Below are positions 1 to 64,000 of a stretch of DNA of 64,000 nucleotides, in pieces. Position numbers and translations under genes: made by a program. Position 1 is the first letter of the stretch. Each line of letters begins with the position of its first letter. The DNA lies in NCBI RefSeq assembly GCF_014204975.1, contig NZ_JACHMM010000001.1, positions 1,426,001 through 1,490,000 of the forward strand. Reading direction: 5' to 3'. This DNA is from Jiangella mangrovi (GTDB lineage Bacteria > Actinomycetota > Actinomycetes > Jiangellales > Jiangellaceae). Under the pieces are notes generated by a model. It was not told the DNA's origin. It worked only from the letters and a program-made list of their open reading frames with translations, and did not search any database.

Positions 1-25
1 AACTGACGGTTCACGTGCGTCTCCT

Positions 26-796
26 CTACAGGTGATGTCCCGGGCCGGAGCCCTGGTGGGGGGTTCGTTCCAGCGTCATGTGCACCTGGTACCGGTCGGC
101 GCGGTACCACGAGGTGACGTGCTCCATCGGCCGCCCGGCGGCGTAGGAGGTCTTCCGGAAGACCAGGAGCGGCGCGGCCGGCGGGACCCGCAGCAGCCGG
201 GCGCGCAGCGGGTCGGCGCCCTCGGCCCAGACCGTCTGGGCGGCGGAGTCGAGGACGCGGCCGTAGTCGTGCGCGAGGATCGAGTAGACCGAGCTGGTGA
301 GGTCGCGTTCCAGCAGCCCGGGCAGCGGCGCGGCCGGCAGCCACGACACCTCGTGCGCCATGGGGGCGCCGTCGGCCGAGCGCAGCCGCTCGATGCGGTA
401 GGCGCGGTCGGTGACGTCGAGGCCCAGCGCGGCCCGGGCCGGCGGCGGGGCCGCGGTCTCGTCGGCGCCGAGCACGACGGTGGACGGCTTGTGGCCGCGG
501 CGGCGCATGTCCTCGGTGAACGAGGACAGGTGCATCTGCGACTCGATGCTCGCGGCGGCCACGAACGTGCCCTTGCCGCGGACGCGGTAGAGCCGGCCCT
601 CGGCGACCAGCCGGCCGACGGCCTCGCGGACCGTGGCCCGGCTGACCTTGAACCGGGCGACCAGTTCACGCTCCGAGGGGACCGGGGCGTCGGGCACCAG
701 CTCGCCCTCGATCATGGCGAGCAGGATCTCTCTCAGTTGCCGGTGTTTGGGCACCGGTCCGTCGACCACGTTCACGGAGACCCTCTTTCCGGACAT
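26..796 (-). CDS. GntR-family regulator with UTRA domain (DasR/NagR-like)
   Basis: Transcription factor of 256 aa. An N-terminal GntR winged helix (about residues 10-80, with the run PSERELVARFKVSRATVREA) is followed by a C-terminal UTRA effector domain that binds sugar-phosphate-type ligands in this family. The ATG at 796 is chosen because the conserved domain begins just after it; the frame stays open upstream only with low-complexity sequence. It is divergent from a second GntR gene, and a dre-like operator lies between them, so autoregulation and control of the amino-sugar operon to the right are inferred. The family is clear; the exact ligand (GlcNAc-6-P or GlcN-6-P would be usual) is inferred. 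Confidence 0.9.
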   Translation of the reverse strand: MSGKRVSVNVVDGPVPKHRQLREILLAMIEGELVPDAPVPSERELVARFKVSRATVREAVGRLVAEGRLYRVRGKGTFVAAASIESQMHLSSFTEDMRRRGHKPSTVVLGADETAAPPPARAALGLDVTDRAYRIERLRSADGAPMAHEVSWLPAAPLPGLLERDLTSSVYSILAHDYGRVLDSAAQTVWAEGADPLRARLLRVPPAAPLLVFRKTSYAAGRPMEHVTSWYRADRYQVHMTLERTPHQGSGPGHHL

Positions 797-813
797 CTCG
801 GACACTGGTAGGA

Positions 814-829
814 ACTGGTCTAGATGACT
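814..829. promoter_or_regulatory. dre-like GntR operator in a divergent promoter region
   Basis: ACTGGTCTAGATGACT matches 14 of 16 positions of the published DasR responsive element ACTGGTCTAGACCACT. Extra half-sites lie at 804-809 (ACTGGT) and 831-837 (GACCAGT, the inverse of 814-820). On the minus strand a TTGTAT hexamer and a TCTAGA hexamer about 18 bp apart overlap the site, so a bound regulator would probably block the promoter of the left GntR gene. On the plus strand TACAAT at 844-849 is a possible -10 element. The operator match is seen directly; occupancy by either neighbouring regulator is inferred. Confidence 0.7.
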
Positions 830-938
830 TGACCAGTGGCCCATACAATGTGGCTGCGCCTCACGCTTGTCAAGGGGTGCATGGTCCGAATCGACCGGCC
901 AACGGGATTTCCCGCGGCCCCGACCCGATGCGAGTCCC

Positions 939-1691
939 GTGCTGTCCCTGCGCCGATCGCCGCTCAAGTACCTCCAGGTACGCGACTACCTGCGCAGCCT
1001 CGTGCTGAGCGAGCTGCGGCCGGGTGATCCCGTGCCCTCCGAGCGCATGCTCTGCGAGCGCTTCGGCGTCTCCCGCATGACGGTGCGCCAGGCCGTCGAC
1101 GCGCTGGTCGTCGAGGGGGTGCTGGAGCGCATCCAGGGCCGCGGCACGTTCGTCGCGCCGCCCAAGGTCGACCTCCAGGTCCGGCTGGCGTCGTTCACCG
1201 AGGAGATGACCCGCCGCGGCATGACGGCGGGTGTCAAGGTGCTCGCGTCCGGGTTCGTGCCGGCCGAGCCGGACATCGCCGAGGCGCTGAAGGTGGCGAC
1301 CGGCGAGCAACTCATCCACCTGCACCGGCTGCGCCTCGCCGACGACGAGCCCATGGCCGTCGAGCACACCTGGCTGCCCGCCGACCGGCTGCCCGGGTTC
1401 CTCGACGACGGCATCCCGGCCAGCGTCTACGTCGAGCTCGACGCGCGGGGACTGGTCCCGGACTGGGGCGAGGACACCATCGACGCCGGCGAGGCCGACC
1501 ACGAGGAGGCCAAGCTCCTCATGATCAAGCCCGGCAAGCCCGTGCTGCGCATCTCGCGGCGCGCGTTCACCGGCGACGCCGCCATCGAGTACAGCCGCTC
1601 CGCCTTCCGCTCGGACCGCTACACGCTCTGGGTCCCCGTGGCCCGGCCCAGCCCGTCGGTGGTGCCGCGGGGGCGCACGACCGCACCCTGA
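939..1691 (+). CDS. GntR-family regulator with UTRA domain (DasR-like), second copy
   Basis: Regulator of 250 aa and the first gene of the amino-sugar operon. It has a GntR winged helix (PSERMLCERFGVSRMTVRQA) and then a UTRA domain ending near SRSAFRSDRYTLWVPV. The GTG at 939 is preferred because the conserved region starts with SLRRSPLKYLQVRDYL; an ATG at 867 would add 24 non-conserved residues. It is paralogous to the divergent GntR gene, and the two probably respond to related phosphorylated amino sugars. The next gene follows after 43 bp, so co-transcription with the SIS and PTS genes is likely. Confidence 0.88.
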   Translation: MLSLRRSPLKYLQVRDYLRSLVLSELRPGDPVPSERMLCERFGVSRMTVRQAVDALVVEGVLERIQGRGTFVAPPKVDLQVRLASFTEEMTRRGMTAGVKVLASGFVPAEPDIAEALKVATGEQLIHLHRLRLADDEPMAVEHTWLPADRLPGFLDDGIPASVYVELDARGLVPDWGEDTIDAGEADHEEAKLLMIKPGKPVLRISRRAFTGDAAIEYSRSAFRSDRYTLWVPVARPSPSVVPRGRTTAP

Positions 1692-1734
1692 CCCCGCCCC
1701 GACCCGTCCCGACCCTCGACAGGAGAGAAGCCGC

Positions 1735-2790
1735 GTGACCGAGACGATCATGGCCCGCGAGATCGCCGAACAGCCCGAGGCGCTCGCCCGGACGCTCGAC
1801 GCGCTGCTGCCGCTGCGCCCCGAGCTGCGCGCGCTGAGCGAGGGCCGGCGCGTGGTGCTGTTCGTGGCCCGCGGGTCGTCGGACAACGCCGCGATCTACG
1901 GCCGGTACCTGCTCGAGGTGCACGCGGGCGTCCCCGGCGGGCTGGCCGCGCCGAGCGTCGCGACGCACTACCACGCCGACCTCGACCTCTCCGAAGCCGT
2001 CGTCGTGTCGGTGTCGCAGTCGGGCGAGACCGAGGAGATCGTCGAGACCCAGGCGTGGGCCGCGGCCCACGGCGCCCGCACCATCGCCGTCACCAACGAC
2101 GGCGGCAGCGCGCTCGCCGCCGCGGCCGACCTCGCGCTGGTCACGCGTGCCGGCGCGGAACGCGCGGTGCCGGCCACGAAGTCGTACACCACGCAGCTGG
2201 CCGCCATGGCGGTGCTGGCCGACTCCTTCGCCGCGAAGCCGGGCACCCTCGACGCCGACCTCGCCCGCGTCCCCGCCGAGGTGCGGCGGCTCATCGAGCG
2301 GCGCGACGGTGTCGACGAGGCCGCCGAGCGGCTGGCGTCGACGCCCGAGACGCTGGTCAGCGGCCGTGGCATCACGTTCGGCACGGCGCTCGAGGCCGCG
2401 CTCAAGCTCGAGGAGACCTGCCTGCGCCCGGTGCGCGGGCTGTCCTACGCCGATCTGCGGCACGGGCCGATCGCCGTCGTCGACGCCGAGCACGTCGCGC
2501 TGCTGGTGTCGGCGGCCGACGGGCCCATGGTCGCCGGACTGACGGAGCTCGCCCACGACCTGCGTCGGCGCGGGGCCGCGGCGACCATCGGCGTCGGCGG
2601 CGACACCGCGTTCGCCGGTGCCGTCGACGTCTGCGTCCGCGGACCGGAGCTGCCCGAGGCGGTGGCGCCGCTGGCGCTCGTCGTTCCCGCACAGTTGACG
2701 GTCGAGGCGCTGGCGCGCAGGCTCGGGCTCGACCCGGACGCGCCCAGGGGGCTCTCCAAGGTCACCCAGACCGACCCGGCCGGCAGCTGA
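1735..2790 (+). CDS. SIS-domain amino-sugar deaminase/isomerase (GlmS C-domain-like, NagB-II type)
   Basis: Cytoplasmic sugar-phosphate enzyme of 351 aa with two SIS domains. Typical motifs are ARGSSDNAA (first phosphosugar loop), SVSQSGETEEI and AVPATKSYTTQ. The glutamine amidotransferase domain of GlmS is absent, which fits NagB-II/AgaS-type deaminases that convert glucosamine-6-phosphate to fructose-6-phosphate and ammonia. GTG start at 1735 with an AGGAGAG ribosome site 7-8 nt upstream. Its place between a DasR-like regulator and GlcNAc-type PTS components supports an amino-sugar role. Deaminase as opposed to isomerase is inferred from context. Confidence 0.85.
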   Translation: MTETIMAREIAEQPEALARTLDALLPLRPELRALSEGRRVVLFVARGSSDNAAIYGRYLLEVHAGVPGGLAAPSVATHYHADLDLSEAVVVSVSQSGETEEIVETQAWAAAHGARTIAVTNDGGSALAAAADLALVTRAGAERAVPATKSYTTQLAAMAVLADSFAAKPGTLDADLARVPAEVRRLIERRDGVDEAAERLASTPETLVSGRGITFGTALEAALKLEETCLRPVRGLSYADLRHGPIAVVDAEHVALLVSAADGPMVAGLTELAHDLRRRGAAATIGVGGDTAFAGAVDVCVRGPELPEAVAPLALVVPAQLTVEALARRLGLDPDAPRGLSKVTQTDPAGS

Positions 2791-2833
2791 GCCGGCACCC
2801 GCACTTCTCACCACACACCAACGGAGGGGACAC

Positions 2834-3064
2834 ATGGACAAGGCCGAGCAGATCCTGAAGGCGCTGGGCGGCGCCGACAACATCGTCGAGATCGAGCCGT
2901 GCGCCACGCGGCTGCGCACCGAGGTGCACGACGCCGCGCTGGTCGACGAGAAGGCGCTCAAGGCCGCCGGCGCGTTCGGCGTCATCTCGGCCGGCCAGGT
3001 CGTGCAGGTCGTGGTCGGGCCCGAGGCGGACACCATCGCCACCGACATCGAGGATCTGATGTGA
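2834..3064 (+). CDS. PTS sugar transporter EIIB component, glucose/GlcNAc family
   Basis: A 76-aa soluble EIIB domain. The phosphorylated cysteine is in IEPCATRLRTEV near residue 23, the hallmark of the Glc/GlcNAc EIIB family. It accepts phosphate from EIIA and passes it to the sugar during import through EIIC. The start has a GGAGGGG ribosome site at about 2823. The stop overlaps the next start as GTGA, so EIIB and EIIA are translationally coupled. No EIIC gene occurs in the window, so the membrane component must be encoded elsewhere. Comparable to NagF of streptomycetes. Confidence 0.9.
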   Translation: MDKAEQILKALGGADNIVEIEPCATRLRTEVHDAALVDEKALKAAGAFGVISAGQVVQVVVGPEADTIATDIEDLM

Positions 3065-3522
3065 CCCAGCTCGACGTGCTGTCGCCGGTGCCGGGGCGGG
3101 TGATCGAGCTGGCCGAGGTGCCGGACCCGGTCTTCGCCCAGGCGCTGGTCGGCCCCGGCCTGGCCGTCGACCCCGTCCGCACCGGCCGCGTGACGGCGGT
3201 GGCCCCGGTGGCCGGCACGCTGGTCAAGCTGCACCCGCACGCGTTCGTCATCCAGACCGCCGACGGCGCGGGGGTGCTGACCCACCTGGGCATCGACACC
3301 GTCCAGCTGGCCGGCGACGGGTTCGAGCTGCTCGTGGCCGAGGGCGACGCGGTGGCCGCCGGCGCCTCCGTCGTCACCTGGGACCCGGCCGCCGTGGAGT
3401 CCGGCGGGCGCTCCCCGGTGGTGCCGGTGATCGCGCTCGAGGCGGCGGCGGACGACCTGACCGGGCTGCGCCCCGCCGGACCGGCCGAGGCCGCCGACGT
3501 GCTGTTCACGTGGGTCCGGTGA
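3061..3522 (+). CDS. crr: PTS EIIA component, glucose family (Crr-like)
   Basis: A 153-aa EIIA-Glc-type protein. The active-site histidine lies in GVLTHLGIDTVQL, and HPHAFVIQ supplies the companion histidine of the family. It carries phosphate from HPr to EIIB. The GTG at 3061 overlaps the EIIB stop by four bases, which sets the start. In Streptomyces the orthologue Crr feeds the GlcNAc permease, and the same role is inferred here from the flanking SIS and DasR-like genes. Confidence 0.88.
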   Translation: MTQLDVLSPVPGRVIELAEVPDPVFAQALVGPGLAVDPVRTGRVTAVAPVAGTLVKLHPHAFVIQTADGAGVLTHLGIDTVQLAGDGFELLVAEGDAVAAGASVVTWDPAAVESGGRSPVVPVIALEAAADDLTGLRPAGPAEAADVLFTWVR

Positions 3523-4184
3523 GCGGCGGGCTCGACCCGCAGCTCGCGGACCGGCGGGCGGCACTGGTCGACCTCGACGGCACGCTGGTCGACAGCGAGC
3601 CCGCGAACCAGGCCGCGTACCGGTCGTACTTCACCGAGCGGGGCTGGGAGGTGGGCCCCGACGTCTACCGCGAGTTCGCCGGCCGCCGGGGCGCCGACGT
3701 GTTCGCCCAGCTGGCCGGGCCGTGGACGGGCGAGGACGCAGCGATGCTGGTCGAGGGCGTGCTGTCGCACGTCGACCACGACGCCCACCCGCTGCGGCCC
3801 ATGACCGGCGCCGCCGAGCTGATCCGCCGGCTGCACGAGGCCGGCGTGGCGATCGCGCTGGTGACGTCGGCCAAGCTCGCCTGGGCGGAGTACGCGGTGG
3901 GCGAGGTGCTGGGCGTGCGCGACCTCTTCACGGAACTGATCACCTGGGAGCGCACCGACGCCGGCAAGCCCGACCCGGCGCCCTACCTGCTGGGCGCCGA
4001 GGCCCTGGGCGTGCCCCCCGCCGACGCCGTGGCCCTGGAGGACACCGTGCCCGGCCTGCGCTCGGCGCTGGGCGCGGGGGTGGGTCTGGTCATCGGCCTG
4101 AGCACCGGCACCGATGCGCCGACGCTGCTGGCCGGCGGCGCGCACCGGGTGGTGGCCGGGCCCGCTGACCTGCTGAGGTCCTGA
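3519..4184 (+). CDS. HAD-superfamily sugar phosphatase / beta-phosphoglucomutase-like
   Basis: A 221-aa HAD hydrolase with all four motifs: DLDGTLVDSE (nucleophile Asp), VTSAK, GKPDP and ALEDT. A helical cap sits between motifs I and II, as in subfamily IA (beta-PGM-like) phosphatases. GTG at 3519 overlaps the EIIA stop as GTGA; an alternative GTG lies at 3510. As the last gene of the operon it probably removes phosphate from a sugar phosphate formed during amino-sugar catabolism; the substrate cannot be read from the sequence. Confidence 0.82.
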   Translation: MSGGLDPQLADRRAALVDLDGTLVDSEPANQAAYRSYFTERGWEVGPDVYREFAGRRGADVFAQLAGPWTGEDAAMLVEGVLSHVDHDAHPLRPMTGAAELIRRLHEAGVAIALVTSAKLAWAEYAVGEVLGVRDLFTELITWERTDAGKPDPAPYLLGAEALGVPPADAVALEDTVPGLRSALGAGVGLVIGLSTGTDAPTLLAGGAHRVVAGPADLLRS

Positions 4185-4273
4185 CCAGACGGTTTGATCG
4201 ATCTCAGGACGGGTACATCGCCGCTAAAGCAAGCCAGCGACGGGTGGACGAGCCCCGTAGGAGGTCGGGAACC

Positions 4274-4717
4274 ATGCTGATCGTGCTCGCACTGCTGCTT
4301 CTCGCGGTGGCCGGTCTCGCGGTGTACGTGATCGCGATGGACGGAACCGGCCAGATGATGATCGACGAGCTCGGCATGAACACCGAGATCCCGATCTGGG
4401 CCGTCTTCGTGGCCGGCGCCGTGACGATGTTCGTGGTGGTGGCCGCCGTGGCCGCCTTCGGCTCGGGGATGCGTGCGGCCCGGGCCCGCCGGACGGAGAT
4501 CCGCTACCTGCGCCAGCGGGTGGCCACGCAGGAGATGGCCGAGGACCGGACGGCCGACGGCCACCCGGCGACGGACGGCGTGCCCGCCGCCCGTGACACC
4601 GACGACACCGTGACCGACGACGGCCGGACCAACCGGCTGGGTCGGTGGCGCCGGCGCCACGCCGCCGACGACGAGACCCGGACCGACAAGCCGCCGGCCG
4701 AGGCCACTCACAGCTGA
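4274..4717 (+). CDS. Small two-TM membrane protein, LapA-like
   Basis: A 147-aa protein with two hydrophobic segments (about residues 1-21 and 39-62), a basic loop ARARRTEIRYLRQRV, and a hydrophilic, charged C-terminal tail. The hairpin topology followed by a coiled region resembles LapA/DUF1049 proteins, but the match is loose. The ATG at 4274 is chosen over an upstream GTG because AGGAGG lies 9 nt before it. It stands alone and ends at a strong hairpin. Function unknown. Confidence 0.6.
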   Translation: MLIVLALLLLAVAGLAVYVIAMDGTGQMMIDELGMNTEIPIWAVFVAGAVTMFVVVAAVAAFGSGMRAARARRTEIRYLRQRVATQEMAEDRTADGHPATDGVPAARDTDDTVTDDGRTNRLGRWRRRHAADDETRTDKPPAEATHS

Positions 4718-4735
4718 CACGAGGGCGGGTGACCG

Positions 4736-4769
4736 GGCCCCGGCCGCGGAGCGATCCGCGGCCGGGGCC
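4736..4769 (+). terminator. Strong GC hairpin terminator
   Basis: A perfect 15-bp stem (GGCCCCGGCCGCGGA pairing with its complement) closed by a GCGA loop, 18 bp after the stop of the membrane protein gene. It lacks a clear U-tract, as is common for actinobacterial intrinsic terminators. Confidence 0.8.
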
Positions 4770-4841
4770 TCATCCCTGTGCGGCGCGGGCCTCCGCGAGC
4801 CGCGCCATCCCCAGCGGGTCCGGCGGGGCAGACGGTGTCGT

Positions 4842-4920
4842 TGTGAGATCTCTGCGCGATCGATGTGGCGACGCTGTCGCTGCAACGACAGTGTCCTCAC
4901 ACCCTCAGCGCGTGACGCCA
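4842..4920 (+). repeat. Palindromic intergenic repeat, copy A
   Basis: About 73 bp align with the copy at 14900-14981 at roughly 80% identity. The left end is TGTGAGATCTCTGCGCGA; an internal stem CTGTCG/CGACAG flanks CTGCAA. The right terminal inverted repeat is decayed (GCGCGTGACG where copy B has GCGCAGTGATC). It lies between convergent genes. The reverse complement of its left end matches the left end of the 31743 element. Confidence 0.7.
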
Positions 4921-4967
4921 GCCGCCCACCTCGACGCGAGCCCCGCCACCACCCCACGAGAGCCCCG

Positions 4968-5459
4968 TCAGCCCGGCGAGTGCGGCCGCGGCGCCGGCTG
5001 CAGGCCGGCCGGCAGCTCGTAGCCGGCCTCCCACGGAAACCGCCCGGCAGCGTCGTCCCAGATCAGCTGCAGGGCCGGAACCGGGCCCGCGGCGCCGAGG
5101 TCGTAGTAGCGCTGGGCCGACCCCAGCACGGGCGGGTGATCGCCGTCGTGGAACGGGAACAGCTGCAGCCGGTGGTCCCAGCCGGCCAGCCGCAGCGGCC
5201 GCCCGGGACCGAAGCGCTCGCCGTCGCGCACCCGCTGGCCGAACTCGTTGAGAAGCCAGGCGCTGGTCTGCAGGTCGAGGCCGTAGACCAGCAGCTCGGG
5301 ATGCTCGAAGCCGAACAGGCCGACGGTGTAGGCGAACGGCGGCGACCCGGCCGCGTACTGCACGGCCCACCCGTGCCGGCGGACGGTGTCGCGCAGCCAC
5401 GCGTCCTCCTGGTCCTGCCATTGCTGCAGCTGGAGTGGCGTGCACGTGCGCGACGTCAT
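4968..5459 (-). CDS. DUF4262 domain protein (copy a)
   Basis: A 163-aa soluble protein that is essentially one DUF4262 domain, recognised by the run GSPPFAYTVGLFGFEHPELLVYGL and a C-terminal PWEAGYELPAGLQPAP. The biochemical role of the family is not known. ATG at 5459 has GGAGG a few bases upstream. A close paralogue lies at 6259-6789, and both have the same promoter signature (see 5500-5522), so both are predicted to be induced by DNA damage through PafBC. Unlike the paralogue it lacks the cysteine-rich insertion. Confidence 0.82.
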   Translation of the reverse strand: MTSRTCTPLQLQQWQDQEDAWLRDTVRRHGWAVQYAAGSPPFAYTVGLFGFEHPELLVYGLDLQTSAWLLNEFGQRVRDGERFGPGRPLRLAGWDHRLQLFPFHDGDHPPVLGSAQRYYDLGAAGPVPALQLIWDDAAGRFPWEAGYELPAGLQPAPRPHSPG

Positions 5460-5499
5460 GTCGGCCTCCGGGGATGGCTCGATGGGAACGGGAGTTCGA

Positions 5500-5522
5500 A
5501 CACTAGCCGGAGGCACTGACAA
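5500..5522 (-). promoter_or_regulatory. PafBC-type DNA-damage promoter upstream of DUF4262 copy a
   Basis: On the minus strand TTGTCAGTG, eight bases, then TAGTGT: an exact fit to the mycobacterial RecA-NDp/PafBC consensus TTGTCRGTG-N8-TAnnnT. It lies 41 bp upstream of the DUF4262 start. The match is seen directly; PafBC control is inferred from that known motif. Confidence 0.8.
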
Positions 5523-5541
5523 TGTCGCGGCGAACGGCGGC

Positions 5542-6189
5542 TCACATGTCGCGGTAGCGCTTCGCTGCGGCGAGGTCGGCGCGCAGCTCGCCGGCGTCGC
5601 GGCGCGGGCCGTAGCCCGGGGTGTCGCGCTGGATGCGCCAGCCCTCGCTGAGCGGGCCGATGTCGACGGGGTCGAACCCGATGCGGTCGATGAACGTCGA
5701 CACCTGCGCCTTGGCACCCTCGTCGTCGCCGGCGACGACCAGCGCGCGCCGGCCGGGCGTGCCGGCCGGGGAGCCGTCCTCGGTCAGCGCGGACGCGTAG
5801 ATGTGGTTGAACGCCTTGACGACGTGCGACTTCGGCAGGTGCGCCTGCAGCAGCTCCGCCGTCGTGGTCGACTCGTCGTCGAGCTCGGGGATGTGGCCGT
5901 CGCGCTGCCAGTAGTAGTTGCCGGTGTCGATGACCGTCTTGCCGGCCAGCGGCTCGACCGGTACGTCGCCGATGGCCCGCAGCGGGATCGACACGACGAC
6001 GATGTCGCCGTCGGCCGCCGCCTCCTCGGCCGTGCCCGCCCGCGCCCGGTCGCCGAGCTCGTCGACCAGGTCGACGAGCGTCTCAGGACCCCGCGAGTTG
6101 CTGACCACCACGTCGTACCCGTTCGCCACCGCGAGCCGCGCCAGCTGGCCACCGATGTTGCCGGCGCCGATGAAACCCAGAGTCGTCAT
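5542..6189 (-). CDS. NADPH-dependent F420 reductase-family / Rossmann oxidoreductase
   Basis: A 215-aa protein with an N-terminal dinucleotide-binding fold (LGFIGAGNIGGQLARLA, GxGxxG) and the later run KAFNHIYASAL typical of the F420H2:NADP oxidoreductase (Fno)-like family. It probably transfers hydride between NADP(H) and a cofactor or small substrate. The ATG at 6189 starts just before the Rossmann fold; no strong ribosome site is seen, and an in-frame start at 6231 is possible. It sits between the two DUF4262 paralogues on the same strand, but copy a has its own promoter, so a shared function is only suggested. Confidence 0.75.
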   Translation of the reverse strand: MTTLGFIGAGNIGGQLARLAVANGYDVVVSNSRGPETLVDLVDELGDRARAGTAEEAAADGDIVVVSIPLRAIGDVPVEPLAGKTVIDTGNYYWQRDGHIPELDDESTTTAELLQAHLPKSHVVKAFNHIYASALTEDGSPAGTPGRRALVVAGDDEGAKAQVSTFIDRIGFDPVDIGPLSEGWRIQRDTPGYGPRRDAGELRADLAAAKRYRDM

Positions 6190-6258
6190 GAAAGGTTGAA
6201 CATCGAAGCACCGGCGAACAGTCCCGTGCACGGGTGTGAGATCGCTCCCCCGTCGTCC

Positions 6259-6789
6259 TCAGCCGGGCGACGGCTGCAGCCCGGCGGGCAGGTCGTAGCC
6301 GTGCTCCCACGGAAACCGCCCGCCGGCGTCGCTCCAGACGACCCGCAGCGCCGGCACCGGCCGGTCGCGCGTGGCCTGGTAGAACCGCTGCGCCGAGATG
6401 AGCACCGGAGTGTCGCCGTCGTCGCGGAACGGCACGAGCACCACCAGGTGCGGACCGCCGTCGACCCGCAGCGGCCGGTCCGAGCCGAGCTGCTCGCCCT
6501 GCCGGACCTGCTCGCCCAGCTCGTTGAGCAACGAGCTGGCGGCGTGCTGGCCGAGGCCGTACACCAGCAGCTCGGCGTGGTCGTAGCCGAACAGGCCGAC
6601 GGTGTAGGCGAACGGCGGCGACCCGCCCCGCGGCCGGCCGCACCCGCACCGAGGCGGCCCCCAGCACCCGTCGCCGTCGACGTACTGCACTGCCCAGCCG
6701 TGCCGCCGGACCGTCTCTCGCATCCACGCGTCCTCCTGGTCCAGCCACTGCTGCAGCTGGACCGGGGTGTGCGTCTCGCCCATGGCCAT
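6259..6789 (-). CDS. DUF4262 domain protein (copy b) with cysteine-rich insertion
   Basis: A 176-aa paralogue of the DUF4262 protein at 4968-5459, sharing QLQQWxDQEDAW, GSPPFAYTVGLFGYDH and FPWEHGYDLPAGLQP. It differs by an insertion near residue 45 containing CWGPPRCGCG, a possible metal-binding or redox loop absent from copy a. ATG at 6789 follows GGGAGG by about 7 nt; a second ATG lies at 6783. A perfect PafBC-type promoter lies 44 bp upstream. Function of the family is unknown. Confidence 0.82.
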   Translation of the reverse strand: MAMGETHTPVQLQQWLDQEDAWMRETVRRHGWAVQYVDGDGCWGPPRCGCGRPRGGSPPFAYTVGLFGYDHAELLVYGLGQHAASSLLNELGEQVRQGEQLGSDRPLRVDGGPHLVVLVPFRDDGDTPVLISAQRFYQATRDRPVPALRVVWSDAGGRFPWEHGYDLPAGLQPSPG

Positions 6790-6832
6790 GCCGAACCTCC
6801 CCGAAGTCACCAAGATCAAGATCAGGAGGGCG

Positions 6833-6855
6833 ACGCTAGCCGGTCGCACCGACAA
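6833..6855 (-). promoter_or_regulatory. PafBC-type DNA-damage promoter upstream of DUF4262 copy b
   Basis: On the minus strand TTGTCGGTG, eight bases, then TAGCGT: an exact match to TTGTCRGTG-N8-TAnnnT. The site also forms a perfect 9-bp hairpin (6845-6865, CGCACCGAC/GTCGGTGCG) starting right after the stop of the ABC permease gene, so the same bases may serve as terminator and promoter. Confidence 0.8.
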
Positions 6856-6865
6856 CGTCGGTGCG

Positions 6866-7582
6866 TCACTCCTCGCCGGCGAGCGAGAGGACCCGCAGGC
6901 GCTGCCCGGCGTACCAGGTGGCGCCGACGATGACGACCGCCAGCAGCACCCCGGCGACCGCGAGCCGGACGTCGGACGAGACGAGGTCGCGCGTCGCGAT
7001 CGCCTCGGTCAGCGACAGCGACCACTGCTGCACGCTCAGCGTCCGCGCACCGGGCACGAAGGAGCCGAGCAGGCCCTCCCAGATGAGCGCGTACGCCAGC
7101 CCGTACACCACGGCGTGCTTGGTGACGACGGCGAGCAGCAGGAAGATCGCGCTGTAGGCGATGGACGCCACCAGCGCCGCGACGCCGAAGCCCAGCGCGA
7201 TGCGCCCGGTCGTCCCGGACATCACCAGGCCGGCGACGAACGTGGGCACGGCCGCGAACAGCACGGTGCCGGTGGCCGCGACGGCGAACTTGCTCAGGAT
7301 GATCTTCGGCCTGGAGATCGGCTTCGACAGCAGGTAGACCACGGAGCCGTCGTCGATCTCGGGGCCGATGACGCCGGTGCCGACGATGAGCCCGAACAGC
7401 GGCACCAGGGCGGCCACCGCCACCGCGCCGAGGAAGTCCGCGGTGACCTGGTGGTCGACGCCGACGGTGACGCGCAGCAGGACGGCCATGGCGAGCAGCA
7501 GCACCGACATCGCCAGCAGCAGCCAGGCCCGCCGGCCCCCGAGCAACGCCCGGTAGGTCAGCCGGACAACGGTCCCGTTCAT
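6866..7582 (-). CDS. ABC-2 type transporter permease
   Basis: A 238-aa integral membrane protein with about six hydrophobic segments and the charged loop GPEIDDGSVVYLLSKPISRPKIILSKF that is characteristic of ABC-2 exporter permeases. Last gene of a four-gene operon (ATPase, permease, ATPase, permease) reading leftward from 10305. It pairs with the adjacent ATPase. The exported substrate is not evident; such systems in actinomycetes often move lipids, antibiotics or peptides. Confidence 0.85.
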   Translation of the reverse strand: MNGTVVRLTYRALLGGRRAWLLLAMSVLLLAMAVLLRVTVGVDHQVTADFLGAVAVAALVPLFGLIVGTGVIGPEIDDGSVVYLLSKPISRPKIILSKFAVAATGTVLFAAVPTFVAGLVMSGTTGRIALGFGVAALVASIAYSAIFLLLAVVTKHAVVYGLAYALIWEGLLGSFVPGARTLSVQQWSLSLTEAIATRDLVSSDVRLAVAGVLLAVVIVGATWYAGQRLRVLSLAGEE

Positions 7583-7592
7583 GCCTGAACCC

Positions 7593-8504
7593 CTAACTCT
7601 TCACCAGGTAGGAGAAGACGCTCTCGAGCGACTCGTCCGTGGGCGAGACCTCGTAGAGCCGGATGCCCGCGGCGCGGGCGACGCGTGGCAGCACCTCGGT
7701 GAACTGCAGGAACGCCACCGCTTCGACACTCAGCACAGCGCCGTCGAGCTGCACGCCGGCGGTGGAGCCGTCGGCGATGAGCGCGGACGCGAGCGCGCGG
7801 TCGTCGGAGGAGCGGATGACGTACTGGTGCGGCCGGTCGGTCATGAGCCGGCGGATCTCGCGGAAGTCGCCGGACGCGGCGTGCCGGCCGGCGACCATGA
7901 CCTCGATCTGCTGGGCGAGCTGCTCGACCTCTTCGAGGATGTGCGAGCTGAACAACACGGTCCGGCCCTCGGCGCCCATGGAGCGCAGCAGGTCCATGAG
8001 GTGCATCCGCTGCCGTGGGTCCATGCCGTTGAACGGCTCGTCGAGCAGCAGGACGGCGGGGTCGTGGACGAGCGCGGAGGCCATCTTGACCCGCTGCTTC
8101 ATGCCCTTGGAGTACTCGCCGACCTTGCGGGCCTGGGCGAACTCCATCTCGACGGTGGCCAGCGCGCGCTTGGCGGCGGCGCCGGGATCGGGCAGGCCGT
8201 GCAGCTCGGCGTTGGCCAGCACGAACTGCCAGCCGGTGAGGAAGTCGTAGGCCGCCTCGCGCTCGGGCACCAGCCCGACGGTGCGGTAGATCTCGGGGTT
8301 CTTCCAGACGGTGGCGCCGTCGAGGGTGACGGTGCCCGCCGACGGCGCCAGGAACCCGCCCAGCATGTTGATGAGCGTCGACTTGCCCGCGCCGTTGGGT
8401 CCGAGCAGGCCGGTGATGCCGGGACCGATGGTCATGGTGACGTCGTTGACGGCGACGACGTTGCCGTACCACCGCGAGACGGTGTCGACCGACAGGACGC
8501 TCAT
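7593..8504 (-). CDS. ABC transporter ATP-binding protein
   Basis: A 303-aa ATPase with Walker A GPNGAGKST, signature YSKGMKQR (non-canonical, usual for ABC-2 exporters), Walker B AVLLLDEPFNGMDP and the switch histidine in FSSHILEEVEQLA. The ATG at 8504 overlaps the upstream permease stop by one base (TGATG), showing translational coupling. It powers the ABC-2 permease encoded downstream. Confidence 0.9.
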   Translation of the reverse strand: MSVLSVDTVSRWYGNVVAVNDVTMTIGPGITGLLGPNGAGKSTLINMLGGFLAPSAGTVTLDGATVWKNPEIYRTVGLVPEREAAYDFLTGWQFVLANAELHGLPDPGAAAKRALATVEMEFAQARKVGEYSKGMKQRVKMASALVHDPAVLLLDEPFNGMDPRQRMHLMDLLRSMGAEGRTVLFSSHILEEVEQLAQQIEVMVAGRHAASGDFREIRRLMTDRPHQYVIRSSDDRALASALIADGSTAGVQLDGAVLSVEAVAFLQFTEVLPRVARAAGIRLYEVSPTDESLESVFSYLVKS

Positions 8505-9406
8505 CAGATGGAGACCTTCCGGTAGCGCAGGTTCAGCAGGGCCCAGCAGGCACCGATGACCGCGAACGTCACCAGCACGTACACCACACCGCCGAGGTCG
8601 CCCGGCGGTGGCGCGACGGCCGAGGACGAGGCGTCGAGCACCCAGGTCTGGAAGCCGTCGACCAGCGTGATGGGCGACAGCAGCCCCAGCCAGCCGGCGA
8701 GGTCGGCGTTGCCGACCTCGTAGCGGATGATCCCCTGCAGGGCGCTGACGGCGGCGAAGCTCAGCGCGAAGAGGGTGATGATGGCGGCGACTCCGAGCCC
8801 GCGCCGTGGCGTCAGCGAGGCGATGACGAGCCCGACCCCGGCGAACACCACCGAGAACACCGCCACGCCGACCAGCGCCAGCAGCAGGTCGCCGGTCTCG
8901 CGGCCGGCCGGGAACTCGGCCAGCAGCGCGCCGACGTACATGATCAGCAGCGGCGCCGTCAGCAGCAGGAACAGCGCCGTGGCTAGCCCGCCGAACTTCG
9001 CCAGCACGTAGTCCGAGCGCTCCAGCGGCCGCGAGAAGTACAGCGGCACGGTCTTGAACCGCAGGTCGCGTGAGAGCGACACCGGCGCCTGAGCCGCCAC
9101 GAAGATCGTCAGGATGCCCTGGGTGACGACGACGTAGCGTGAGTACGGCAGTGGCAGCTCGGTCATGATGCTGGACGTGACGTTGGCGATGACGGTGATG
9201 ATGAACGCGGGCAGGCACATGACGCCCAGCAGCAGCATCGGCAGCACCTTCGCCCGCGCCGACCGGCCGAGGCCGTAGGCGCCGCGCAGGCTCTGCGCGA
9301 ACAGCGCCCGGGTGACCTGACGGCGGCCGAGGCGCGGCCCGTCGTACTTGCGGTAGCCGATGTCGTGGATGACACCCGAAGGCGGATTGGTCATCGGGCT
9401 GCTCAT
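8504..9406 (-). CDS. ABC-2 type transporter permease
   Basis: A 300-aa permease with a long cytoplasmic N-terminus (HDIGYRKYDGPRLGRR, typical of this group) and about six transmembrane helices. The loop RDLRFKTVPLYFSRPLERSDYVLAKF is the ABC-2 amphipathic element. Its ATG overlaps the preceding ATPase stop as ATGA. Second gene of the four-gene exporter operon; it probably works with the ATPase encoded at 9403-10305. Confidence 0.87.
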   Translation of the reverse strand: MSSPMTNPPSGVIHDIGYRKYDGPRLGRRQVTRALFAQSLRGAYGLGRSARAKVLPMLLLGVMCLPAFIITVIANVTSSIMTELPLPYSRYVVVTQGILTIFVAAQAPVSLSRDLRFKTVPLYFSRPLERSDYVLAKFGGLATALFLLLTAPLLIMYVGALLAEFPAGRETGDLLLALVGVAVFSVVFAGVGLVIASLTPRRGLGVAAIITLFALSFAAVSALQGIIRYEVGNADLAGWLGLLSPITLVDGFQTWVLDASSSAVAPPPGDLGGVVYVLVTFAVIGACWALLNLRYRKVSI

Positions 9407-10305
9407 GCCTGGTCCTCTCCGAAGACCTCCGAGATGTGGTGCCGGCCCTGCTCCAGCCGGATCAGCCCGACCCCCTGGGCGGCGACGGTGTCGCGGACGA
9501 CGTCGTAGACCACGTCGTCGTCGAGCGGCAGCACCAGCAGCCGGCCGTCGCGCTTCACCGTCAGCCCGGCGGCCGACAGCGCGTCGGCGACGGCGTCGGA
9601 GCCGGACGACACCTCGACCACCAGCGACTGGCTTGTACGGGTGAACTCCGACGTCGACGACGACCGCAGCAGCTTGCCGCCGTCGATGACGACCACGTGG
9701 TCGGAGATGCGCTCGAGCTCGCCGAGCAGGTGCGACGTCACCAGCACCGTGATGCCGAACTCGGCCCAGATGCGCCGGATGAGCAGCAGCATCTCGTCGC
9801 GGCCGACGGGGTCCAGCCCGTTGGTCGGCTCGTCGAGCATGACGATCTCGGGGTCGTGCACGAGCGCCTGGGCCAGCTTGACCCGCTGCTTCATGCCGGT
9901 GGAGTAGCCGCCGATGGGGCGGTAGCGCTCTTCGTAGAGGCCGACGTGACGCAGGGTGTCGGCGGTCCGCTCGCGCGCGGCGTTGGCCGGCAGCCCGGAC
10001 ATGCGGGCCATGTGCACGACGAACTCGGTGGCGGACACGTCGCCGGGCAGGCAGTCGTGCTCGGGCATGTAGCCGACCCGTTCGCGGATCTCGGGGCCGT
10101 CCTTGGCGACGTCGAGCCCGAAGACGCGGGCGCCGCCGGAGGTCGCCGGGGACAGGCCGAGCAGGATCTTGATCAGTGTCGACTTCCCCGCGCCGTTGGC
10201 GCCGACGAGCCCGACGACGCCCGGCTCGACGTCGATGGTGAGCCGGTCGAGCGCGGTGGTCGCCGGGAACCGTTTCGTCAGGTCCTCGGTCTGGATGACT
10301 GGCAC
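9403..10305 (-). CDS. ABC transporter ATP-binding protein
   Basis: A 300-aa ATPase with Walker A GANGAGKST, signature YSTGMKQRVKLAQAL, Walker B EIVMLDEPTNGLDP and TSHLLGELERISDH. GTG start at 10305; no strong ribosome site is seen, so it may be leaderless. First gene of the four-gene ABC operon. The two ATPases are diverged paralogues, so the operon may encode two half-systems or one heteromeric exporter. Confidence 0.9.
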   Translation of the reverse strand: MPVIQTEDLTKRFPATTALDRLTIDVEPGVVGLVGANGAGKSTLIKILLGLSPATSGGARVFGLDVAKDGPEIRERVGYMPEHDCLPGDVSATEFVVHMARMSGLPANAARERTADTLRHVGLYEERYRPIGGYSTGMKQRVKLAQALVHDPEIVMLDEPTNGLDPVGRDEMLLLIRRIWAEFGITVLVTSHLLGELERISDHVVVIDGGKLLRSSSTSEFTRTSQSLVVEVSSGSDAVADALSAAGLTVKRDGRLLVLPLDDDVVYDVVRDTVAAQGVGLIRLEQGRHHISEVFGEDQA

Positions 10306-10436
10306 GGCTCGACGCTACCGGTGCCGTCCCGCGATGCGCGTCGGGCGGTGGTACGACACGCGATGTCATCCCGCAGTACGACCCTCCCCGAGCCGGTGGC
10401 GCGGGCGACCCTGAGCCGCGTCTCAGGGTCGGTGGG

Positions 10437-11816
10437 TCAGATCCGGTCGGCGGCCTTGCGGGCGGCGACCTGGACGGGGTCCCACACCGACGAGAACGGC
10501 GGCGCGTAGGCGAGGTCGGTCATGGCCAGCTCGCCCACCGTCAGCTCGGTCCACAGCGCCATGGCGCAGACGTCGATGCGCTTGGCCGAGCCGTCGCGGC
10601 CGACGATCTGCGCACCCAGCAGCCGGCCAGTCGGGCGCTCGGCGACCATCTTGACGGTGATCGGCTTCGTGCCGGGGAAGTAGCCGGACCGCGTCGTCGA
10701 CTCGATGGTGACGGCGACGTGGTCGATGCCGGCGTCGACGGCGTCGCCCTCGGTCAGCCCGGTGCGAGCGAGTTCGAGGTCGCACACCTTCGTCAGCGCG
10801 GTGCCGACGATGCCGGGGAACCGGGCCGACCCGCCGCCGAGGTTGGTGCCCAGCACCTTTCCCTGCTTGTTCGCGTGCGTCCCCAGCGGCACGTGCACCC
10901 AGTCGCGGCGGACCCGGTCCCACGTCTCGACGCAGTCGCCGGCCGCCCAGACGCCGTCGGCCACCCGCTGGGTGTCGTCGGTGCGCAACCCGCCCGTGGG
11001 GCCCAGCGGCAGCCCGGCGGCGCGGGCGAGGTCGGTGGCCGGCCGCACGCCGGTGCCGAGCACGACGATGTCCGCCTCGAACGTGCCGGCGTCGGTGACC
11101 ACGGCGCGCACCGCACCGCTGCCGCCGTCGCCGTCGCCTTCGGTCTCGAACGCGGTCACGCCCGCGCCGGTGACGACGTCCATCCCCATGTTCTCCATGG
11201 CGGCGTGCACCTGCGTGCCGAGGTCGGGGTCGAGGGTGTTCATGGGCTCCGGGCCACGGTCGACGACGGTGACCGCGAGGCCCCGGCGCACCATCGCCTC
11301 GGCCATCTCGAGCCCGATGTACCCGGCGCCGACGACGACCGCGCGGCGCAGCTCGCGGCCGCCGCCGAGCGCCCGCAGCACGGCGCCGCCGTCGTCGAGC
11401 GTCTGCACGCCGAAGATGCCCGGTGCCTCGGCCCCGGGGACGTCCGGGCGGACGGGGGTGGCGCCGGTGGCGATGATCAGCTGGTCGTAGCCGAGCCGCT
11501 CGGTGCGGCCCGCGGCGTGGTCGTGCACCTCGACCCAGCCGGCGCCGGTGTCGACGGCGGTCGCTTCGGTGAGCAGCCGGACGTCGATGCCGTTGGCGCG
11601 GTGCTGCTCGGGCGTGCGGGCCACCAGCGCGTCGGCCGAGGCGACGTCGCCGGCGATCCAGTACGGGATGCCGCACGCGGAGTAGGACGTCCAGTGCCCG
11701 CGGTCGACGGCGACGACGTCGAGGTCGCGGCCGGTCGACTTCGCCGTGCGCAACGCCTGCGACGCGGCACTCATGCCGCCGGCGTCGGCACCGATCACGA
11801 CCACACGCTCAGCCAT
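10437..11816 (-). CDS. FAD-dependent pyridine nucleotide-disulfide oxidoreductase (CoA-disulfide reductase / NADH oxidase-like)
   Basis: A 459-aa flavoenzyme. It has FAD-binding GADAGGMSAA, the single active-site cysteine in YSACGIPYWIAG, NAD(P)-binding VVGAGYIGLEMAEAM, a second FAD motif VWAAGDC, and a C-terminal dimerisation domain. The lone cysteine is the pattern of CoA-disulfide reductases and NADH oxidases, which keep CoA reduced or consume oxygen. Its ATG overlaps the upstream methyltransferase stop by 8 bp, so the two are translated together. Confidence 0.85.
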   Translation of the reverse strand: MAERVVVIGADAGGMSAASQALRTAKSTGRDLDVVAVDRGHWTSYSACGIPYWIAGDVASADALVARTPEQHRANGIDVRLLTEATAVDTGAGWVEVHDHAAGRTERLGYDQLIIATGATPVRPDVPGAEAPGIFGVQTLDDGGAVLRALGGGRELRRAVVVGAGYIGLEMAEAMVRRGLAVTVVDRGPEPMNTLDPDLGTQVHAAMENMGMDVVTGAGVTAFETEGDGDGGSGAVRAVVTDAGTFEADIVVLGTGVRPATDLARAAGLPLGPTGGLRTDDTQRVADGVWAAGDCVETWDRVRRDWVHVPLGTHANKQGKVLGTNLGGGSARFPGIVGTALTKVCDLELARTGLTEGDAVDAGIDHVAVTIESTTRSGYFPGTKPITVKMVAERPTGRLLGAQIVGRDGSAKRIDVCAMALWTELTVGELAMTDLAYAPPFSSVWDPVQVAARKAADRI

Positions 11817-12510
11817 CGCCACCTCCGGGAACGACGTGCCGGCGGATCCAGGCGTGCATGGCGATGGCCGCCGCGGCGCCGGCGTTGATGGACCGGGTCG
11901 ACCCGAACTGCGCGATCGACAGGACCGCGTCGACGTGCTCGCGCGCGGCCTCGGACAGACCGGGGCCCTCCTGCCCGAACAACAGGACGCAGGCGCGCGG
12001 GAGGGGGTAGGTCTCGAGCGGCACCGACCCGGGGAGGTTGTCGATGCCGATGACGGGCACGCCCTCGGCATGCGCCCAGGCGGCCAGGGCGGCGAGGTCG
12101 GCGTGGTGGCGGACGTGCTGGTAGCGGTCGGTGACCATGGCGCCGCGGCGGTTCCAGCGGCGGCGGCCGACGATGTGCACCTCGGCGGCGAGGAACGCGT
12201 TCGCCGTCCGCACCACCGAGCCGATGTTGAAGTCGTGCTGCCAGTTCTCGATCGCCACGTGGAACGGGTGCCGCCGCCGGTCGAGGTCGGCGACGATGGC
12301 CTCGTTGCTCCAGTAGCGGTACTGGTCGACGACGTTGCGGCGGTCGCCCTGGGCGAGCAGCTCCGGGTCGTACCGCGGGTCGTCGGGCGGCGGGCCCGGC
12401 CACGGGCCCACACCCGGCAGGTCCGGGCCGCGCTCCGGACCACTCTCCGGGTCCCGCTCCGGCCCGTCGGGCACCGGCTCCGGCCCGTCGGGCACCGCCT
12501 CCTCGCTCAC
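11809..12510 (-). CDS. TrmH-family (SPOUT) RNA 2'-O-methyltransferase
   Basis: About 233 aa with the three SPOUT motifs: NIGSVVRTANAF (motif 1), VLLFGQEGPGLS (motif 2) and SIAQFGSTRSINAGAAAAIAMH (motif 3, forming the SAM-binding knot). It methylates a tRNA or rRNA ribose. The first 40 residues are a low-complexity acidic, proline-rich stretch with PDGPE-type repeats, so the start is uncertain: GTG at 12510 or TTG at 12519. The gene is coupled to the downstream oxidoreductase by an 8-bp overlap. Confidence 0.85.
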   Translation of the reverse strand: MSEEAVPDGPEPVPDGPERDPESGPERGPDLPGVGPWPGPPPDDPRYDPELLAQGDRRNVVDQYRYWSNEAIVADLDRRRHPFHVAIENWQHDFNIGSVVRTANAFLAAEVHIVGRRRWNRRGAMVTDRYQHVRHHADLAALAAWAHAEGVPVIGIDNLPGSVPLETYPLPRACVLLFGQEGPGLSEAAREHVDAVLSIAQFGSTRSINAGAAAAIAMHAWIRRHVVPGGGDG

Positions 12511-12542
12511 GGTGCCCAACGGTAGCCGGGATCGTGCTGCTG

Positions 12543-13283
12543 TCAGCCCTGGGCCTTGAGCTTGTCCAGAGCGGTGGCGGCCAGCGCGTTCAGGTCGAAC
12601 GTCGTGGACTCCGGGTTGCCGGCGACATAGACGCCGCGGTCGCCGTCGATCATGTAGATGACGCGGGTGGGGACGGCCGGCAGGTTCGCCGACTCCGTGA
12701 CGGTCTCGACCGCGATGACCTCGTCGGCGTCGACCTCGGGCGCCTCGACCGTCGTGGTGCGGACGGTCATGTCGAGGGTCTGGCCGGCGGCCTCGCCGCT
12801 GATGGTGATCTCGCCGCAGCGGTCGTAGTAGTCCTGGACGCTCGCGACGTCGTCGGCGCTGGCGCCGGTGTAGACGGCGTTGACCAGCACGTCGGTACCG
12901 GAGGTCGCCGACATGCCGGCCGACTCCGCACCGTCCTTCTGCAGCGGGTTGCTGTCGTAGGCCTGGCAGTCGGCCGGCTCGTACGTGACGCCCTCGAGCA
13001 TCTGCGCCATGCCCTCGGCGGCGCTGCTCAGCTGGGCGACGTCGAACGCGGACACGGTGGCGCCCTCGGGGAGGTCCTCGGCCGTCAGCAGCGCGCCCTG
13101 CAGGCCGGTGGCGGCCTCGCCGCCCTCCTCCTCGGCGGCGGGGTCGTCGCCCGCGGGGGTCTCGTCGGCCGCGGCGGTCTCCTCGCTCGCGGCGGTCTCG
13201 TCGGCGGCCGGGTCGTCGTCACCGCCGCACGCGGCGAGGAACAGGGTGGCGGCCACAAGCGCAGAAATTCCGAGCTTTCGCAT
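12543..13283 (-). CDS. Secreted lipoprotein of unknown function
   Basis: A 246-aa lipoprotein. A signal peptide with lipobox LAAC (Cys 19) is followed by an acidic D/E/A/P-rich linker to about residue 60 and then a globular domain with two cysteines (PADCQAY and YDRCGEI) that probably form a disulfide. It resembles actinobacterial sensor-domain or DUF5642-type lipoproteins. The ATG at 13283 is fixed by the signal peptide. It is divergent from the ECF sigma gene. Confidence 0.75.
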   Translation of the reverse strand: MRKLGISALVAATLFLAACGGDDDPAADETAASEETAAADETPAGDDPAAEEEGGEAATGLQGALLTAEDLPEGATVSAFDVAQLSSAAEGMAQMLEGVTYEPADCQAYDSNPLQKDGAESAGMSATSGTDVLVNAVYTGASADDVASVQDYYDRCGEITISGEAAGQTLDMTVRTTTVEAPEVDADEVIAVETVTESANLPAVPTRVIYMIDGDRGVYVAGNPESTTFDLNALAATALDKLKAQG

Positions 13284-13469
13284 GATGTGTCTGAATCCTT
13301 GACTGAGGGGTGTGCATAGGACATCCCCTGACATGAGCAGTCGTATCCGCTGTCACGCAGGGGAACGGCGGCAAATCTACCGACCGCCGGGCGCCCGCGT
13401 GGGCGGTGCGCCAGATTCGCCCCGGACGGACGATGCAGCGGTTCGGGCACTCCGGCCCGTCAGAGAGGC

Positions 13470-13952
13470 ATGGGCGTGGACTTTCACGAGTACGTGGCGA
13501 GCCGGCGGCAGCCGCTGCTGCGCCTCGCGTACCTCCTGACGGGCGACACGCACCTGGCCGAGGACGTCGTCCAGACGGCATTGCTGCAGGCCTTCCGCCA
13601 ATGGCGGCGAGTGAGCCGGGCCGATCAGCCCGACGCCTACGTGCGCCGGATGGTGGTCAACGCCTTCATCGACCGCAAGCGCCGGCACAGCTCGTCCGAG
13701 GCCCCGACGGCACCCGCCGACCTGCCCGCAACGCCCCAGCGCGACCACACCGACGACCACGCCGAGCGGTCGGTCATGTGGAGGTCGCTGGCCGGGTTGC
13801 CTCGGGTCCAGCGGGCGGTGCTCGTGCTGCGGTTCTACGAGGACCTCGACGACGCCCGCATCGCCGAACTGCTGGGCACCTCGCCATCGACGGTCCGGTC
13901 GAACGCCTCTCGGGCCCTGGCGACACTGCGGAAGGAGTGGACCCGTGTCTGA
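13470..13952 (+). CDS. ECF sigma factor, SigE-like group
   Basis: A 160-aa ECF factor. Sigma region 2 spans about residues 8-70 (LLRLAYLLTGDTHLAEDVVQTALLQAF) and region 4 about residues 105-155 (LPRVQRAVLVLRFYEDL, then the helix-turn-helix IAELLGTSPSTVRSNASRAL). It belongs to the short SigE-type group common in actinomycetes. ATG at 13470 after GAGAGG. The next gene overlaps by 8 bp and probably encodes its membrane regulator. Confidence 0.88.
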   Translation: MGVDFHEYVASRRQPLLRLAYLLTGDTHLAEDVVQTALLQAFRQWRRVSRADQPDAYVRRMVVNAFIDRKRRHSSSEAPTAPADLPATPQRDHTDDHAERSVMWRSLAGLPRVQRAVLVLRFYEDLDDARIAELLGTSPSTVRSNASRALATLRKEWTRV

Positions 13953-14832
13953 CCCCGACGACGAGTTCGAGACCGCTTTGCGGACCGCCCTGCTCGATCG
14001 CGCCGCGCAAGCGCCGTCCGGGGACGACCTCGCCGACACTGTCACGCGCCTGGGAGTCGCCCGCCGGCGACGTCGGCGGATCGCGGGCGCCGGGGCGGTT
14101 CTGGTGGGCGGTGTGATGGCGGGTCTCGCCGCCGCCGGATCCGTCCCGTTCGCCGGCGGGCCCGACACCCCCGCTCCCGCAGAAACCCCGGAGGCGCCGG
14201 AGATCTCCATCGCCATCGACGGGCCCATCACCTGCGAGCCGGCCGGCTGGCCGGCGTTCGATCCCGCGCTGCTCACCGAGCGCCCGCCCCTCCCGCCGCA
14301 CAGCCGCCTGGGCCGCGCGATGATCGGAGCTCCGCCGGAGAACGGGACGATCACGGGGCAGACCCTGGTGACAGAGGACGGCTCGACGGCGTACGTCCTC
14401 GTCTGGATGGGCGACGGCGCGATCGCGGCTCGCTACGAGTACCTGACCGAGGGCTACGGCGGGTGGTACCTCGAGTCCAGCTCGACCTGCGAGCCGGAGC
14501 TGGCGTTCGACGACGGGCTGCAACCGGCCGAGTGGGCTCTCGCCGGCCAGGAGCCGGGACCGGATTCCACCGCCATCGAGATCCGGGTGAGCAGCGCCGT
14601 GGGCTGTGCGGGCGACCTCTCGGTCGAGGGCCGGCTGGCCGACGTCGTCGTCGACGAGCGCGACGACGCCGTGCTGATCGCACCTCGGCTGCACCCGCTG
14701 CCGCCGGGGTCGTTCGCGTGCCAGCGAACCGAACCGGCATCACTCACCGTCGAGCTGACCGAGCCTCTGGGGGACCGGCAGATCCTGGACGGTCGCTGGT
14801 ATCCGGCGCGGCCGCCGTCCGTCGAGCCGTAG
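13945..14832 (+). CDS. Membrane protein coupled to ECF sigma, probable anti-sigma factor
   Basis: A 295-aa protein with a short cytoplasmic N-terminus (about 45 residues), a basic RRRRRR stretch, one transmembrane helix (about 47-67) and a large extracytoplasmic domain with several cysteines. This topology, and the 8-bp overlap with the sigma gene stop, is what single-pass anti-sigma factors show. No zinc-binding HxxxCxxC motif is seen, so it is not a ZAS-type anti-sigma. The role is inferred from context. Confidence 0.65.
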   Translation: MSDPDDEFETALRTALLDRAAQAPSGDDLADTVTRLGVARRRRRRIAGAGAVLVGGVMAGLAAAGSVPFAGGPDTPAPAETPEAPEISIAIDGPITCEPAGWPAFDPALLTERPPLPPHSRLGRAMIGAPPENGTITGQTLVTEDGSTAYVLVWMGDGAIAARYEYLTEGYGGWYLESSSTCEPELAFDDGLQPAEWALAGQEPGPDSTAIEIRVSSAVGCAGDLSVEGRLADVVVDERDDAVLIAPRLHPLPPGSFACQRTEPASLTVELTEPLGDRQILDGRWYPARPPSVEP

Positions 14833-14899
14833 GGCGTGGCGATTGGATCGTCGGCAGGCCGTCGTCGACCACCGCCCCACTGCGCATCAGCCAGGTCGA

Positions 14900-14981
14900 T
14901 GTGAGATCTCTGTGCTATCTGTGTGGCGCTGCTGTCGCTGTGACAACAGTTTCCTCACCCACTCAGCGCAGTGATCTCACA
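14900..14981 (+). repeat. Palindromic intergenic repeat, copy B (82 bp)
   Basis: Bounded by perfect 9-bp ends TGTGAGATC/GATCTCACA that extend imperfectly to about 16 bp (CTGTGC versus the inverse of GCGCAG). The left 73 bp match the 4842 element at about 80%. No coding frame is supported. The copy lies between convergent genes. Confidence 0.78.
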
Positions 14982-15063
14982 TCGCTGCGATGCTGTCAGC
15001 GCCCGAAAGGGCCGGAAGCCGCACCCCGCGACGGTCGGGCCGCCGAAGATCCGTCAGACACCC

Positions 15064-15603
15064 CTAGAGGCCGAGGTCGGCCTGGGAGTAGGCGGCCCGG
15101 TACTCGAGTCCGGCCGCCTCGATGCGCTCCTTCGACCCGGTGGCGCGATCGACGATGACGGCGACGGCGACGACCTCGGCGCCGGCCTCGCGCAGCGCCT
15201 CGACGGCGGTCAGCACGCTGCCGCCGGTGGTGGAGGTGTCCTCGACGGCGAGGACGCGGCGCCCGGTGACGTCGGGGCCCTCGATCTGCCGGCGCAGGCC
15301 GTGCTGCTTGGCGTCCTTGCGCACCACGAACGCGTCCAGTGTGCGCCCGCCGGCCGACGCGGCGTGCAGCATCGACGTGGCGACGGGGTCGGCGCCGAGG
15401 GTGAGGCCGCCGACGGCGTCGAAGGCGAGGTCGGCGGTGAGGTCGTTCATCACCCGCCCGACCAGCGGGGCCGCCGCGCCGTCGAGCGTGATGCGGCGCA
15501 GGTCGACGTAGTAGTCGGCCTCCTTGCCCGACGACAGCACGACCTTGCCGTGCACGACGGCCTTCTCGGTGATGTGGCGGCGCAACTCGTCCCAGGCACT
15601 CAC
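15064..15603 (-). CDS. pyrE: Orotate phosphoribosyltransferase
   Basis: A 179-aa enzyme that joins orotate and PRPP to give OMP in pyrimidine synthesis. Hallmarks are GKVVLSSGKEADYYVDLRR at the N-terminus, VVRKDAKQHG, and the PRPP loop VLAVEDTSTTGGS. GTG start at 15603. A TACGCT -10-like hexamer (612-617 of the 15 kb block, minus strand) lies 8 nt upstream, so the message may be leaderless. Its start is only 30 bp from the divergent hydrolase start. Confidence 0.93.
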   Translation of the reverse strand: MSAWDELRRHITEKAVVHGKVVLSSGKEADYYVDLRRITLDGAAAPLVGRVMNDLTADLAFDAVGGLTLGADPVATSMLHAASAGGRTLDAFVVRKDAKQHGLRRQIEGPDVTGRRVLAVEDTSTTGGSVLTAVEALREAGAEVVAVAVIVDRATGSKERIEAAGLEYRAAYSQADLGL

Positions 15604-15633
15604 GAGACACGAGCGTACGGCAGGCTGTGCACC

Positions 15634-16275
15634 GTGCAGCCAGGTGCCGTCGTCGTCGTGTCCGGCCCGCTCGGTCCGTGGGCCGCCGGGCGCCGCCTCG
15701 TCGAGCACGAAAGCCTCCCCTGCCCCGTCGTCGTCGCCGAGCCGGTCGCCGATCGCAAGCCGTACGCCGTCGCCTGGCTCGCCACCGCCGCCCGCGAACT
15801 GCTCGCCGCCGCTCCGCCGGCGCCGCTGCTCCTCGTCGCGCACGGCACGGCCGGCCCGCTGCTGCCCGCGCTCGCTCGCGCCCAACGAGCCGCCGGCCGT
15901 CGCGTGGGCGGCTACGTCTTCGCCGACGCCACCCTGCCGCGGACGGGGTCGCCGTCGCACCTCGACCTGCTGCGCGCGGCCGACGGCCCCGCGGCGGACG
16001 CCGTCCACACCACCTTGCACGACGGCGTCAGCTGGCCGCCGGGCGCCGCCCACCCGGGCGACCACGACTTCTGGACCGAGCGGCTGCCGCCCGCCCCGGA
16101 CTGGCCCGACGCGCCGTGCGGGTACCTGCGCACCGGCGCCGACGTCCCCGGCATCGGCCCGGCGGACTTCTGGGCGCGGTCGGCGGCGGCCCGCGGCTGG
16201 CCCGCACGCACCGTGGCCGACGGCGAGGACGTGGCGGACGCGCTGGCCGGGCTGATCGCCGCGCTGCCCGGCTGA
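15634..16275 (+). CDS. Alpha/beta-hydrolase-like protein lacking the usual nucleophile
   Basis: A 213-aa protein with an alpha/beta-hydrolase-like layout: an early VVVVSGPLGPW strand, LLLVAHGTAGPLL where the nucleophile elbow should be, and a C-terminal histidine-poor tail. The elbow reads HGTAG instead of GxSxG, so the catalytic serine is missing and hydrolase activity is doubtful. GTG at 15634 is the best start. It is divergent from pyrE. Function unknown. Confidence 0.6.
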   Translation: MQPGAVVVVSGPLGPWAAGRRLVEHESLPCPVVVAEPVADRKPYAVAWLATAARELLAAAPPAPLLLVAHGTAGPLLPALARAQRAAGRRVGGYVFADATLPRTGSPSHLDLLRAADGPAADAVHTTLHDGVSWPPGAAHPGDHDFWTERLPPAPDWPDAPCGYLRTGADVPGIGPADFWARSAAARGWPARTVADGEDVADALAGLIAALPG

Positions 16276-16301
16276 ACGCGGCGGCGACCAGCGCCCGCGG
16301 A

Positions 16302-17066
16302 TCAGCGCCGGCGCGACGCGGGGTGCCGCCGGCCGATCGCCCGCACCAGGCGGCGCGGCAGCCGGGGCAGAGCGGCGGCCGCCACCTTGTACACCGTCCC
16401 GGGAACCGAGACGGTGCGGCCGAGGTCGAGGTCGCGCAGCGCGGCGTCGACCAGCGCGTCGGCCTCGAGCCACATCCACGACGGCAGCCCGGACATGTTG
16501 ATCTGCGCGCGGTCGTGGAACTCGGTGCGGACGAAGCCGGGAGCCAGCGCCATGACCCGGACGCCGGTGCCCTCGAGCTGCGGCGCCAGACCCTCGCTGA
16601 ACGCCGTCACCCACGCCTTCGCGGCGCTGTAGCTGCTGCGCGGCAGCCAGCCGGCGACGGAGCTCACGTTGACGACGGCGCCGTGGCCGCGCTCGATCAT
16701 GCCCGGCAGCGCCGCGTGCGTCAGCCGCAGCACCGCCCGGATCAACACGTCGACCAGGTACTCCTCGGCGGCGATGTCGTTGTCGAGGAATGACCTGCCG
16801 AGCCCGAAGCCGGCGTTGTTGACCAGCAGGTCGACCGGCCGTTCCGTGGCACGCAACCGCTTCTCGACCACCTCGGTGTCGGTGGCGAGGTCGGCCGCCA
16901 GCACCTCGGCGCCGACGCCGTAGGCCCCGCGCAGCTCGGCCGCGACGGACTCGAGCCGGGCCGCATCGCGCGAGACGAGCACGACGTCGTGGCCGCGTGC
17001 CGCGAGTGCGCGCACGAAGGCCAGCCCGATGCCCGCGGTGGGGCCGGTGACGAGAGCCGTAGCCAT
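16302..17066 (-). CDS. Short-chain dehydrogenase/reductase
   Basis: A 254-aa classical SDR with TGPTAGIG for NAD(P) binding, NNAGFG, catalytic serine in NVSSVAGW and SYSAAKAW (YxxxK). After the core, a basic C-terminal extension (RRLVRAIGRRHPASRRR) resembles membrane-associated SDRs of the DltE/Rv-type group. ATG at 17066. Substrate not evident. Confidence 0.87.
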   Translation of the reverse strand: MATALVTGPTAGIGLAFVRALAARGHDVVLVSRDAARLESVAAELRGAYGVGAEVLAADLATDTEVVEKRLRATERPVDLLVNNAGFGLGRSFLDNDIAAEEYLVDVLIRAVLRLTHAALPGMIERGHGAVVNVSSVAGWLPRSSYSAAKAWVTAFSEGLAPQLEGTGVRVMALAPGFVRTEFHDRAQINMSGLPSWMWLEADALVDAALRDLDLGRTVSVPGTVYKVAAAALPRLPRRLVRAIGRRHPASRRR

Positions 17067-17175
17067 AGGGGGACCCTACGCCGACGATCACCATGTGAGA
17101 TCGGGTGGTCGATTTGGTTACATCGCGACGATCATGGTCACACATCGGGCATTGCGGTCGATAAGGTCATGATTC

Positions 17176-18612
17176 GTGAACGATCTTTCCCCCACGGCTG
17201 TGGCCGACGCCGCCCGCTACTTCGACACGTGGGTGGCGTTCCGCCAGCAGTACGACCGCGTCCCCGGCATCCAGGCGGCCGTCCTGCACGAGGACAAGCT
17301 GCTGCTGTCCAGTGCACACGGCAGGGCCGACGTCGAGCAGGACACCGTGCTCACCCCGCAGCACCTGTTCCGTATCGCGTCGCACTCGAAGACGTTCACC
17401 GCCACCGCCGTCCTGCAGCTGGTCGAGCGCGACCAGCTGCGCCTCGACGACCGCGCCGGCCGCTGGCTGCCGTTCCTGCGGGGCACGGCTCTGGCCGGCG
17501 TGACGGTGCGCGAGCTGCTCGGCCACGGCGGCGGCGTCGTCCGCGACAGCGGCAACGGCGACTACTGGCAGCTCGCGCACGCGTTCCCCGACGAGGACCG
17601 GCTGCGGGCCATCCTCATCGACGACGGCGCCGGCGTGCTGCCCGCGAACGAGCGGTTCAAATACTCCAACATCGGCTACTCGATGCTCGGCATGATCGTG
17701 GCGGCCGCGGCGGACATGCCGTACGACGCGTTCGTCTGCGAGCACATCGTCGAGAAGCTCAAGCTCGAGAACACCGGCCCCGAGTACGACCCGGACCGCG
17801 CCGGCGACTACGCCACCGGCTACACCGCACTCTCCTACGCCGACCGCCGCATCCCCATCGACCACGTCGACACCGCCGCCATGGCCGCCGCCACCGGCTT
17901 CTTCAGCACCGCCGAGGACCTCGTCCACTACGTCTCGGCGCACTTCCACGGCGACAGCCGGCTGGTCTCCGACGCGTCCAAGCGGCTCATGCAGCGGGCA
18001 GAGTGGAAGGTCGAGGGCCGCGGCGGCGCCGAGTACGGCCTCGGGTTCGGCCGGTCGATGATCGGCGACCGGCTGGTCTTCGGCCACGGCGGCGGCTATC
18101 CGGGCCACCTCACCCGCACGTCGTTCGACCCCACCGGGCGGCTGGCCGTCTCGGTGCTGACCAACGCCATCGACGGGCCGGCGGTCATGCTCGCCGAGGG
18201 GCTGATCCGGCTGGTGAACCTCGCCGAGAGCGCCAGCCCGCTGCTGGAGCCGTCGCCGGTCGACCTGTCCCGGTTCACCGGGCGGTTCGCGACCATGTGG
18301 CGGGTCTTCGACGTGGTCGACCTCGCCGGGCGGCTCTACTTGCTGGACCCCACCGAGCGCGACCCGACGTCGGAGCCGGTCACGCTCGCCGTCGTCGACG
18401 ACCAGACGCTGCGCATCAGCGGCGGCACCGGCTACGCGCCGGTCGGCGAGACGATCCGCTTCGAATTCACCGTCGACGGCGTCGCCCAGGTGCACGCGTT
18501 CGCCATGACGGCGCATCCGATCGACCGGGTGGCCCGGGCGGTACGCTCACGCGAGCGCATCTCGCCCGGCACGCCGCTGCTCACGAATGGTGGCGGCGAC
18601 GCTCCCGCGTGA
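17176..18612 (+). CDS. Serine beta-lactamase-family hydrolase (class C/PBP4-like)
   Basis: A 478-aa protein with the serine-hydrolase signature SHSK (SxxK, near residue 69), YSN (near 165) and HGGGYPG as the third box (HxG). No signal peptide is seen, so it is predicted to be cytoplasmic, unlike true penicillin-binding proteins. It is probably an esterase or D-aminopeptidase of the beta-lactamase fold. GTG start at 17176. TAAGGT at 17162-17167 could be a -10 element placing transcription at or near the start codon. Confidence 0.82.
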   Translation: MNDLSPTAVADAARYFDTWVAFRQQYDRVPGIQAAVLHEDKLLLSSAHGRADVEQDTVLTPQHLFRIASHSKTFTATAVLQLVERDQLRLDDRAGRWLPFLRGTALAGVTVRELLGHGGGVVRDSGNGDYWQLAHAFPDEDRLRAILIDDGAGVLPANERFKYSNIGYSMLGMIVAAAADMPYDAFVCEHIVEKLKLENTGPEYDPDRAGDYATGYTALSYADRRIPIDHVDTAAMAAATGFFSTAEDLVHYVSAHFHGDSRLVSDASKRLMQRAEWKVEGRGGAEYGLGFGRSMIGDRLVFGHGGGYPGHLTRTSFDPTGRLAVSVLTNAIDGPAVMLAEGLIRLVNLAESASPLLEPSPVDLSRFTGRFATMWRVFDVVDLAGRLYLLDPTERDPTSEPVTLAVVDDQTLRISGGTGYAPVGETIRFEFTVDGVAQVHAFAMTAHPIDRVARAVRSRERISPGTPLLTNGGGDAPA

Positions 18613-18690
18613 TGATCTCGCAGACGGCCCACAACACGGGCAGGGCAAGGACGACGAGGGTGGAAGTCATCTCTCTCACTCAGATCGACG

Positions 18691-18924
18691 TCAGAGCCGC
18701 GAGTGCGGCTCGGTACGGGGCATGCCGTCGCTCCACTGGCCCGCCCACGTCGCGGCGGGGCACGGCCAGCTCTCTCCGCACTCGCGGCACGACGACGACC
18801 GATGGGGCATCCAGCGCCGGCTCGGGACGTGGTCCCGCAGCAGCCGTGAGGCGTAGGCGTCCACCTCCGCGGGCGACCAGTCGACGAGTCCGTACCCGTG
18901 CGCTCGCGCCGTGAAGCGGGCCAT
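18691..18924 (-). CDS. Small protein with CxxCG...WPC motif
   Basis: A 77-aa protein; GGAGGAG lies 2-3 nt before the ATG at 18924. The C-terminal half holds SCRECGESWPCPAATWA, a CxxC plus WPC arrangement that could bind zinc. Small proteins of this kind recur near XRE/DUF397 loci in actinomycetes, and this one is divergent from such a locus. The function is unknown; gene reality is supported by the ribosome site and motif. Confidence 0.6.
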   Translation of the reverse strand: MARFTARAHGYGLVDWSPAEVDAYASRLLRDHVPSRRWMPHRSSSCRECGESWPCPAATWAGQWSDGMPRTEPHSRL

Positions 18925-19166
18925 CTCTCCTCCGTCGTGCCGGGCCTCTGGAAGGTCCGTGCGTGCGGTCTCGCCCGCGGCCGTCCACATGAGTCGCGGA
19001 CCGGGGCCTGGCAGCGCTTCGCCAAGGCTCGCATCAGCCGAAACGCTGCGCTGTAGCCCTTGGCGAAGTATCGTGCATGATCTGAGCCACCAGCGGGAAC
19101 AATTTGGCTGTCACGCCCCCCACCTGTGACGCCGTCCGCGACTTTGTGACATCGCCTGGAGATGCC
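18925..19166. promoter_or_regulatory. Divergent control region of the XRE/DUF397 locus
   Basis: A 242-bp gap between the small CxxC gene and the XRE gene. It holds GTCAC-N11-GTGAC at about 19111-19131 and a further GTGAC at 19146-19150, possible operator half-sites for the adjacent XRE regulator. Its base composition is less GC-rich than neighbouring coding DNA. No ORF is supported. Confidence 0.35.
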
Positions 19167-19973
19167 GTGACAGACCATGATCCGGATTCCGCGGCCGCCT
19201 TTTTCGGTGGTGAGCTGGCACGCGCGCGTCACCGTGCCGGCCTCACCCAAGAACAGTTGGCCGAAAAGCTGAACTACTCGCGCGGGGCCGTGGCTAATGT
19301 GGAAACGGCGCAGCGACCCCCGCAGCGAGAGTTCGCGGAACGCTGCGACGAGATCCTGGGTACTGACGGCCTCCTCGTCCGAGCTTGGAAGATGGTCAGC
19401 CGTGAGTCGGTGCCCGCGAAGTATCGAGGGTTCATCGAGGAGGAAGAACGGGCAAAGTCGATCCACACGTACGAGCAGACATTTCCGCCCGGACTCCTGC
19501 AGACACAGGCGTATGCACGCGAGCTCCTGGCGGGCGTCAGGATGGCCTATGACAACCACGTCGACACGCAGGTCGAAGCCCGCATGCGACGCCAAGAGAT
19601 CTTGCGTCGCGATGATCCACCGAGGCTTCGAGCCGTGATCGACGAGGCCGCACTCCGCCGGATGATCGGCGGAACGGACGTCATGCGTGATCAACTCCAG
19701 CACCTGCTCAAAATGGGCGAGATGCGGCATATCACCATTCAGGTGATGCCCTTCGGGGCGGGAGCACATGCCGCACTGAACGGTCAAATGACGATCTTCG
19801 ACCGCCTGAACGGGCAACCGGTGCTGTATTACGAAGGCCCCACCGGGGGTCATCTCATGACGGACAGCGGGGTCGTGGGTGACGCTGTGGACCGGATGGA
19901 TGTGCTCCGGGCCCAGGCGCTGTCACCAGACGAATCGGCGGCAACGATCCGCCAAATCATGGAGGAATTATGA
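19167..19973 (+). CDS. XRE-family regulator with DUF5753 domain
   Basis: A 268-aa protein. The N-terminal helix-turn-helix (ARHRAGLTQEQLAEKLNYSRGAVANVE) is followed by a DUF5753 effector domain (FPPGLLQTQAYARELLAG, ITIQVMPFGAG, and YYEGPTGGHLM). This pair is very widespread in streptomycete-type actinomycetes, usually next to a DUF397 gene, and has been linked to development and antibiotic regulation (BldB/AbaA-type neighbourhoods). GTG at 19167 has GGAG 5 nt upstream; the frame is open further upstream. Codon usage is noticeably less GC3-biased than flanking genes, suggesting mobility. Its stop overlaps the DUF397 start. Confidence 0.9.
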   Translation: MTDHDPDSAAAFFGGELARARHRAGLTQEQLAEKLNYSRGAVANVETAQRPPQREFAERCDEILGTDGLLVRAWKMVSRESVPAKYRGFIEEEERAKSIHTYEQTFPPGLLQTQAYARELLAGVRMAYDNHVDTQVEARMRRQEILRRDDPPRLRAVIDEAALRRMIGGTDVMRDQLQHLLKMGEMRHITIQVMPFGAGAHAALNGQMTIFDRLNGQPVLYYEGPTGGHLMTDSGVVGDAVDRMDVLRAQALSPDESAATIRQIMEEL

Positions 19974-20179
19974 GCGAGGTGTCGGAGCTGGCCGGCGCCG
20001 TGTGGCGCAAGTCCAGCTACAGCAACGGCGACGGCGGGCAGTGTGTCGAGATCACGCCGCTGTCGAACGGTGGCATGGCCGTGCGCGACAGCAAGAATCC
20101 CAACGGTGGAATTCTCAAGTTCACCGCTGGTGAGTGGTCGGCATTCGTGATGGGCGCGAAGGCCGGCGAGTTCGACTGA
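19970..20179 (+). CDS. DUF397 small protein
   Basis: A 69-aa DUF397 protein with VWRKSSYSNGDGGQCVEI, VRDSKNP and WSAFVMGAKAGEFD. The ATG overlaps the XRE stop (ATGA), so the two are co-translated. Members act as partners or antagonists of the cognate XRE regulator. A strong terminator follows. Confidence 0.93.
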   Translation: MSEVSELAGAVWRKSSYSNGDGGQCVEITPLSNGGMAVRDSKNPNGGILKFTAGEWSAFVMGAKAGEFD

Positions 20180-20196
20180 GACCGGACGGACCTCTG

Positions 20197-20229
20197 ACCG
20201 CCCCCGCAGCCATCGGCAGCGGGGGCGGT
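20197..20229 (+). terminator. Rho-independent-like terminator after DUF397
   Basis: An 11-bp stem ACCGCCCCCGC/GCGGGGGCGGT, one A-A mismatch, then GCC/GGC closing an ATC loop. It sits 17 bp after the DUF397 stop and just before the next start. Confidence 0.82.
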
Positions 20230-20243
20230 TCTACGATGCGGCC

Positions 20244-21017
20244 ATGACCACCCCGGCCCAAGGACCCGCCCGCGGGTCGGTGGGCCGGCTCCGGGTCACC
20301 GCCCTCACGCCGCTGACCCCGGCCATGCTGCGCCTGACAGTGGCCGTCGAGGAACCGCATCTCGCCCCGGACCCGGCCTGTCCGAACCAGGTGCTCCGGC
20401 TCTCGCCGCCCGAGCCGGTCGCGACCGACGCCACCGCGACCGCCGTCGCGACCAGCGGGGCCCGGCCGGCCAGCCGCACCTACACGATCCGGCGCGCCGA
20501 CCCGGACTCCGGGCTGATCGACATCGACGTCGCCCTGCACGGCGACGGGCTGTTCGTCCGCTGGGTCCGTGCCGCCGAGCCGGGCGACCTCATCGACTTC
20601 ACCGGGCCGCGGCCGCACGCCGTCCCGTCGTTCGACACCGACGCCGTGGTCATGGCCACCGACGAGACCGGCCTGCCGGCGCTGGCCGCGCTCGCCGAGG
20701 CGGCTCCCGCGGGACTGGCCGTTCACGCCGTCGTCGAGGTGCCCGACGCCACCGAGGAGCAGCCGCTCGCGAGCGCCGCCGACCTTCGGGTCACCTGGCT
20801 GCACCGCGACGGCGCCCCGGCGGGGACGACCGGCGCCCTCGAGCGGGCGGTCCGGTCGCTCCCCTGGCCCGGCGGCGCCGTCGACGTCTGGGTGGCCGGC
20901 GAGGCGACTGAAGTGCGCGCGATCCGCCGGGTCGCCACCGCCGAGCGCGGCGTCGAGCGGCACCGGATCCACGCGTTCGGCTACTGGCGCCTCGGCCGGG
21001 CCGGCTCTCCCGCCTGA
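20244..21017 (+). CDS. Siderophore-interacting protein (FAD-binding, ViuB-like)
   Basis: A 257-aa flavoprotein of the SIP family that reduces ferric siderophores in the cytoplasm. It shows the N-terminal FAD-binding barrel (RTYTIRRADPDSGLIDID, the RxYT flavin motif), the loop VRAAEPGDLIDFTGPR, and the C-terminal NAD(P)H-binding run VWVAGEATEVRAIRR followed by GYWRLG. It ends 6 bp from the convergent clpB stop. No iron-box is obvious upstream; the XRE terminator separates it from the preceding genes. Confidence 0.88.
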   Translation: MTTPAQGPARGSVGRLRVTALTPLTPAMLRLTVAVEEPHLAPDPACPNQVLRLSPPEPVATDATATAVATSGARPASRTYTIRRADPDSGLIDIDVALHGDGLFVRWVRAAEPGDLIDFTGPRPHAVPSFDTDAVVMATDETGLPALAALAEAAPAGLAVHAVVEVPDATEEQPLASAADLRVTWLHRDGAPAGTTGALERAVRSLPWPGGAVDVWVAGEATEVRAIRRVATAERGVERHRIHAFGYWRLGRAGSPA

Positions 21018-21023
21018 CCGGCG

Positions 21024-23612
<2,589 letters not shown>

Positions 23613-23656
23613 CGATCTCCTCGGGTGCGTGGTCTCTTGATGGAGGCAACCGCCAC

Positions 23657-23683
23657 AGAGTTGAGCCTATTCCACTCAACTCT
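23657..23683. promoter_or_regulatory. HAIR operator (HspR site) upstream of clpB
   Basis: AGAGTTGAG and CTCAACTCT, perfect 9-bp inverted arms around a 9-bp spacer. This fits the HspR-associated inverted repeat (CTTGAG...CTCAAG). It is 45 bp upstream of clpB, where HspR binding would repress transcription outside heat shock. Confidence 0.9.
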
Positions 23684-23700
23684 GCGATTCCACCCCGGGA

Positions 23701-23803
23701 GGGTCGCGCATAGACCGATGGGCGATGGGGGCCGGAGGTCCCCCTGAGTCCTCGGTCCATCGGCGGGGTCGGCGGTCGAGCGCGCGTGCGTATTGCGCGA
23801 CCC
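23701..23803 (+). repeat. Palindromic intergenic repeat with 10-bp terminal inverted repeats (copy C)
   Basis: A 103-bp element bounded by GGGTCGCGCA and TGCGCGACCC. Its left 56 bp match the 31768-31824 region in inverse orientation with three substitutions and one indel. It contains an internal GGGGG-CCGGAGGT-CCCCC hairpin. No coding potential is supported. It separates clpB from the DUF4333 gene. Confidence 0.8.
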
Positions 23804-23842
23804 GACATCTGGACATAATTGCTGCGTGGGACGATGGCCCCG

Positions 23843-24193
23843 ATGTCTGCTCACCGCCTCGCGGCCACGTTCGCCGCCGCCGCCCTCGCCGTCGCCGCCC
23901 TGTCCGGATGCTCCGCGCTCAGCGACCGGTCCGTGCCCCGCGACGACCTCCAGGACGCGGTGAAGCAGCTCATGGAGGAGCAGTCCGGCCAGGCGGTCGA
24001 GTCGGTGACCTGCGACGGCGACCTGCCCGGCGAGGTCGACGCCACGGTGCACTGCACGGCCACGGTCGACGGCGAGACCGTCGGGCTCACCGTCACCGCC
24101 ACCGACGTCGACGGCAACGACGTGCGGTACGAGGTGCGCAACGACTCTGCATCGCCCACGCCGGAGCCGACCCCGTCACCGACCGGCAGCTGA
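23843..24193 (+). CDS. DUF4333 lipoprotein
   Basis: A 116-aa lipoprotein. A signal peptide ending in lipobox LSGC is followed by a DUF4333 domain with a pair of cysteines (VTCDGDLPG and VHCTATVDG) and a short PTPEPTPSP tail. Surface-anchored and of unknown role. Starts at 23834 and 23843 are both possible. CATAAT at 23813-23818 may be the -10 box, placing transcription close to the start codon. The 3' end overlaps the TetR remnant on the other strand. Confidence 0.75.
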   Translation: MSAHRLAATFAAAALAVAALSGCSALSDRSVPRDDLQDAVKQLMEEQSGQAVESVTCDGDLPGEVDATVHCTATVDGETVGLTVTATDVDGNDVRYEVRNDSASPTPEPTPSPTGS

Positions 24194-24355
24194 CGCCGTC
24201 CAGCCCGTCACATTGGCCCGCACCGCCGCCTCGAACACCGCGGCCGGGTCGCCGGCCCGCGGCGGCATGAACTCGCCCAGCTCGATCGAGACCAGGCCGT
24301 GCACGTTGGCCCAGAGCGCGGTGGCGATCGACTCCGGCGCGGGCGATTTCGGGAA
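24176..24355 (-). pseudogene. C-terminal remnant of a TetR-family regulator
   Basis: One frame reads about 59 residues ending in a stop: SIATALWANVHGLVSIELGE and then AVFEAAVRANVTGW. This is the closing helix pair of the TetR C-terminal ligand domain. No helix-turn-helix or start codon precedes it; upstream the frame dissolves into low-complexity sequence. It is probably what remains of a deleted regulator gene. It overlaps the DUF4333 3' end by 18 bp. Confidence 0.55.
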
Positions 24356-24758
24356 CCGGCCCGCGCGGACCGCCCGCCGACGTCGCCGGGGCGCAGCTCG
24401 TCGCCGAACATGACGCGTTGCCCGGGGCGCACAACACCCAGCCGGCTCATCTGGCTGGTCTGGATCGGCGCGCTGATCCTCGCCGCCCGCCACGCCACCT
24501 CCCGCACCGGCCACGGCACCGCACCCGCCACCGGCCACCCCCTCGCACCCACACCCAGCCCCTCCCAGACGACCAACACCAAGATCACCGATGATCGTTG
24601 CGTTGATCGCCTGAGAACAAGCAGTTGGCATCAGCGTCAACACGCCGATGGTGGACTCTCACGACTCCGGCCGCACGGAGCCGACGGTGATGGAACCCGC
24701 CGACCGGGCGAGGAGCCAAGTGGCCCTTCGGCGAGTGAGGACCCCGGCGGACGGGTGG
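24356..24758. other. 403-bp region without a convincing gene
   Basis: Lies between the TetR remnant and hspR. A plus-strand frame includes a hydrophobic LIWLVWIGALILAARHATS segment followed by a Pro/Thr-rich stretch, but without a ribosome site, conserved motif or clean end. The segment 24480-24570 is unusually C-rich on one strand, and 24575-24625 is lower in GC. It looks like decayed DNA around the TetR deletion. No terminator for the dnaK operon is obvious here. Confidence 0.4.
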
Positions 24759-25175
24759 TCAGTCGCGGGCGATGTAGCGGGACCGGTAGACGGCCAGGGC
24801 GGTCGGGAAGGCCGGCACCGGCAGGTAGTCGACGGGCTCCTGGGCCGCGCCGGTGATCAGCTCGAGCTGCTGGCGCAGCGCGTGCACCTCGGCCTCGAGC
24901 TGCAGGATCCGCTTGATGCCGACGAGGTTGACGCCGTCCTCCTGGGACAGCCGCTGCACCTCGCGCAGCATCTCGACCTCGCGCAGCGAGTAGCGCCGGC
25001 CGCCGCCGGGGGTGCGCCGAGGCGACACCAGCCCGAGGCGGTCGTACTGACGCAGGGTCTGCGGATGCATGCCGGCCATCTCGGCCGCCACGGAGATGAC
25101 GTACAGCGGCTCGTCGTCGCTGACCAGGCGCGCGGCGCCGGACATGGCGACGATGAAGCGACCTCCGGCCTCCAT
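24759..25175 (-). CDS. hspR: HspR, MerR-family heat-shock repressor
   Basis: A 138-aa repressor. The MerR helix-turn-helix (YVISVAAEMAGMHPQTLRQYDRLGLVSPRRTPGGGRRYS) is followed by LREVQRLSQEDGVNLVGIKRILQLE and a coiled-coil. In actinomycetes HspR binds HAIR sites with DnaK as co-repressor. Start at 25175 is favoured by AAGGAGG 7 nt upstream; an in-frame ATG at 25181 overlaps the dnaJ stop. Last gene of the dnaK operon. HAIR sites upstream of dnaK and clpB show autoregulation and a shared regulon. Confidence 0.93.
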   Translation of the reverse strand: MEAGGRFIVAMSGAARLVSDDEPLYVISVAAEMAGMHPQTLRQYDRLGLVSPRRTPGGGRRYSLREVEMLREVQRLSQEDGVNLVGIKRILQLEAEVHALRQQLELITGAAQEPVDYLPVPAFPTALAVYRSRYIARD

Positions 25176-25177
25176 GG

Positions 25178-26332
25178 TCATGCCTCCTTCGCCGCCAGGT
25201 TCATCAGGTCGGCACGGACGTCCTCGCCCGAGGTGGCCGTCTGGAACTCCTCGAGCGCCTGCCTGGCGTCGCCCTTGAGGCTCGGCGGCACCGACACCTC
25301 GACGGTGACCAGCAGGTCGCCGCGGGTGCCGTCCTTGCGGGTGGCGCCGCGCCCGCGGACCCGGAAGGTGCGGCCGTTGGGCGTGCCCGGAGGCAGCTTG
25401 AGCGTGACCGGGCTGCCGCCCAGCGTGGGCACCTTGATGTCCGCGCCGAGAGCGGCCTCGGGGAACGTGACGGGCACGGTGACCGTGAGGTGCTCGGCAC
25501 GGCGGCCGAACACCGGGTGCGTCCCGACGTGGATGATCACGTAGAGGTCGCCCGCGGGTCCGCCGCGCTCGCCCGGGACGCCCTTGCCGCGCAGCCGGAT
25601 GCGCTGCCCGTCGACCACGCCGGCCGGGATGCGCACGTGCATGACCTTGCTGGTGGTGCCGCGGCCGGAGCCGCTGCACACCGGGCAGGGGTCGTCGACG
25701 ACGAGGCCGCGGCCCCGGCAGTCCTTGCACGGCTCGGCCATGCCGAACCCGCCGGAGTCCGTGCTGGTGAAGCCGGTGCCCGAACACGTGGGACACACCC
25801 GCGGGACGGTGCCCGCCCGCGCGCCGGTGCCGGCACAGGCCGAACAGGCCGACGAGCTGGTGAGCTTCAGCGGGATGGTCTTGCCCTCGACCGCCTCGGA
25901 GAACGTGACGGTGACCTCGCGCTCGACGTCGGCGCCCCGGCGCGCGCCGGTTCCCCGCGGCCGGTTGCGCTGGCCGAAGATGCCGCCGAACACGTCGCCC
26001 AGGCCGCCGCTGCCACTGCCGGAGAACAGGTCGCCGAGGTCGAAGTTGAACGACCCGCCCGCCCCGCCACCGCCGGCCGGGGTGCGGATGCCGCTGCCGA
26101 ACAGCGTCCGCGCCTCGTCGTACTGCTTGCGCTTGGCGGGGTCGGACAGCACGGAGTACGCCTCGGAGACGTCCTTGAAACGCTCTTCGGCGGCCTTGTC
26201 GTCCTTGTTGCGGTCGGGGTGCAGCTCGCGAGCGAGGGTGCGGTAGGCCTTCTTGACCGTGGCCGCGTCGGCGTCCTTGGCGACGCCCAGGATCTTGTAG
26301 TAGTCCTTCTCGATCCAGTCCTTCGTGCTCAC
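25178..26332 (-). CDS. dnaJ: DnaJ chaperone
   Basis: A 384-aa Hsp40. The J domain (DYYKILGVAKDA and HPDRNKDDKAAEE, with the HPD triad) is followed by a G/F-rich region, four zinc repeats (CSACAGTG, CPTCSGTG, CKDCRGRG, CPVCSGSG) and the C-terminal substrate domain. GTG start at 26332 with AGGAGGGG upstream. It stimulates DnaK ATPase. Third gene of dnaK-grpE-dnaJ-hspR. Confidence 0.97.
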   Translation of the reverse strand: MSTKDWIEKDYYKILGVAKDADAATVKKAYRTLARELHPDRNKDDKAAEERFKDVSEAYSVLSDPAKRKQYDEARTLFGSGIRTPAGGGGAGGSFNFDLGDLFSGSGSGGLGDVFGGIFGQRNRPRGTGARRGADVEREVTVTFSEAVEGKTIPLKLTSSSACSACAGTGARAGTVPRVCPTCSGTGFTSTDSGGFGMAEPCKDCRGRGLVVDDPCPVCSGSGRGTTSKVMHVRIPAGVVDGQRIRLRGKGVPGERGGPAGDLYVIIHVGTHPVFGRRAEHLTVTVPVTFPEAALGADIKVPTLGGSPVTLKLPPGTPNGRTFRVRGRGATRKDGTRGDLLVTVEVSVPPSLKGDARQALEEFQTATSGEDVRADLMNLAAKEA

Positions 26333-26363
26333 GGGCTCACCCCTCCTCTCCGTCTACGGAACG

Positions 26364-27059
26364 TCAGCTCTGCTCGTCCTTATTCTCCGCCGAGTCGTCA
26401 CCCGCGGACGAGTCGGCGGACGGCTCCGGCAGCGCCTCGGTCGGCTCGGCCACCGCGACCCGCGCGGGGCGGATGACCCGCTCGCCGATGCGGTACCCCG
26501 GCTGCAGGATCTGCGTGCACGTGGGCACCTCGACGTCGTCGGCGTAGCCGTGCATCAGCGCCTCGTGGATCATCGGGTCGAAGGCGTCGCCCGGCTCGCC
26601 GAAACGGACCAGGCCGGCCTTGGCCGTCACCGACTCCAGCGCCTCGCCGACCGACCGGAACGCCCCGGTGAGGTCGCCGTGCTCGCGGGCCCGGCCGATG
26701 TCGTCGAGCACGCCGAGCAGCTCGGCGAGCACCTCGGCCTTGGCCGCCTCGCGGTTGGCCTCGCGGTCGCGCTCGACCCGGCGTCGGTAGTTGACGTACT
26801 CGGCCTGCAGCCGGCGGAGGTCGTCGAGCCGCTCGGCCGCCTCGGCCTTCGCCGCCGCCAGCTCCTCGTCGGAGGCGGACCCGCCGGCGGAACCGGGCGA
26901 GGCGGCCGTGGCCCCCGCGCCCGCCTCGGCAGCCCCCGGGCCGGCGTCGGCATCGCGCCGCTCGCCGGTCTCGGGGTCGATGCGGCGCCGGTCGCGGATG
27001 ACGGGCTTCAGCTCCTCGGAGCCCTCACCCGCCGTCTCGGGTCGCTGCGCATCGGTCAC
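26364..27059 (-). CDS. grpE: GrpE nucleotide-exchange factor
   Basis: A 231-aa GrpE: a disordered charged N-terminus (1-70), a long coiled coil ([19 protein letters not shown]), and the beta domain ([11 protein letters not shown] and [20 protein letters not shown]). GTG start overlaps the dnaK stop as GTGA, so it is translationally coupled. It releases ADP from DnaK. Confidence 0.96.
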
Positions 27060-28945
27060 TTGGTGTCCTTCTCGTCGTCGACGATCTCGGCCTCGACGAC
27101 GTCCTCCTCGGCGTTGTCGCCGGCGTCCGAGGACGTCGCGCCGTCGGTGGCACCCGCGTCGGGACCGGCCTGGGCCCCGTCGCCGGACGGGGCCTGCGCA
27201 CTGGCGTAGATGGCCGCGCCCAGCGCCTGGAAGGCGGTCTGCAGGCGCTCGGTGGCCGACTTGATGGCCGCCTCGTCGTTGCCCTCGAGCGCCTTCTTGG
27301 CCTCGGCCAGGGAGGTGTCGACGTCGTCGCGGACCTCCTGGGAGAGCGTGCCCACCTTCTCGGTGTTGTCGGCGAGGAACTTCTCGGTCTGGTAGACCAG
27401 CGACTCGGCCTGGTTGCGGTTCTCGGCGGCCTCGCGACGCTTGGCGTCCTCTTCGGCGTACTGCTCGGCCTCGCGGACCATGCGCTCGATGTCGTCCTTG
27501 GGCAGCGACGACCCACCGGTGATGGTCATGGACTGCTCGCGGCCGGTGCCGAGGTCCTTCGCGGACACGTGCACGATGCCGTTGGCGTCGATGTCGAACG
27601 TGACCTCGATCTGCGGGACGCCGCGCGGCGCCGGCGGCAGACCGGTGAGGTCGAACGTGCCGAGCTTCTTGTTGTAGGCCGCGATCTCGCGCTCGCCCTG
27701 GTAGACCTGGATGCCCACCGTCGGCTGGTTGTCGTCGGCCGTGGTGAAGATCTCGGACCGCTTGGTCGGGATGGTGGTGTTGCGCTCGATCAGCTTCGTC
27801 ATGACGCCGCCCTTGGTCTCGATGCCCAGGGACAGCGGGGTGACGTCGAGCAGCAGGACGTCCTTGACCTCGCCCTTCAGGACACCGGCCTGCAGGCTGG
27901 CGCCGACGGCGACGACCTCGTCGGGGTTGACACCCTTGTTGGGCTCCTTGCCGCCGGTGAGCTCCTTGACCAGCTCGACGACGGCGGGCATGCGGGTGGA
28001 GCCGCCGACGAGGACCACGTGGTCGATCTGGTCGACGGAGATGCCGGCGTCGCGGACCACGTTCTGGAACGGCGACTTGGTGCGGGCCAGCAGGTCGGCC
28101 GTCATCTGCTCGAACTGCGCGCGCGAGAGGGTCTCGTCGACGTGGACGGGGTTCTTCTCGGCGTCCTGCGCGATGTAGGGCAGCGAGATGGACGTCTGCG
28201 TGCTGGACGAGAGCTCGATCTTCGCCCGCTCGGCGGCCTCGCGGACGCGCTGCATGGCGATCTTGTCCTTGGAGAGGTCGAGGCCGTGCGCGGACTTGAC
28301 CTGGCCGATCAGCCAGTCGACGACCTTCTGGTCCCAGTCGTCGCCACCGAGGTGGTTGTCGCCGCTGGTGGCCTTGACCTCGACGACGCCCTCGCCGATC
28401 TCGAGGAGGGACACGTCGAAGGTGCCGCCGCCGAGGTCGAAGACGAGGATGGTCTGGTCGTGCTCGCCCTTGTCGAGGCCGTAGGCCAGCGCCGCGGCGG
28501 TGGGCTCGTTGACGATGCGCAGGACGTTGAGGCCCGCGATCTCGCCGGCCTCCTTGGTGGCCTGGCGCTGGGAGTCGTTGAAGTACGCCGGGACGGTGAC
28601 GACGGCGTCGGTGATGGTCTCGCCCAGGTACGCCTCGGCGTCGCGCTTGAGCTTCTGCAGGACGAACGCCGAGATCTGCTGCGGCGTGAAGTTCTTGTCG
28701 TCGATCTTCTGCGACCAGTCGGTGCCCATGTGGCGCTTGACCGAGCGGATGGTGCGATCGACGTTGGTGACGGCCTGGCGCTTGGCCACCTCACCGACCA
28801 GGACCTCGCCGTTCTTGGCGAAGGCCACGACGGACGGGGTGGTCCGGGACCCCTCGGCGTTGGCGATGACGGTGGCCTCGCCACCCTCGAGAACGGCCAC
28901 GACGGAGTTCGTCGTGCCCAGGTCGATGCCGACGGCACGTGCCAT
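27056..28945 (-). CDS. dnaK: DnaK (Hsp70) chaperone
   Basis: A 629-aa Hsp70. ATPase motifs are [29 protein letters not shown] and [10 protein letters not shown]; the linker is [15 protein letters not shown], followed by the substrate domain and an acidic tail ending [10 protein letters not shown]. The ATG has GGAGGT upstream. First gene of the heat-shock operon, under two HAIR operators; it also serves as the HspR co-repressor in related bacteria. Confidence 0.98.
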
Positions 28946-28976
28946 GGCAGTTACCTCCAGTGTTCACTCAGCAGTG

Positions 28977-29022
28977 TTGAGTCAGTATGGCTCAACTATA
29001 ACCTTGAGCCGACGGGGCTCAA
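28977..29022 (-). promoter_or_regulatory. dnaK promoter with two HAIR operators
   Basis: Two inverted repeats, TTGAG...CTCAA at 28977-28995 and 29004-29022, flank the promoter. On the minus strand TTGAGC (29017-29022) and TATAGT (28995-29000) are spaced by 16 bp and look like -35 and -10. HspR bound at either site would cover the promoter. Confidence 0.9.
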
Positions 29023-29092
29023 CTTCCGTACCCCGAACAACGAGCGACCTGCTCTGAGGATTCCCTCAGCAATGCCGCGTACGCTGGCCGCC

Positions 29093-29221
29093 ATGTTCCC
29101 GGAGTTCCAGGACGACGACGCGCCCCGGCGCCCCGACGTGCGCAAGAAGGTCGTGGCCGCGGTCCTCATCGTGTGCCTGATCGCCGGCGTGGCGCCGTTC
29201 CTCGCCGTCCTGATCTTCTGA
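29093..29221 (+). CDS. 42-aa single-TM small membrane protein
   Basis: A short hydrophilic N-terminus (MFPEFQDDDAPRRPDVRKK) is followed by one transmembrane helix (VVAAVLIVCLIAGVAPFLAVLIF) running to the stop. TACGCT at 29080-29085 is a good -10 hexamer with the ATG about 8 nt after it, so a leaderless transcript is likely. The next gene begins 5 bp after its stop, suggesting co-transcription. Function unknown. Confidence 0.6.
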   Translation: MFPEFQDDDAPRRPDVRKKVVAAVLIVCLIAGVAPFLAVLIF

Positions 29222-29226
29222 GCGCG

Positions 29227-30420
29227 ATGACCGTTCAGGAGGACGCGCGACCGGTGGCCGTGCGCAGCCGGCTGCTCGGCGTCGACGCCGCTCGCGGCAT
29301 CGCCCTGCTGGGCATGATGTCGGTGCACATCATCCCGGCGGTCACCGACGACGGCGGGCTCTCGGCGGCCCGGCTGATCGCGGGCGGCCGATCATCGGCC
29401 CTGTTCGCGCTGCTGGCCGGCGTCGGGCTGGCGCTGGCCACCGGCGCGCGCACGCCGCTGCGGGGCCGCCCGCTGGCCGCGGCGGGCGTCGGTGTGGCCC
29501 TGCGCGCGCTGGTCATCCTGCTCGTCGGGCTGTGCCTGGGCGCATTCGAGTCCGGCGTCGCCGTCATCCTGGTCAACTACGCGCTGCTGTTCGTGCTGGC
29601 GATCCCGTTCCTCGGGCTGGGCCCGCGGATCCTGCTGCCGCTCGGCCTGGTCTGGGCCGTCGGCGCGCCGCTGCTCAACCACTACTGGCGCATCGGCGAG
29701 CCGTTGTCGTCGTACGCCACGCCCTCCTTCGACTCGCTGGAGGACCCGGTCGGGCTGCTGCGCGAGCTGCTGGTCACCGGGTACTACCCGGTGTTCCCCT
29801 GGATGGCGTACCTGCTGGTCGGGCTGGGCATCGGCCGGCTGGCGCTGTCGTCGGCCCGGGTCGCGACGACGCTCCTGGCCGGCGGCGCGGCGCTCGCGGT
29901 GGCCGCCTGGGTGACGTCGACGGTGCTGCTCGACAACGGAGCGCTGGAGCACCTGGTGGCGGCCGGACTGGGCGGGCACCCGGCCAACCCGTTCGACTTC
30001 GCCGCGGCCGTGAACAACACGTCCTTCTACGGCACGACCCCGGCCACGTCGTGGTGGTGGCTGGTCGTCGCAGCGCCGCACACCGCTACGCCGTTCGACC
30101 TGCTGCACACCATCGGCACCAGCGCGGCGGTGCTCGGGCTCATGCTGCTCCTGGCCGCGCGCGTCCGGCCGCTGGTGTGGCCACTGGCGGCCATCGGCGG
30201 CATGACGTTCACGCTGTACACCCTGCACGTCGTGCTGCTGTCGGGCCCGATCCAGGGCCACGACGTCTCCACCTACCTCACGCACGTCGTCATCGTGTTC
30301 GCCATCGCGATGCCCTGGCGGGCGTTCATCGGCCGCGGCCCGCTCGAGGCGGTGGCGGCCGCCATGGGCCGCGCCGGACGCGAGCTCGTGCTGTCACCGT
30401 CGTCGCGGCGACAGGACTGA
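29227..30420 (+). CDS. Multi-pass membrane acyltransferase-like protein (HGSNAT/DUF1624-DUF418 type)
   Basis: A 397-aa protein with about ten transmembrane helices. The start, SRLLGVDAARGIALLGMMSVHI, is the signature of the heparan-alpha-glucosaminide N-acetyltransferase catalytic domain, and FTLYTLHVVLL near the C-terminus fits DUF418. Such proteins move acyl groups across the membrane to sugars or envelope components. The substrate is unknown. It follows the 42-aa membrane protein directly. Confidence 0.75.
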   Translation: MTVQEDARPVAVRSRLLGVDAARGIALLGMMSVHIIPAVTDDGGLSAARLIAGGRSSALFALLAGVGLALATGARTPLRGRPLAAAGVGVALRALVILLVGLCLGAFESGVAVILVNYALLFVLAIPFLGLGPRILLPLGLVWAVGAPLLNHYWRIGEPLSSYATPSFDSLEDPVGLLRELLVTGYYPVFPWMAYLLVGLGIGRLALSSARVATTLLAGGAALAVAAWVTSTVLLDNGALEHLVAAGLGGHPANPFDFAAAVNNTSFYGTTPATSWWWLVVAAPHTATPFDLLHTIGTSAAVLGLMLLLAARVRPLVWPLAAIGGMTFTLYTLHVVLLSGPIQGHDVSTYLTHVVIVFAIAMPWRAFIGRGPLEAVAAAMGRAGRELVLSPSSRRQD

Positions 30421-31715
30421 GAGCTCGACGGCGTCGGCCATGGCCTGGTAGCCGGCGTCGCCCGGGTGCAGGTGGTCCCCGGAGTCGTACTCGGGACGGA
30501 TCCGCTGCGGGTCGGCGGGGTCGCGCAGGACGGCGTCGAAGTCGATGACGGCGTCGAACGCGCCCGAGGTGCGGATCCACTCGTTGACGGCGACCCGGAC
30601 GGCCTCGCGCTCCGGCGTCCACGTGCCCCAGCCCTCGACGGCCCGATGGTGGCGCCGACCACGCGCATCCCCTGGTCGTGGCCGCGCTCGATGATCTGCT
30701 CGTAGGCGGCGATCAGCTTCGACGGGTCGTACTGCGAGTTCGGCTGCTGGATGTCGTTGACGCCCTCGAAGACGACGACGGTGCCCGCCGCGGTCTGGGT
30801 CAGCGCGTCGCGGTCGAACCTCGCCAGCGCGTTGTCGCCCTGACCGGCGCTGTTGGCGTGCAGCAGCAGCCGGTTGCCGCCGATGCCGGCGTTGAGGATC
30901 CCGAAGCGCTGCGGCCGCGGCAGCGCGAGCATGCGGTCGGCCAGGTAGTCGGGCCAGCGCCGGTTCGCGTCGCGGGTCGAGCCGCTGCCGTCGGTGATCG
31001 AGTCACCCAGGAACACCACGGCGCCGGACGTCGCGCCGCGCACGTCGAGGCCGTCGAGGAACCAGAACGAGGTGGTGGTCTGGCCGAAGGCCGACACCGC
31101 CGGCGACGCGGTCCGGTCGCCGGTCGCGATCCAGCCGGTCGAGTGGGCCGCCGCGTGGTAGGTCGCCGGGCCGGTCGGGCCCGGCACGTGCAAGCTGACG
31201 ATGACGTCGCCGTCGTCGGGGATCCGCAGCATGACGGGGTCGGACACCAGTTCCGCGCCGGCCGGGACCGTGACGCCCGCCTCGCCCGAGAACGTCACCG
31301 GCCGCAGCGTCGCCGGGTCGACGTCGCCGGGGTTCGCGCCCGGCAGCGCCAGCGTCACGGCGCCGACGACCAGCGGCTGCGCCCCGTAGACGTTGCTGAG
31401 CCGGAGCCGGGACTGCGAACCGCCCACGGAGACGTGCAGCCGCTGCCGGATGGTGGCGTCGGTGAACCCGGCCAGCGCCTGGCCGCTCACCGGTCGCGCG
31501 ACGGCGGTGGCCCAGGTGCCCACCCAGCCGCTCGACGCGGCGGGCGCGGCGGGCGCGGCCGGGGCGTCGACGGCGGCGGGCGTACCCGGAACGGCGGCGT
31601 CGGCGGGCGGTTCGGCCAGGGTGGCGCCGGCCATCAGCGCGGCGCCGGCGGCGGCCGCGGTGAGCAGCCCGGCCCAGCGGCGGAACGATCTCGGCAGCGA
31701 ACGGGACGGCGGCAT
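30394..31715 (-). pseudogene. Secreted SGNH/GDSL esterase, frameshifted
   Basis: Signal peptide (AGLLTAAAAGAALMAGATLA), an N-terminal beta domain, then SGNH block I VVFLGDSITDGSGS, the block III Gly/Asn (GIGGNRLL) and block V-like VVFEGVNDI. After GMRVVGATIGP (about 30640) the frame shifts: one base appears missing. The conserved continuation EGWGTWTPEREAVR and the catalytic DHLHPGDAGY sit in the next frame, ending with a stop at 30394. Read straight, the protein loses its Asp-His pair. This is either a true pseudogene or a sequencing error. Ribosome site GAGGAG before the ATG at 31715. The true-frame end overlaps the convergent acyltransferase gene by 27 bp. Confidence 0.8.
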
Positions 31716-31742
31716 CGGCGGCTCCTCGCAGCTCGTTCAATC

Positions 31743-31824
31743 GGGTCGCGCAGAGATCACACGACGTACCGAGGACTCAGGGGGACCTCCGGCCCTCCAT
31801 CGCCCATCGGTCTCTGCTCGACCC
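31743..31824 (-). repeat. Palindromic intergenic repeat (copy D, 82 bp)
   Basis: Ends GGGTCGCGCAGAGA and TCTCTGCTCGACCC pair at 13 of 14 positions. Bases 31768-31824 match 23701-23756 in inverse orientation at 53 of 57 positions. The left end TCGCGCAGAGATC also matches the reverse complement of the 4842 element's left end, tying copies A-D into one family. Confidence 0.8.
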
Positions 31825-31964
31825 TCAGCGTCGTGTCGGCCGAGCCCGGCCGGGGGTGTCCGGGCTCGGCAGTCATGACGCTAGGGCGGGCCTGGCCCGT
31901 CCCGCCAGCCACGATGCGCCGAACGGCCGCCGTCGTGCGGCAAGCGGTTTCCCCTTCAGATGGC

Positions 31965-31993
31965 TTGCGGACAAAGTAGTTTGCGTTTTAAAG
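31965..31993 (+). promoter_or_regulatory. Putative sigma-A-type promoter of the membrane protein-ABC operon
   Basis: TTGCGG (31965-31970), 17 bp, TTAAAG (31988-31993), about 8 bp before the ATG at 32002. The stretch 31970-32000 is markedly AT-richer than its surroundings and contains two AAAGT repeats that could be operator half-sites for the winged-helix regulator in the operon. Confidence 0.55.
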
Positions 31994-32001
31994 TGATTGG
32001 C

Positions 32002-32631
32002 ATGACGAACCCCGACGACCTCACCCCCGAGGAGTCACTGCGGCTGATCGCCCAGGAGCGGGCGGCCGTCACCGGGCGGCACCGGAGCAACATGGCGCTC
32101 TACTACGTGCCCTGGGGACTGGCCTGGCTCATCGGGTTCGGCCTGCTCACGCTCGATCAAGGACCCGGCAGCGACGGCCCCTGGGTCGACCTCCCCGACG
32201 CGCTGCCGCTGGTCGTGCTGTTCGCACTCATGGCGGTCGCCACGGCCGTCACCGTCGTCACCTCGACGCGCGAGGCCCGCCAGGTCGGCGGCGAGAGCAA
32301 CCGCCGTGGCGCCATGTACGGCCTCAGCTGGGCGCTGGCGTTCGGCACGATCTTCCCGATCCTGGGCCGGTTCGCCGACCACCTGCCCGAGGACCAGCGC
32401 GGCCTGCTCTTCGGCTCCGTCAGCGTGGCGTTGAGCGGCGTCTTCTACCTGGCCGGCGGGGCCATCTGGCTCGACTGGGGCATGTTCGTGCTCGGCGGCT
32501 GGCTGCTGGTGGTGAACCTCGCCGGAGTGCTGGCCGGGCCGGGCTGGCACTCGCTGATCATCGCCGTCGCGGGCGGCGGCGGGCTCGTCGCCGCCGGGCT
32601 CGTCGCGCTGGCCCGGCGGTCCCCGTCATGA
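32002..32631 (+). CDS. Integral membrane protein of a regulator-ABC operon
   Basis: A 209-aa protein with about six hydrophobic helices after a short N-terminal helix (MTNPDDLTPEESLRLIAQERAAV). No named family is recognised. It is translationally coupled (ATGA) to the next gene, a winged-helix regulator, and through it to an ABC ATPase and permease. It may be a sensor or accessory subunit of that transporter. Confidence 0.65.
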   Translation: MTNPDDLTPEESLRLIAQERAAVTGRHRSNMALYYVPWGLAWLIGFGLLTLDQGPGSDGPWVDLPDALPLVVLFALMAVATAVTVVTSTREARQVGGESNRRGAMYGLSWALAFGTIFPILGRFADHLPEDQRGLLFGSVSVALSGVFYLAGGAIWLDWGMFVLGGWLLVVNLAGVLAGPGWHSLIIAVAGGGGLVAAGLVALARRSPS

Positions 32632-32948
32632 CGCCGTCGGCCGACCTCGACCCCGTCATCCACGCCCAGGCCCGGCTCCGGGTGGTCGCGGCGCTGTCCG
32701 CGCTGCCCCCCGGCGACCACATGACCTTCCCCTACCTGCAGAAGGTGCTCGACATGACGGCCGGCAACCTCTCGGTGCACCTCGGCAAGCTCGAGGAGGC
32801 CCGCTACGTCGAGATCACCAAGACCCATCAGGGACGGCGCCCGGTCACCTACGTCGCCCTCACCTCGCGCGGCCGGGCCGCGTTCGACGACTACACGGCG
32901 GCGATCCGCGCCCTGCTCGACGGCGCCGCGGTAACGGAGCACCCATGA
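32628..32948 (+). CDS. Winged-helix transcriptional regulator
   Basis: A 106-aa one-domain winged helix (about residues 10-95: LRVVAALSALPPGD, LDMTAGNLSVHLGKLEEARYVEI, RRPVTYVALTSRGRAAF). It resembles the MarR/PadR-like regulators found inside ABC operons. Overlaps both neighbours as ATGA. It probably controls this operon from the promoter at 31965. Confidence 0.82.
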   Translation: MTPSADLDPVIHAQARLRVVAALSALPPGDHMTFPYLQKVLDMTAGNLSVHLGKLEEARYVEITKTHQGRRPVTYVALTSRGRAAFDDYTAAIRALLDGAAVTEHP

Positions 32949-33835
32949 GCGACCTCATCGCCCGCGCCATCGGCGTCTCGCGCCGCTACGGCGACGTCGT
33001 CGCGCTCGACCACGTCGACCTCGACATCCCGGCCGGTCAGCTGGTCGGCCTGCTCGGCCCGAACGGCGCCGGCAAGTCCACGCTGATCAACCTGTTCGTG
33101 GGGCTGCGCCGGCCCGGCGGCGGCCGGGTCGAGATCCGCGGCGCCAACCCGATGACCCCGACCACCCGCCGCATCCTCGGCGTCACGCCGCAGGAGACCG
33201 GGCTGCCGCTGAGCCTGCGGGTGGGAGAGACCGCCGACCTGGTGGCGGCGCACTTCGCGAACCCGGTGCCGCCGGGCGAGCTGTTCGAGCGGTTCGGCCT
33301 GACCGGGCTCGAGGGCCGGCAGTGCGGCTCGCTCAGCGGCGGCCAGAAGCGCCGGCTCGCCGTCGCGCTGGCGTTCGCCGGCCGGCCCGAGATCGTCTTC
33401 CTCGACGAGCCGACCACCGGCCTCGACGTCGACGCGCGGCACCACCTGTGGCAGGGCATCCGCGCGTTCCACGCCGAGGGCGGCACCGTCGTGCTGACCA
33501 GTCACTACCTCGAAGAGGTCGAGGCGCTGGCCGAGCGGGTCGTCGTCATCGACCACGGCCGCGTCATCCGCGACGGCAGCATCGCCGAGATCCGCGACGT
33601 CGCCGGCATGCGCCGGGTCAGCTTCGTGGCGGCCGACCTGCCGGAGCTGCCCGGTGTGATGTCCGCCGAGCGCGACGAGGCCGGCCTGGTCCAGCTCATG
33701 ACCACCGACGCCGACGAGCTCGTCCGCGGCCTCGTCACCGCGGGCGTGGCGTTCCGCGACCTCGAGGTGCGCAGCACGTCGCTCGAGGACGCGTTCCTGG
33801 CCCTGACCGCCGATGACCACCGGAGCCTCGCATGA
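32945..33835 (+). CDS. ABC transporter ATP-binding protein
   Basis: A 296-aa ATPase with Walker A GPNGAGKST, signature LSGGQKRRLAVALAF, Walker B EIVFLDEPTTGLD and TSHYLEEVEALAER. It belongs to the CcmA-type/drug-export group. Overlaps the regulator and the permease genes by four bases each. Confidence 0.92.
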   Translation: MSDLIARAIGVSRRYGDVVALDHVDLDIPAGQLVGLLGPNGAGKSTLINLFVGLRRPGGGRVEIRGANPMTPTTRRILGVTPQETGLPLSLRVGETADLVAAHFANPVPPGELFERFGLTGLEGRQCGSLSGGQKRRLAVALAFAGRPEIVFLDEPTTGLDVDARHHLWQGIRAFHAEGGTVVLTSHYLEEVEALAERVVVIDHGRVIRDGSIAEIRDVAGMRRVSFVAADLPELPGVMSAERDEAGLVQLMTTDADELVRGLVTAGVAFRDLEVRSTSLEDAFLALTADDHRSLA

Positions 33836-34569
33836 GCCTCGTCCTGACCTACGCCCGCTACCAGTTCCTCGAGACGGTGCGCATCCCGGTCGCCGTCATC
33901 GCCACGGTGTTCTTCCCGGCGGCGTCGATGCTGTTCTTCGTCGTCCCGAGCATCGGCGACGATCCGCGCGCGGCCACGCTCGCCACCGCGTCCATGGTCG
34001 TGTTCGCGTCGATGGTCACCTGCCTGTTCCAGTACGGCGCCGGCGTGGCCGAGGACCGCGCGCTGCCGTGGGAGTCGTTCGTGCGCACGCTGCCCTCCGG
34101 CCCCGGCCCGCGCTTCGCCGCCCGGGTGCTGGTCGGGACGGCGTTCGTACTGGTGGCCGTCATCCCCGTGGTGGTCATCGCGGTGCTGTTCACCGAGGCC
34201 ACGCTGAGCCCGGTCCGGTTCGCCGCCGCCCTGGGCGCGCTGGTCGTGGTCGTCGTCCCCTTCACGCTGCTCGGCCTGGCCATCGGCTACTCGCTGCCGG
34301 CCAAGGCCGCCACCGCCGTCGCGACCATCTCGTTCCTGCCGCTGGCCTTCGGCGGCGGCCTCATGGGCGACCCCGAGGACCTGCCCGGCTTCATCGAGAC
34401 CATCGCGCCGTTCCTGCCCACGCGCGGCGCCGGCGAGCTGATCTGGGCCGCCGTCTCCGACATCCCCGTCGAGCCGCTCTCGATGGTCATGCTCGGCGTG
34501 TGGACGGTGGCGGCCGGCGCCGCGGCGGTGGTCGCCTACCGCCGCGACGAGGGCCGCCGGTTCAGCTGA
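33832..34569 (+). CDS. ABC-2 type transporter permease
   Basis: A 245-aa permease with six transmembrane helices and the loop YGAGVAEDRALPWESFVRTLPSGPGPRFAARVL typical of ABC-2 exporters. Last gene of the operon; its stop is 1 bp from the convergent beta-galactosidase stop. Substrate unknown. Confidence 0.88.
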   Translation: MSLVLTYARYQFLETVRIPVAVIATVFFPAASMLFFVVPSIGDDPRAATLATASMVVFASMVTCLFQYGAGVAEDRALPWESFVRTLPSGPGPRFAARVLVGTAFVLVAVIPVVVIAVLFTEATLSPVRFAAALGALVVVVVPFTLLGLAIGYSLPAKAATAVATISFLPLAFGGGLMGDPEDLPGFIETIAPFLPTRGAGELIWAAVSDIPVEPLSMVMLGVWTVAAGAAAVVAYRRDEGRRFS

Positions 34570-34570
34570 G

Positions 34571-36580
34571 TCAGGCCTCGAGGCGCAGCACCGCGACCCC
34601 GCGAGGCGGCAGCGCCACCCGGCCGTCCGACGGCGCCGGGCCGACCAGCGCGGTCGCCGCGGGGACCGGAACGGACGCCGTCGCCGCCCCGTGGTTGAGC
34701 AGGAACGCGTACCGCCCGGAGTCGTTGGACCGCACCGTCGCCTGCACGCCGCCGGGCAGCCCGGGCAGCACGGAGGTCACCCCGGCGCCGGCCAGGACCC
34801 GCCCGACCAGCGCGTCCATGGCGCCGTCGGCGAGCCGGGTGCCGACGTACCAGGCGACGCCGGCGCCGTAGGCGTGGCGGGTGACCGCGGGGCCGCCGGC
34901 CAGCTCCGACGACGTGAACGTGCCGACCACCTCGGCGCCGGCCGGCTCGACGACCTCGGACCAGACGGTGGCCGGCGTGACGGTGCCGGCGAGCTCGACG
35001 TCGACGGTGCCGCCGTCCTCGAGCGGCCAGAACTCCGCCACCGTCAGGCCCAGCACGTCGCGGAACGGCGCCGGGTAGCCGCCGAGGTGGACGCGGTCGT
35101 ACTCGTCGACGATGCCGGAGAAGAACGACATCAGCAGGTGCCCGCCGCCCTGGACGTACGCCGTCAGCCGGGCCGCGTCGGCCTCGGACACCAGGTAGAG
35201 GTTGGGGACGACGACCAGCTTGTACGCCGACAGGTCGCGCGACGGCGGCACGACGTCGACGGCGACCGAGCGGCCGAGCAGCGGCGCGTAGTGCGCCGTC
35301 ACGGCGTCGAACTGCTCCAGCACGGCCGGGTGCGAGCTGCGCTGCAGGCCCCACCAGCTGCGCCAGTCCATGACCACCGCGACGTCGGCCGTGCTGCGCC
35401 CGCCGGCCACCTCGGCCGCCGCGCGCAGCTCCGCCCCCAGCTCGCGGACCTCCTGGAAGGTCCGGGTGTGCTCGCCGCCGTGCGGGACCATGGCGGAGTG
35501 GAACTTCTCGGCGCCGCCGCGGGACTGCCGCCACTGGAAGTACAGGACGGCGTCGGCGCCCTGGGCCACGGCCTGCCAGGACCACAGCCGCATGAGCCCA
35601 GGCGGCTTCGGGCTGTTGCGCGGGCGCCAGTTCACCGCGCTGGGCGCCTGCTCCATGAGCATCCACGGCTGGCCGTGACGCAGCGAGCGCATGAGGTCGT
35701 AGCCGAAGCCGGCCAGCACGTGGGCGTCGGCCTCGTACGGGTCGGGGTAGGAGTCGTAGCTGACGACGTCCTGGTGCGGCGCCCAGGCGAATGGGTCGGT
35801 GCCGCGCGGCATGGGGATGAGGTTGGTCGTCACCGGGACGTCCGGCGTGATCCGGTTGACGATCTCCTTCTCCATGAGGAAGCAGGCCAGCAGCGCGTCG
35901 GAGCCGAACTCGGTGAAGTCGATCTCCTGCGCCGGGTTCGGGAAGGTCGGCGCCGACCGCGGCGGCTGCACCTCCTCGAACGACGAGTACCGCTGCGACC
36001 AGAACGTGGTGGACCACGCCTCGTTCAGCCCGTCGACGTCGCCGTAGCGCCGCTGCAGCCAGACCCGGAAGTCCGCCGCCGAGACGTCGCACCAGCAGCG
36101 CGACACGTGGCAGCCGTACTCGTTGCCGATGTGCCACTCGGCGACGGCGGGGTGGTCGCCGTAGCGTTCGGCCACCCGCTCGACCAGCTCGCCCGCGTAG
36201 CGCCGGTAGACCGGGCTGGACGGGCAGTAGTGCTGCCGCCCACCCGGCCAGAGCGTGGTGCCGTCGGCCGTGACGGGCAGCGTCTCGGGGTGCAGCCGGG
36301 CCAGCCACGGCGGCGGCGACGCGGTCATGGTGGCCAGGCCCGCCGTGATTCCGCCGCCGGCCAGCGTGTCGAGGACGCGGTCGAACCGATCGAACTCGAA
36401 GCGGTCCGGCTCGGGCTGGACGACGGCCCACGAGAAGATGCCGACGCTGACCAGATTGACGCCGGCGTCCTTCATGAGGCGGACGTCGTCGGCCCAGACC
36501 TCTTCCGGCCACTGCTCGGGGTTGTAGTCGCCGCCGAAGGCGATGCCGGTGATCTTCGAGTTCCACGCCCGTGGGCTCAA
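34571..36580 (-). CDS. GH42 beta-galactosidase
   Basis: A 669-aa cytoplasmic glycosidase. The GH42 start FGGDYNPEQWPEEVWADDVRLMKDAGVN is followed by the acid/base Glu in EWHIGNEYGCHV and the nucleophile Glu in LMEQAPSAVNW. Cysteines HVSRCWCDVSAADFR match the GH42 zinc site region. A trimerisation domain and a C-terminal beta domain follow, so the length is normal. TTG at 36580 is the likeliest start; TTG at 36592 is an alternative. No signal peptide, so it acts on imported galactosides. Confidence 0.92.
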   Translation of the reverse strand: MSPRAWNSKITGIAFGGDYNPEQWPEEVWADDVRLMKDAGVNLVSVGIFSWAVVQPEPDRFEFDRFDRVLDTLAGGGITAGLATMTASPPPWLARLHPETLPVTADGTTLWPGGRQHYCPSSPVYRRYAGELVERVAERYGDHPAVAEWHIGNEYGCHVSRCWCDVSAADFRVWLQRRYGDVDGLNEAWSTTFWSQRYSSFEEVQPPRSAPTFPNPAQEIDFTEFGSDALLACFLMEKEIVNRITPDVPVTTNLIPMPRGTDPFAWAPHQDVVSYDSYPDPYEADAHVLAGFGYDLMRSLRHGQPWMLMEQAPSAVNWRPRNSPKPPGLMRLWSWQAVAQGADAVLYFQWRQSRGGAEKFHSAMVPHGGEHTRTFQEVRELGAELRAAAEVAGGRSTADVAVVMDWRSWWGLQRSSHPAVLEQFDAVTAHYAPLLGRSVAVDVVPPSRDLSAYKLVVVPNLYLVSEADAARLTAYVQGGGHLLMSFFSGIVDEYDRVHLGGYPAPFRDVLGLTVAEFWPLEDGGTVDVELAGTVTPATVWSEVVEPAGAEVVGTFTSSELAGGPAVTRHAYGAGVAWYVGTRLADGAMDALVGRVLAGAGVTSVLPGLPGGVQATVRSNDSGRYAFLLNHGAATASVPVPAATALVGPAPSDGRVALPPRGVAVLRLEA

Positions 36581-36590
36581 AATCGCTCCC

Positions 36591-36619
36591 AATTTACCGG
36601 TTTGTTATTGCGCCGTCAA
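36591..36619 (-). promoter_or_regulatory. Promoter of the GH42 gene
   Basis: On the minus strand TTGACG (36614-36619), 17 bp, TAAATT (36591-36596). Transcription would begin only a few bases before the TTG start, so the message would be nearly leaderless. It is arranged back to back with the M14 peptidase promoter at 36647. Confidence 0.72.
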
Positions 36620-36646
36620 TAGCATCTTGTCCTACTGACATGAGCA

Positions 36647-36675
36647 TTGACCCTACCAACTACTGTCGCTAGGTT
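36647..36675 (+). promoter_or_regulatory. Promoter of the M14 peptidase gene
   Basis: TTGACC (36647-36652), 17 bp, TAGGTT (36670-36675): close to the sigma-A/HrdB consensus. It leaves an untranslated leader of about 75 nt before the ATG at 36759. Confidence 0.75.
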
Positions 36676-36758
36676 ACGTGGACCCCCACGTCCGAATTGT
36701 CCAGCGAGCGCCAGGACCATTGCACGCATCGCCGGACTTCATGAACGGAGGTCCCGAC

Positions 36759-39389
36759 ATGTCAATGAAGCGCGCCCTGACGGGTGTGGCCGCAGCCGCT
36801 CTCGCCGCGTCGGTGCTGGTCGTCGTCCCCGGAGACGACCGATCGAGCATCGCGGGCGCCGCGCCTGAGGACATTCCCACTCCTGAGGAATTCTTCGGAT
36901 TCGCGATGGGCACCAGTGGAAAGCTGGCTCCTTTCGAGGAGATCAAGGACTACTTCGAACTGGTCGCCGAGGAATCGGACAGCGTCGAGTACGAGGTCGC
37001 CGGCACCACGACCCTGGGCCACGAATACCCCATCATGCGGGTGAGCTCGGCCGAGAACCTGGCCAACCTCGACCAGATCCTCGAGGCGAACGAGCGCCTC
37101 GCCGACCCGCGGTCGGACCTCTCCGAGAGCGAGGCCCGCGCACTCGCCGAGCAGAGCGTCCCCGTCTACTACCTCGAGGCGACGCTGCACTCCACCGAGG
37201 TCGGCAACCTGCCGGCGCTGGTCGACGTGATCCACCGGCTGTCGACCGAGCGGTCGGAGTTCGTGCAGAACATCCTGGACAACCTCGTGATCCTGGTGGT
37301 GCCGTCGGCCAACCCGGACGGCCAGCACCTGCTGGTCGACTACTTCAACGAGACCGAGGGCACCGACTACGCGCGCACCTATCCGGACCTGTACCACAAG
37401 TACGTCGGGCACGACAACAACCGCGACTGGATCTTCTTCACCCAGGAGGAGTCGCGCATCCGCACCCGGCTCGAGCAGCAGTACCGGCCGGTGATCCTGC
37501 ACTTCATGCACCAGGCCGGGTCCAACAGCCCGCGCATGTGGGTGCCGCCGTTCGACGAGCCGCTCGGCCCGAACATCGACTCCATCCCGATCTCCGCGTC
37601 GAACGCCCTGGGCGCCGAGATCGCCAACGCCGCAGCCGAGGCCGGCCTGCCCGGCGTCAGCACCGACGACGCCTACGGCATCTTCTGGAACGCCGACGTC
37701 TTCGGCACCGGCCCGCACCGCGGCGCCTCGCTGTTCCTGCACGAGATCGCCTCGGTCCGCGACCTCGCGCTGCCGTTCTCGAACCCCGACGGCTCCCCGC
37801 CCGGCGCCCGCGACCGCACGATGCGCACGTTCGACCCGTACACGGAGTCGACGTGGACACTGGAGCAGATCGTCGAGTACGCCAAGCTGTCGATGTACAC
37901 CGCCCTCGACAGCGTGGCCAAGGACGCCGACGACTGGCTGTTCAACAACCTGTACCAGGTCAACCGCAAGAACATGGAGCCCGACGGCGGCCCCGAGACC
38001 TACCTGGTGCCGGCCGGCCAGCGTGACCCGTTCGCCGTCAAGCAGCTGGTCGAGATCTTCGACATCGCCGGTGTCGAGGTCGACCGCGCGCTGTCGACGG
38101 TGCGCGTGGGCCGGACGACGTACCCGGCGGGCACGCTGATGATCCAGACGCAGCAGCCGATGGGCAGCTGGGTCGACCAGGTGCTCGAGGTGGACCAGTA
38201 CCCGGACCAGGCGCGCAAGTGCGCCGACTGCCCGCTGATCATGCCGTACAGCGAGACGACCGACAATCTCGGCATGCTGCTCGGCCTGACGGTGCAGCCG
38301 GTGGACGACGCCCGGGTCGCCCGTACGGAACGGATCACCGCCGAGGACGTCACCGCCCCCGCGGTGCCGAACCCGCCGGCGAACGGCGCCTACCTGGTGC
38401 GGCCGACGTCGTACGGGCTGACGCACGTGATCGCGGGCTTGCAGGAGGACGGCGTCCCGGTGTTCCGGGCGGCGGCGGCCTTCCAGTCCGCGGGCGCGGC
38501 CTACGAGCCCGGCACGCTGATCGTGCCGGCGACGGCGGCGGCCCGGACGGCGCTGACCGAGGCGTCGGAGCTGACGGCGCTGCCGGTGACGACGGCGCCG
38601 CAGGTGCCTGCCGTCGGCGCGCTGGAGCTGAAGGCCGGCACCAGGATCGGGCTGATCCGCGGCGCCAACAACATGCCCGGCGGCTGGCTGCTGTGGCTGG
38701 CCGATACCTACGGGCTGAACTACGAGGTGGTCGAGGCCGACGACTACGCGAACCTCGCGCAGTTCGACACCATCCTCGTCGCCCCGGGCGTCACCAAGGC
38801 CCGCATCGTCACCGGCCTCAACCCGGCGCAGTACCCGGAGGAGTTCCACTGGGCCCGCGGCGTCGGCGAGGCCGGCTGGCAGGCGCTGGCGACGTGGGTG
38901 CAGGACGGCGGCAACCTGGTCGGCGTGGGCGCGGCGGCGGAGACGGTGCGCGAGCTGCTGGCGCTGCCGATCACCAACGCGACGCCGCGTGACCGCGACG
39001 CGTTCAGCGCCCCCGGCACGCTGCTCAACGCGCAGTTCGACCCGGCCGCACCGGCCACCTGGGGCATGCCGGCGAACTGGCCGGTCTGGTACAACAACAG
39101 CCCGGCGTACGCCGTTGCCGGCGGCTCCGGCGCCACCGTCGCGTCGACCTACCCGGCGTCCGGCGAACTGCTGGCCAGCGGGTACGCCCACGGCCAGGCC
39201 GCGCTGGCGGGCCTCGCCAACGTGGTGACCGTGCCGGTGGGCGAGGGCCAGGCCACCGTGGCGGGTGCGGACATCACGTTCCGCAGCTGGCCGCGCTCGG
39301 CATGGACCATCGTGTCCAACGCGCTGTACAACGGCCCCGGCACGCCGGTGGCCGCGGGCGACCTGGCGGCCCGGGTGGCCGCCCGGTAG
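36759..39389 (+). CDS. Secreted M14 zinc carboxypeptidase-like protein
   Basis: An 876-aa exported protein. The signal peptide (KRALTGVAAAALAASVLVVV) is followed by an M14 catalytic domain with zinc ligands in LEATLHSTEVG (HxxE), VVPSANPDGQ and HNNRDW-type substrate-binding residues, then a long C-terminal region of beta-rich and flavodoxin-like character (GLIRGANNMPGGWLLWLADTYG). Much longer than a bare carboxypeptidase. GGAGG 7-8 nt upstream fixes the ATG at 36759. It probably degrades extracellular peptides or wall peptides. Confidence 0.85.
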   Translation: MSMKRALTGVAAAALAASVLVVVPGDDRSSIAGAAPEDIPTPEEFFGFAMGTSGKLAPFEEIKDYFELVAEESDSVEYEVAGTTTLGHEYPIMRVSSAENLANLDQILEANERLADPRSDLSESEARALAEQSVPVYYLEATLHSTEVGNLPALVDVIHRLSTERSEFVQNILDNLVILVVPSANPDGQHLLVDYFNETEGTDYARTYPDLYHKYVGHDNNRDWIFFTQEESRIRTRLEQQYRPVILHFMHQAGSNSPRMWVPPFDEPLGPNIDSIPISASNALGAEIANAAAEAGLPGVSTDDAYGIFWNADVFGTGPHRGASLFLHEIASVRDLALPFSNPDGSPPGARDRTMRTFDPYTESTWTLEQIVEYAKLSMYTALDSVAKDADDWLFNNLYQVNRKNMEPDGGPETYLVPAGQRDPFAVKQLVEIFDIAGVEVDRALSTVRVGRTTYPAGTLMIQTQQPMGSWVDQVLEVDQYPDQARKCADCPLIMPYSETTDNLGMLLGLTVQPVDDARVARTERITAEDVTAPAVPNPPANGAYLVRPTSYGLTHVIAGLQEDGVPVFRAAAAFQSAGAAYEPGTLIVPATAAARTALTEASELTALPVTTAPQVPAVGALELKAGTRIGLIRGANNMPGGWLLWLADTYGLNYEVVEADDYANLAQFDTILVAPGVTKARIVTGLNPAQYPEEFHWARGVGEAGWQALATWVQDGGNLVGVGAAAETVRELLALPITNATPRDRDAFSAPGTLLNAQFDPAAPATWGMPANWPVWYNNSPAYAVAGGSGATVASTYPASGELLASGYAHGQAALAGLANVVTVPVGEGQATVAGADITFRSWPRSAWTIVSNALYNGPGTPVAAGDLAARVAAR

Positions 39390-39467
39390 GTCACGTGCGA
39401 CGTTCCACCCCCGCGGCCGCGTCGACCGGGTCGCGGGGGTGGTTCGCGCTCGGGGCCGGTCGTCCGG

Positions 39468-39977
39468 TCAGGCCTCGTCGGCGCCCGGACGGCGGGAGCC
39501 CAGCTCCTCGTCGAGGCGCAGCAGGCCGGGGCCGTCGTCGCCGATGAGGTGCAGCCGGCCGAGGATCTCCGACACCGTCGACTCCTCTTCGATCTGTTCT
39601 TCGATGAACCAGCTGAGCAGCGGGAGGCTGTCGATGTCGCCCTCGGCCTGGGCCAGCCGGTAGAGGGCGCGAATGGAGTCGGAGACCCTCTGCTCGTGCG
39701 CCAGCGACGCCTCGAAGGCCGCCAGCACCTTGGAACCGGGGTCGGCCGGCGCGGAGATGTCGCCGATCTGCGGGCGGTTGCCGCGGTCGGTGACGTGCTG
39801 GATGAACTTGGCCGCGTGCACGCGCTCCTCGTCGGACTGGATGCGCATCCACGACGCCATGCCCGGCAGGTTGGCGTCCTCGAGCGCGATGGCCAGCTGC
39901 AGGTACGCGACGGACGACTCGATCTCGAGCGTGATCTGCTCGGAGAAGGCCTTGGCAAGCGTGTCGTTGAGCTTCAT
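39468..39977 (-). CDS. Non-haem ferritin
   Basis: A 169-aa four-helix-bundle ferritin storing iron in a 24-mer cage. Ferroxidase residues are visible: EQITLEIESSVAYLQLA (first Glu), SDEERVHAAKF (ExxH) and FIEEQIEEES (Glu and Gln). The ATG at 39977 lacks a ribosome site, while TAACGT on the minus strand lies about 9 nt upstream, suggesting a leaderless message. A partial DtxR/IdeR-like half-site (AGGTTAGGC) and a palindrome AACCTT-GCG-AAGGTT lie just upstream at 40024-40041. Confidence 0.92.
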   Translation of the reverse strand: MKLNDTLAKAFSEQITLEIESSVAYLQLAIALEDANLPGMASWMRIQSDEERVHAAKFIQHVTDRGNRPQIGDISAPADPGSKVLAAFEASLAHEQRVSDSIRALYRLAQAEGDIDSLPLLSWFIEEQIEEESTVSEILGRLHLIGDDGPGLLRLDEELGSRRPGADEA

Positions 39978-40024
39978 GTGGCTGACGTTAGCGCAGGTCA
40001 GAGCACATTTCCACGAAGTCGTGC

Positions 40025-41242
40025 CTAACCTTGCGAAGGTTCGCCGAACCTCTCCGGCAGGCCGACCGCCACCGGGACGGAGACGACCAGCACGACGATC
40101 GCCGCGCCGATCACGAGTGCCGTGAAGCCGCCGGACGCCACGACCAGCCCGGCGACCGGCGCACCGCCGCCGGCGGCCAGGCCCATGGCCACCTCGCCCC
40201 GCCCCTCGGCCCGCAGCCGCTCGCCGTCCGGCACCGAGGCCGTCAGCAGGGCGCTGCCGGCCAGCACGCCGGCGTTCCAGCCCAGGCCGAGCAGCGCCAG
40301 CGCGACCAGCAGCACGATCGCGTCGTCCGGCCCCAGAGCGCCGACGACGCCCGCCGCGGCCAGCAGGACGGCCGCCAGCACCGTCACGGCGGCCGGGCCG
40401 GCGCGGTCCAGCAGCGGACCGGAGACCAGCGACGGCGCGAACATGCACAGCGCGTGCACGCTGACGATGCCGCCGACCAGTGCCGGGCCGTGGCCGTGCG
40501 CGACGAGGTGCACCGGCGCCACCGCCATGACCCCGACCATCACCAGGTTGGTGACGGCCAGCAGCGCGACAGCCCGCCACGGCACCTGCCCACCCCCCGT
40601 CGACGTCGATCGTGGAGTCGTTCGGCCATGGCCGGGTGACAGGCCCGATCGATGGCCCACCTTCTCCACGATCAACAGGAGGGCGGCGGACACGAACGCG
40701 ACGACTGCGATCAGGTACAGGCCGGTGAGCGGCGGCAGGCCGAGGCCGGACGCCAGCCGTCCGCTCCCGGCCAGCAGGTTCGGCCCCGCGACAGCGCCGG
40801 CGGCGACCGCGAACAGCACGATCCCCAGCGCCCGGCCGCGCGCGCCCGCTCCGCCGGCCTCGGCCGCGGCGTAGCGGGCCAGGAACACCGGCGCGTTGCC
40901 CACCCCGAAGAGCGCGCTGCCCACCAGCAGCAGGCCGAGGCCGGCCCCGGCGGCGGCCGCGACGACCACCACCGCCCCGATCGCGCCCACGAGGTAGCCG
41001 AGGGCGAGGCCCGCGGGCCGGCCGACCCGGGCGCTGGCGCGCGAGACCAGGACGGCGCCGACGGCGGAGCCGGCCACGTGCACGCCGACCGGCAGGCCCG
41101 CCGTCGCCGGGTCGCCGGTCAGGTGCACCGCGAGCAGGGGTCCGGCGATGCCGCCGGCGGCCAGGCCGATGCTGCCGACGGCGGTGGCGGCGGCGAGCCG
41201 CGCCACCTTCGTACGAGCGGGAGCGAGAGTCGTGGAGGTCAT
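40025..41242 (-). CDS. MFS transporter with palindromic insertion in its central loop
   Basis: A 405-aa twelve-helix major facilitator of the drug/sugar efflux type ([39 protein letters not shown]). The cytoplasmic loop between helices 6 and 7 is encoded by a 72-bp inverted repeat (40605-40676) that keeps the frame. It is divergent from a LysR gene 92 bp away, which probably regulates it. The substrate is unknown. Confidence 0.85.
40605..40676. repeat. In-frame palindromic element inside the MFS gene
   Basis: Arms GTCGATCGTGGAG and CTCCACGATCAAC pair at 12 of 13 positions around a 46-bp centre; total 72 bp, exactly 24 codons. It encodes a loop segment ([16 protein letters not shown] and onward) that looks foreign to the transporter. 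A transposed or expanded palindromic repeat is the simplest explanation. Confidence 0.6.
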
Positions 41243-41334
41243 GCCCCCACGATCGGTGCCGTCCCCCGGAAGCGTCCAACACCTGTTCAGAGGCTATTGA
41301 CCGCCCTGTGTTGTCAATCGGTAGAGTGGGCCGC

Positions 41335-42321
41335 GTGGCCGTCCCCGACGTCGACACCCGGTTGCTGCGGCACTTCGTGGCCGTGGCCCAGGAGCTGCAC
41401 TTCGGCCGGGCCGCCAGCCGCCTGCTCATCGCCCAGCAGGCGCTCAGCCGCGACGTCGCCCGGCTCGAGCGCGAGCTCGGCGTCCGGCTGTTCGACCGCA
41501 CCACCCGCCGGGTGACGCTGACGCCGTCGGGCGAACGCCTGCTCGCCCTGGCCACCGAGCTGCTGGCCCTGCACGACGCCATGCTCGCGGAGCTGCGCGA
41601 CGCCGCCCGGCCGCTGCTCGTCGACGTCATGCACGACCGCTCGACGGCGCTGCGCGTGCTCGAGGCGGCCCGCCCGCTGGCGCCGGACGCCGAGCTGGAG
41701 GCGCGGTTCCACGGCGGCTGCGACGCGGCCGTGCGCGCCCTGCTGGCCCAGCGGGTCGACGTGGTGTTCGGGCGGCTGAGCGGCATCCGGACGGCGCTGC
41801 CCGGCGAGGTCGTCCGCCGCCCGGTCCGGCTGGAGCCGCTGGGCCTCATGGTGCTCGACGACGACCCGCTCGCGCGCCACGACACCATCCCCATGGCCGC
41901 CCTGCGCGGCCGCACCGTCGACACCAGCGGCGGCAACCCCGAGGCGCCCGAGTGGGTCGGCCTCGGCGCCGAGCTCGTCACCGAGCACGGCGGCACCGTC
42001 GCCCCGGACCACCACCCGGGCATGGCCGCCGTCGCCGCCGCACCGCCCGAGGAGACCACCCACCACCTGCGCGCCACCGGCTGGCCGGTGCTCACCAAGA
42101 CCGACGCCGCGCCGATCCCGGGCACCGTCGTGCGGCCGCTGACCGACCCGGTCCCGCTCTACCCGTGGACCATGGCGCACCGGGCGGCGCTGCGTCACCC
42201 AGGCGTCGGCGCGCTGCACCGGGCGCTGGACCGGCTGATCCCCGCCGAGGGCTGGCTCGAAGCGCCGCCGGGCGCCTGGCTACCCGCCGCCGACCGCGCG
42301 CTGCTGGACGCCGCCCACTGA
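41335..42321 (+). CDS. LysR-family transcriptional regulator
   Basis: A 328-aa regulator. The N-terminal helix-turn-helix ([40 protein letters not shown]) is followed by a LysR substrate-binding domain. GTG at 41335 is preferred; TAGAGT at 41322-41327 lies 7 nt before it, indicating a leaderless transcript. It is divergent from the MFS gene, its likely target. Its 3' end overlaps the convergent hutI gene by 42 bp. Confidence 0.9.
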
Positions 42322-43491
42322 CGACGGCCGCCCGCCGGTCCAGGTGCCGGCCACCAGGGGCACGCCGGGGCGGTAGGCGAGATGCACGTACGACGGCGCG
42401 TCCAGCACGACGAGGTCGGCACGCGCCCCCGGCGACAGCCGGCCCACGTCGGTGCGCCGCAGGGCCGCGGCACCGCCGGCCGTGGCCGCCCACAGCGCCT
42501 CGGCCGGCGTCAGGTGCATCTCGCGGACGGCGAGGGCGATGCAGAACGGTATCGACGACGTGTAGCAGGAGCCGGGATTGCAGTCGGTGGCCAGCGCGAC
42601 GGTGACGCCCGCGGACAGCAGCGTGCGGGCGTCGGGGTAGGGCGAGCGGGTCGAGAACTCGACGCCGGGCAGCAGGGTCGCGACGGTGCCCGAGGCGGCC
42701 AGCGCGGCGACGTCGGCGTCGTCGAGGAACGTGCAGTGGTCGGCGCTGGCCGCGCCCAGCTCGCAGGCCAGCTGGACGCCCGGACCGTGGCCGAGCTGGT
42801 TGGCGTGCACGCGAGCGCCCAGGCCGCGGTCGATGCCGGCCGTCAGCACCGCCCGCGCGGCGTCGGCGTCGAAGGCGCCGGTCTCGCAGAACACGTCGAT
42901 CCAGCGGGCGTGCGGGGCGCAGGCGTCGAGCATGGCGCCGGTGACGAGGTCGACGTAGCCCGCCGGGTCGCCCGCGTACTCGGCCGGCACGACGTGCGCC
43001 CCGAGGTACGTGGTCTCGTCGGTGTGCTGGCCGGCCAGGGCCAGCGCGCGAGCCTCGTCGGCCACCGTCAGGCCGTAGCCGCTCTTGATCTCGACGGTGG
43101 TGGTGCCCTGGCGGCGCATCTCGGCCACCAGGCGGGCCAGGTTGGCCGCCAGCAACTCGTCGGGGGCGGCCCGCGTGGCGGCGACGGTGGTGCGGATGCC
43201 GCCCGCGGCGTACGGCTGCCCGCTCATGCGCGCGGCGAACTCGGCCGACCGGTCGCCAGCGAAGACGAGGTGGGCGTGGCTGTCGACGAAGCCGGGGACG
43301 ACGCAGCGTCCCCCGAGGTCGACACGGGTGTCGGCGCTGGGCGCGGCGGGGGCCGGGCCGGCCCAGAGCACCCGGCCGCCGGAGTCGGCGACCAGGGCGG
43401 CACCGGAGATCTCGCCCAGCGGCGAACCGTCACCGAGGGCGGGGTCGTTGGTCACCAGCAGCCCGATGCCGTCGAGCAGCGTCGTCGTCAC
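42280..43491 (-). CDS. hutI: Imidazolonepropionase
   Basis: A 403-aa amidohydrolase that opens imidazolone-5-propionate to formimidoylglutamate, the third step of histidine breakdown. Metal-binding [25 protein letters not shown], catalytic [13 protein letters not shown] and [13 protein letters not shown] are present. GTG start at 43491, 38 bp after the bldD stop on the same strand. The other hut genes found (hutU, hutH) are about 15 kb away, so the pathway genes are dispersed. Confidence 0.95.
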
Positions 43492-43529
43492 GACCGCAGC
43501 CTGTCACATCGGGTCGTCGGAACGCGGTC

Positions 43530-44027
43530 CTACGGACTGGTGCTCGACAGCACGCCCCAGGTGACCAGCTTCTCCCGCAGCTCGGCGGGCGGGATCTCGT
43601 AGAGCAGCGCGGCCAGCGAGATGTCCTCGGACCGGATGGTGAGCACCGGGCTGCCGAAGTCGTTGCGCTGGCGCTGGATGGAGGCCACGAAGGTGGCCAG
43701 CCGCTCGGCCTCGGGCGGTGCGTTGCGCAGCGCGTCGAGATCGAGGACCAGCTTGCCCTCTTGAGCCGGGATACGGGACCGGGCGCCGTCGGACACCAGG
43801 GTGTCGATCGGGACGCCGTAGAACTCGGCGAGCTCAGCGATGCGCCGGATGGACGCCACGCGGTCGCCGCGTTCGTAGGAACCGACCACGACAGCGCGCA
43901 GCCGGCCACCGGACTTCTCTTCGACGGCCTGCAGCGAAAGCCGGCGACGCTTGCGCAGCGCGCGCAACCGTGCACCCACGACCTTCGCGAAGTCCTCCTC
44001 GGTCGAGTCCGGACTGCCGTCGTTCAT
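43530..44027 (-). CDS. bldD: BldD, c-di-GMP-responsive developmental repressor
   Basis: A 165-aa regulator. The N-terminal XRE helix-turn-helix includes RKRRRLSLQAVEEKSGGRLRAVVVGSYERGDR, identical in layout to Streptomyces BldD. The C-terminal domain carries RND, eight residues, then RSED, which is the R-x-D-x8-R-x-x-D signature that binds a c-di-GMP tetramer and lets BldD dimerise on DNA. GGGGAG 8 nt upstream sets the ATG. In related bacteria it represses sporulation genes during growth. A GGDEF-EAL gene starts upstream in the same direction. Confidence 0.96.
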   Translation of the reverse strand: MNDGSPDSTEEDFAKVVGARLRALRKRRRLSLQAVEEKSGGRLRAVVVGSYERGDRVASIRRIAELAEFYGVPIDTLVSDGARSRIPAQEGKLVLDLDALRNAPPEAERLATFVASIQRQRNDFGSPVLTIRSEDISLAALLYEIPPAELREKLVTWGVLSSTSP

Positions 44028-44105
44028 CGTCGAGCTCCCCAAAGGTGCCTCGTCCTCCGTACTGATCCGCCCGCACCAGCACGCCTGCGCCGCCCCCCTG
44101 GCAGG

Positions 44106-44161
44106 GTCCCGGACAACGCCCGGGACAGATCAGAGAATACCGGGCATTCACGGCCGATTGA
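44106..44161 (-). promoter_or_regulatory. Putative bldD promoter and leader palindrome
   Basis: On the minus strand TCAATC (44156-44161), 16 bp, TATTCT (44134-44139). Just downstream, 44106-44126 is a palindrome GTCCCGG-N7-CCGGGAC that could be an operator or a 5' hairpin. I do not find a clear BldD-box, so autoregulation is not shown. Confidence 0.45.
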
Positions 44162-44239
44162 TCACTGGCCGTCCGTGACCTTGTTCAGGTCGCATGCTAG
44201 GAGGTGCGGCGTCGTCGCGCCAACGGCACGTGTTCCACG

Positions 44240-46474
44240 TCACACCATGCGTAGCGGGACTCCTGGGTTCCGCGCCTGCTCCAGGACCACCTGGGCCGGC
44301 AGCGGCTTGGACATGAAGAACCCCTGAGCGCGGTAACAGCCGAGGTCGAGCAGCGTGGTCACCGCTGCCGGATCTTCGACCCCCTCGGCCACCGTGGTCA
44401 GGTTGAACGCCTCGGCGAGGCGGACGATCGCGGCGACGATGGCGCGATCGCCGCTGCTCTCGGCGAGTGCCGAGACGAAGCTGCGGTCGATCTTGAGGAT
44501 GTCGACGGGGAGCTGCTTCAGCTGGGCCAGCGAGCTGTACCCGGTGCCGAAGTCGTCGATGGCGAGCGTGACGCCCAGGCCGCGCAGCCCGTTGAGCGTG
44601 GCCTGCACGTCGTCGATCTCGCGCATGACCGTGCTCTCGGTGATCTCGATGCCCAGCTCGGCCGGGGCCAGCCCGTACCGGCTCAGCAGCGTGGCGACGA
44701 ATCCCACGAAGTCGGCGCTGATGAGCTCGCCGGCGGAGATGTTGACCCGGACCAGCGGCGGCGGCACCGGCGAGGTGCGCTTCCATGCCGCCAGCTGCCG
44801 GCAGGCCTCTTCGAGCACCCAGCGGCCCAGCTCGGCGGAGAGGTTGATCTCTTCGACCACCGAGATGAAGGCGTCGGCCGCGAGCAGCCCGCGCTCGGGG
44901 TGCTGCCAGCGCACCAGCGCCTCGACGCCGGTCATGCGGCCGTCGCGGAGGTCGAACTCGGGCTGGAAGTACAGCCGCATCTCGTTGTTGGTGATGGCGG
45001 TGCGCAACCTCAGTTCGAGATCGGCCCGGACGAGCAGTTTTGATCGTAGGTCGTCGTTGAACACCACCACCGAGTCCCCACCGCGCTCCTTGGCCTCGAG
45101 CAGGGCGACGTCGGCGTTGCCGAGCAGCTCGTCGACCGTGCTGGGAATGTCCCCGTTGACCACGACGCCGATGCTGGCGCTGCGACTGATGGCGTGCCCG
45201 CCGACCTCGAGCGGCTCGGCGACGCGGTCGAGGATGCGCCGGGCGGCCCGCTCGGCCGCGGACGTGGACCCGATGTCGTGCAGCACGATGACGAACTCGT
45301 CGCCCGCGAGCCGCGCGACGACGTCGTGGGGGCGGACGGAGTCGCGCAGCCGGTGCGCCACCGCCTGGATGAAGTTGTCGCCGACGGTGTGCCCCAGGAC
45401 GTCGTTGACGGTCTTGAGGCGGTCCATGTCGGCGAAGAGGACGGCGAGCGGGGCGCGCGGGTCGGCGTCGAGCACTGCCTTGAGGTCCTCGACGAAGGCC
45501 CGGCGGTTCCACAGGCCGGTGAGCTCGTCGTGGTAGGCCTGGTGATGCAGGCTCTCCTCGGCTGCGACCCGGGCGTCGAGCTGCACCAGCAGCGAGGCGA
45601 TGGCCCGCAGCGCCCGCACCTCGGCTCGGGTCCAGATGCGGTCGCCGAAGTGGATGAGGCCCAGCACGCCCAGCGTGGTGTCGTCGTGGATCAGCGGCAC
45701 CATGGCCAGCGAGACCTCGGGTACGCCGGAACCGGCGCGGACCCGCTCCTGGTATTCGAACTGCCGGTCGGACGGCCGGTTGATGAACGGCTCGCGCTGG
45801 TCCTTGATCATCGCGAAGATCGTGTCCTCGGTGTCCCACGGGACGATGCCGAGCGGATCGGGATCGGGCACGTCGAGCCGCCGGGGCCACTCGTCGACCA
45901 GAACGCTGGCCTGCAGCTCGGGATCGTTGTGCCGGAGGAAGCAGGTGTCGGCGCCGAAGTAGCGGCCCAGTTCGCCGAGCACGCGGTACAGCGTCTCGGC
46001 GAGGTCGCGGGCGGTGACGCTCATGAGCTCGGCGGCGACGTAGGTGACCAGGGCATCGAGACGCCCGTGCTGGTCGGTGACCTCGCCCGCCTCCATGACC
46101 GCCGTGCACAGCTGCGCGGACACCGTCAGCAGGTCGCGGTCCTTCTGCGAGTACGACCGGCCGTCGAGGCGCACCAGGCAGACGCTGCCGCGGAAGTCGC
46201 GGTAGGCCACCCGGGCGGCCATGACGCCGGCGCCGGAGGCGGTGGTGTGCTCGATCAGCGCGCCCGTGGGATCGGCGGCGGCCTGCGCGGTGACGGCGCG
46301 GATGGCGTCGCGCATGACCGTGAGGTCCTTGCCCCGGACCCCGGCCCCGGCGGCGCTGCCCCACGACACCAGCGGCATGCCGCCCTCGACCGCCATCACG
46401 TCGGCGGAGATGGATTCGGTGGCCCGGGCCAGCGCTTCGAGAAGTGGCTGGATCGTCTCCGGGTCCATCTTCAT
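44240..46474 (-). CDS. GAF-GGDEF-EAL c-di-GMP enzyme (Rv1354c-like)
   Basis: A 744-aa soluble protein. Residues 1-150 form a GAF-like region, 160-310 a GAF domain, 325-480 a GGDEF domain (AGDEF active site, with RPHD five residues before it as an I-site), and 495-740 an EAL domain. The EAL catalytic set is intact: EALVRW, RVNISAGEL, IEITES, IDDFGTGYSS, LKIDRSFV and VAEGVE. It can therefore in principle make and break c-di-GMP. ATG overlaps the upstream MoeY-like stop (ATGA). Domain order and neighbour match Mycobacterium tuberculosis Rv1354c-Rv1355c. Confidence 0.95.
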   Translation of the reverse strand: MKMDPETIQPLLEALARATESISADVMAVEGGMPLVSWGSAAGAGVRGKDLTVMRDAIRAVTAQAAADPTGALIEHTTASGAGVMAARVAYRDFRGSVCLVRLDGRSYSQKDRDLLTVSAQLCTAVMEAGEVTDQHGRLDALVTYVAAELMSVTARDLAETLYRVLGELGRYFGADTCFLRHNDPELQASVLVDEWPRRLDVPDPDPLGIVPWDTEDTIFAMIKDQREPFINRPSDRQFEYQERVRAGSGVPEVSLAMVPLIHDDTTLGVLGLIHFGDRIWTRAEVRALRAIASLLVQLDARVAAEESLHHQAYHDELTGLWNRRAFVEDLKAVLDADPRAPLAVLFADMDRLKTVNDVLGHTVGDNFIQAVAHRLRDSVRPHDVVARLAGDEFVIVLHDIGSTSAAERAARRILDRVAEPLEVGGHAISRSASIGVVVNGDIPSTVDELLGNADVALLEAKERGGDSVVVFNDDLRSKLLVRADLELRLRTAITNNEMRLYFQPEFDLRDGRMTGVEALVRWQHPERGLLAADAFISVVEEINLSAELGRWVLEEACRQLAAWKRTSPVPPPLVRVNISAGELISADFVGFVATLLSRYGLAPAELGIEITESTVMREIDDVQATLNGLRGLGVTLAIDDFGTGYSSLAQLKQLPVDILKIDRSFVSALAESSGDRAIVAAIVRLAEAFNLTTVAEGVEDPAAVTTLLDLGCYRAQGFFMSKPLPAQVVLEQARNPGVPLRMV

Positions 46475-48603
46475 AGGTTGCTCCCTGCCTCCAGGGCGTC
46501 CCGGACGGTGCGGTCGGCAGACAGGCGGCGGCTCCGGACGCTGACGCTAGGAGCGTAGCCGATCCGCATCACCAGTGCGACGTACCTCTGCCCAAGACCG
46601 GCGATAGCGCCGAAATCATGGCGTAGGCGGCGAAGCCGGTCGGCGTACCGGGGCGACAGCTCCTCGTGGTCGGCGTCGTCGACGGCATAGATGAACACCG
46701 GCGACATCGGGTGCACGGCCAGGCCCAGCCGCTCGGCCTCGATCCACACGCGCTCGACCGCCTGGCCACCGCGCACGTAGTCGGCCGGCGCACCGGCGCC
46801 GATGGAGACGACGGCCAGCCCGGACGCGGCGTCGATGCGGTCGCGGGTGGACTCGCCCAGCGCCCGGCCGAGGTCCTGCTCGGCCAGCAGGGCCATGACG
46901 TCGGACCGGCGGGCGACGCTCAGCTTGGCGAGATCGGACCGGTCCAGTTCGAGGCTGCGGACGTCGATGCCCCAGTCGAGCGCGTCGATGCCGGGCCAGC
47001 GCAGCTCGCGCATCATCTCGCGGTGCAGGTGCTCGGTGAGGTAGCGCAGCCGGTCGGACTCGCCCAGCAGCTCGGCCAGCTCGTGCAGCCGGTCGCGGTC
47101 GGTGACGAGGTGCACCTCGGCCCCCTCGGCCGCGGCCGCGGCGCCCAGCACGGCCGCGGTCCCGGCGGGCAGCGGGGCGGGGTCGTGGAAGTGCCGGTTC
47201 GAGACCCGGCGCAGCATGCCCTCGTACATGGCGGCCAGCTCCGGGTCCGCCCCGTCGCCGAACCGCAGCCGGGCCACGTGGACGCCGTCGGCCCGGATCT
47301 CGACGTCGCCGAGCAGGCCGTGCCGGGCGGCCGCGACCCGCGCGTTGAACAGCGCCGCGCCGATGGCGACGTGGCTCCCGCGGAACGCGACGTCGAGCGT
47401 GGACGTCTGCGCCGGGTCGAGGTCGAGGTCGAGCCCGTCCGGGCGGAGCGTGAAGAGCCAGGGCTGGGTGTTGCCGCCCGACGGCGCCAGCCGTGCGGCG
47501 TGCACGACGGCGGCGCGCGGCTCGGCCGGCACCGGCTCGGGGTCGAGCACGAGGTCGACACCGAAGTCGGCGTCGGCGGCCGACGGCGGCTCGGCCAGTT
47601 TGGACAGCACGGCGTCGAGGTCGACCCGAGCGCGCCCGGACGGCAGTGCCACGCCCAGGCCGAGCTTGCGGACCGCCGCCGCCACCGACGCTCCGCCCAG
47701 GGTGATGTCGCCGCCCAGCTGCGGCCAGGTGTTCAGGCTCTCGTCGACCTCCGCCATCGAGGCGGCCATCGGCGCCGACAGCTCGGCCGGCTCCAGCACC
47801 CGCAGGACGTAGGGGACCTTGTCGTGCGTCGACAGGCCCATGAGGTCCTCCGGGCGCGCGTCGCCGAGCAGGCCGTGGAACAGCGGCCGGTCCGGCTCGA
47901 GGTCGTAGCGCTCGACGTCGAGCAGCCCGCGGTCGCTGGTCTCCATGACGAGCGGCAGCCGGTGCCGCCGGGCGCCGTCGCGCAGCGCCAGCTTCAGGTC
48001 GAACGAGTCGCACTCCTCGACGACGATGTCGAGGCCGTCCAGGAAGTCGTCGATCGACTCCAGGGTGAGTCCGGCCGGCTCGATGCTCACCTCGATGTAC
48101 GGGTCCAGCTCCGCGATGCGACGGGCCGCCACGACCGCCTTGTTCACGCCGAGGTCGAAGACCGTCGCCGGGATGCGATTGAGGTTGGACAGCTCGATCT
48201 CGTCGAAGTCGGCCAGCCGGATGTGCCCGCAGCTGCCCTCCAGCGCCAGCGTGTGCGCGATGGCGTGACCGACGCTGAGGCCGACGACGCCGACGGAGAG
48301 CCGGCGCAGCCGTTGCTGCTCGTCGGCGGTGATCTTGTTGCGGTTGCGGTCGGTGCGCAGCGTCTGGAACGCCTCGGGCCCGAGCAGGTGCACCAGGGTG
48401 CGCCGCCACGGGTAGAAGTACCACCGCGACGGCTCGCCGACGATCTCGGGCGAGGGCGCGGAGAGCAGCCGTGCGAGGTCACGGCGCTGCTGCTCGATCG
48501 TGTCGACGACCTGCACCGCCGGGTCCGCCCTGAGGCCGGCCAGCAGGTCGGGGTCGTCCACCAGTTCGGGGCGCCAGCCGGCCCCGTTCATGGCCTCGGT
48601 CAT
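46471..48603 (-). CDS. ThiF/MoeB-nitroreductase fusion protein (MoeY/Rv1355c-like)
   Basis: A 710-aa fusion. Residues about 90-330 are an E1-like adenylating domain (VGVVGLSVGHAIAHTLALEG, DFDEIELSNLNR and EECDSFDLK). Residues about 390-690 are a flavin nitroreductase-like domain (HAARLAPSGGNTQPW; RVSNRHFHDP). M. tuberculosis Rv1355c (annotated moeY) has the same two domains and length. The pairing suggests activation of a carboxylate followed by redox modification, but no substrate is known. ATG overlaps the upstream gene stop; the gene is coupled at both ends within a three-gene operon. Confidence 0.9.
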   Translation of the reverse strand: MTEAMNGAGWRPELVDDPDLLAGLRADPAVQVVDTIEQQRRDLARLLSAPSPEIVGEPSRWYFYPWRRTLVHLLGPEAFQTLRTDRNRNKITADEQQRLRRLSVGVVGLSVGHAIAHTLALEGSCGHIRLADFDEIELSNLNRIPATVFDLGVNKAVVAARRIAELDPYIEVSIEPAGLTLESIDDFLDGLDIVVEECDSFDLKLALRDGARRHRLPLVMETSDRGLLDVERYDLEPDRPLFHGLLGDARPEDLMGLSTHDKVPYVLRVLEPAELSAPMAASMAEVDESLNTWPQLGGDITLGGASVAAAVRKLGLGVALPSGRARVDLDAVLSKLAEPPSAADADFGVDLVLDPEPVPAEPRAAVVHAARLAPSGGNTQPWLFTLRPDGLDLDLDPAQTSTLDVAFRGSHVAIGAALFNARVAAARHGLLGDVEIRADGVHVARLRFGDGADPELAAMYEGMLRRVSNRHFHDPAPLPAGTAAVLGAAAAAEGAEVHLVTDRDRLHELAELLGESDRLRYLTEHLHREMMRELRWPGIDALDWGIDVRSLELDRSDLAKLSVARRSDVMALLAEQDLGRALGESTRDRIDAASGLAVVSIGAGAPADYVRGGQAVERVWIEAERLGLAVHPMSPVFIYAVDDADHEELSPRYADRLRRLRHDFGAIAGLGQRYVALVMRIGYAPSVSVRSRRLSADRTVRDALEAGSNL

Positions 48604-49331
48604 CGTGTGCCCGGAACCTCCGTGCCCGTCGCGGTGCGGAACTCGTTCTCGAACAGGCGGCGCTGTTCTTCGGTGGCGCGCCCCACCGCGGTCGCGGCGT
48701 CCCAGGTCAGCATCGTCGTGCGGTAGCGGTCGTCCGGGTAGCGGGCCGGGATGACGCCGGGCAGTTCCTCGGCGCCGGAGTTGGCCCAGCGCGACGCCGC
48801 GTGCTCCGCCGCCGAGCAGTAGGCGTAGCGCACCCCGAGCAGCCGCATGGCGTGCACGAACGCCCTCGACATGAGGTCGGCCAACACGGATTTGTGCTCC
48901 GACGTGGCGTCCACCCAGACGCCCTTGAGCTCGATGACGCCGTCCGGGAGCGCGGCCTCGATCCAGTGAGTGGCCAGGGTGGCCGACAGCGGCTCGCCGG
49001 CGAGCTCGCGGGGGGCATAGGCGTCGCGCACAGAGCGCAGCGGGCCGTTGACGTAGCAGCCGGCCCGGACCTTCCCGCCGTCGTCGGACGCGATGGCGAA
49101 CACCGGTGCACCGGACTCCTGAGTGGCCACGGGCAACGCCAGGGCGTGCTCGACGTGATGTCGCCGGTAGCTGGCCCGGGCGCCGTCGGCGTAGGCCATC
49201 CACTGATCGAAGCGCCGGTTCGGCATGGAGAAGCGCAGCGTCGTGCCCGACGCCTCGTCCCGGAACCCGTACAACTCACGGGTGGTGGTGTGTTGCGCGG
49301 CGCTGAGGGGGGTGCTGAGGGGGCTGGTCAT
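48600..49331 (-). CDS. GNAT-fold-like protein, first gene of the MoeY operon
   Basis: A 243-aa protein with the feel of an acyl-CoA N-acyltransferase fold (VFAIASDDGGKVRAGCYVNG; VIELKGVWVDATSEHKSVLADLMSRAFVHAMRLLGVRYAYCSA). No confident family name. The ATG at 49331 has only a weak ribosome site; an in-frame upstream start at 49373 exists. Stop overlaps the MoeY-like start as ATGA. It is preceded by a long hairpin-rich leader. It could load or use an acyl group on the product of the E1-nitroreductase. Confidence 0.6.
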   Translation of the reverse strand: MTSPLSTPLSAAQHTTTRELYGFRDEASGTTLRFSMPNRRFDQWMAYADGARASYRRHHVEHALALPVATQESGAPVFAIASDDGGKVRAGCYVNGPLRSVRDAYAPRELAGEPLSATLATHWIEAALPDGVIELKGVWVDATSEHKSVLADLMSRAFVHAMRLLGVRYAYCSAAEHAASRWANSGAEELPGVIPARYPDDRYRTTMLTWDAATAVGRATEEQRRLFENEFRTATGTEVPGTR

Positions 49332-49716
49332 GGCATCCACACCTGGCTTCACGGCTCCGTCCGGTCTGCTCAATCTGTACCGTATGCGCCGTTCATGCTA
49401 TTGAGGCCATAATGCCCGACTCGGCGCGAGGGCGACGCCGGAATGGAGAACGCGACGGGTGCCTGCCCCCCAACAGACCCGCCGCGTCTCCACCTTGCGG
49501 CAGCAGGACCAGCCCGCGGAAACCTGCCACCGCCCCGTTTGGGACGTGGTGCGAACGTCCCCGGACGCGCGCACCACGTCCCCTTATCGCGGTACGGCCT
49601 GTGCAGGGCGGAGGGCCGTACCGGTCCAAGGGTCACGGCTCGAGGCCGTGAGTCGCACCCACTCCTCGCTGCCAATCCAACGAATTGGACCAGAGCACCG
49701 AATTGCTAGTGCGGAT
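49332..49716 (-). ncRNA. Candidate structured 5' leader of the GNAT-MoeY-GGDEF/EAL operon
   Basis: About 385 nt between a predicted start site and the first gene. Four hairpins lie in a row: CCAAT/ATTGG (49672-49688), a 7-bp TCACGGC/GCCGTGA stem (49633-49651), a perfect 10-bp CGGTACGGCC stem with 14-nt loop (49590-49623), and a 13-bp GGGACGTGGTGCG stem that continues as an inner 5-bp stem (49541-49582). No riboswitch class that I know fits. No tRNA is present. No ORF with a ribosome site is seen in the leader. Confidence 0.45.
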
Positions 49717-49722
49717 GATTAG

Positions 49723-49751
49723 AGAATAGACATGGGAAACAGATCTCGCAA
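49723..49751 (-). promoter_or_regulatory. Predicted promoter of the leader and GNAT-MoeY operon
   Basis: On the minus strand TTGCGA (49746-49751), 17 bp, TATTCT (49723-49728). The surrounding 49690-49800 stretch is clearly AT-richer than the rest of the window. Confidence 0.5.
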
Positions 49752-50159
49752 CAACTACTTTGCGTAACAAAAAGTGACGGAGAGTAGCGGGATCGATCTT
49801 GGGCGAAGCGTGACGCTCCGTGATCAAAAACTCACGCTACGTCACGGATCGCCTGCTCAGAGGCGGTGCAGGCCACGTGCGCGCGGTTCCGGGCACTCCC
49901 GCCGGCACGACCCGGACAATTACGCCGCGTAACGTTGTCGAGTAGCGAAACGCGTGTTTTCCGGCGCGCGACGAACGCTATTCGTGCGACTCCTTCGGCG
50001 CGCACGGAAATACCCCGCCGAGAATCGTCCCGATGCATCGAGGCCGAGCGGAGAGGCCGCTCACCGGCGACGACGCGGGCCCCGGCGGCCGCGCCACGGG
50101 CCCTCGAGGCGGCCGCGCCGGACGGACCGACCGCCCGGCGACGAACTGTGAACCTGATC
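49752..50159. other. Intergenic region without a recognised gene
   Basis: About 400 bp between divergent transcription units. It holds related CGTGACG/CGTCACG and GTGATC-type words at 49808-49855 that may be operator sites, and a 12-bp direct repeat GGCGGCCGCGCC near 50084 and 50112. Short ORFs here have no ribosome site or recognisable product. Confidence 0.4.
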
Positions 50160-50188
50160 TTGCCCGTCGTCATCAGACCGGTCAGACT
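50160..50188 (+). promoter_or_regulatory. Promoter of the MFS gene at 50197, probably leaderless
   Basis: TTGCCC (50160-50165), 17 bp, CAGACT (50183-50188). The ATG at 50197 is 9 nt past the -10 element and has no ribosome site. Confidence 0.5.
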
Positions 50189-50196
50189 CTCCACAA

Positions 50197-51459
50197 ATGT
50201 CTGTTTCCCCGGCCTCCTACCGCGACGCGTTCGCGGCGACAGAGTTCCGGTGGCTGTGGAGCGCACACCTGCTCTCGGTCGTCGGTGACCAGCTCGCCCG
50301 CGTCGCGCTCACGTTGCTGGTGTTCGAGCGGACGGCGTCCGCCGGGCTGGCCGCGCTCACCTACGCGCTGACCTACCTGCCCGATCTCGTCGGCGGCGCC
50401 GCGCTGGCCGGGCTCGCCGACCGCTTCTCCCGCCGCGACGTCATGGTGGTCACCGACCTCGCCCGGGCCGCGCTGGTGGCGGTCATGGCCATCCCCGGGG
50501 TCCCACTGGCCGGGCAGATGGCGCTGCTGGTCGTGGTGCAGCTGCTGACGGCGCCGTTCTCGGCCGCACGGCAGGCGGCGCTGCCGGACATCCTGAGCGG
50601 CGACCGCCTCACCCTGGGCCTCGGCATCTTCTCGATGACATACCAGGTGGCGCTGGTCGTGGGGTTCGGCGCGGGCGCTGCCCTCGTGGCCCAGCTGGGC
50701 GTGTCCACGGCGCTGCTGATCAACGCGGCCACGTTCGCGGTGTCGGCGCTGATCATCGCCCGCGGCGTCGGGCCGCACCACCCCGTCGCCCCGGTCACCG
50801 ACCCCCGCGCCACCGGTGCCGGGCAGTGGGCGACCGTCAGGGCAGGGTGGCGGGTCGTGGCCCGCGACCCGCGGCTGCTCACGCTGCTCGCCATCGCCTG
50901 CTGCTCGGGGTTCTACGTCGTGCCCGAAGGTCTCGCGGTGCCGTACGCCGCCGAGCTCGACGCCGGCCCGGGCGCCGTCGGCTGGCTGCTGGTGGCGAAC
51001 CCCGTCGGCACCGTCATCGGGATGCTGCTGCTGCGCCGGGTCCGGCCGGACCGCCGGCTGGCGCTCGTCGGCCCGCTCGCGGTGGCCAGCAGCCTGGTGC
51101 TGGTGCCCACGGGCTGGCTGCCCGGCCTCGCGGTCACGGTCGTGCTGTGGACCCTCAGCGGGGCGTGCTCCGCCCACGACATGGTGGTCCAGGCCACCTA
51201 CGTCGAGTCCGTCCCCGCGCACCGCCGCGGTCAGGCGGTCGGGCTCGCCATCGCCGCCCTCCGAGCGGCACAGGGTCTGGCCATCGTCGCCGCGGGCGTC
51301 CTGGCCCAGCTGCTGTCGCCGTCGACGATCATCCTCGTCGCGGCGGTGCTGGGTGTTCTCGCGGCCGCGGCCGCATGGCATCGGTGGTCACGACTGGCCC
51401 CGCCCCGCGCCCATCCACCACCCCAGGGCGAGGCCGATGACATCACTGGCCGGCCATGA
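50197..51459 (+). CDS. MFS transporter
   Basis: A 420-aa twelve-helix transporter of the MFS_3/enterobactin-exporter-like group (EFRWLWSAHLLSVVGDQLARVALTLLVFERT near the N-terminus; ALADRFSRRDVMVVTDLARA loop region). Probably an exporter of small molecules or peptides. It ends at 51459, only 32 bp from the last mini-ORF of the convergent heptapeptide array. Whether it exports the array product is an untested idea. Confidence 0.88.
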   Translation: MSVSPASYRDAFAATEFRWLWSAHLLSVVGDQLARVALTLLVFERTASAGLAALTYALTYLPDLVGGAALAGLADRFSRRDVMVVTDLARAALVAVMAIPGVPLAGQMALLVVVQLLTAPFSAARQAALPDILSGDRLTLGLGIFSMTYQVALVVGFGAGAALVAQLGVSTALLINAATFAVSALIIARGVGPHHPVAPVTDPRATGAGQWATVRAGWRVVARDPRLLTLLAIACCSGFYVVPEGLAVPYAAELDAGPGAVGWLLVANPVGTVIGMLLLRRVRPDRRLALVGPLAVASSLVLVPTGWLPGLAVTVVLWTLSGACSAHDMVVQATYVESVPAHRRGQAVGLAIAALRAAQGLAIVAAGVLAQLLSPSTIILVAAVLGVLAAAAAWHRWSRLAPPRAHPPPQGEADDITGRP

Positions 51460-51490
51460 ACGACCGGCGTCTCCATGTGCTGCTCGGACC

Positions 51491-51514
51491 TCAGGTCCAG
51501 GTGTTGTCGCGCAT
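51491..51514 (-). CDS. Heptapeptide MRDNTWT, last copy in transcription order
   Basis: Encodes MRDNTWT with Thr7 as ACC. Ribosome site GGAGGGAG, about 7-9 nt upstream of the ATG at 51514. The array ends here, 32 bp from the convergent MFS stop. No terminator hairpin is obvious. Confidence 0.75.
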   Translation of the reverse strand: MRDNTWT

Positions 51515-51559
51515 CGCCGTGCTCCCTCCGCCTCGTCGCCGTCTCACTGCCGCTGCCGG

Positions 51560-51583
51560 TCACGTCCAGGTGTTGTCGCGCAT
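51560..51583 (-). CDS. Heptapeptide MRDNTWT, sixth copy
   Basis: Encodes MRDNTWT with Thr7 as ACG. Ribosome site AGAGGAG, 6 nt upstream of the ATG at 51583. Start-to-start distance to the next copy is 69 bp. Confidence 0.75.
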   Translation of the reverse strand: MRDNTWT

Positions 51584-51631
51584 CGCTCGCTCCTCTCCGT
51601 GCGCCCCCGTGCCGTCATGGATCGCCGTCTC

Positions 51632-51655
51632 TCACGTCCAGGTGTTGTCACGCAT
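51632..51655 (-). CDS. Heptapeptide MRDNTWT, fifth copy
   Basis: Encodes MRDNTWT with Arg2 as CGT (the only copy) and Thr7 as ACG. Ribosome site AGAGGAG, 6 nt upstream. Both changes are silent, which argues that the peptide is what is conserved. Confidence 0.75.
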   Translation of the reverse strand: MRDNTWT

Positions 51656-51697
51656 GTCCCGCTCCTCTCACTGCGATGGGTCCACGTCCGCTCCGAC

Positions 51698-51721
51698 TCA
51701 GGTCCAGGTGTTGTCGCGCAT
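51698..51721 (-). CDS. Heptapeptide MRDNTWT, fourth copy
   Basis: Encodes MRDNTWT with Thr7 as ACC. Ribosome site GGAAGGAG, 7 nt upstream of the ATG at 51721. Confidence 0.75.
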   Translation of the reverse strand: MRDNTWT

Positions 51722-51769
51722 GGCCGGTCTCCTTCCTCCTCGTTCCGGGTCCGCCTGGTGCGGGTCGGC

Positions 51770-51793
51770 TCAGGTCCAGGTGTTGTCGCGCAT
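51770..51793 (-). CDS. Heptapeptide MRDNTWT, third copy
   Basis: Encodes MRDNTWT with Thr7 as ACC. Ribosome site GGAAGGAG, 7 nt upstream. The bases between ribosome site and ATG (ACGTGCC) are identical to the neighbouring copy at 51868, suggesting a recent duplication. Confidence 0.75.
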   Translation of the reverse strand: MRDNTWT

Positions 51794-51844
51794 GGCACGT
51801 CTCCTTCCGGGTAGCCGTGGTCGTGGTGGCTGCGGCCGGGCCGC

Positions 51845-51868
51845 TCAGGTCCAGGTGTTGTCGCGCAT
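51845..51868 (-). CDS. Heptapeptide MRDNTWT, second copy
   Basis: Encodes MRDNTWT with Thr7 as ACC. Ribosome site GGAAGGAG, then ACGTGCC, then the ATG at 51868, identical to the next copy. Confidence 0.75.
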   Translation of the reverse strand: MRDNTWT

Positions 51869-51913
51869 GGCACGTCTCCTTCCGCGTGGTCGTTGTCTCT
51901 GCGGTACCGACGA

Positions 51914-51994
51914 TCACGTCCAGGTGTTGTCGCGCATGAACCTCACCTCCTCGCGGGGCGGGAGGGCAGCTTTCGGCAGCGCGCCGTCGCACAT
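51914..51994 (-). CDS. First mini-ORF: heptapeptide copy with optional 19-residue N-terminal extension
   Basis: The first copy (51914-51937, Thr7 as ACG) has its own ribosome site GAGGAGGT, 7 nt upstream of the ATG at 51937. In frame, an ATG at 51994 with an even stronger site (AAGGAGG, 8 nt) opens MCDGALPKAAL and onward through REEVRF into MRDNTWT, 26 aa in all. The first codons (ATG-TGC-GAC) resemble ATG-CGC-GAC of the repeat, so the extension may be a decayed eighth copy that lost its stop. Either start could be used. Confidence 0.65.
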   Translation of the reverse strand: MCDGALPKAALPPREEVRFMRDNTWT

Positions 51995-52156
51995 CGCCCG
52001 GCCCTCCTTCCAAGGCGTCGCGTTCGCGTCGAGAGTGCGGCAAACGCCCGTATTTGTGCACTCATTGTCGCCGACCCGGCAGCGACAGAACGTCCGGAAT
52101 TCAGCTACTATGTGCCCACCCCGCATGACCCCGGTGAACTGCGCAGGTGAAAGCGA

Positions 52157-53530
52157 GTGCACGGCTTGATACGGCGAGCGCGAAACGAGGTCGCGGGCTG
52201 GGCGCTCTGGCAGGCGCCGGCACCCGTGCGCATCCTCGTGCTCCTCGCGTGCGCCGTGGGCATCGGAACCAGCATCGGCACCGCGTTCCTGTTCCCCGTC
52301 ACCGGTACGGACCTCACCCGCTTCGCCGTCCTCGCGGTCTGCGCGGTCATCGCCATCGAGCTCACCCGCCACATCGAGCGGCGCCGGGTCTACGGGCACG
52401 CCAGCTCGGTCGCCTACATCGACACCAAGGCGGTCTGGAGCTTCGCCGCGGTCATCGTCCTGCCGCCCGTCTTCGCCACGCTCATGGTGGTCCTGACCTA
52501 CCTGCACTCGTGGACCCGCGTGCAGCACGAGCGGCCCGGCGGCCTGGTCTACCGGTGGATGTTCTCCGGTGCCACGGTGCTGGTCGGCACCCAGGCGGCG
52601 GTCGCCGTGCTGGCGCTCGGCATGCACGACTACCCCGGCGCACCGGCCACGGCGGGCCTCGCCGGCCTCACCGACCTCGGCATCATCGTGCTGGCGGCCA
52701 CGCTGCGGTGGGCCATCAACGTCGGGCTGATCATGGCCGCCATCGCGCTCAGCAAGCCCAACATCCAGGCCCGCGAGCTGTTCTCGAACTTCGGCGAGCA
52801 GATGCTCGAGGCCGGTGCCATGGGGCTCGGGCTGGTCGCGGCGGCCATCGTGGTGGCCAACCCGTTCGTCATGCCGGGCATCGTCATCGCCATGGTGGCG
52901 CTGCACCGCGGCATCCTGGTCAACCAGTACCAGCAGGCCTCGCGCACTGACGCCAAGACGGGGCTGTCCACGGCCGGCTGGTGGCACGACTTCGCCGACC
53001 AGGCGCTCGTCCGCGCCCGCGACCACGGCACCACGCTGGGCCTGCTCATCGTCGACCTCGACCACTTCAAGCGGCTCAACGACACCTTCGGGCACCCGCA
53101 CGGCGACCGCGTCCTCAAGGCGGTGGCCGAAGAGCTCATCGCCGAGATCCGCAACGAGGACGCCTGCGGCCGGTGGGGCGGCGAGGAGTTCGTGGTCGTG
53201 CTGCCCGACGTCGGCGACCGGCACAACCTGCGCAACGTGGCCGAGCGCATCCGCCGGCGCATCCAGGCCATCGTGGTCGAGCCGCCCTCGCACCTCGCCC
53301 AGGCCGGCGACGCCACCGTCACGGCCTCGGTCGGCGGCGCCGTCTTCCCGTCGCCCGCCATCTCCAGTCTCGACGAGCTGCTGCTGGCCGCCGACACCGC
53401 GCTCTACGCGGCCAAGAACGCCGGGCGCAACACCGTCCGGCTCAGCGGCGCCGACCTGCCCGCCGGCCCGGCCGTCCCCGACCAGCCGCAGCTGCCGCAG
53501 CAGGCCGAGCCTCCGCAAGCCTCGGCCTGA
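52157..53530 (+). CDS. Membrane-bound diguanylate cyclase (GGDEF)
   Basis: A 457-aa protein. About six transmembrane helices (residues 25-250) form a MASE-like sensor; the GGDEF domain (about 265-430) has the active site GGEEF and the inhibitory I-site RNED five residues before it. There is no EAL domain, so it should synthesise c-di-GMP with product feedback. GTG at 52157 has AGGTGA about 7 nt upstream. TACTAT at 52106-52111 may be its -10 element. Divergent from the heptapeptide array across about 160 bp. Confidence 0.93.
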   Translation: MHGLIRRARNEVAGWALWQAPAPVRILVLLACAVGIGTSIGTAFLFPVTGTDLTRFAVLAVCAVIAIELTRHIERRRVYGHASSVAYIDTKAVWSFAAVIVLPPVFATLMVVLTYLHSWTRVQHERPGGLVYRWMFSGATVLVGTQAAVAVLALGMHDYPGAPATAGLAGLTDLGIIVLAATLRWAINVGLIMAAIALSKPNIQARELFSNFGEQMLEAGAMGLGLVAAAIVVANPFVMPGIVIAMVALHRGILVNQYQQASRTDAKTGLSTAGWWHDFADQALVRARDHGTTLGLLIVDLDHFKRLNDTFGHPHGDRVLKAVAEELIAEIRNEDACGRWGGEEFVVVLPDVGDRHNLRNVAERIRRRIQAIVVEPPSHLAQAGDATVTASVGGAVFPSPAISSLDELLLAADTALYAAKNAGRNTVRLSGADLPAGPAVPDQPQLPQQAEPPQASA

Positions 53531-53572
53531 CCCCCGCTCGGGCCAGCCGCGCGACTCCGGAATGATGGGCTG

Positions 53573-54595
53573 ATGCGCGCATTCATCGGGGCCGCCACAT
53601 CGGCCGGCCAGGGCAGCCCGGCGGCCGGCGTCACCGTCGCCGACATCGACAAGGGCGTGGTCACGCCCCTCGACACGTCGGCCCTCGCCGGCGTCGACGA
53701 CCCCATGTACCTGGCGCTGTCACCCGACTCCCGCGTGCTCTACGCCGTCCACGAGACCGGGGCCGGCGCCGTCAGCGCCTGGCTTCCCGGCGACGACGGC
53801 GTCCGCCCGCTCGGTGTGCCACGGTTCACCGGCGGAAACGGCCCCTGCCACCTCTCCGTCCACCCCAGCGGACGCCACCTGCTGACCGCCGACTACGGCT
53901 CCGGCTCGCTCAGCGTGCACCCCATCGGGCCCGACGGCGCCCTCGGCGAGGCGACGCACGTCGTCCAGCACGAGGGCAGCGGCCCCGACCCGGACCGCCA
54001 GACCGGGCCGCACGCGCACATGATCGTCACCGACCCGGTCCGCGGGCACGTCCTGGCCGCCGACCTCGGCACCGACACCGTCTACCGGTACCGGCTCGAC
54101 GACGCCACCGGCCGGCTGTCGCTCGACGACGAGATCCGGCTCGCGCCGGGTTCCGGGCCCCGGCATCTCGTGCTGCGCGAGCCGTACGCCTATGTCGTCA
54201 CCGAGCTCGCGTCGACGGTGACCGTCCTGGACCTGGCGACGGCGACGGTGCTCGCCGACGTCGCCACCCACACCGACCCGGACCGTGGCCCCAGCTACCC
54301 GTCGGCCATCCGGCAGAGTCCCGACGGCCGGTTCCTCTACGTCGCCAACCGGGTCGTCGACGACATCGCCGTGCTGTCCGTCGACGGGCCGGACGTCGCG
54401 CTGGTGGCCACCGTCCCCTGCGGCGGCGCGCACCCGCGCGACCTCGAGCTCGACCCTGACGGCCGCTACCTCTACGTGGCCAACCAGTTCTCCGACCAGC
54501 TGGTCTCGTTCCGCATCGACCAGCAGACCGGCCTGCCGGAGCCGACCGGCCAGGTGCTCAGCACGCCGAGCCCGTCGCACATCCTGTTCGGCTGA
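53573..54595 (+). CDS. Lactonase-family beta-propeller (6-phosphogluconolactonase-like)
   Basis: A 340-aa seven-bladed propeller of the Pgl/YbhE family, with repeated blades such as HLSVHPSGRHLLTADYGSGS and GRFLYVANRVVDDIAV and the closing run GRYLYVANQFSDQLVSF. The family hydrolyses 6-phosphogluconolactone or related lactones. Convergent with the Bcr/CflA gene, whose stop is 15 bp away. Confidence 0.88.
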   Translation: MRAFIGAATSAGQGSPAAGVTVADIDKGVVTPLDTSALAGVDDPMYLALSPDSRVLYAVHETGAGAVSAWLPGDDGVRPLGVPRFTGGNGPCHLSVHPSGRHLLTADYGSGSLSVHPIGPDGALGEATHVVQHEGSGPDPDRQTGPHAHMIVTDPVRGHVLAADLGTDTVYRYRLDDATGRLSLDDEIRLAPGSGPRHLVLREPYAYVVTELASTVTVLDLATATVLADVATHTDPDRGPSYPSAIRQSPDGRFLYVANRVVDDIAVLSVDGPDVALVATVPCGGAHPRDLELDPDGRYLYVANQFSDQLVSFRIDQQTGLPEPTGQVLSTPSPSHILFG

Positions 54596-54610
54596 GCATT
54601 CGGCTGAGCG

Positions 54611-56059
54611 TCAGCGCCCCGAGCGCTGCCACCGGGGCCGCTGCCGCGCCGGGCGGTCGCGGACGGTGTCGTGCGCGGTGGCCGGGCGGTGCGCCCGGCC
54701 GGGCGAGAGCCGGCCCAGCCGCCGCCGGCGCCCGGCCGCGGCGATCTCGGCGTCGTGCGCCACGTGCGGCTCCGGCACCAGGGGCGGTGTCTCGCCGGTG
54801 ATGGGCGGGTCGGGCTCGAGGCCGGTGATGTGCCGGGGCCGGGCGATGAGGAACATCGCGGCGACGGCGAGCACGGACATGCCCAGCATGACCCCCGCCA
54901 TCGGCACGGCCGACCCGGTGCCGAACGCGCCGACCAGAGGTGCGCTGACCGCGCCGACCACGAAGTTCATGGCGCCGAGCAGCGCCGCCGCGGTGCCGGC
55001 GGACCGGCTGTGCCCGGCCAGTGCGAGCACCGGGATGTTCGGCATGGTGAAGCCGACCGAGGTCAGGATGACGAACAGCGGGACGGCGATGCCGTAGATG
55101 CCCAGCGCCCCGGTGGCCGCGAACACCAGCATGAGCGCGGCCGCCGACGACGCGACGACCAGCGCTCCGGCCACGATCCACTGCGGCCGGACCCGCCGGA
55201 CCAGCCGCGCGTTCAACTGCGTGGCGATGATCAGGCCGAGCGAGTTGAGACCGAACAGGATGCCGTAGCCCTGCTCGGAGAGCCCGAAGACGTCCTGGAA
55301 CACGAACGACGAGCCGGCGATGTAGCCGAACAGCGCCGCCATCATCAGTCCGCCGGTGAGCATGAGGCCGACGAAGCTGCGCTCGCGCAGGATCGAGCCG
55401 TAGGTGCGGACGGTGTCGGCGACGCCACCGGAGCGGCGGCGGTCCTCGGGCAGCGTCTCCTTGAGCCCGAACACGACGACGCCGACCAGCCCGAGGCCCA
55501 GGGCGGCGAGGACCCAGAAGACGCCGCGCCAGTCGGTGAATTGCAGCACCTGGCCGCCCAGCGTCGGCGCGAGCACCGGCGCGACGCCGGTGACCAGCAT
55601 GAGCCTCGAGAGGAGCTGGACCGCGGGGAGGCCGGTGTAGAGGTCGCGGACCACGGCCATCGAGACGACGGCGCCGGCCGCCGCGGCCATGCCCTGCAGG
55701 ACGCGGAAGACGCCGAGCACCTCGATGGTGGGTGCGACGGCGCACAGCAGCGACGCCACGACGTGCAGCAGGGTGGCGGCGATGAGCGGACGCCGCCGGC
55801 CCACGGCGTCGGACCAGGGGCCGAGGATGAGCTGGCCGACGGCGAAGCCGAGCAGCGTGCCGGTGAGCGTCAGCTGGACCTGCGCCTCGGTGGCGCCGAG
55901 GTCGCCGGCGATGTCCGGGAACGCGGGCAGGTAGAGGTCGATGGTCAGCGGGCCGAGTGCGGTGAGCGCGCCGAGCACGAGGACCCGGCGGATCATCCTG
56001 CTGCGGGACAGGCCGGTGTCGCCGTCGGCGTCCGGCACGGCGCGAGTGCGCGCAGGCAA
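54611..56059 (-). CDS. Bcr/CflA-family MFS drug-efflux transporter
   Basis: About 482 aa, with twelve helices. The Bcr/CflA hallmark near the N-terminus is LTIDLYLPAFPDIAGDLGAT, then GQLILGPWSDAVGRRRPL. A hydrophilic C-terminal tail of about 70 residues (PHVAHDAEIAAAGRRRRLGR) is longer than usual. The start is uncertain: TTG at 56059 has AAGAGG 6 nt upstream; TTG at 56065 is an alternative. Confidence 0.88.
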   Translation of the reverse strand: MPARTRAVPDADGDTGLSRSRMIRRVLVLGALTALGPLTIDLYLPAFPDIAGDLGATEAQVQLTLTGTLLGFAVGQLILGPWSDAVGRRRPLIAATLLHVVASLLCAVAPTIEVLGVFRVLQGMAAAAGAVVSMAVVRDLYTGLPAVQLLSRLMLVTGVAPVLAPTLGGQVLQFTDWRGVFWVLAALGLGLVGVVVFGLKETLPEDRRRSGGVADTVRTYGSILRERSFVGLMLTGGLMMAALFGYIAGSSFVFQDVFGLSEQGYGILFGLNSLGLIIATQLNARLVRRVRPQWIVAGALVVASSAAALMLVFAATGALGIYGIAVPLFVILTSVGFTMPNIPVLALAGHSRSAGTAAALLGAMNFVVGAVSAPLVGAFGTGSAVPMAGVMLGMSVLAVAAMFLIARPRHITGLEPDPPITGETPPLVPEPHVAHDAEIAAAGRRRRLGRLSPGRAHRPATAHDTVRDRPARQRPRWQRSGR

Positions 56060-56213
56060 GGGCAACCTCTTCCAGAGGTGGTGCAGAGTGGGTGGGCTGG
56101 CGCCCGCGACGGCTGCGGCGCGGATACAGCATCAACAACTGTGCCAGACGCCCCTGACATTCCGACAGGGCATTTCCATGTGACGAGCCGCACCGGTCCC
56201 GCCGGCGACACCC

Positions 56214-57251
56214 TCAGCGCAGCAGCGGGGCGACGGCCTTCCAGCCGGGGTCGGGGCGTGTCTGCAGGGCGGCGGTGCCGTGGGTCCAGAGCGGCAGCAC
56301 CGCGTCGACGCCGGCGGGGTCGACCTCGAGGCCGTCGACGTAGAAGTGCGCGACGATCTGGCCGCCGCCGGTGACCCGGCCGATGTGGATGACCCGCGGG
56401 CCCTCGCCGCCGAGCTCGGCCAGCACGCGCTTCACCACCTCGTCGGCGTCGTCGAGAACGGCGGTCTGTTGCGGCTGGCCGTCCGGGCCGGCCGGGTAGT
56501 CGAGGACGACGGCGACGTGAGTGTCGGCGAGCGGGCGCTCCACGCGGTCGAGCGGGCGGCGCACCAGCGCGACGACGGGGCCCTTGCGGCCGGCGCCACG
56601 CAGCGTCGCCCAGGTCTCGCCGGACGGGCGCAGCTGGGCGACCACCGTCCCCAGCATGGACACCGGGATGGCGTCGATGGGGGTGTCGGCGGAGACCTCG
56701 ACCTCGCCGATCCAGCGCTCGGCCTCGTCCTCGCCGAGCGCGGCGTCGAGGCCGTGGAACGCGACGGAGAGCCGGTGCTCCTTGTCGAGCAGCGGGAACA
56801 GCGGGTGGTGGATGACGACGTCGAGCACCCCGTGCTGCCCGTCGACCCGGGTGCCGGCGACCAGCTCGCGCAGCTCGATGTCGTAGTCGTCGACCTTCAT
56901 GACCACGGAGTCGAACAGCGCCGGGTCGGCCCGCCGCACCGGCGCGAACTCGACGTCGGGGTCGTCGGGGGCGGCCAGCGCCCACCGCTCCGTCAGGCCG
57001 CGCAGCTCCGCCTTGCCGCCGCTGGACACCACCAGCGTGAACCGCTTCGCCGAGCTCGGCGAGACCTCCCAGTTGAGCGACGGGTCGATGGCCGCCACCG
57101 GTGGGCGCAGCAGCTCGATGAGGTCGTCGGACCGCTTCTCCTCGTACGCCGCGAGGACGTCGTCGCGGCGCTCGGACCACCACGCCCAGAACCGGGCGAT
57201 CGCGGGCCGGGGGTCGTCGGTCCCCCTGGTCTTGCGGCGGAAGATCGCCAT
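56214..57251 (-). CDS. DUF695-type protein of unknown function
   Basis: A 345-aa soluble protein. An N-terminal half (FWAWWSERRDDVLAAYEEKRSDDLIELLRPPVAAIDPSLNWE) resembles DUF695; the C-terminal half (IGRVTGGGQIVAHFYVDG) resembles DUF695-associated regions. No enzyme motif. ATG at 57251 follows a weak ribosome site. It stands alone, divergent from the nitroreductase. Confidence 0.6.
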   Translation of the reverse strand: MAIFRRKTRGTDDPRPAIARFWAWWSERRDDVLAAYEEKRSDDLIELLRPPVAAIDPSLNWEVSPSSAKRFTLVVSSGGKAELRGLTERWALAAPDDPDVEFAPVRRADPALFDSVVMKVDDYDIELRELVAGTRVDGQHGVLDVVIHHPLFPLLDKEHRLSVAFHGLDAALGEDEAERWIGEVEVSADTPIDAIPVSMLGTVVAQLRPSGETWATLRGAGRKGPVVALVRRPLDRVERPLADTHVAVVLDYPAGPDGQPQQTAVLDDADEVVKRVLAELGGEGPRVIHIGRVTGGGQIVAHFYVDGLEVDPAGVDAVLPLWTHGTAALQTRPDPGWKAVAPLLR

Positions 57252-57383
57252 CTGAGCTCGTCTCTCGGGCGGCGGCTGTGAACGCTCTCGGCGATCACGG
57301 GTCGAGAGGAGCATCATAAGAGCCCGCGGGCGGCCCGGGGTCCTCCGAACCAGGTGAGGTCGCGTCGGCCATGATGTCGGACC

Positions 57384-57980
57384 ATGGAGTTCGCCGACGT
57401 CGTCACCCGCCGCCGCATGGTCCGCAACTACTCCGACGAGCCGGTCGACCCGGCCGCCGTCGACCGCATCCTCACCGCCGCGCTGCACGCGCCGAGCGCC
57501 GGTTTCAGCCAGGGCTGGGCGTTCCTGCGGCTCGACACGCCCGCCGACGTCGCGCGCTTCTGGGCCGCCTCGACCCCGCCCGGCGAGGGCACCGACTCGT
57601 GGTCCGCCGGGCTGCGCCGGGCGCCGGTGCTCATCGTGCCGCTGTCGTCGAAGGCCGCCTACCTCGACCGGTACGCCGAGCCGGACAAGGGCTGGACCGA
57701 CCGCGACGAGTCGCGCTGGCCGGCGCCGTACTGGGACATCGACACCGGCATGGCCAGCCTGCTCATGCTCCTCACCGTCGTCGACGAAGGGCTGGGGGCG
57801 TGCTTCTTCGGCATCCCGCCCGAGCGGGTGGGCGGCTTCCGAGCCGAGTTCGGCGTGCCCGAGGACCACAAGCCGATCGGCGTCATCAGCATCGGCCACC
57901 GCGCCGAGGACCGGAAGTCGCCGTCACTGCGCCGCGGCCGCCGCGACCTCGACGCCGTCGTGCACCGCGGCCACTGGTGA
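57384..57980 (+). CDS. Nitroreductase-family flavoprotein
   Basis: A 198-aa FMN-dependent oxidoreductase with VVTRRRMVRNYSDEPVD (FMN phosphate site), AALHAPSAGFSQGW, and GLGACFFGIPPERV. Probably reduces quinones, nitro groups or a specific metabolite. Convergent with the SRPBCC gene 17 bp away. Confidence 0.9.
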   Translation: MEFADVVTRRRMVRNYSDEPVDPAAVDRILTAALHAPSAGFSQGWAFLRLDTPADVARFWAASTPPGEGTDSWSAGLRRAPVLIVPLSSKAAYLDRYAEPDKGWTDRDESRWPAPYWDIDTGMASLLMLLTVVDEGLGACFFGIPPERVGGFRAEFGVPEDHKPIGVISIGHRAEDRKSPSLRRGRRDLDAVVHRGHW

Positions 57981-57997
57981 GCGCCTGAACGACGGGG

Positions 57998-58519
57998 TCA
58001 GCAGCGCCCTGCGAGGGCGCCGTAGGTGGCCGCCAGCCCGTCCCAGTCCGGCTCCAGGGCCGCGACGTCGCCGCCGTCGAGGTGCACCGTGAGCGCGTCG
58101 AGCATGGTGTGCCAGCCGGTGCAGTAGTGGACGGCGGGCTCGGGGCGCAGCGGCCGGTGCAGCAGCACGAGCAGGGTGCCGCCGTCGTGCGGGCTGAGCT
58201 CCCAACGCACCGTCGACTCCGGCTCGCCCGGCCACCGCCAGGTGTGCTCGAGGGCGACCAGGGGCTCGACCGCCAGGACGACGCCGTCGGCCACGCCCTC
58301 GTCGCCGAAGTCGTAGCGGACCGCGCCGCCGACGACGGCCTCGATGCGCACGCCCGGGACCCACACGTCCTGCTGCTCGGGATCGACCAGCGACTGCCAG
58401 ACTCGGTCGGGGCCGTGCGCGAGCCGGCGCTCGAACCGCACCTGCCAGGCGCCGTCCGCGCCGACCCCGAGGGTGCCGCGGCGGTCGTCCGCGGGCGGCG
58501 GACCGTCGGGAGTCGTCAT
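57998..58519 (-). CDS. SRPBCC/AHSA1-domain protein
   Basis: A 173-aa START-like (Activator of Hsp90 ATPase homologue 1-type) protein: VRFERRLAHGPDRVWQSLVDPEQQDVWVPG, then LEHTWRWPGEPESTVRWEL. AAGGA lies before the ATG at 58519. Coupled by ATGA to the ArsR gene, a common pairing in actinobacteria and rhizobia in which the two form a small regulatory unit of unknown purpose. Confidence 0.87.
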   Translation of the reverse strand: MTTPDGPPPADDRRGTLGVGADGAWQVRFERRLAHGPDRVWQSLVDPEQQDVWVPGVRIEAVVGGAVRYDFGDEGVADGVVLAVEPLVALEHTWRWPGEPESTVRWELSPHDGGTLLVLLHRPLRPEPAVHYCTGWHTMLDALTVHLDGGDVAALEPDWDGLAATYGALAGRC

Positions 58520-58836
58520 GGGGTGTCCTTCCATCGGTGGTCCAGGTGCGTCTCGAAGGCGTCGAGCCGGGCGGCCCAGGTGTCGCGGGTGCGCTCGAGC
58601 CAGTGGTCGACCTCGGCGAGACCCGTGGGCCGCAGCCGGTAGAGCCGGCGCTGCCCGTCGCCGCGCCAGTCGACCAGGCCGGCCTCGCGCAGCACCCTCA
58701 GGTGCCGCGAGACGGCCGGGCGGCTGACGTCGAACTCGGCCGCCAGCTCGCCCGCGGTGGACTCGCGCAGCGTCACCAGCTCGAGCAGCCGGCGACGCGT
58801 GGGGTCGGCGAGGGCCTCGAACACGTCCGCGGTCAC
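58516..58836 (-). CDS. ArsR-family transcriptional regulator
   Basis: A 106-aa winged helix (FEALADPTRRRLLELV, FDVSRPAVSRHLRVLREAGLVDW). No metal-binding cysteines, so it is the non-metal type paired with SRPBCC genes. GTG start at 58836 with TACGAA 7 nt upstream, so leaderless. A palindrome CGTAAC-GCACGT-GTTACG at 58845-58862 covers the promoter and is a likely autorepression site. Confidence 0.9.
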   Translation of the reverse strand: MTADVFEALADPTRRRLLELVTLRESTAGELAAEFDVSRPAVSRHLRVLREAGLVDWRGDGQRRLYRLRPTGLAEVDHWLERTRDTWAARLDAFETHLDHRWKDTP

Positions 58837-58842
58837 GCTCTA

Positions 58843-58872
58843 TTCGTAACGCACGTGTTACGTAACCGTCAA
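58843..58872 (-). promoter_or_regulatory. ArsR promoter and palindromic operator
   Basis: On the minus strand TTGACG (58867-58872), 18 bp, TACGAA (58843-58848). The spacer contains CGTAAC-N6-GTTACG (58845-58862), with an additional GTTACGTAAC palindrome at 58857-58866. Confidence 0.7.
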
Positions 58873-58888
58873 GTTACGCTCTCGGCCC

Positions 58889-60547
<1,659 letters not shown>

Positions 60548-60609
60548 CGGCAGCACCTCCGCCGGAAATCCTTTCACGTTCGCGCCGTCGTACCGGAGGA
60601 TGGCGTCCC

Positions 60610-61500
60610 ATGCGCCTCGGACTGCACCTGATGGACTTCACCTGGCCCGGCGGACCGTCGGCCCTCGCGCCGACCCTCGACCGCATCCTGCGCGACGCCG
60701 AGGCGGCCGGCCTGCACAGCTTCTGGCCCATGGACCACTTCTTCCAGATCGGCGTCGTCGGGCCGCCCGAGCAGCCGATGCCCGAGGTCTACGCGACGCT
60801 CGCGTGGGCCGCCGCCCGGACCACGAACCTGCAACTCGGCGCGCTGGTCACGGGCGTGCACTACCGGCACCCCGGCGTGCTGGTGAAGTCGGTGACGACG
60901 CTGGACGTGCTGTCCGGCGGCCGCGCGTGGCTGGGCATCGGCGCCGGCTGGAACGAGGAGGAGTCGCGCGGCCTCGGCATCCCGTTCCCGCCGCTGGCCG
61001 AGCGGTTCGAACGGCTCGACGAGACGCTGCAGATCGCGCGGCGGATGTTCGACGGCGACAGCTCACCGTTCGAAGGGAGGCACTACACGCTGGAGCGCCC
61101 GCTCAACGAGCCCTCACCGGTCCGCCGCCCGCCCGTCATGGTCGGCGGCTCCGGTGAGCAGAAGACGATGCGGCTGGTGGCGAAATACGCCGACGCCTGC
61201 AACCTCTTCGAGTGGCGGCAGGAGCCCGAGGGGCTGAAGCGCAAGCTCGACGTGCTGCGGCGGCGCTGCGACGAGGTGGGCCGGCCCTACGACGACGTCG
61301 TGCGGACGACGACCGGGCGGCTGCGCGACCTCGACCTCGACGCCGCCCGGCGCCGGCTCGACCAGCTGGCGGAGTGGGGCGTGGACCTGGCGCTGCTCAC
61401 GCCCCCGTCCCCGCTTCCCGACGGCGTCTTCGAGTACGTCGCCGAGCTGGTCCGGCACGCCGCGCCGCTGGGCCGCCCGTCGCCCGCGTTGCTCGGCTGA
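60610..61500 (+). CDS. LLM-class F420-dependent oxidoreductase
   Basis: A 296-aa luciferase-like TIM barrel: [15 protein letters not shown], the conserved cis-peptide region [43 protein letters not shown], and [23 protein letters not shown]. The sequence is closest in style to the F420-using group common in actinomycetes. Substrate unknown. Lies between hutU and hutH on the opposite strand. Confidence 0.9.
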
Positions 61501-61507
61501 GCCGGCC

Positions 61508-63055
61508 CTACCGGAGGTCGCCGACGGCGTCCGCTGCGGCCCGGGTGACCGCGCCCGAGCGGACCAGGCCGAGGACCGCGTCGATCTCCGGGGCGAGGTG
61601 GCGGTCCGGGCCGGGCCCCGAGACCTGCCGGCGGATGAGGTCGCGGACGGCGCCGGTGCCCACGGCTGGGGCCAACGGCGAGCGCAGGTCCAGCGCCCGG
61701 GCCGCCGTCAGCAGCTCGACCGCCAGCACGCGGCCGACGCCGTCGACGGCGCGGCGCAGCTTGCGGGCCGCCGCCCAGCCCATGGAGACGTGGTCCTCCT
61801 GCATGGCGCTGGAGGGGATGGAGTCGACGGACGCCGGGACGGCCAGCCGCTTCAGCTCCGACACGATGGCGGCCTGCGTGTACTGCGCGATCATGTGCCC
61901 GGAGTCGACGCCCGGGTCGTCGGCGAGGAACGGCGGCAGCCCGGCGTTGCGGGCGACGTCGAGGAAGCGGTCGGTGCGCCGCTCGCTGATCGAGGCGAGG
62001 TCGGCGGCCGCGATGGCCAGGAAGTCGAGCACGTAGGCCACCGGTGCCCCGTGGAAGTTGCCGTTGGACTCCACCCGCCCGTCCGGGGTGACGACGGGGT
62101 TGTCGACGGCGGCCGCCAACTCGCGCCCGGCGACCAGCGCCGCGTGGTCGGCGGTGTCGCGCACGGCGCCGTGCACCTGCGGCGAGCAGCGCAGCGAGTA
62201 GGCGTCCTGCACCCGGGTGCAGTCGGGACCGCGGTGGCTCTCGACGACGGCGGACCCGGCCAGCAGCGCGCGCAGGTTGGCCGCGGACTCGCGCTGGCCC
62301 GGGTGCGGCCGCAGCGCCTGCAGGTCGTCGGCGAACACCCGGTCGGTGCCGAGCAGCGCCTCGACGCTCATGGCGGCGGCGACGTCGGCGACTCGCAGCA
62401 GCCCGGCGAGGTCGTGCAGCGCCAGCACCAGCATGCCGAGCATGCCGTCGGTGCCGTTGATGAGCGCCAGCCCCTCCTTCTCGGCCAGCTGGACCGGCTC
62501 GATGCCGGCCACAGCGAGCGCCGTCGCCGCCTCGACCAGCGCGCCGGACCCGTCGCGCACCGGCCCCTCGCCCATGAGCGCCAGCGCGCAGTGCGCCAGC
62601 GGGGCGAGGTCGCCGGAGCAGCCGAGGCTGCCGTACTCGTGCACGACCGGCGTGATGCCCGCGTCGAGCAGCCGCGCGTACGCCGTCGCCGTCGTCAGCC
62701 GGACCCCGGTGCGCCCGGTCGCGAGCGTCGACAGCCGCAGCAACATGAGCGCGCGGACCACCTCGCGCTCGACCTCGGGGCCGGACCCGGCCGCGTGGCT
62801 GCGGATGAGGCTGCGCTGCAGCTGCGCCCGCTTCGCCGGGGGGATGTGCTTGGTGGCCAGCGCGCCGAACCCGGTGGAGACGCCGTAGTACGGCAGGTCG
62901 GCGACGGCCAGCTTCTCGATGACCTCGCGGCTGCGCGCCACCGCGGCCCGCGCGTCGTCGGCCAGCCCGACGCCGGCGCCGTCGCGCGCCACCGCCACGA
63001 CCTCGTCGAAGGACACCGGGCCGGTGCCCACCAGGACCTGCTGCTGCATGCTCAT
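61508..63055 (-). CDS. hutH: Histidine ammonia-lyase
   Basis: A 515-aa enzyme that deaminates histidine to urocanate. YYGVSTGFGALA is the conserved N-terminal active-site region. The electrophilic MIO cofactor forms from the triad in GSLGCSGDLAPLAH; here it reads Cys-Ser-Gly instead of the textbook Ala-Ser-Gly, a variant known in some bacterial enzymes. INGTDGM and FHGAPVAYVLDF follow. Start at 63055 or 63049. Confidence 0.95.
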   Translation of the reverse strand: MSMQQQVLVGTGPVSFDEVVAVARDGAGVGLADDARAAVARSREVIEKLAVADLPYYGVSTGFGALATKHIPPAKRAQLQRSLIRSHAAGSGPEVEREVVRALMLLRLSTLATGRTGVRLTTATAYARLLDAGITPVVHEYGSLGCSGDLAPLAHCALALMGEGPVRDGSGALVEAATALAVAGIEPVQLAEKEGLALINGTDGMLGMLVLALHDLAGLLRVADVAAAMSVEALLGTDRVFADDLQALRPHPGQRESAANLRALLAGSAVVESHRGPDCTRVQDAYSLRCSPQVHGAVRDTADHAALVAGRELAAAVDNPVVTPDGRVESNGNFHGAPVAYVLDFLAIAAADLASISERRTDRFLDVARNAGLPPFLADDPGVDSGHMIAQYTQAAIVSELKRLAVPASVDSIPSSAMQEDHVSMGWAAARKLRRAVDGVGRVLAVELLTAARALDLRSPLAPAVGTGAVRDLIRRQVSGPGPDRHLAPEIDAVLGLVRSGAVTRAAADAVGDLR

Positions 63056-63078
63056 CCGGTCATTGTGTGCCACCCGGC

Positions 63079-64000
63079 TCAGACACCGCCGAAGCGGCGC
63101 TCCAGCAGGCCGTTGAGGAGCCCGGCCGCGGTGGCGGCGTCATCGACGGTGACGACGGTGCGCACGCCGTCGGTGCGCTCGACCAGCAGCGCCTCGCCGC
63201 CGCGCAGGACGTAGCCGCGGGTGCCCCGCAGCGGTCCCATGGCCGAGAGGCGGTAGCCGTAGCCGCCGAAGTCGCGGACCGGCCGGACGGTGACGGTGCC
63301 GGCCCGCTCGATGCGGTCGAGCGAGGTGTGCATGCGCGGCCAGCCGAACCGGCCGCGGACGGTCAGCCCGCGCTGGTCGACGGTGACGGTGACGGAGAAC
63401 AGCGCCGCGGCCAGCACCGCCATGACGCCGCTCAGGCCCAGCACCCACCACTGCCGGCCGACGACGGCGACGACCGCGGTGACGCCGACCCCGGCCACCA
63501 GGACGAGCGCCGGGAGGCTGCCGTGCGCCACCGACCGGGTCCACACCACCCGCTCGTCCGCGCCGACGGCCAGCCGCGGCGCGTCGGCCGACAGGTGTCC
63601 GCTCGGGGCGTTGGCGTGCCAGCGCGGCACCAGCAGGGCCGCCAGCACGGCCACCACCACGCCCACGGCGGCCGCGGCCAGCACGGCCGTCCCCTCGAGC
63701 GGCGCGTCGGTGGCGTCGGCGAGCCCGCGCTGCGGCTCGGTGAGCCCGACGACCAGCGCCGTCACGAACGCCGTCGTGCCGGCCGTGGTGGCGGCGACGG
63801 CGCGGCTGACGGTGCCATCGGCCCGGACCGCGAGCACCAGCGCCAGCCCGAGGACGGCGAACGCGGCCGCGAACCCGGCGATCAACCAGGGCACGACGGA
63901 GACGCGGCTGAAGCCGTCGGCCGTCCCGTCGAGGCCCCAGTGCGTGGCCACCCGGGCCGGCAGGTCGTCCTGCCAGCTCCGCACCACGACGACGCCCACG
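63079..64000 (-). CDS. DUF1648 membrane protein, cut by the window edge
   Basis: At least 306 aa, starting beyond the right end of the window. DUF1648 hallmark LPARVATHWGLDGTADGFS is followed by about six transmembrane helices and a C-terminal soluble part (LTVRGRFGWPRMHTSLDRIERA) of PH-like character. Such proteins are integral membrane regulators or transporter accessories of unknown role. Confidence 0.7.
   Translation of the reverse strand, partial: VGVVVVRSWQDDLPARVATHWGLDGTADGFSRVSVVPWLIAGFAAAFAVLGLALVLAVRADGTVSRAVAATTAGTTAFVTALVVGLTEPQRGLADATDAPLEGTAVLAAAAVGVVVAVLAALLVPRWHANAPSGHLSADAPRLAVGADERVVWTRSVAHGSLPALVLVAGVGVTAVVAVVGRQWWVLGLSGVMAVLAAALFSVTVTVDQRGLTVRGRFGWPRMHTSLDRIERAGTVTVRPVRDFGGYGYRLSAMGPLRGTRGYVLRGGEALLVERTDGVRTVVTVDDAATAAGLLNGLLERRFGGV

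Follow-up and report, generated by a model that had tools for sequence, protein, structure and literature searches.

Why would a bacterial chromosome encode one heptapeptide seven times in a row, each time as a gene of its own? The question is raised by the minus strand of a 64,000-nucleotide stretch of the Jiangella mangrovi genome (the window), where seven ORFs of seven codons, all reading MRDNTWT-TGA and each with a Shine-Dalgarno (SD) site, occupy positions 51491-51937 at start-to-start distances of 66-75 bp (Table 1). Genes of such length escape ordinary gene calling, and we found no mention of MRDNTWT in open PMC papers. Judged by title and the start of the abstract, the matches listed from those papers also include nothing on tandem short-peptide ORFs beside a diguanylate cyclase or MFS gene in actinobacteria.

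The mini-gene array of the window

A search of the 7.16-Mb genome with the pattern ATG CGY GAC AAC ACC TGG ACS TGA gave seven matches, all in the array, and none for the reversed-pattern control, which confirms the original prediction of seven identical mini-genes spaced 66-75 bp apart. A ribosome site had been claimed for every copy, and 5-7 contiguous bases of AAGGAGGT indeed lie upstream of all seven; all variation within the ORFs is silent in this array, likewise as described. The end of the array had been set at 51994; at this position begins a 26-codon ORF, MCDGALPKAALPPREEVRF-MRDNTWT, that shares the frame of the first copy and whose start and frame, judged by eye, are kept in three close relatives. 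The DNA between copies is unrelated in the window, as originally noted, but near-identical in some relatives (L008; L060, with a spacing of 83-85).

All six spacings are divisible by three, which keeps a plus-strand frame (51456-52169) open through the whole array; a plus-strand repeat protein (QVQVLSR repeats) was rejected because spacings in relatives break the frame. The Rfam scan of the window gave a single match, below threshold, and a known RNA element was rejected on that result as the identity of the array. In the conserved block upstream of the array, GACAAT (minus strand, 52064-52069; exact in 13 of 16 aligned cassettes) is a candidate -10 element of the array and TACTATGTG (plus strand, 52106-52114) a candidate -10 element of the divergent gene. 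Both assignments are tentative, since a generic sigma-70 promoter and terminator scan at the locus found nothing.

Table 1. Coordinates of the array and its flanking features in the window
Feature	Position	Strand	Basis
Mini-gene copy 1, first on minus strand, MRDNTWT	51914-51937	-	sequence, genome pattern search
Mini-gene copy 2, MRDNTWT	51845-51868	-	genome pattern search, SD/ORF tally
Mini-gene copy 3, MRDNTWT	51770-51793	-	genome pattern search, SD/ORF tally
Mini-gene copy 4, MRDNTWT	51698-51721	-	genome pattern search, SD/ORF tally
Mini-gene copy 5, MRDNTWT, Arg = CGT	51632-51655	-	genome pattern search, SD/ORF tally
Mini-gene copy 6, MRDNTWT	51560-51583	-	genome pattern search, SD/ORF tally
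Mini-gene copy 7, last on minus strand, MRDNTWT	51491-51514	-	genome pattern search, SD/ORF tally
26-codon ORF MCDGALPKAALPPREEVRFMRDNTWT (MCDGA...MRDNTWT), own SD, in frame with copy 1 and ending in it	51914-51994	-	
Divergent membrane diguanylate cyclase, family C1	52157-53530	+	Pfam, domain prediction, structure model
MFS transporter, family C0, convergent with array, candidate peptide exporter	50197-51459	+	
Conserved block between array and cyclase gene	52064-52114	none	candidate promoters

Arrays in related genomes

Relatives carry arrays of 2-20 self-standing genes of 6-8 codons, whose peptides are lineage-specific (for example MRDNNWN, MRDTTWS, MRGNSWD, MRDNNWTR, MRNRAW, MRSRDW and MRNHSWT) and follow the consensus MRxxxW(x)stop. 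Within the family, the MRDNTWT pattern occurs in 6 of 22 genomes, that of the window included, with 4-8 copies each; further arrays encode MRDSNWT, MRDTNWNG, MRDNTWS, MRDNNWN, MRDVNWT, MRDTTWS (12 copies and one MRDTTWR in L196), MRDNKWSR or MRDNHWTP, and paralogous cassettes encode MRGNSWD or MRANSWD. J. rhizosphaerae also carries an array. The N-terminal part of the divergent cyclase described below is present in 18 of the 22 genomes, and arrays with other peptides adjoin most of these. A DNA pattern that spans three units and leaves codons 3-5 free matched 15 of 22 genomes in the family and, in the rest of the class, 1 of 371; its reversed control matched 2 of 393. Of note, two loci hold doubled units within one ORF, MRDTNWVLRDTNWSW in four copies (L205 6885-7265) and MREIRWTREIRWTRA (L279).

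A scan of one genome per species returned at least 119 matches, so that the distribution is a lower bound; from these matches 28 arrays were picked by eye and accepted. Among the matches listed are arrays of Amycolatopsis (MRDNNWTR, 12-20 copies with variants), Pseudonocardia (MRNRAW, MRNHSWT, MRNRTWI), Actinokineospora (MRSRDW) and Actinocatenispora (MREHNWS), and one Frankiales MAG carries two.

Some loci depart from the common form. A Streptosporangium array (L114 1737-2264) encodes eight different peptides, from MRTTDWL to MRGSDWH; on one side of it is a gene for a TPR protein and on the other a co-directional MFS gene. Actinomadura arrays (L062, L078, L142; MRTTPW, MRTPPW and MRTKPW) are flanked by an MFS gene and by a gene with weak similarity to encapsulin, both matched to Pfam in L062 only, with no GGDEF gene called. 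The usual divergent cyclase is replaced by a co-directional GGDEF-EAL gene in L138 (4548-5352; MREHNWS twelve times and one MRERHWT) and by a convergent one in L049 (256-453; three copies of MRGHAWG). Five-residue MSRDW copies are interspersed in Actinokineospora arrays only, and a BTAD/NB-ARC/TPR regulator gene adjoins the MFS gene of one Actinokineospora cassette (L082 1-2997). Many scan matches outside Actinobacteria (e.g. L066, L134, L157, L159) were set aside because they resemble coding repeats or have no good SD; the short repeated ORFs found there encode MRPERWD (L159 1251-1790, a Chitinophaga MAG) and MRVERWV (L157 244-527, a Schlesneria MAG), with TAG stops and a weak SD, and MRAERWPVLLGRD in L134, a further MAG.

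Selection on the encoded peptide

Across 413 copies, 192 of the 203 codon differences from the array consensus are synonymous (0.19 expected), a binomial P for this excess being only indicative because copies are not independent. Serine codons change between AGC and TCN, and adjacent ORFs are 94% identical compared with 67% for the spacers. In a tally of 371 mini-ORFs, which omits L062, L078, L142, L157 and L159 and includes one spurious 18-residue ORF of L218, an SD of at least four bases precedes 368; starts are ATG (291) or GTG (80), stops are TGA (352), TAA (14) or TAG (5), and 361 encode 6-8 residues. Most array peptides have a single aromatic residue, and the C-terminal residue varies (T, S, N, D, R, W, I, A and others). 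Given the synonymous excess and the near-universal SD, the peptide is what is selected. Selection on the translated product is near certain, and comparison across genera lends very strong support to the original claim that repeated translation of a single short peptide is being selected for. Loci that keep the repeat and break the frame had been named as counter-evidence; one such case was seen, as decay (MRSRDR for MRSRDW, L239).

Could the repeat instead matter as DNA, through binding sites, recombination repeats or the antisense strand of a repeat protein? Spacings are all multiples of three in the window and in the Actinokineospora arrays (L073, L082, L101), where an open antisense frame runs through the array into the cyclase gene. 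However, spacings in many other arrays fall in different phases, and no long frame therefore explains the repeat; moreover, the silent changes would alter amino acids in the open Actinokineospora frame, and the synonymous excess makes this reading very unlikely. We regard it as almost certainly wrong. By the sequence evidence, strictly selected mini-genes of this kind are found in several actinobacterial families.

A divergent membrane diguanylate cyclase

With few exceptions, the mini-genes stand divergent to members of a single gene family, which encodes a membrane diguanylate cyclase. A comparison of conserved neighbours, which the original prediction had called for, brought out this gene and the convergent MFS gene, both of which that prediction had missed. 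The window cyclase has a helix at residues 22-42, an S-component-like membrane domain at about 47-236 and a GGDEF domain (PF00990, 8e-38) with GGEEF and an RxxD I-site. GGEEF is intact in 40 of 43 proteins of the family; of the exceptions, two are truncated where their locus stops and the third is a partial second ORF of L209. A GGDEF domain with intact GG[DE]EF is what marks a diguanylate cyclase. The membrane part has no Pfam match; in Foldseek, the best 50 matches of the full protein are GGDEF proteins, and the membrane domain alone matched nothing at E 0.001. Its structure model resembles an ECF S-component, a ligand-binding fold.

We searched 393 genomes with a profile of the membrane domain built from 20 cassettes. 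Sixty-four were positive; the 46 that do not belong to the family gave 54 matches, of which 52 were examined (those of G123 and G341 were left out). Under a strict filter that required an SD, a length of 6-9 residues and Trp among the final three, a mini-ORF lies on the divergent strand of 26 of the 52 remote cyclases and on the other strand of none, with 0.35 expected from shuffles. Looser inspection added MRNREY (two copies, L274), MREIRWTREIRWTRA, MRDTQWTKR, MRNTHWTRA, MFDRDF (L240) and the decayed MRSRDR, and left 20 of the 52 with no recognisable mini-gene. Single copies such as MLRGVTWI and MSSGVQWV are common among remote cyclases, which makes the arrays look as if a single ancestral mini-gene had been amplified. 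In the genome G030, five paralogues of the cyclase occur, accompanied by MRSVQWA, MRGNNWT, MRGVKWA, MRGVNWV and MRGADWA/C.

The association also holds in the opposite direction. Among arrays found by DNA pattern alone in 15 of 249 genomes of a Pseudonocardiaceae-like family (reversed control, 1), 13 of 15 loci show a divergent cyclase gene and 10 of 15 an MFS gene (one weak, E 1e-7). Of the two loci without a cyclase, one is an MRNHSWT array whose cyclase, seen in L060, sits just past the interval inspected, and the other has an MFS gene. The cyclase lies beside 20 of the 28 arrays accepted from the species scan.

Furthermore, peptides follow cyclase clades in a tree of 63 cyclases (branch support from SH-aLRT only), and this applies to paralogues of the same genome too. 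The clade with MRGNSWD or MRANSWD (support 84) covers three genera, and an MRDxxW cassette is also present in most of its genomes. Amycolatopsis cyclases, accompanied by MRDNNWTR, nest inside the Jiangellaceae group (34 rows, support 100), apart from those of Pseudonocardia and Actinokineospora, and share a subgroup (support 93) with a protein whose mini-gene encodes MRDNNWT; this nesting with a near-matching peptide suggests that the cassette was transferred whole. At the level of comparative genomics, the unit is thus a self-standing gene of 6-8 codons under strong amino-acid selection, bound by synteny to a divergent cyclase and often to an MFS gene.

The MFS transporter and other neighbours

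An MFS gene adjoins 42 of 66 cassettes, convergent in 34 and co-directional in 8; the window protein has no sequence relative in the PDB at E 0.001. The median copy number is 5.5 with an MFS gene and 1 in the 20 cassettes that lack one over a searchable stretch of more than 1.2 kb (Mann-Whitney p 1e-8, kinship uncorrected). Most single-copy cassettes have no adjoining MFS gene, and together with the constancy of the cyclase as a partner this favours a peptide that regulates the cyclase, or c-di-GMP, directly inside the cell without export. Yet free heptapeptides are expected to be short-lived in the cytoplasm, arrays accompany a transporter, and the modelled membrane domain resembles outward-facing binding proteins, so that we hold intracellular regulation to be unlikely.

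It is very unlikely that the array is a device acting in translation or as RNA, be it ribosome stalling, tRNA-Trp sensing or a tRNA-Trp sink, attenuation, or a translated small regulatory RNA. Such a device would fit the Trp codon close to the stop in almost all copies, the predominance of TGA (352 of 371), the co-directional downstream genes (MFS in 8 cassettes, GGDEF-EAL in L138) and the tryptophanyl-tRNA synthetase (TrpRS) genes (L069 2593-3609, L092 5560-6588, L154 and L220 9869-10930) that lie within about 5 kb of four arrays and, in the three Pseudonocardia loci, are co-directional with the array. However, Trp is replaced by Tyr (MRNREY) or Phe (MFDRDF) in some cassettes, codons drift while residues stay, and the window holds no Rfam family above threshold. 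Leader-peptide attenuators need a regulated gene immediately downstream on the same strand, whereas the 3' neighbour is convergent in the window and in 34 of the 42 MFS cassettes, which leaves nothing co-directional to control there. We thus agree with the original view that attenuation is unlikely and that no co-directional gene lies within 2 kb (the next minus-strand gene begins at 49373). TrpRS proximity counts a little for readings based on Trp. Among six genomes searched, trpS is the only copy in three Pseudonocardia-like ones, where it is therefore probably a housekeeping neighbour, is absent from the matches in a fourth, and is found twice in Jiangellaceae; the fourth locus (L220, Jiangellaceae) has the second, 38%-identical TrpRS of its genome, and the two TrpRS genes of the window genome lie far from the array.

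A block at 44240-49373 of the window combines a GGDEF-EAL gene, a ThiF-nitroreductase gene and a gene for a 257-residue protein, and adjoins the array in Jiangella only. PADLOC gave no match for the cyclase, the MFS transporter or the 257-residue protein and only weak E1-E2 matches for the ThiF protein, and an anti-phage role was rejected on this result.

Comparison with known systems

The peptide might also give rise, after modification, to a small natural product, a minimal RiPP that the MFS protein would export, with the cyclase timing its production. The MFS gene adjoins the arrays, a ThiF-domain protein (46471-48603) is encoded about 3 kb from the Jiangella array, and TrpRS genes near some arrays recall the self-immunity synthetases that some Trojan-horse antibiotics have. 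Because of the ThiF protein, the original statement that no P450 or other RiPP enzyme is in the window may not hold. Ultra-short precursor genes are also on record, such as that for MccA, MRTGNAN (PMC6495379), and bytA, in up to six copies in Lysinibacillus (PMC13417212). However, no enzyme family is widely common near the mini-genes: among the 25 commonest of 144 families formed by 148 neighbour proteins of 28 loci (150 less two left out for size), MFS has 22 members, every non-MFS family has at most four, and neither ThiF nor P450 appears. ThiF is seen in Jiangella cassettes only, TrpRS is single-copy in the three Pseudonocardia genomes, and most of the peptides have just one aromatic residue. 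A modified product is, in our judgment, unlikely.

Microcin C (mccA-mccB-mccC) has a stand-alone seven-codon gene, a leaderless MR... heptapeptide carrying formyl-Met and an export pump gene; according to the same source, a single ribosome can translate an ORF of 2-8 codons again and again (PMC6495379). The cassettes described here likewise have a tiny MR-peptide gene, of 6-8 codons in 361 of 371 mini-ORFs, and 42 of 66 adjoin an MFS gene for a candidate exporter. They differ in that microcin C involves one precursor gene and a C-terminal Asn adenylated by MccB, whereas our arrays reach 20 copies, have a cyclase partner, show no fixed C-terminal residue, Asn or other, and, among the 25 commonest neighbour families, share no MccB-type gene across genera. 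Biarylitides, from five-residue precursors described as cross-linked by a dedicated P450, resemble them in having minimal precursor genes, at times in several copies (six for bytA in Lysinibacillus; PMC13417212). The peptides here are longer, apart from MSRDW, and the P450 has no counterpart among the 25 commonest neighbour families or the 25 commonest of 93 Pfam families in 58 window proteins.

Receptors of the 5TMR/S-component fold have an extra N-terminal helix and an S-component-like membrane domain, and GGDEF fusions are known (PMC11109136). The window cyclase has such a helix and, by its model, such a domain fused to GGDEF; unlike them, it belongs to an unnamed sequence family without a Pfam match in the membrane part and has a candidate ligand gene adjoining. 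Firmicutes pheromones (Agr, Phr, SHP) are released by cleavage of longer precursors, and their targets are kinases, Rap or Rgg proteins. Like those systems, the cassette pairs a short lineage-specific peptide gene with a candidate receptor gene; unlike them, its peptide would be made at final size and its partner is a diguanylate cyclase. Based on the co-segregation of peptide and cyclase, we suggest that the cassette may work like a pheromone locus.

A putative peptide signal

Our current working hypothesis, to which we give about an even chance, is that the mini-genes produce a leaderless, probably formylated peptide signal that would be exported by the MFS protein and sensed by the cyclase. 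The array is best read as a dosage device for one tiny peptide: a short ORF may allow reiterative translation, and tandem copies would multiply the yield per transcript. Made at its final size, the peptide would need no protease; it may keep its formyl group, leave the cell through the MFS transporter and bind the cyclase, altering c-di-GMP. The result would be a self-sensing signal, of populations or hyphae, in which peptide-receptor pairs diverge by lineage and by paralogue. Among the options listed by the original prediction, a signal thus remains preferred, and stalling and a tRNA sink fare less well given that Trp gives way to Tyr or Phe in a few cassettes and that the peptide varies with the cyclase clade.

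The cassette looks like an undescribed peptide-signalling system. With a confidence just short of even, we propose that it is widespread in actinobacteria, tandem leaderless genes of 6-8 codons supplying a lineage-specific formyl peptide that would be exported by the MFS protein and read into c-di-GMP by a cyclase with a vitamin-transporter-like domain. If the cyclase binds the peptide, an orphan family of membrane cyclases would get a named candidate ligand that can be purchased as a synthetic heptapeptide. c-di-GMP governs development in Streptomyces, and if the peptide is the ligand of the cyclase, filamentous actinobacteria would gain a ribosomal peptide signal that feeds directly into c-di-GMP.
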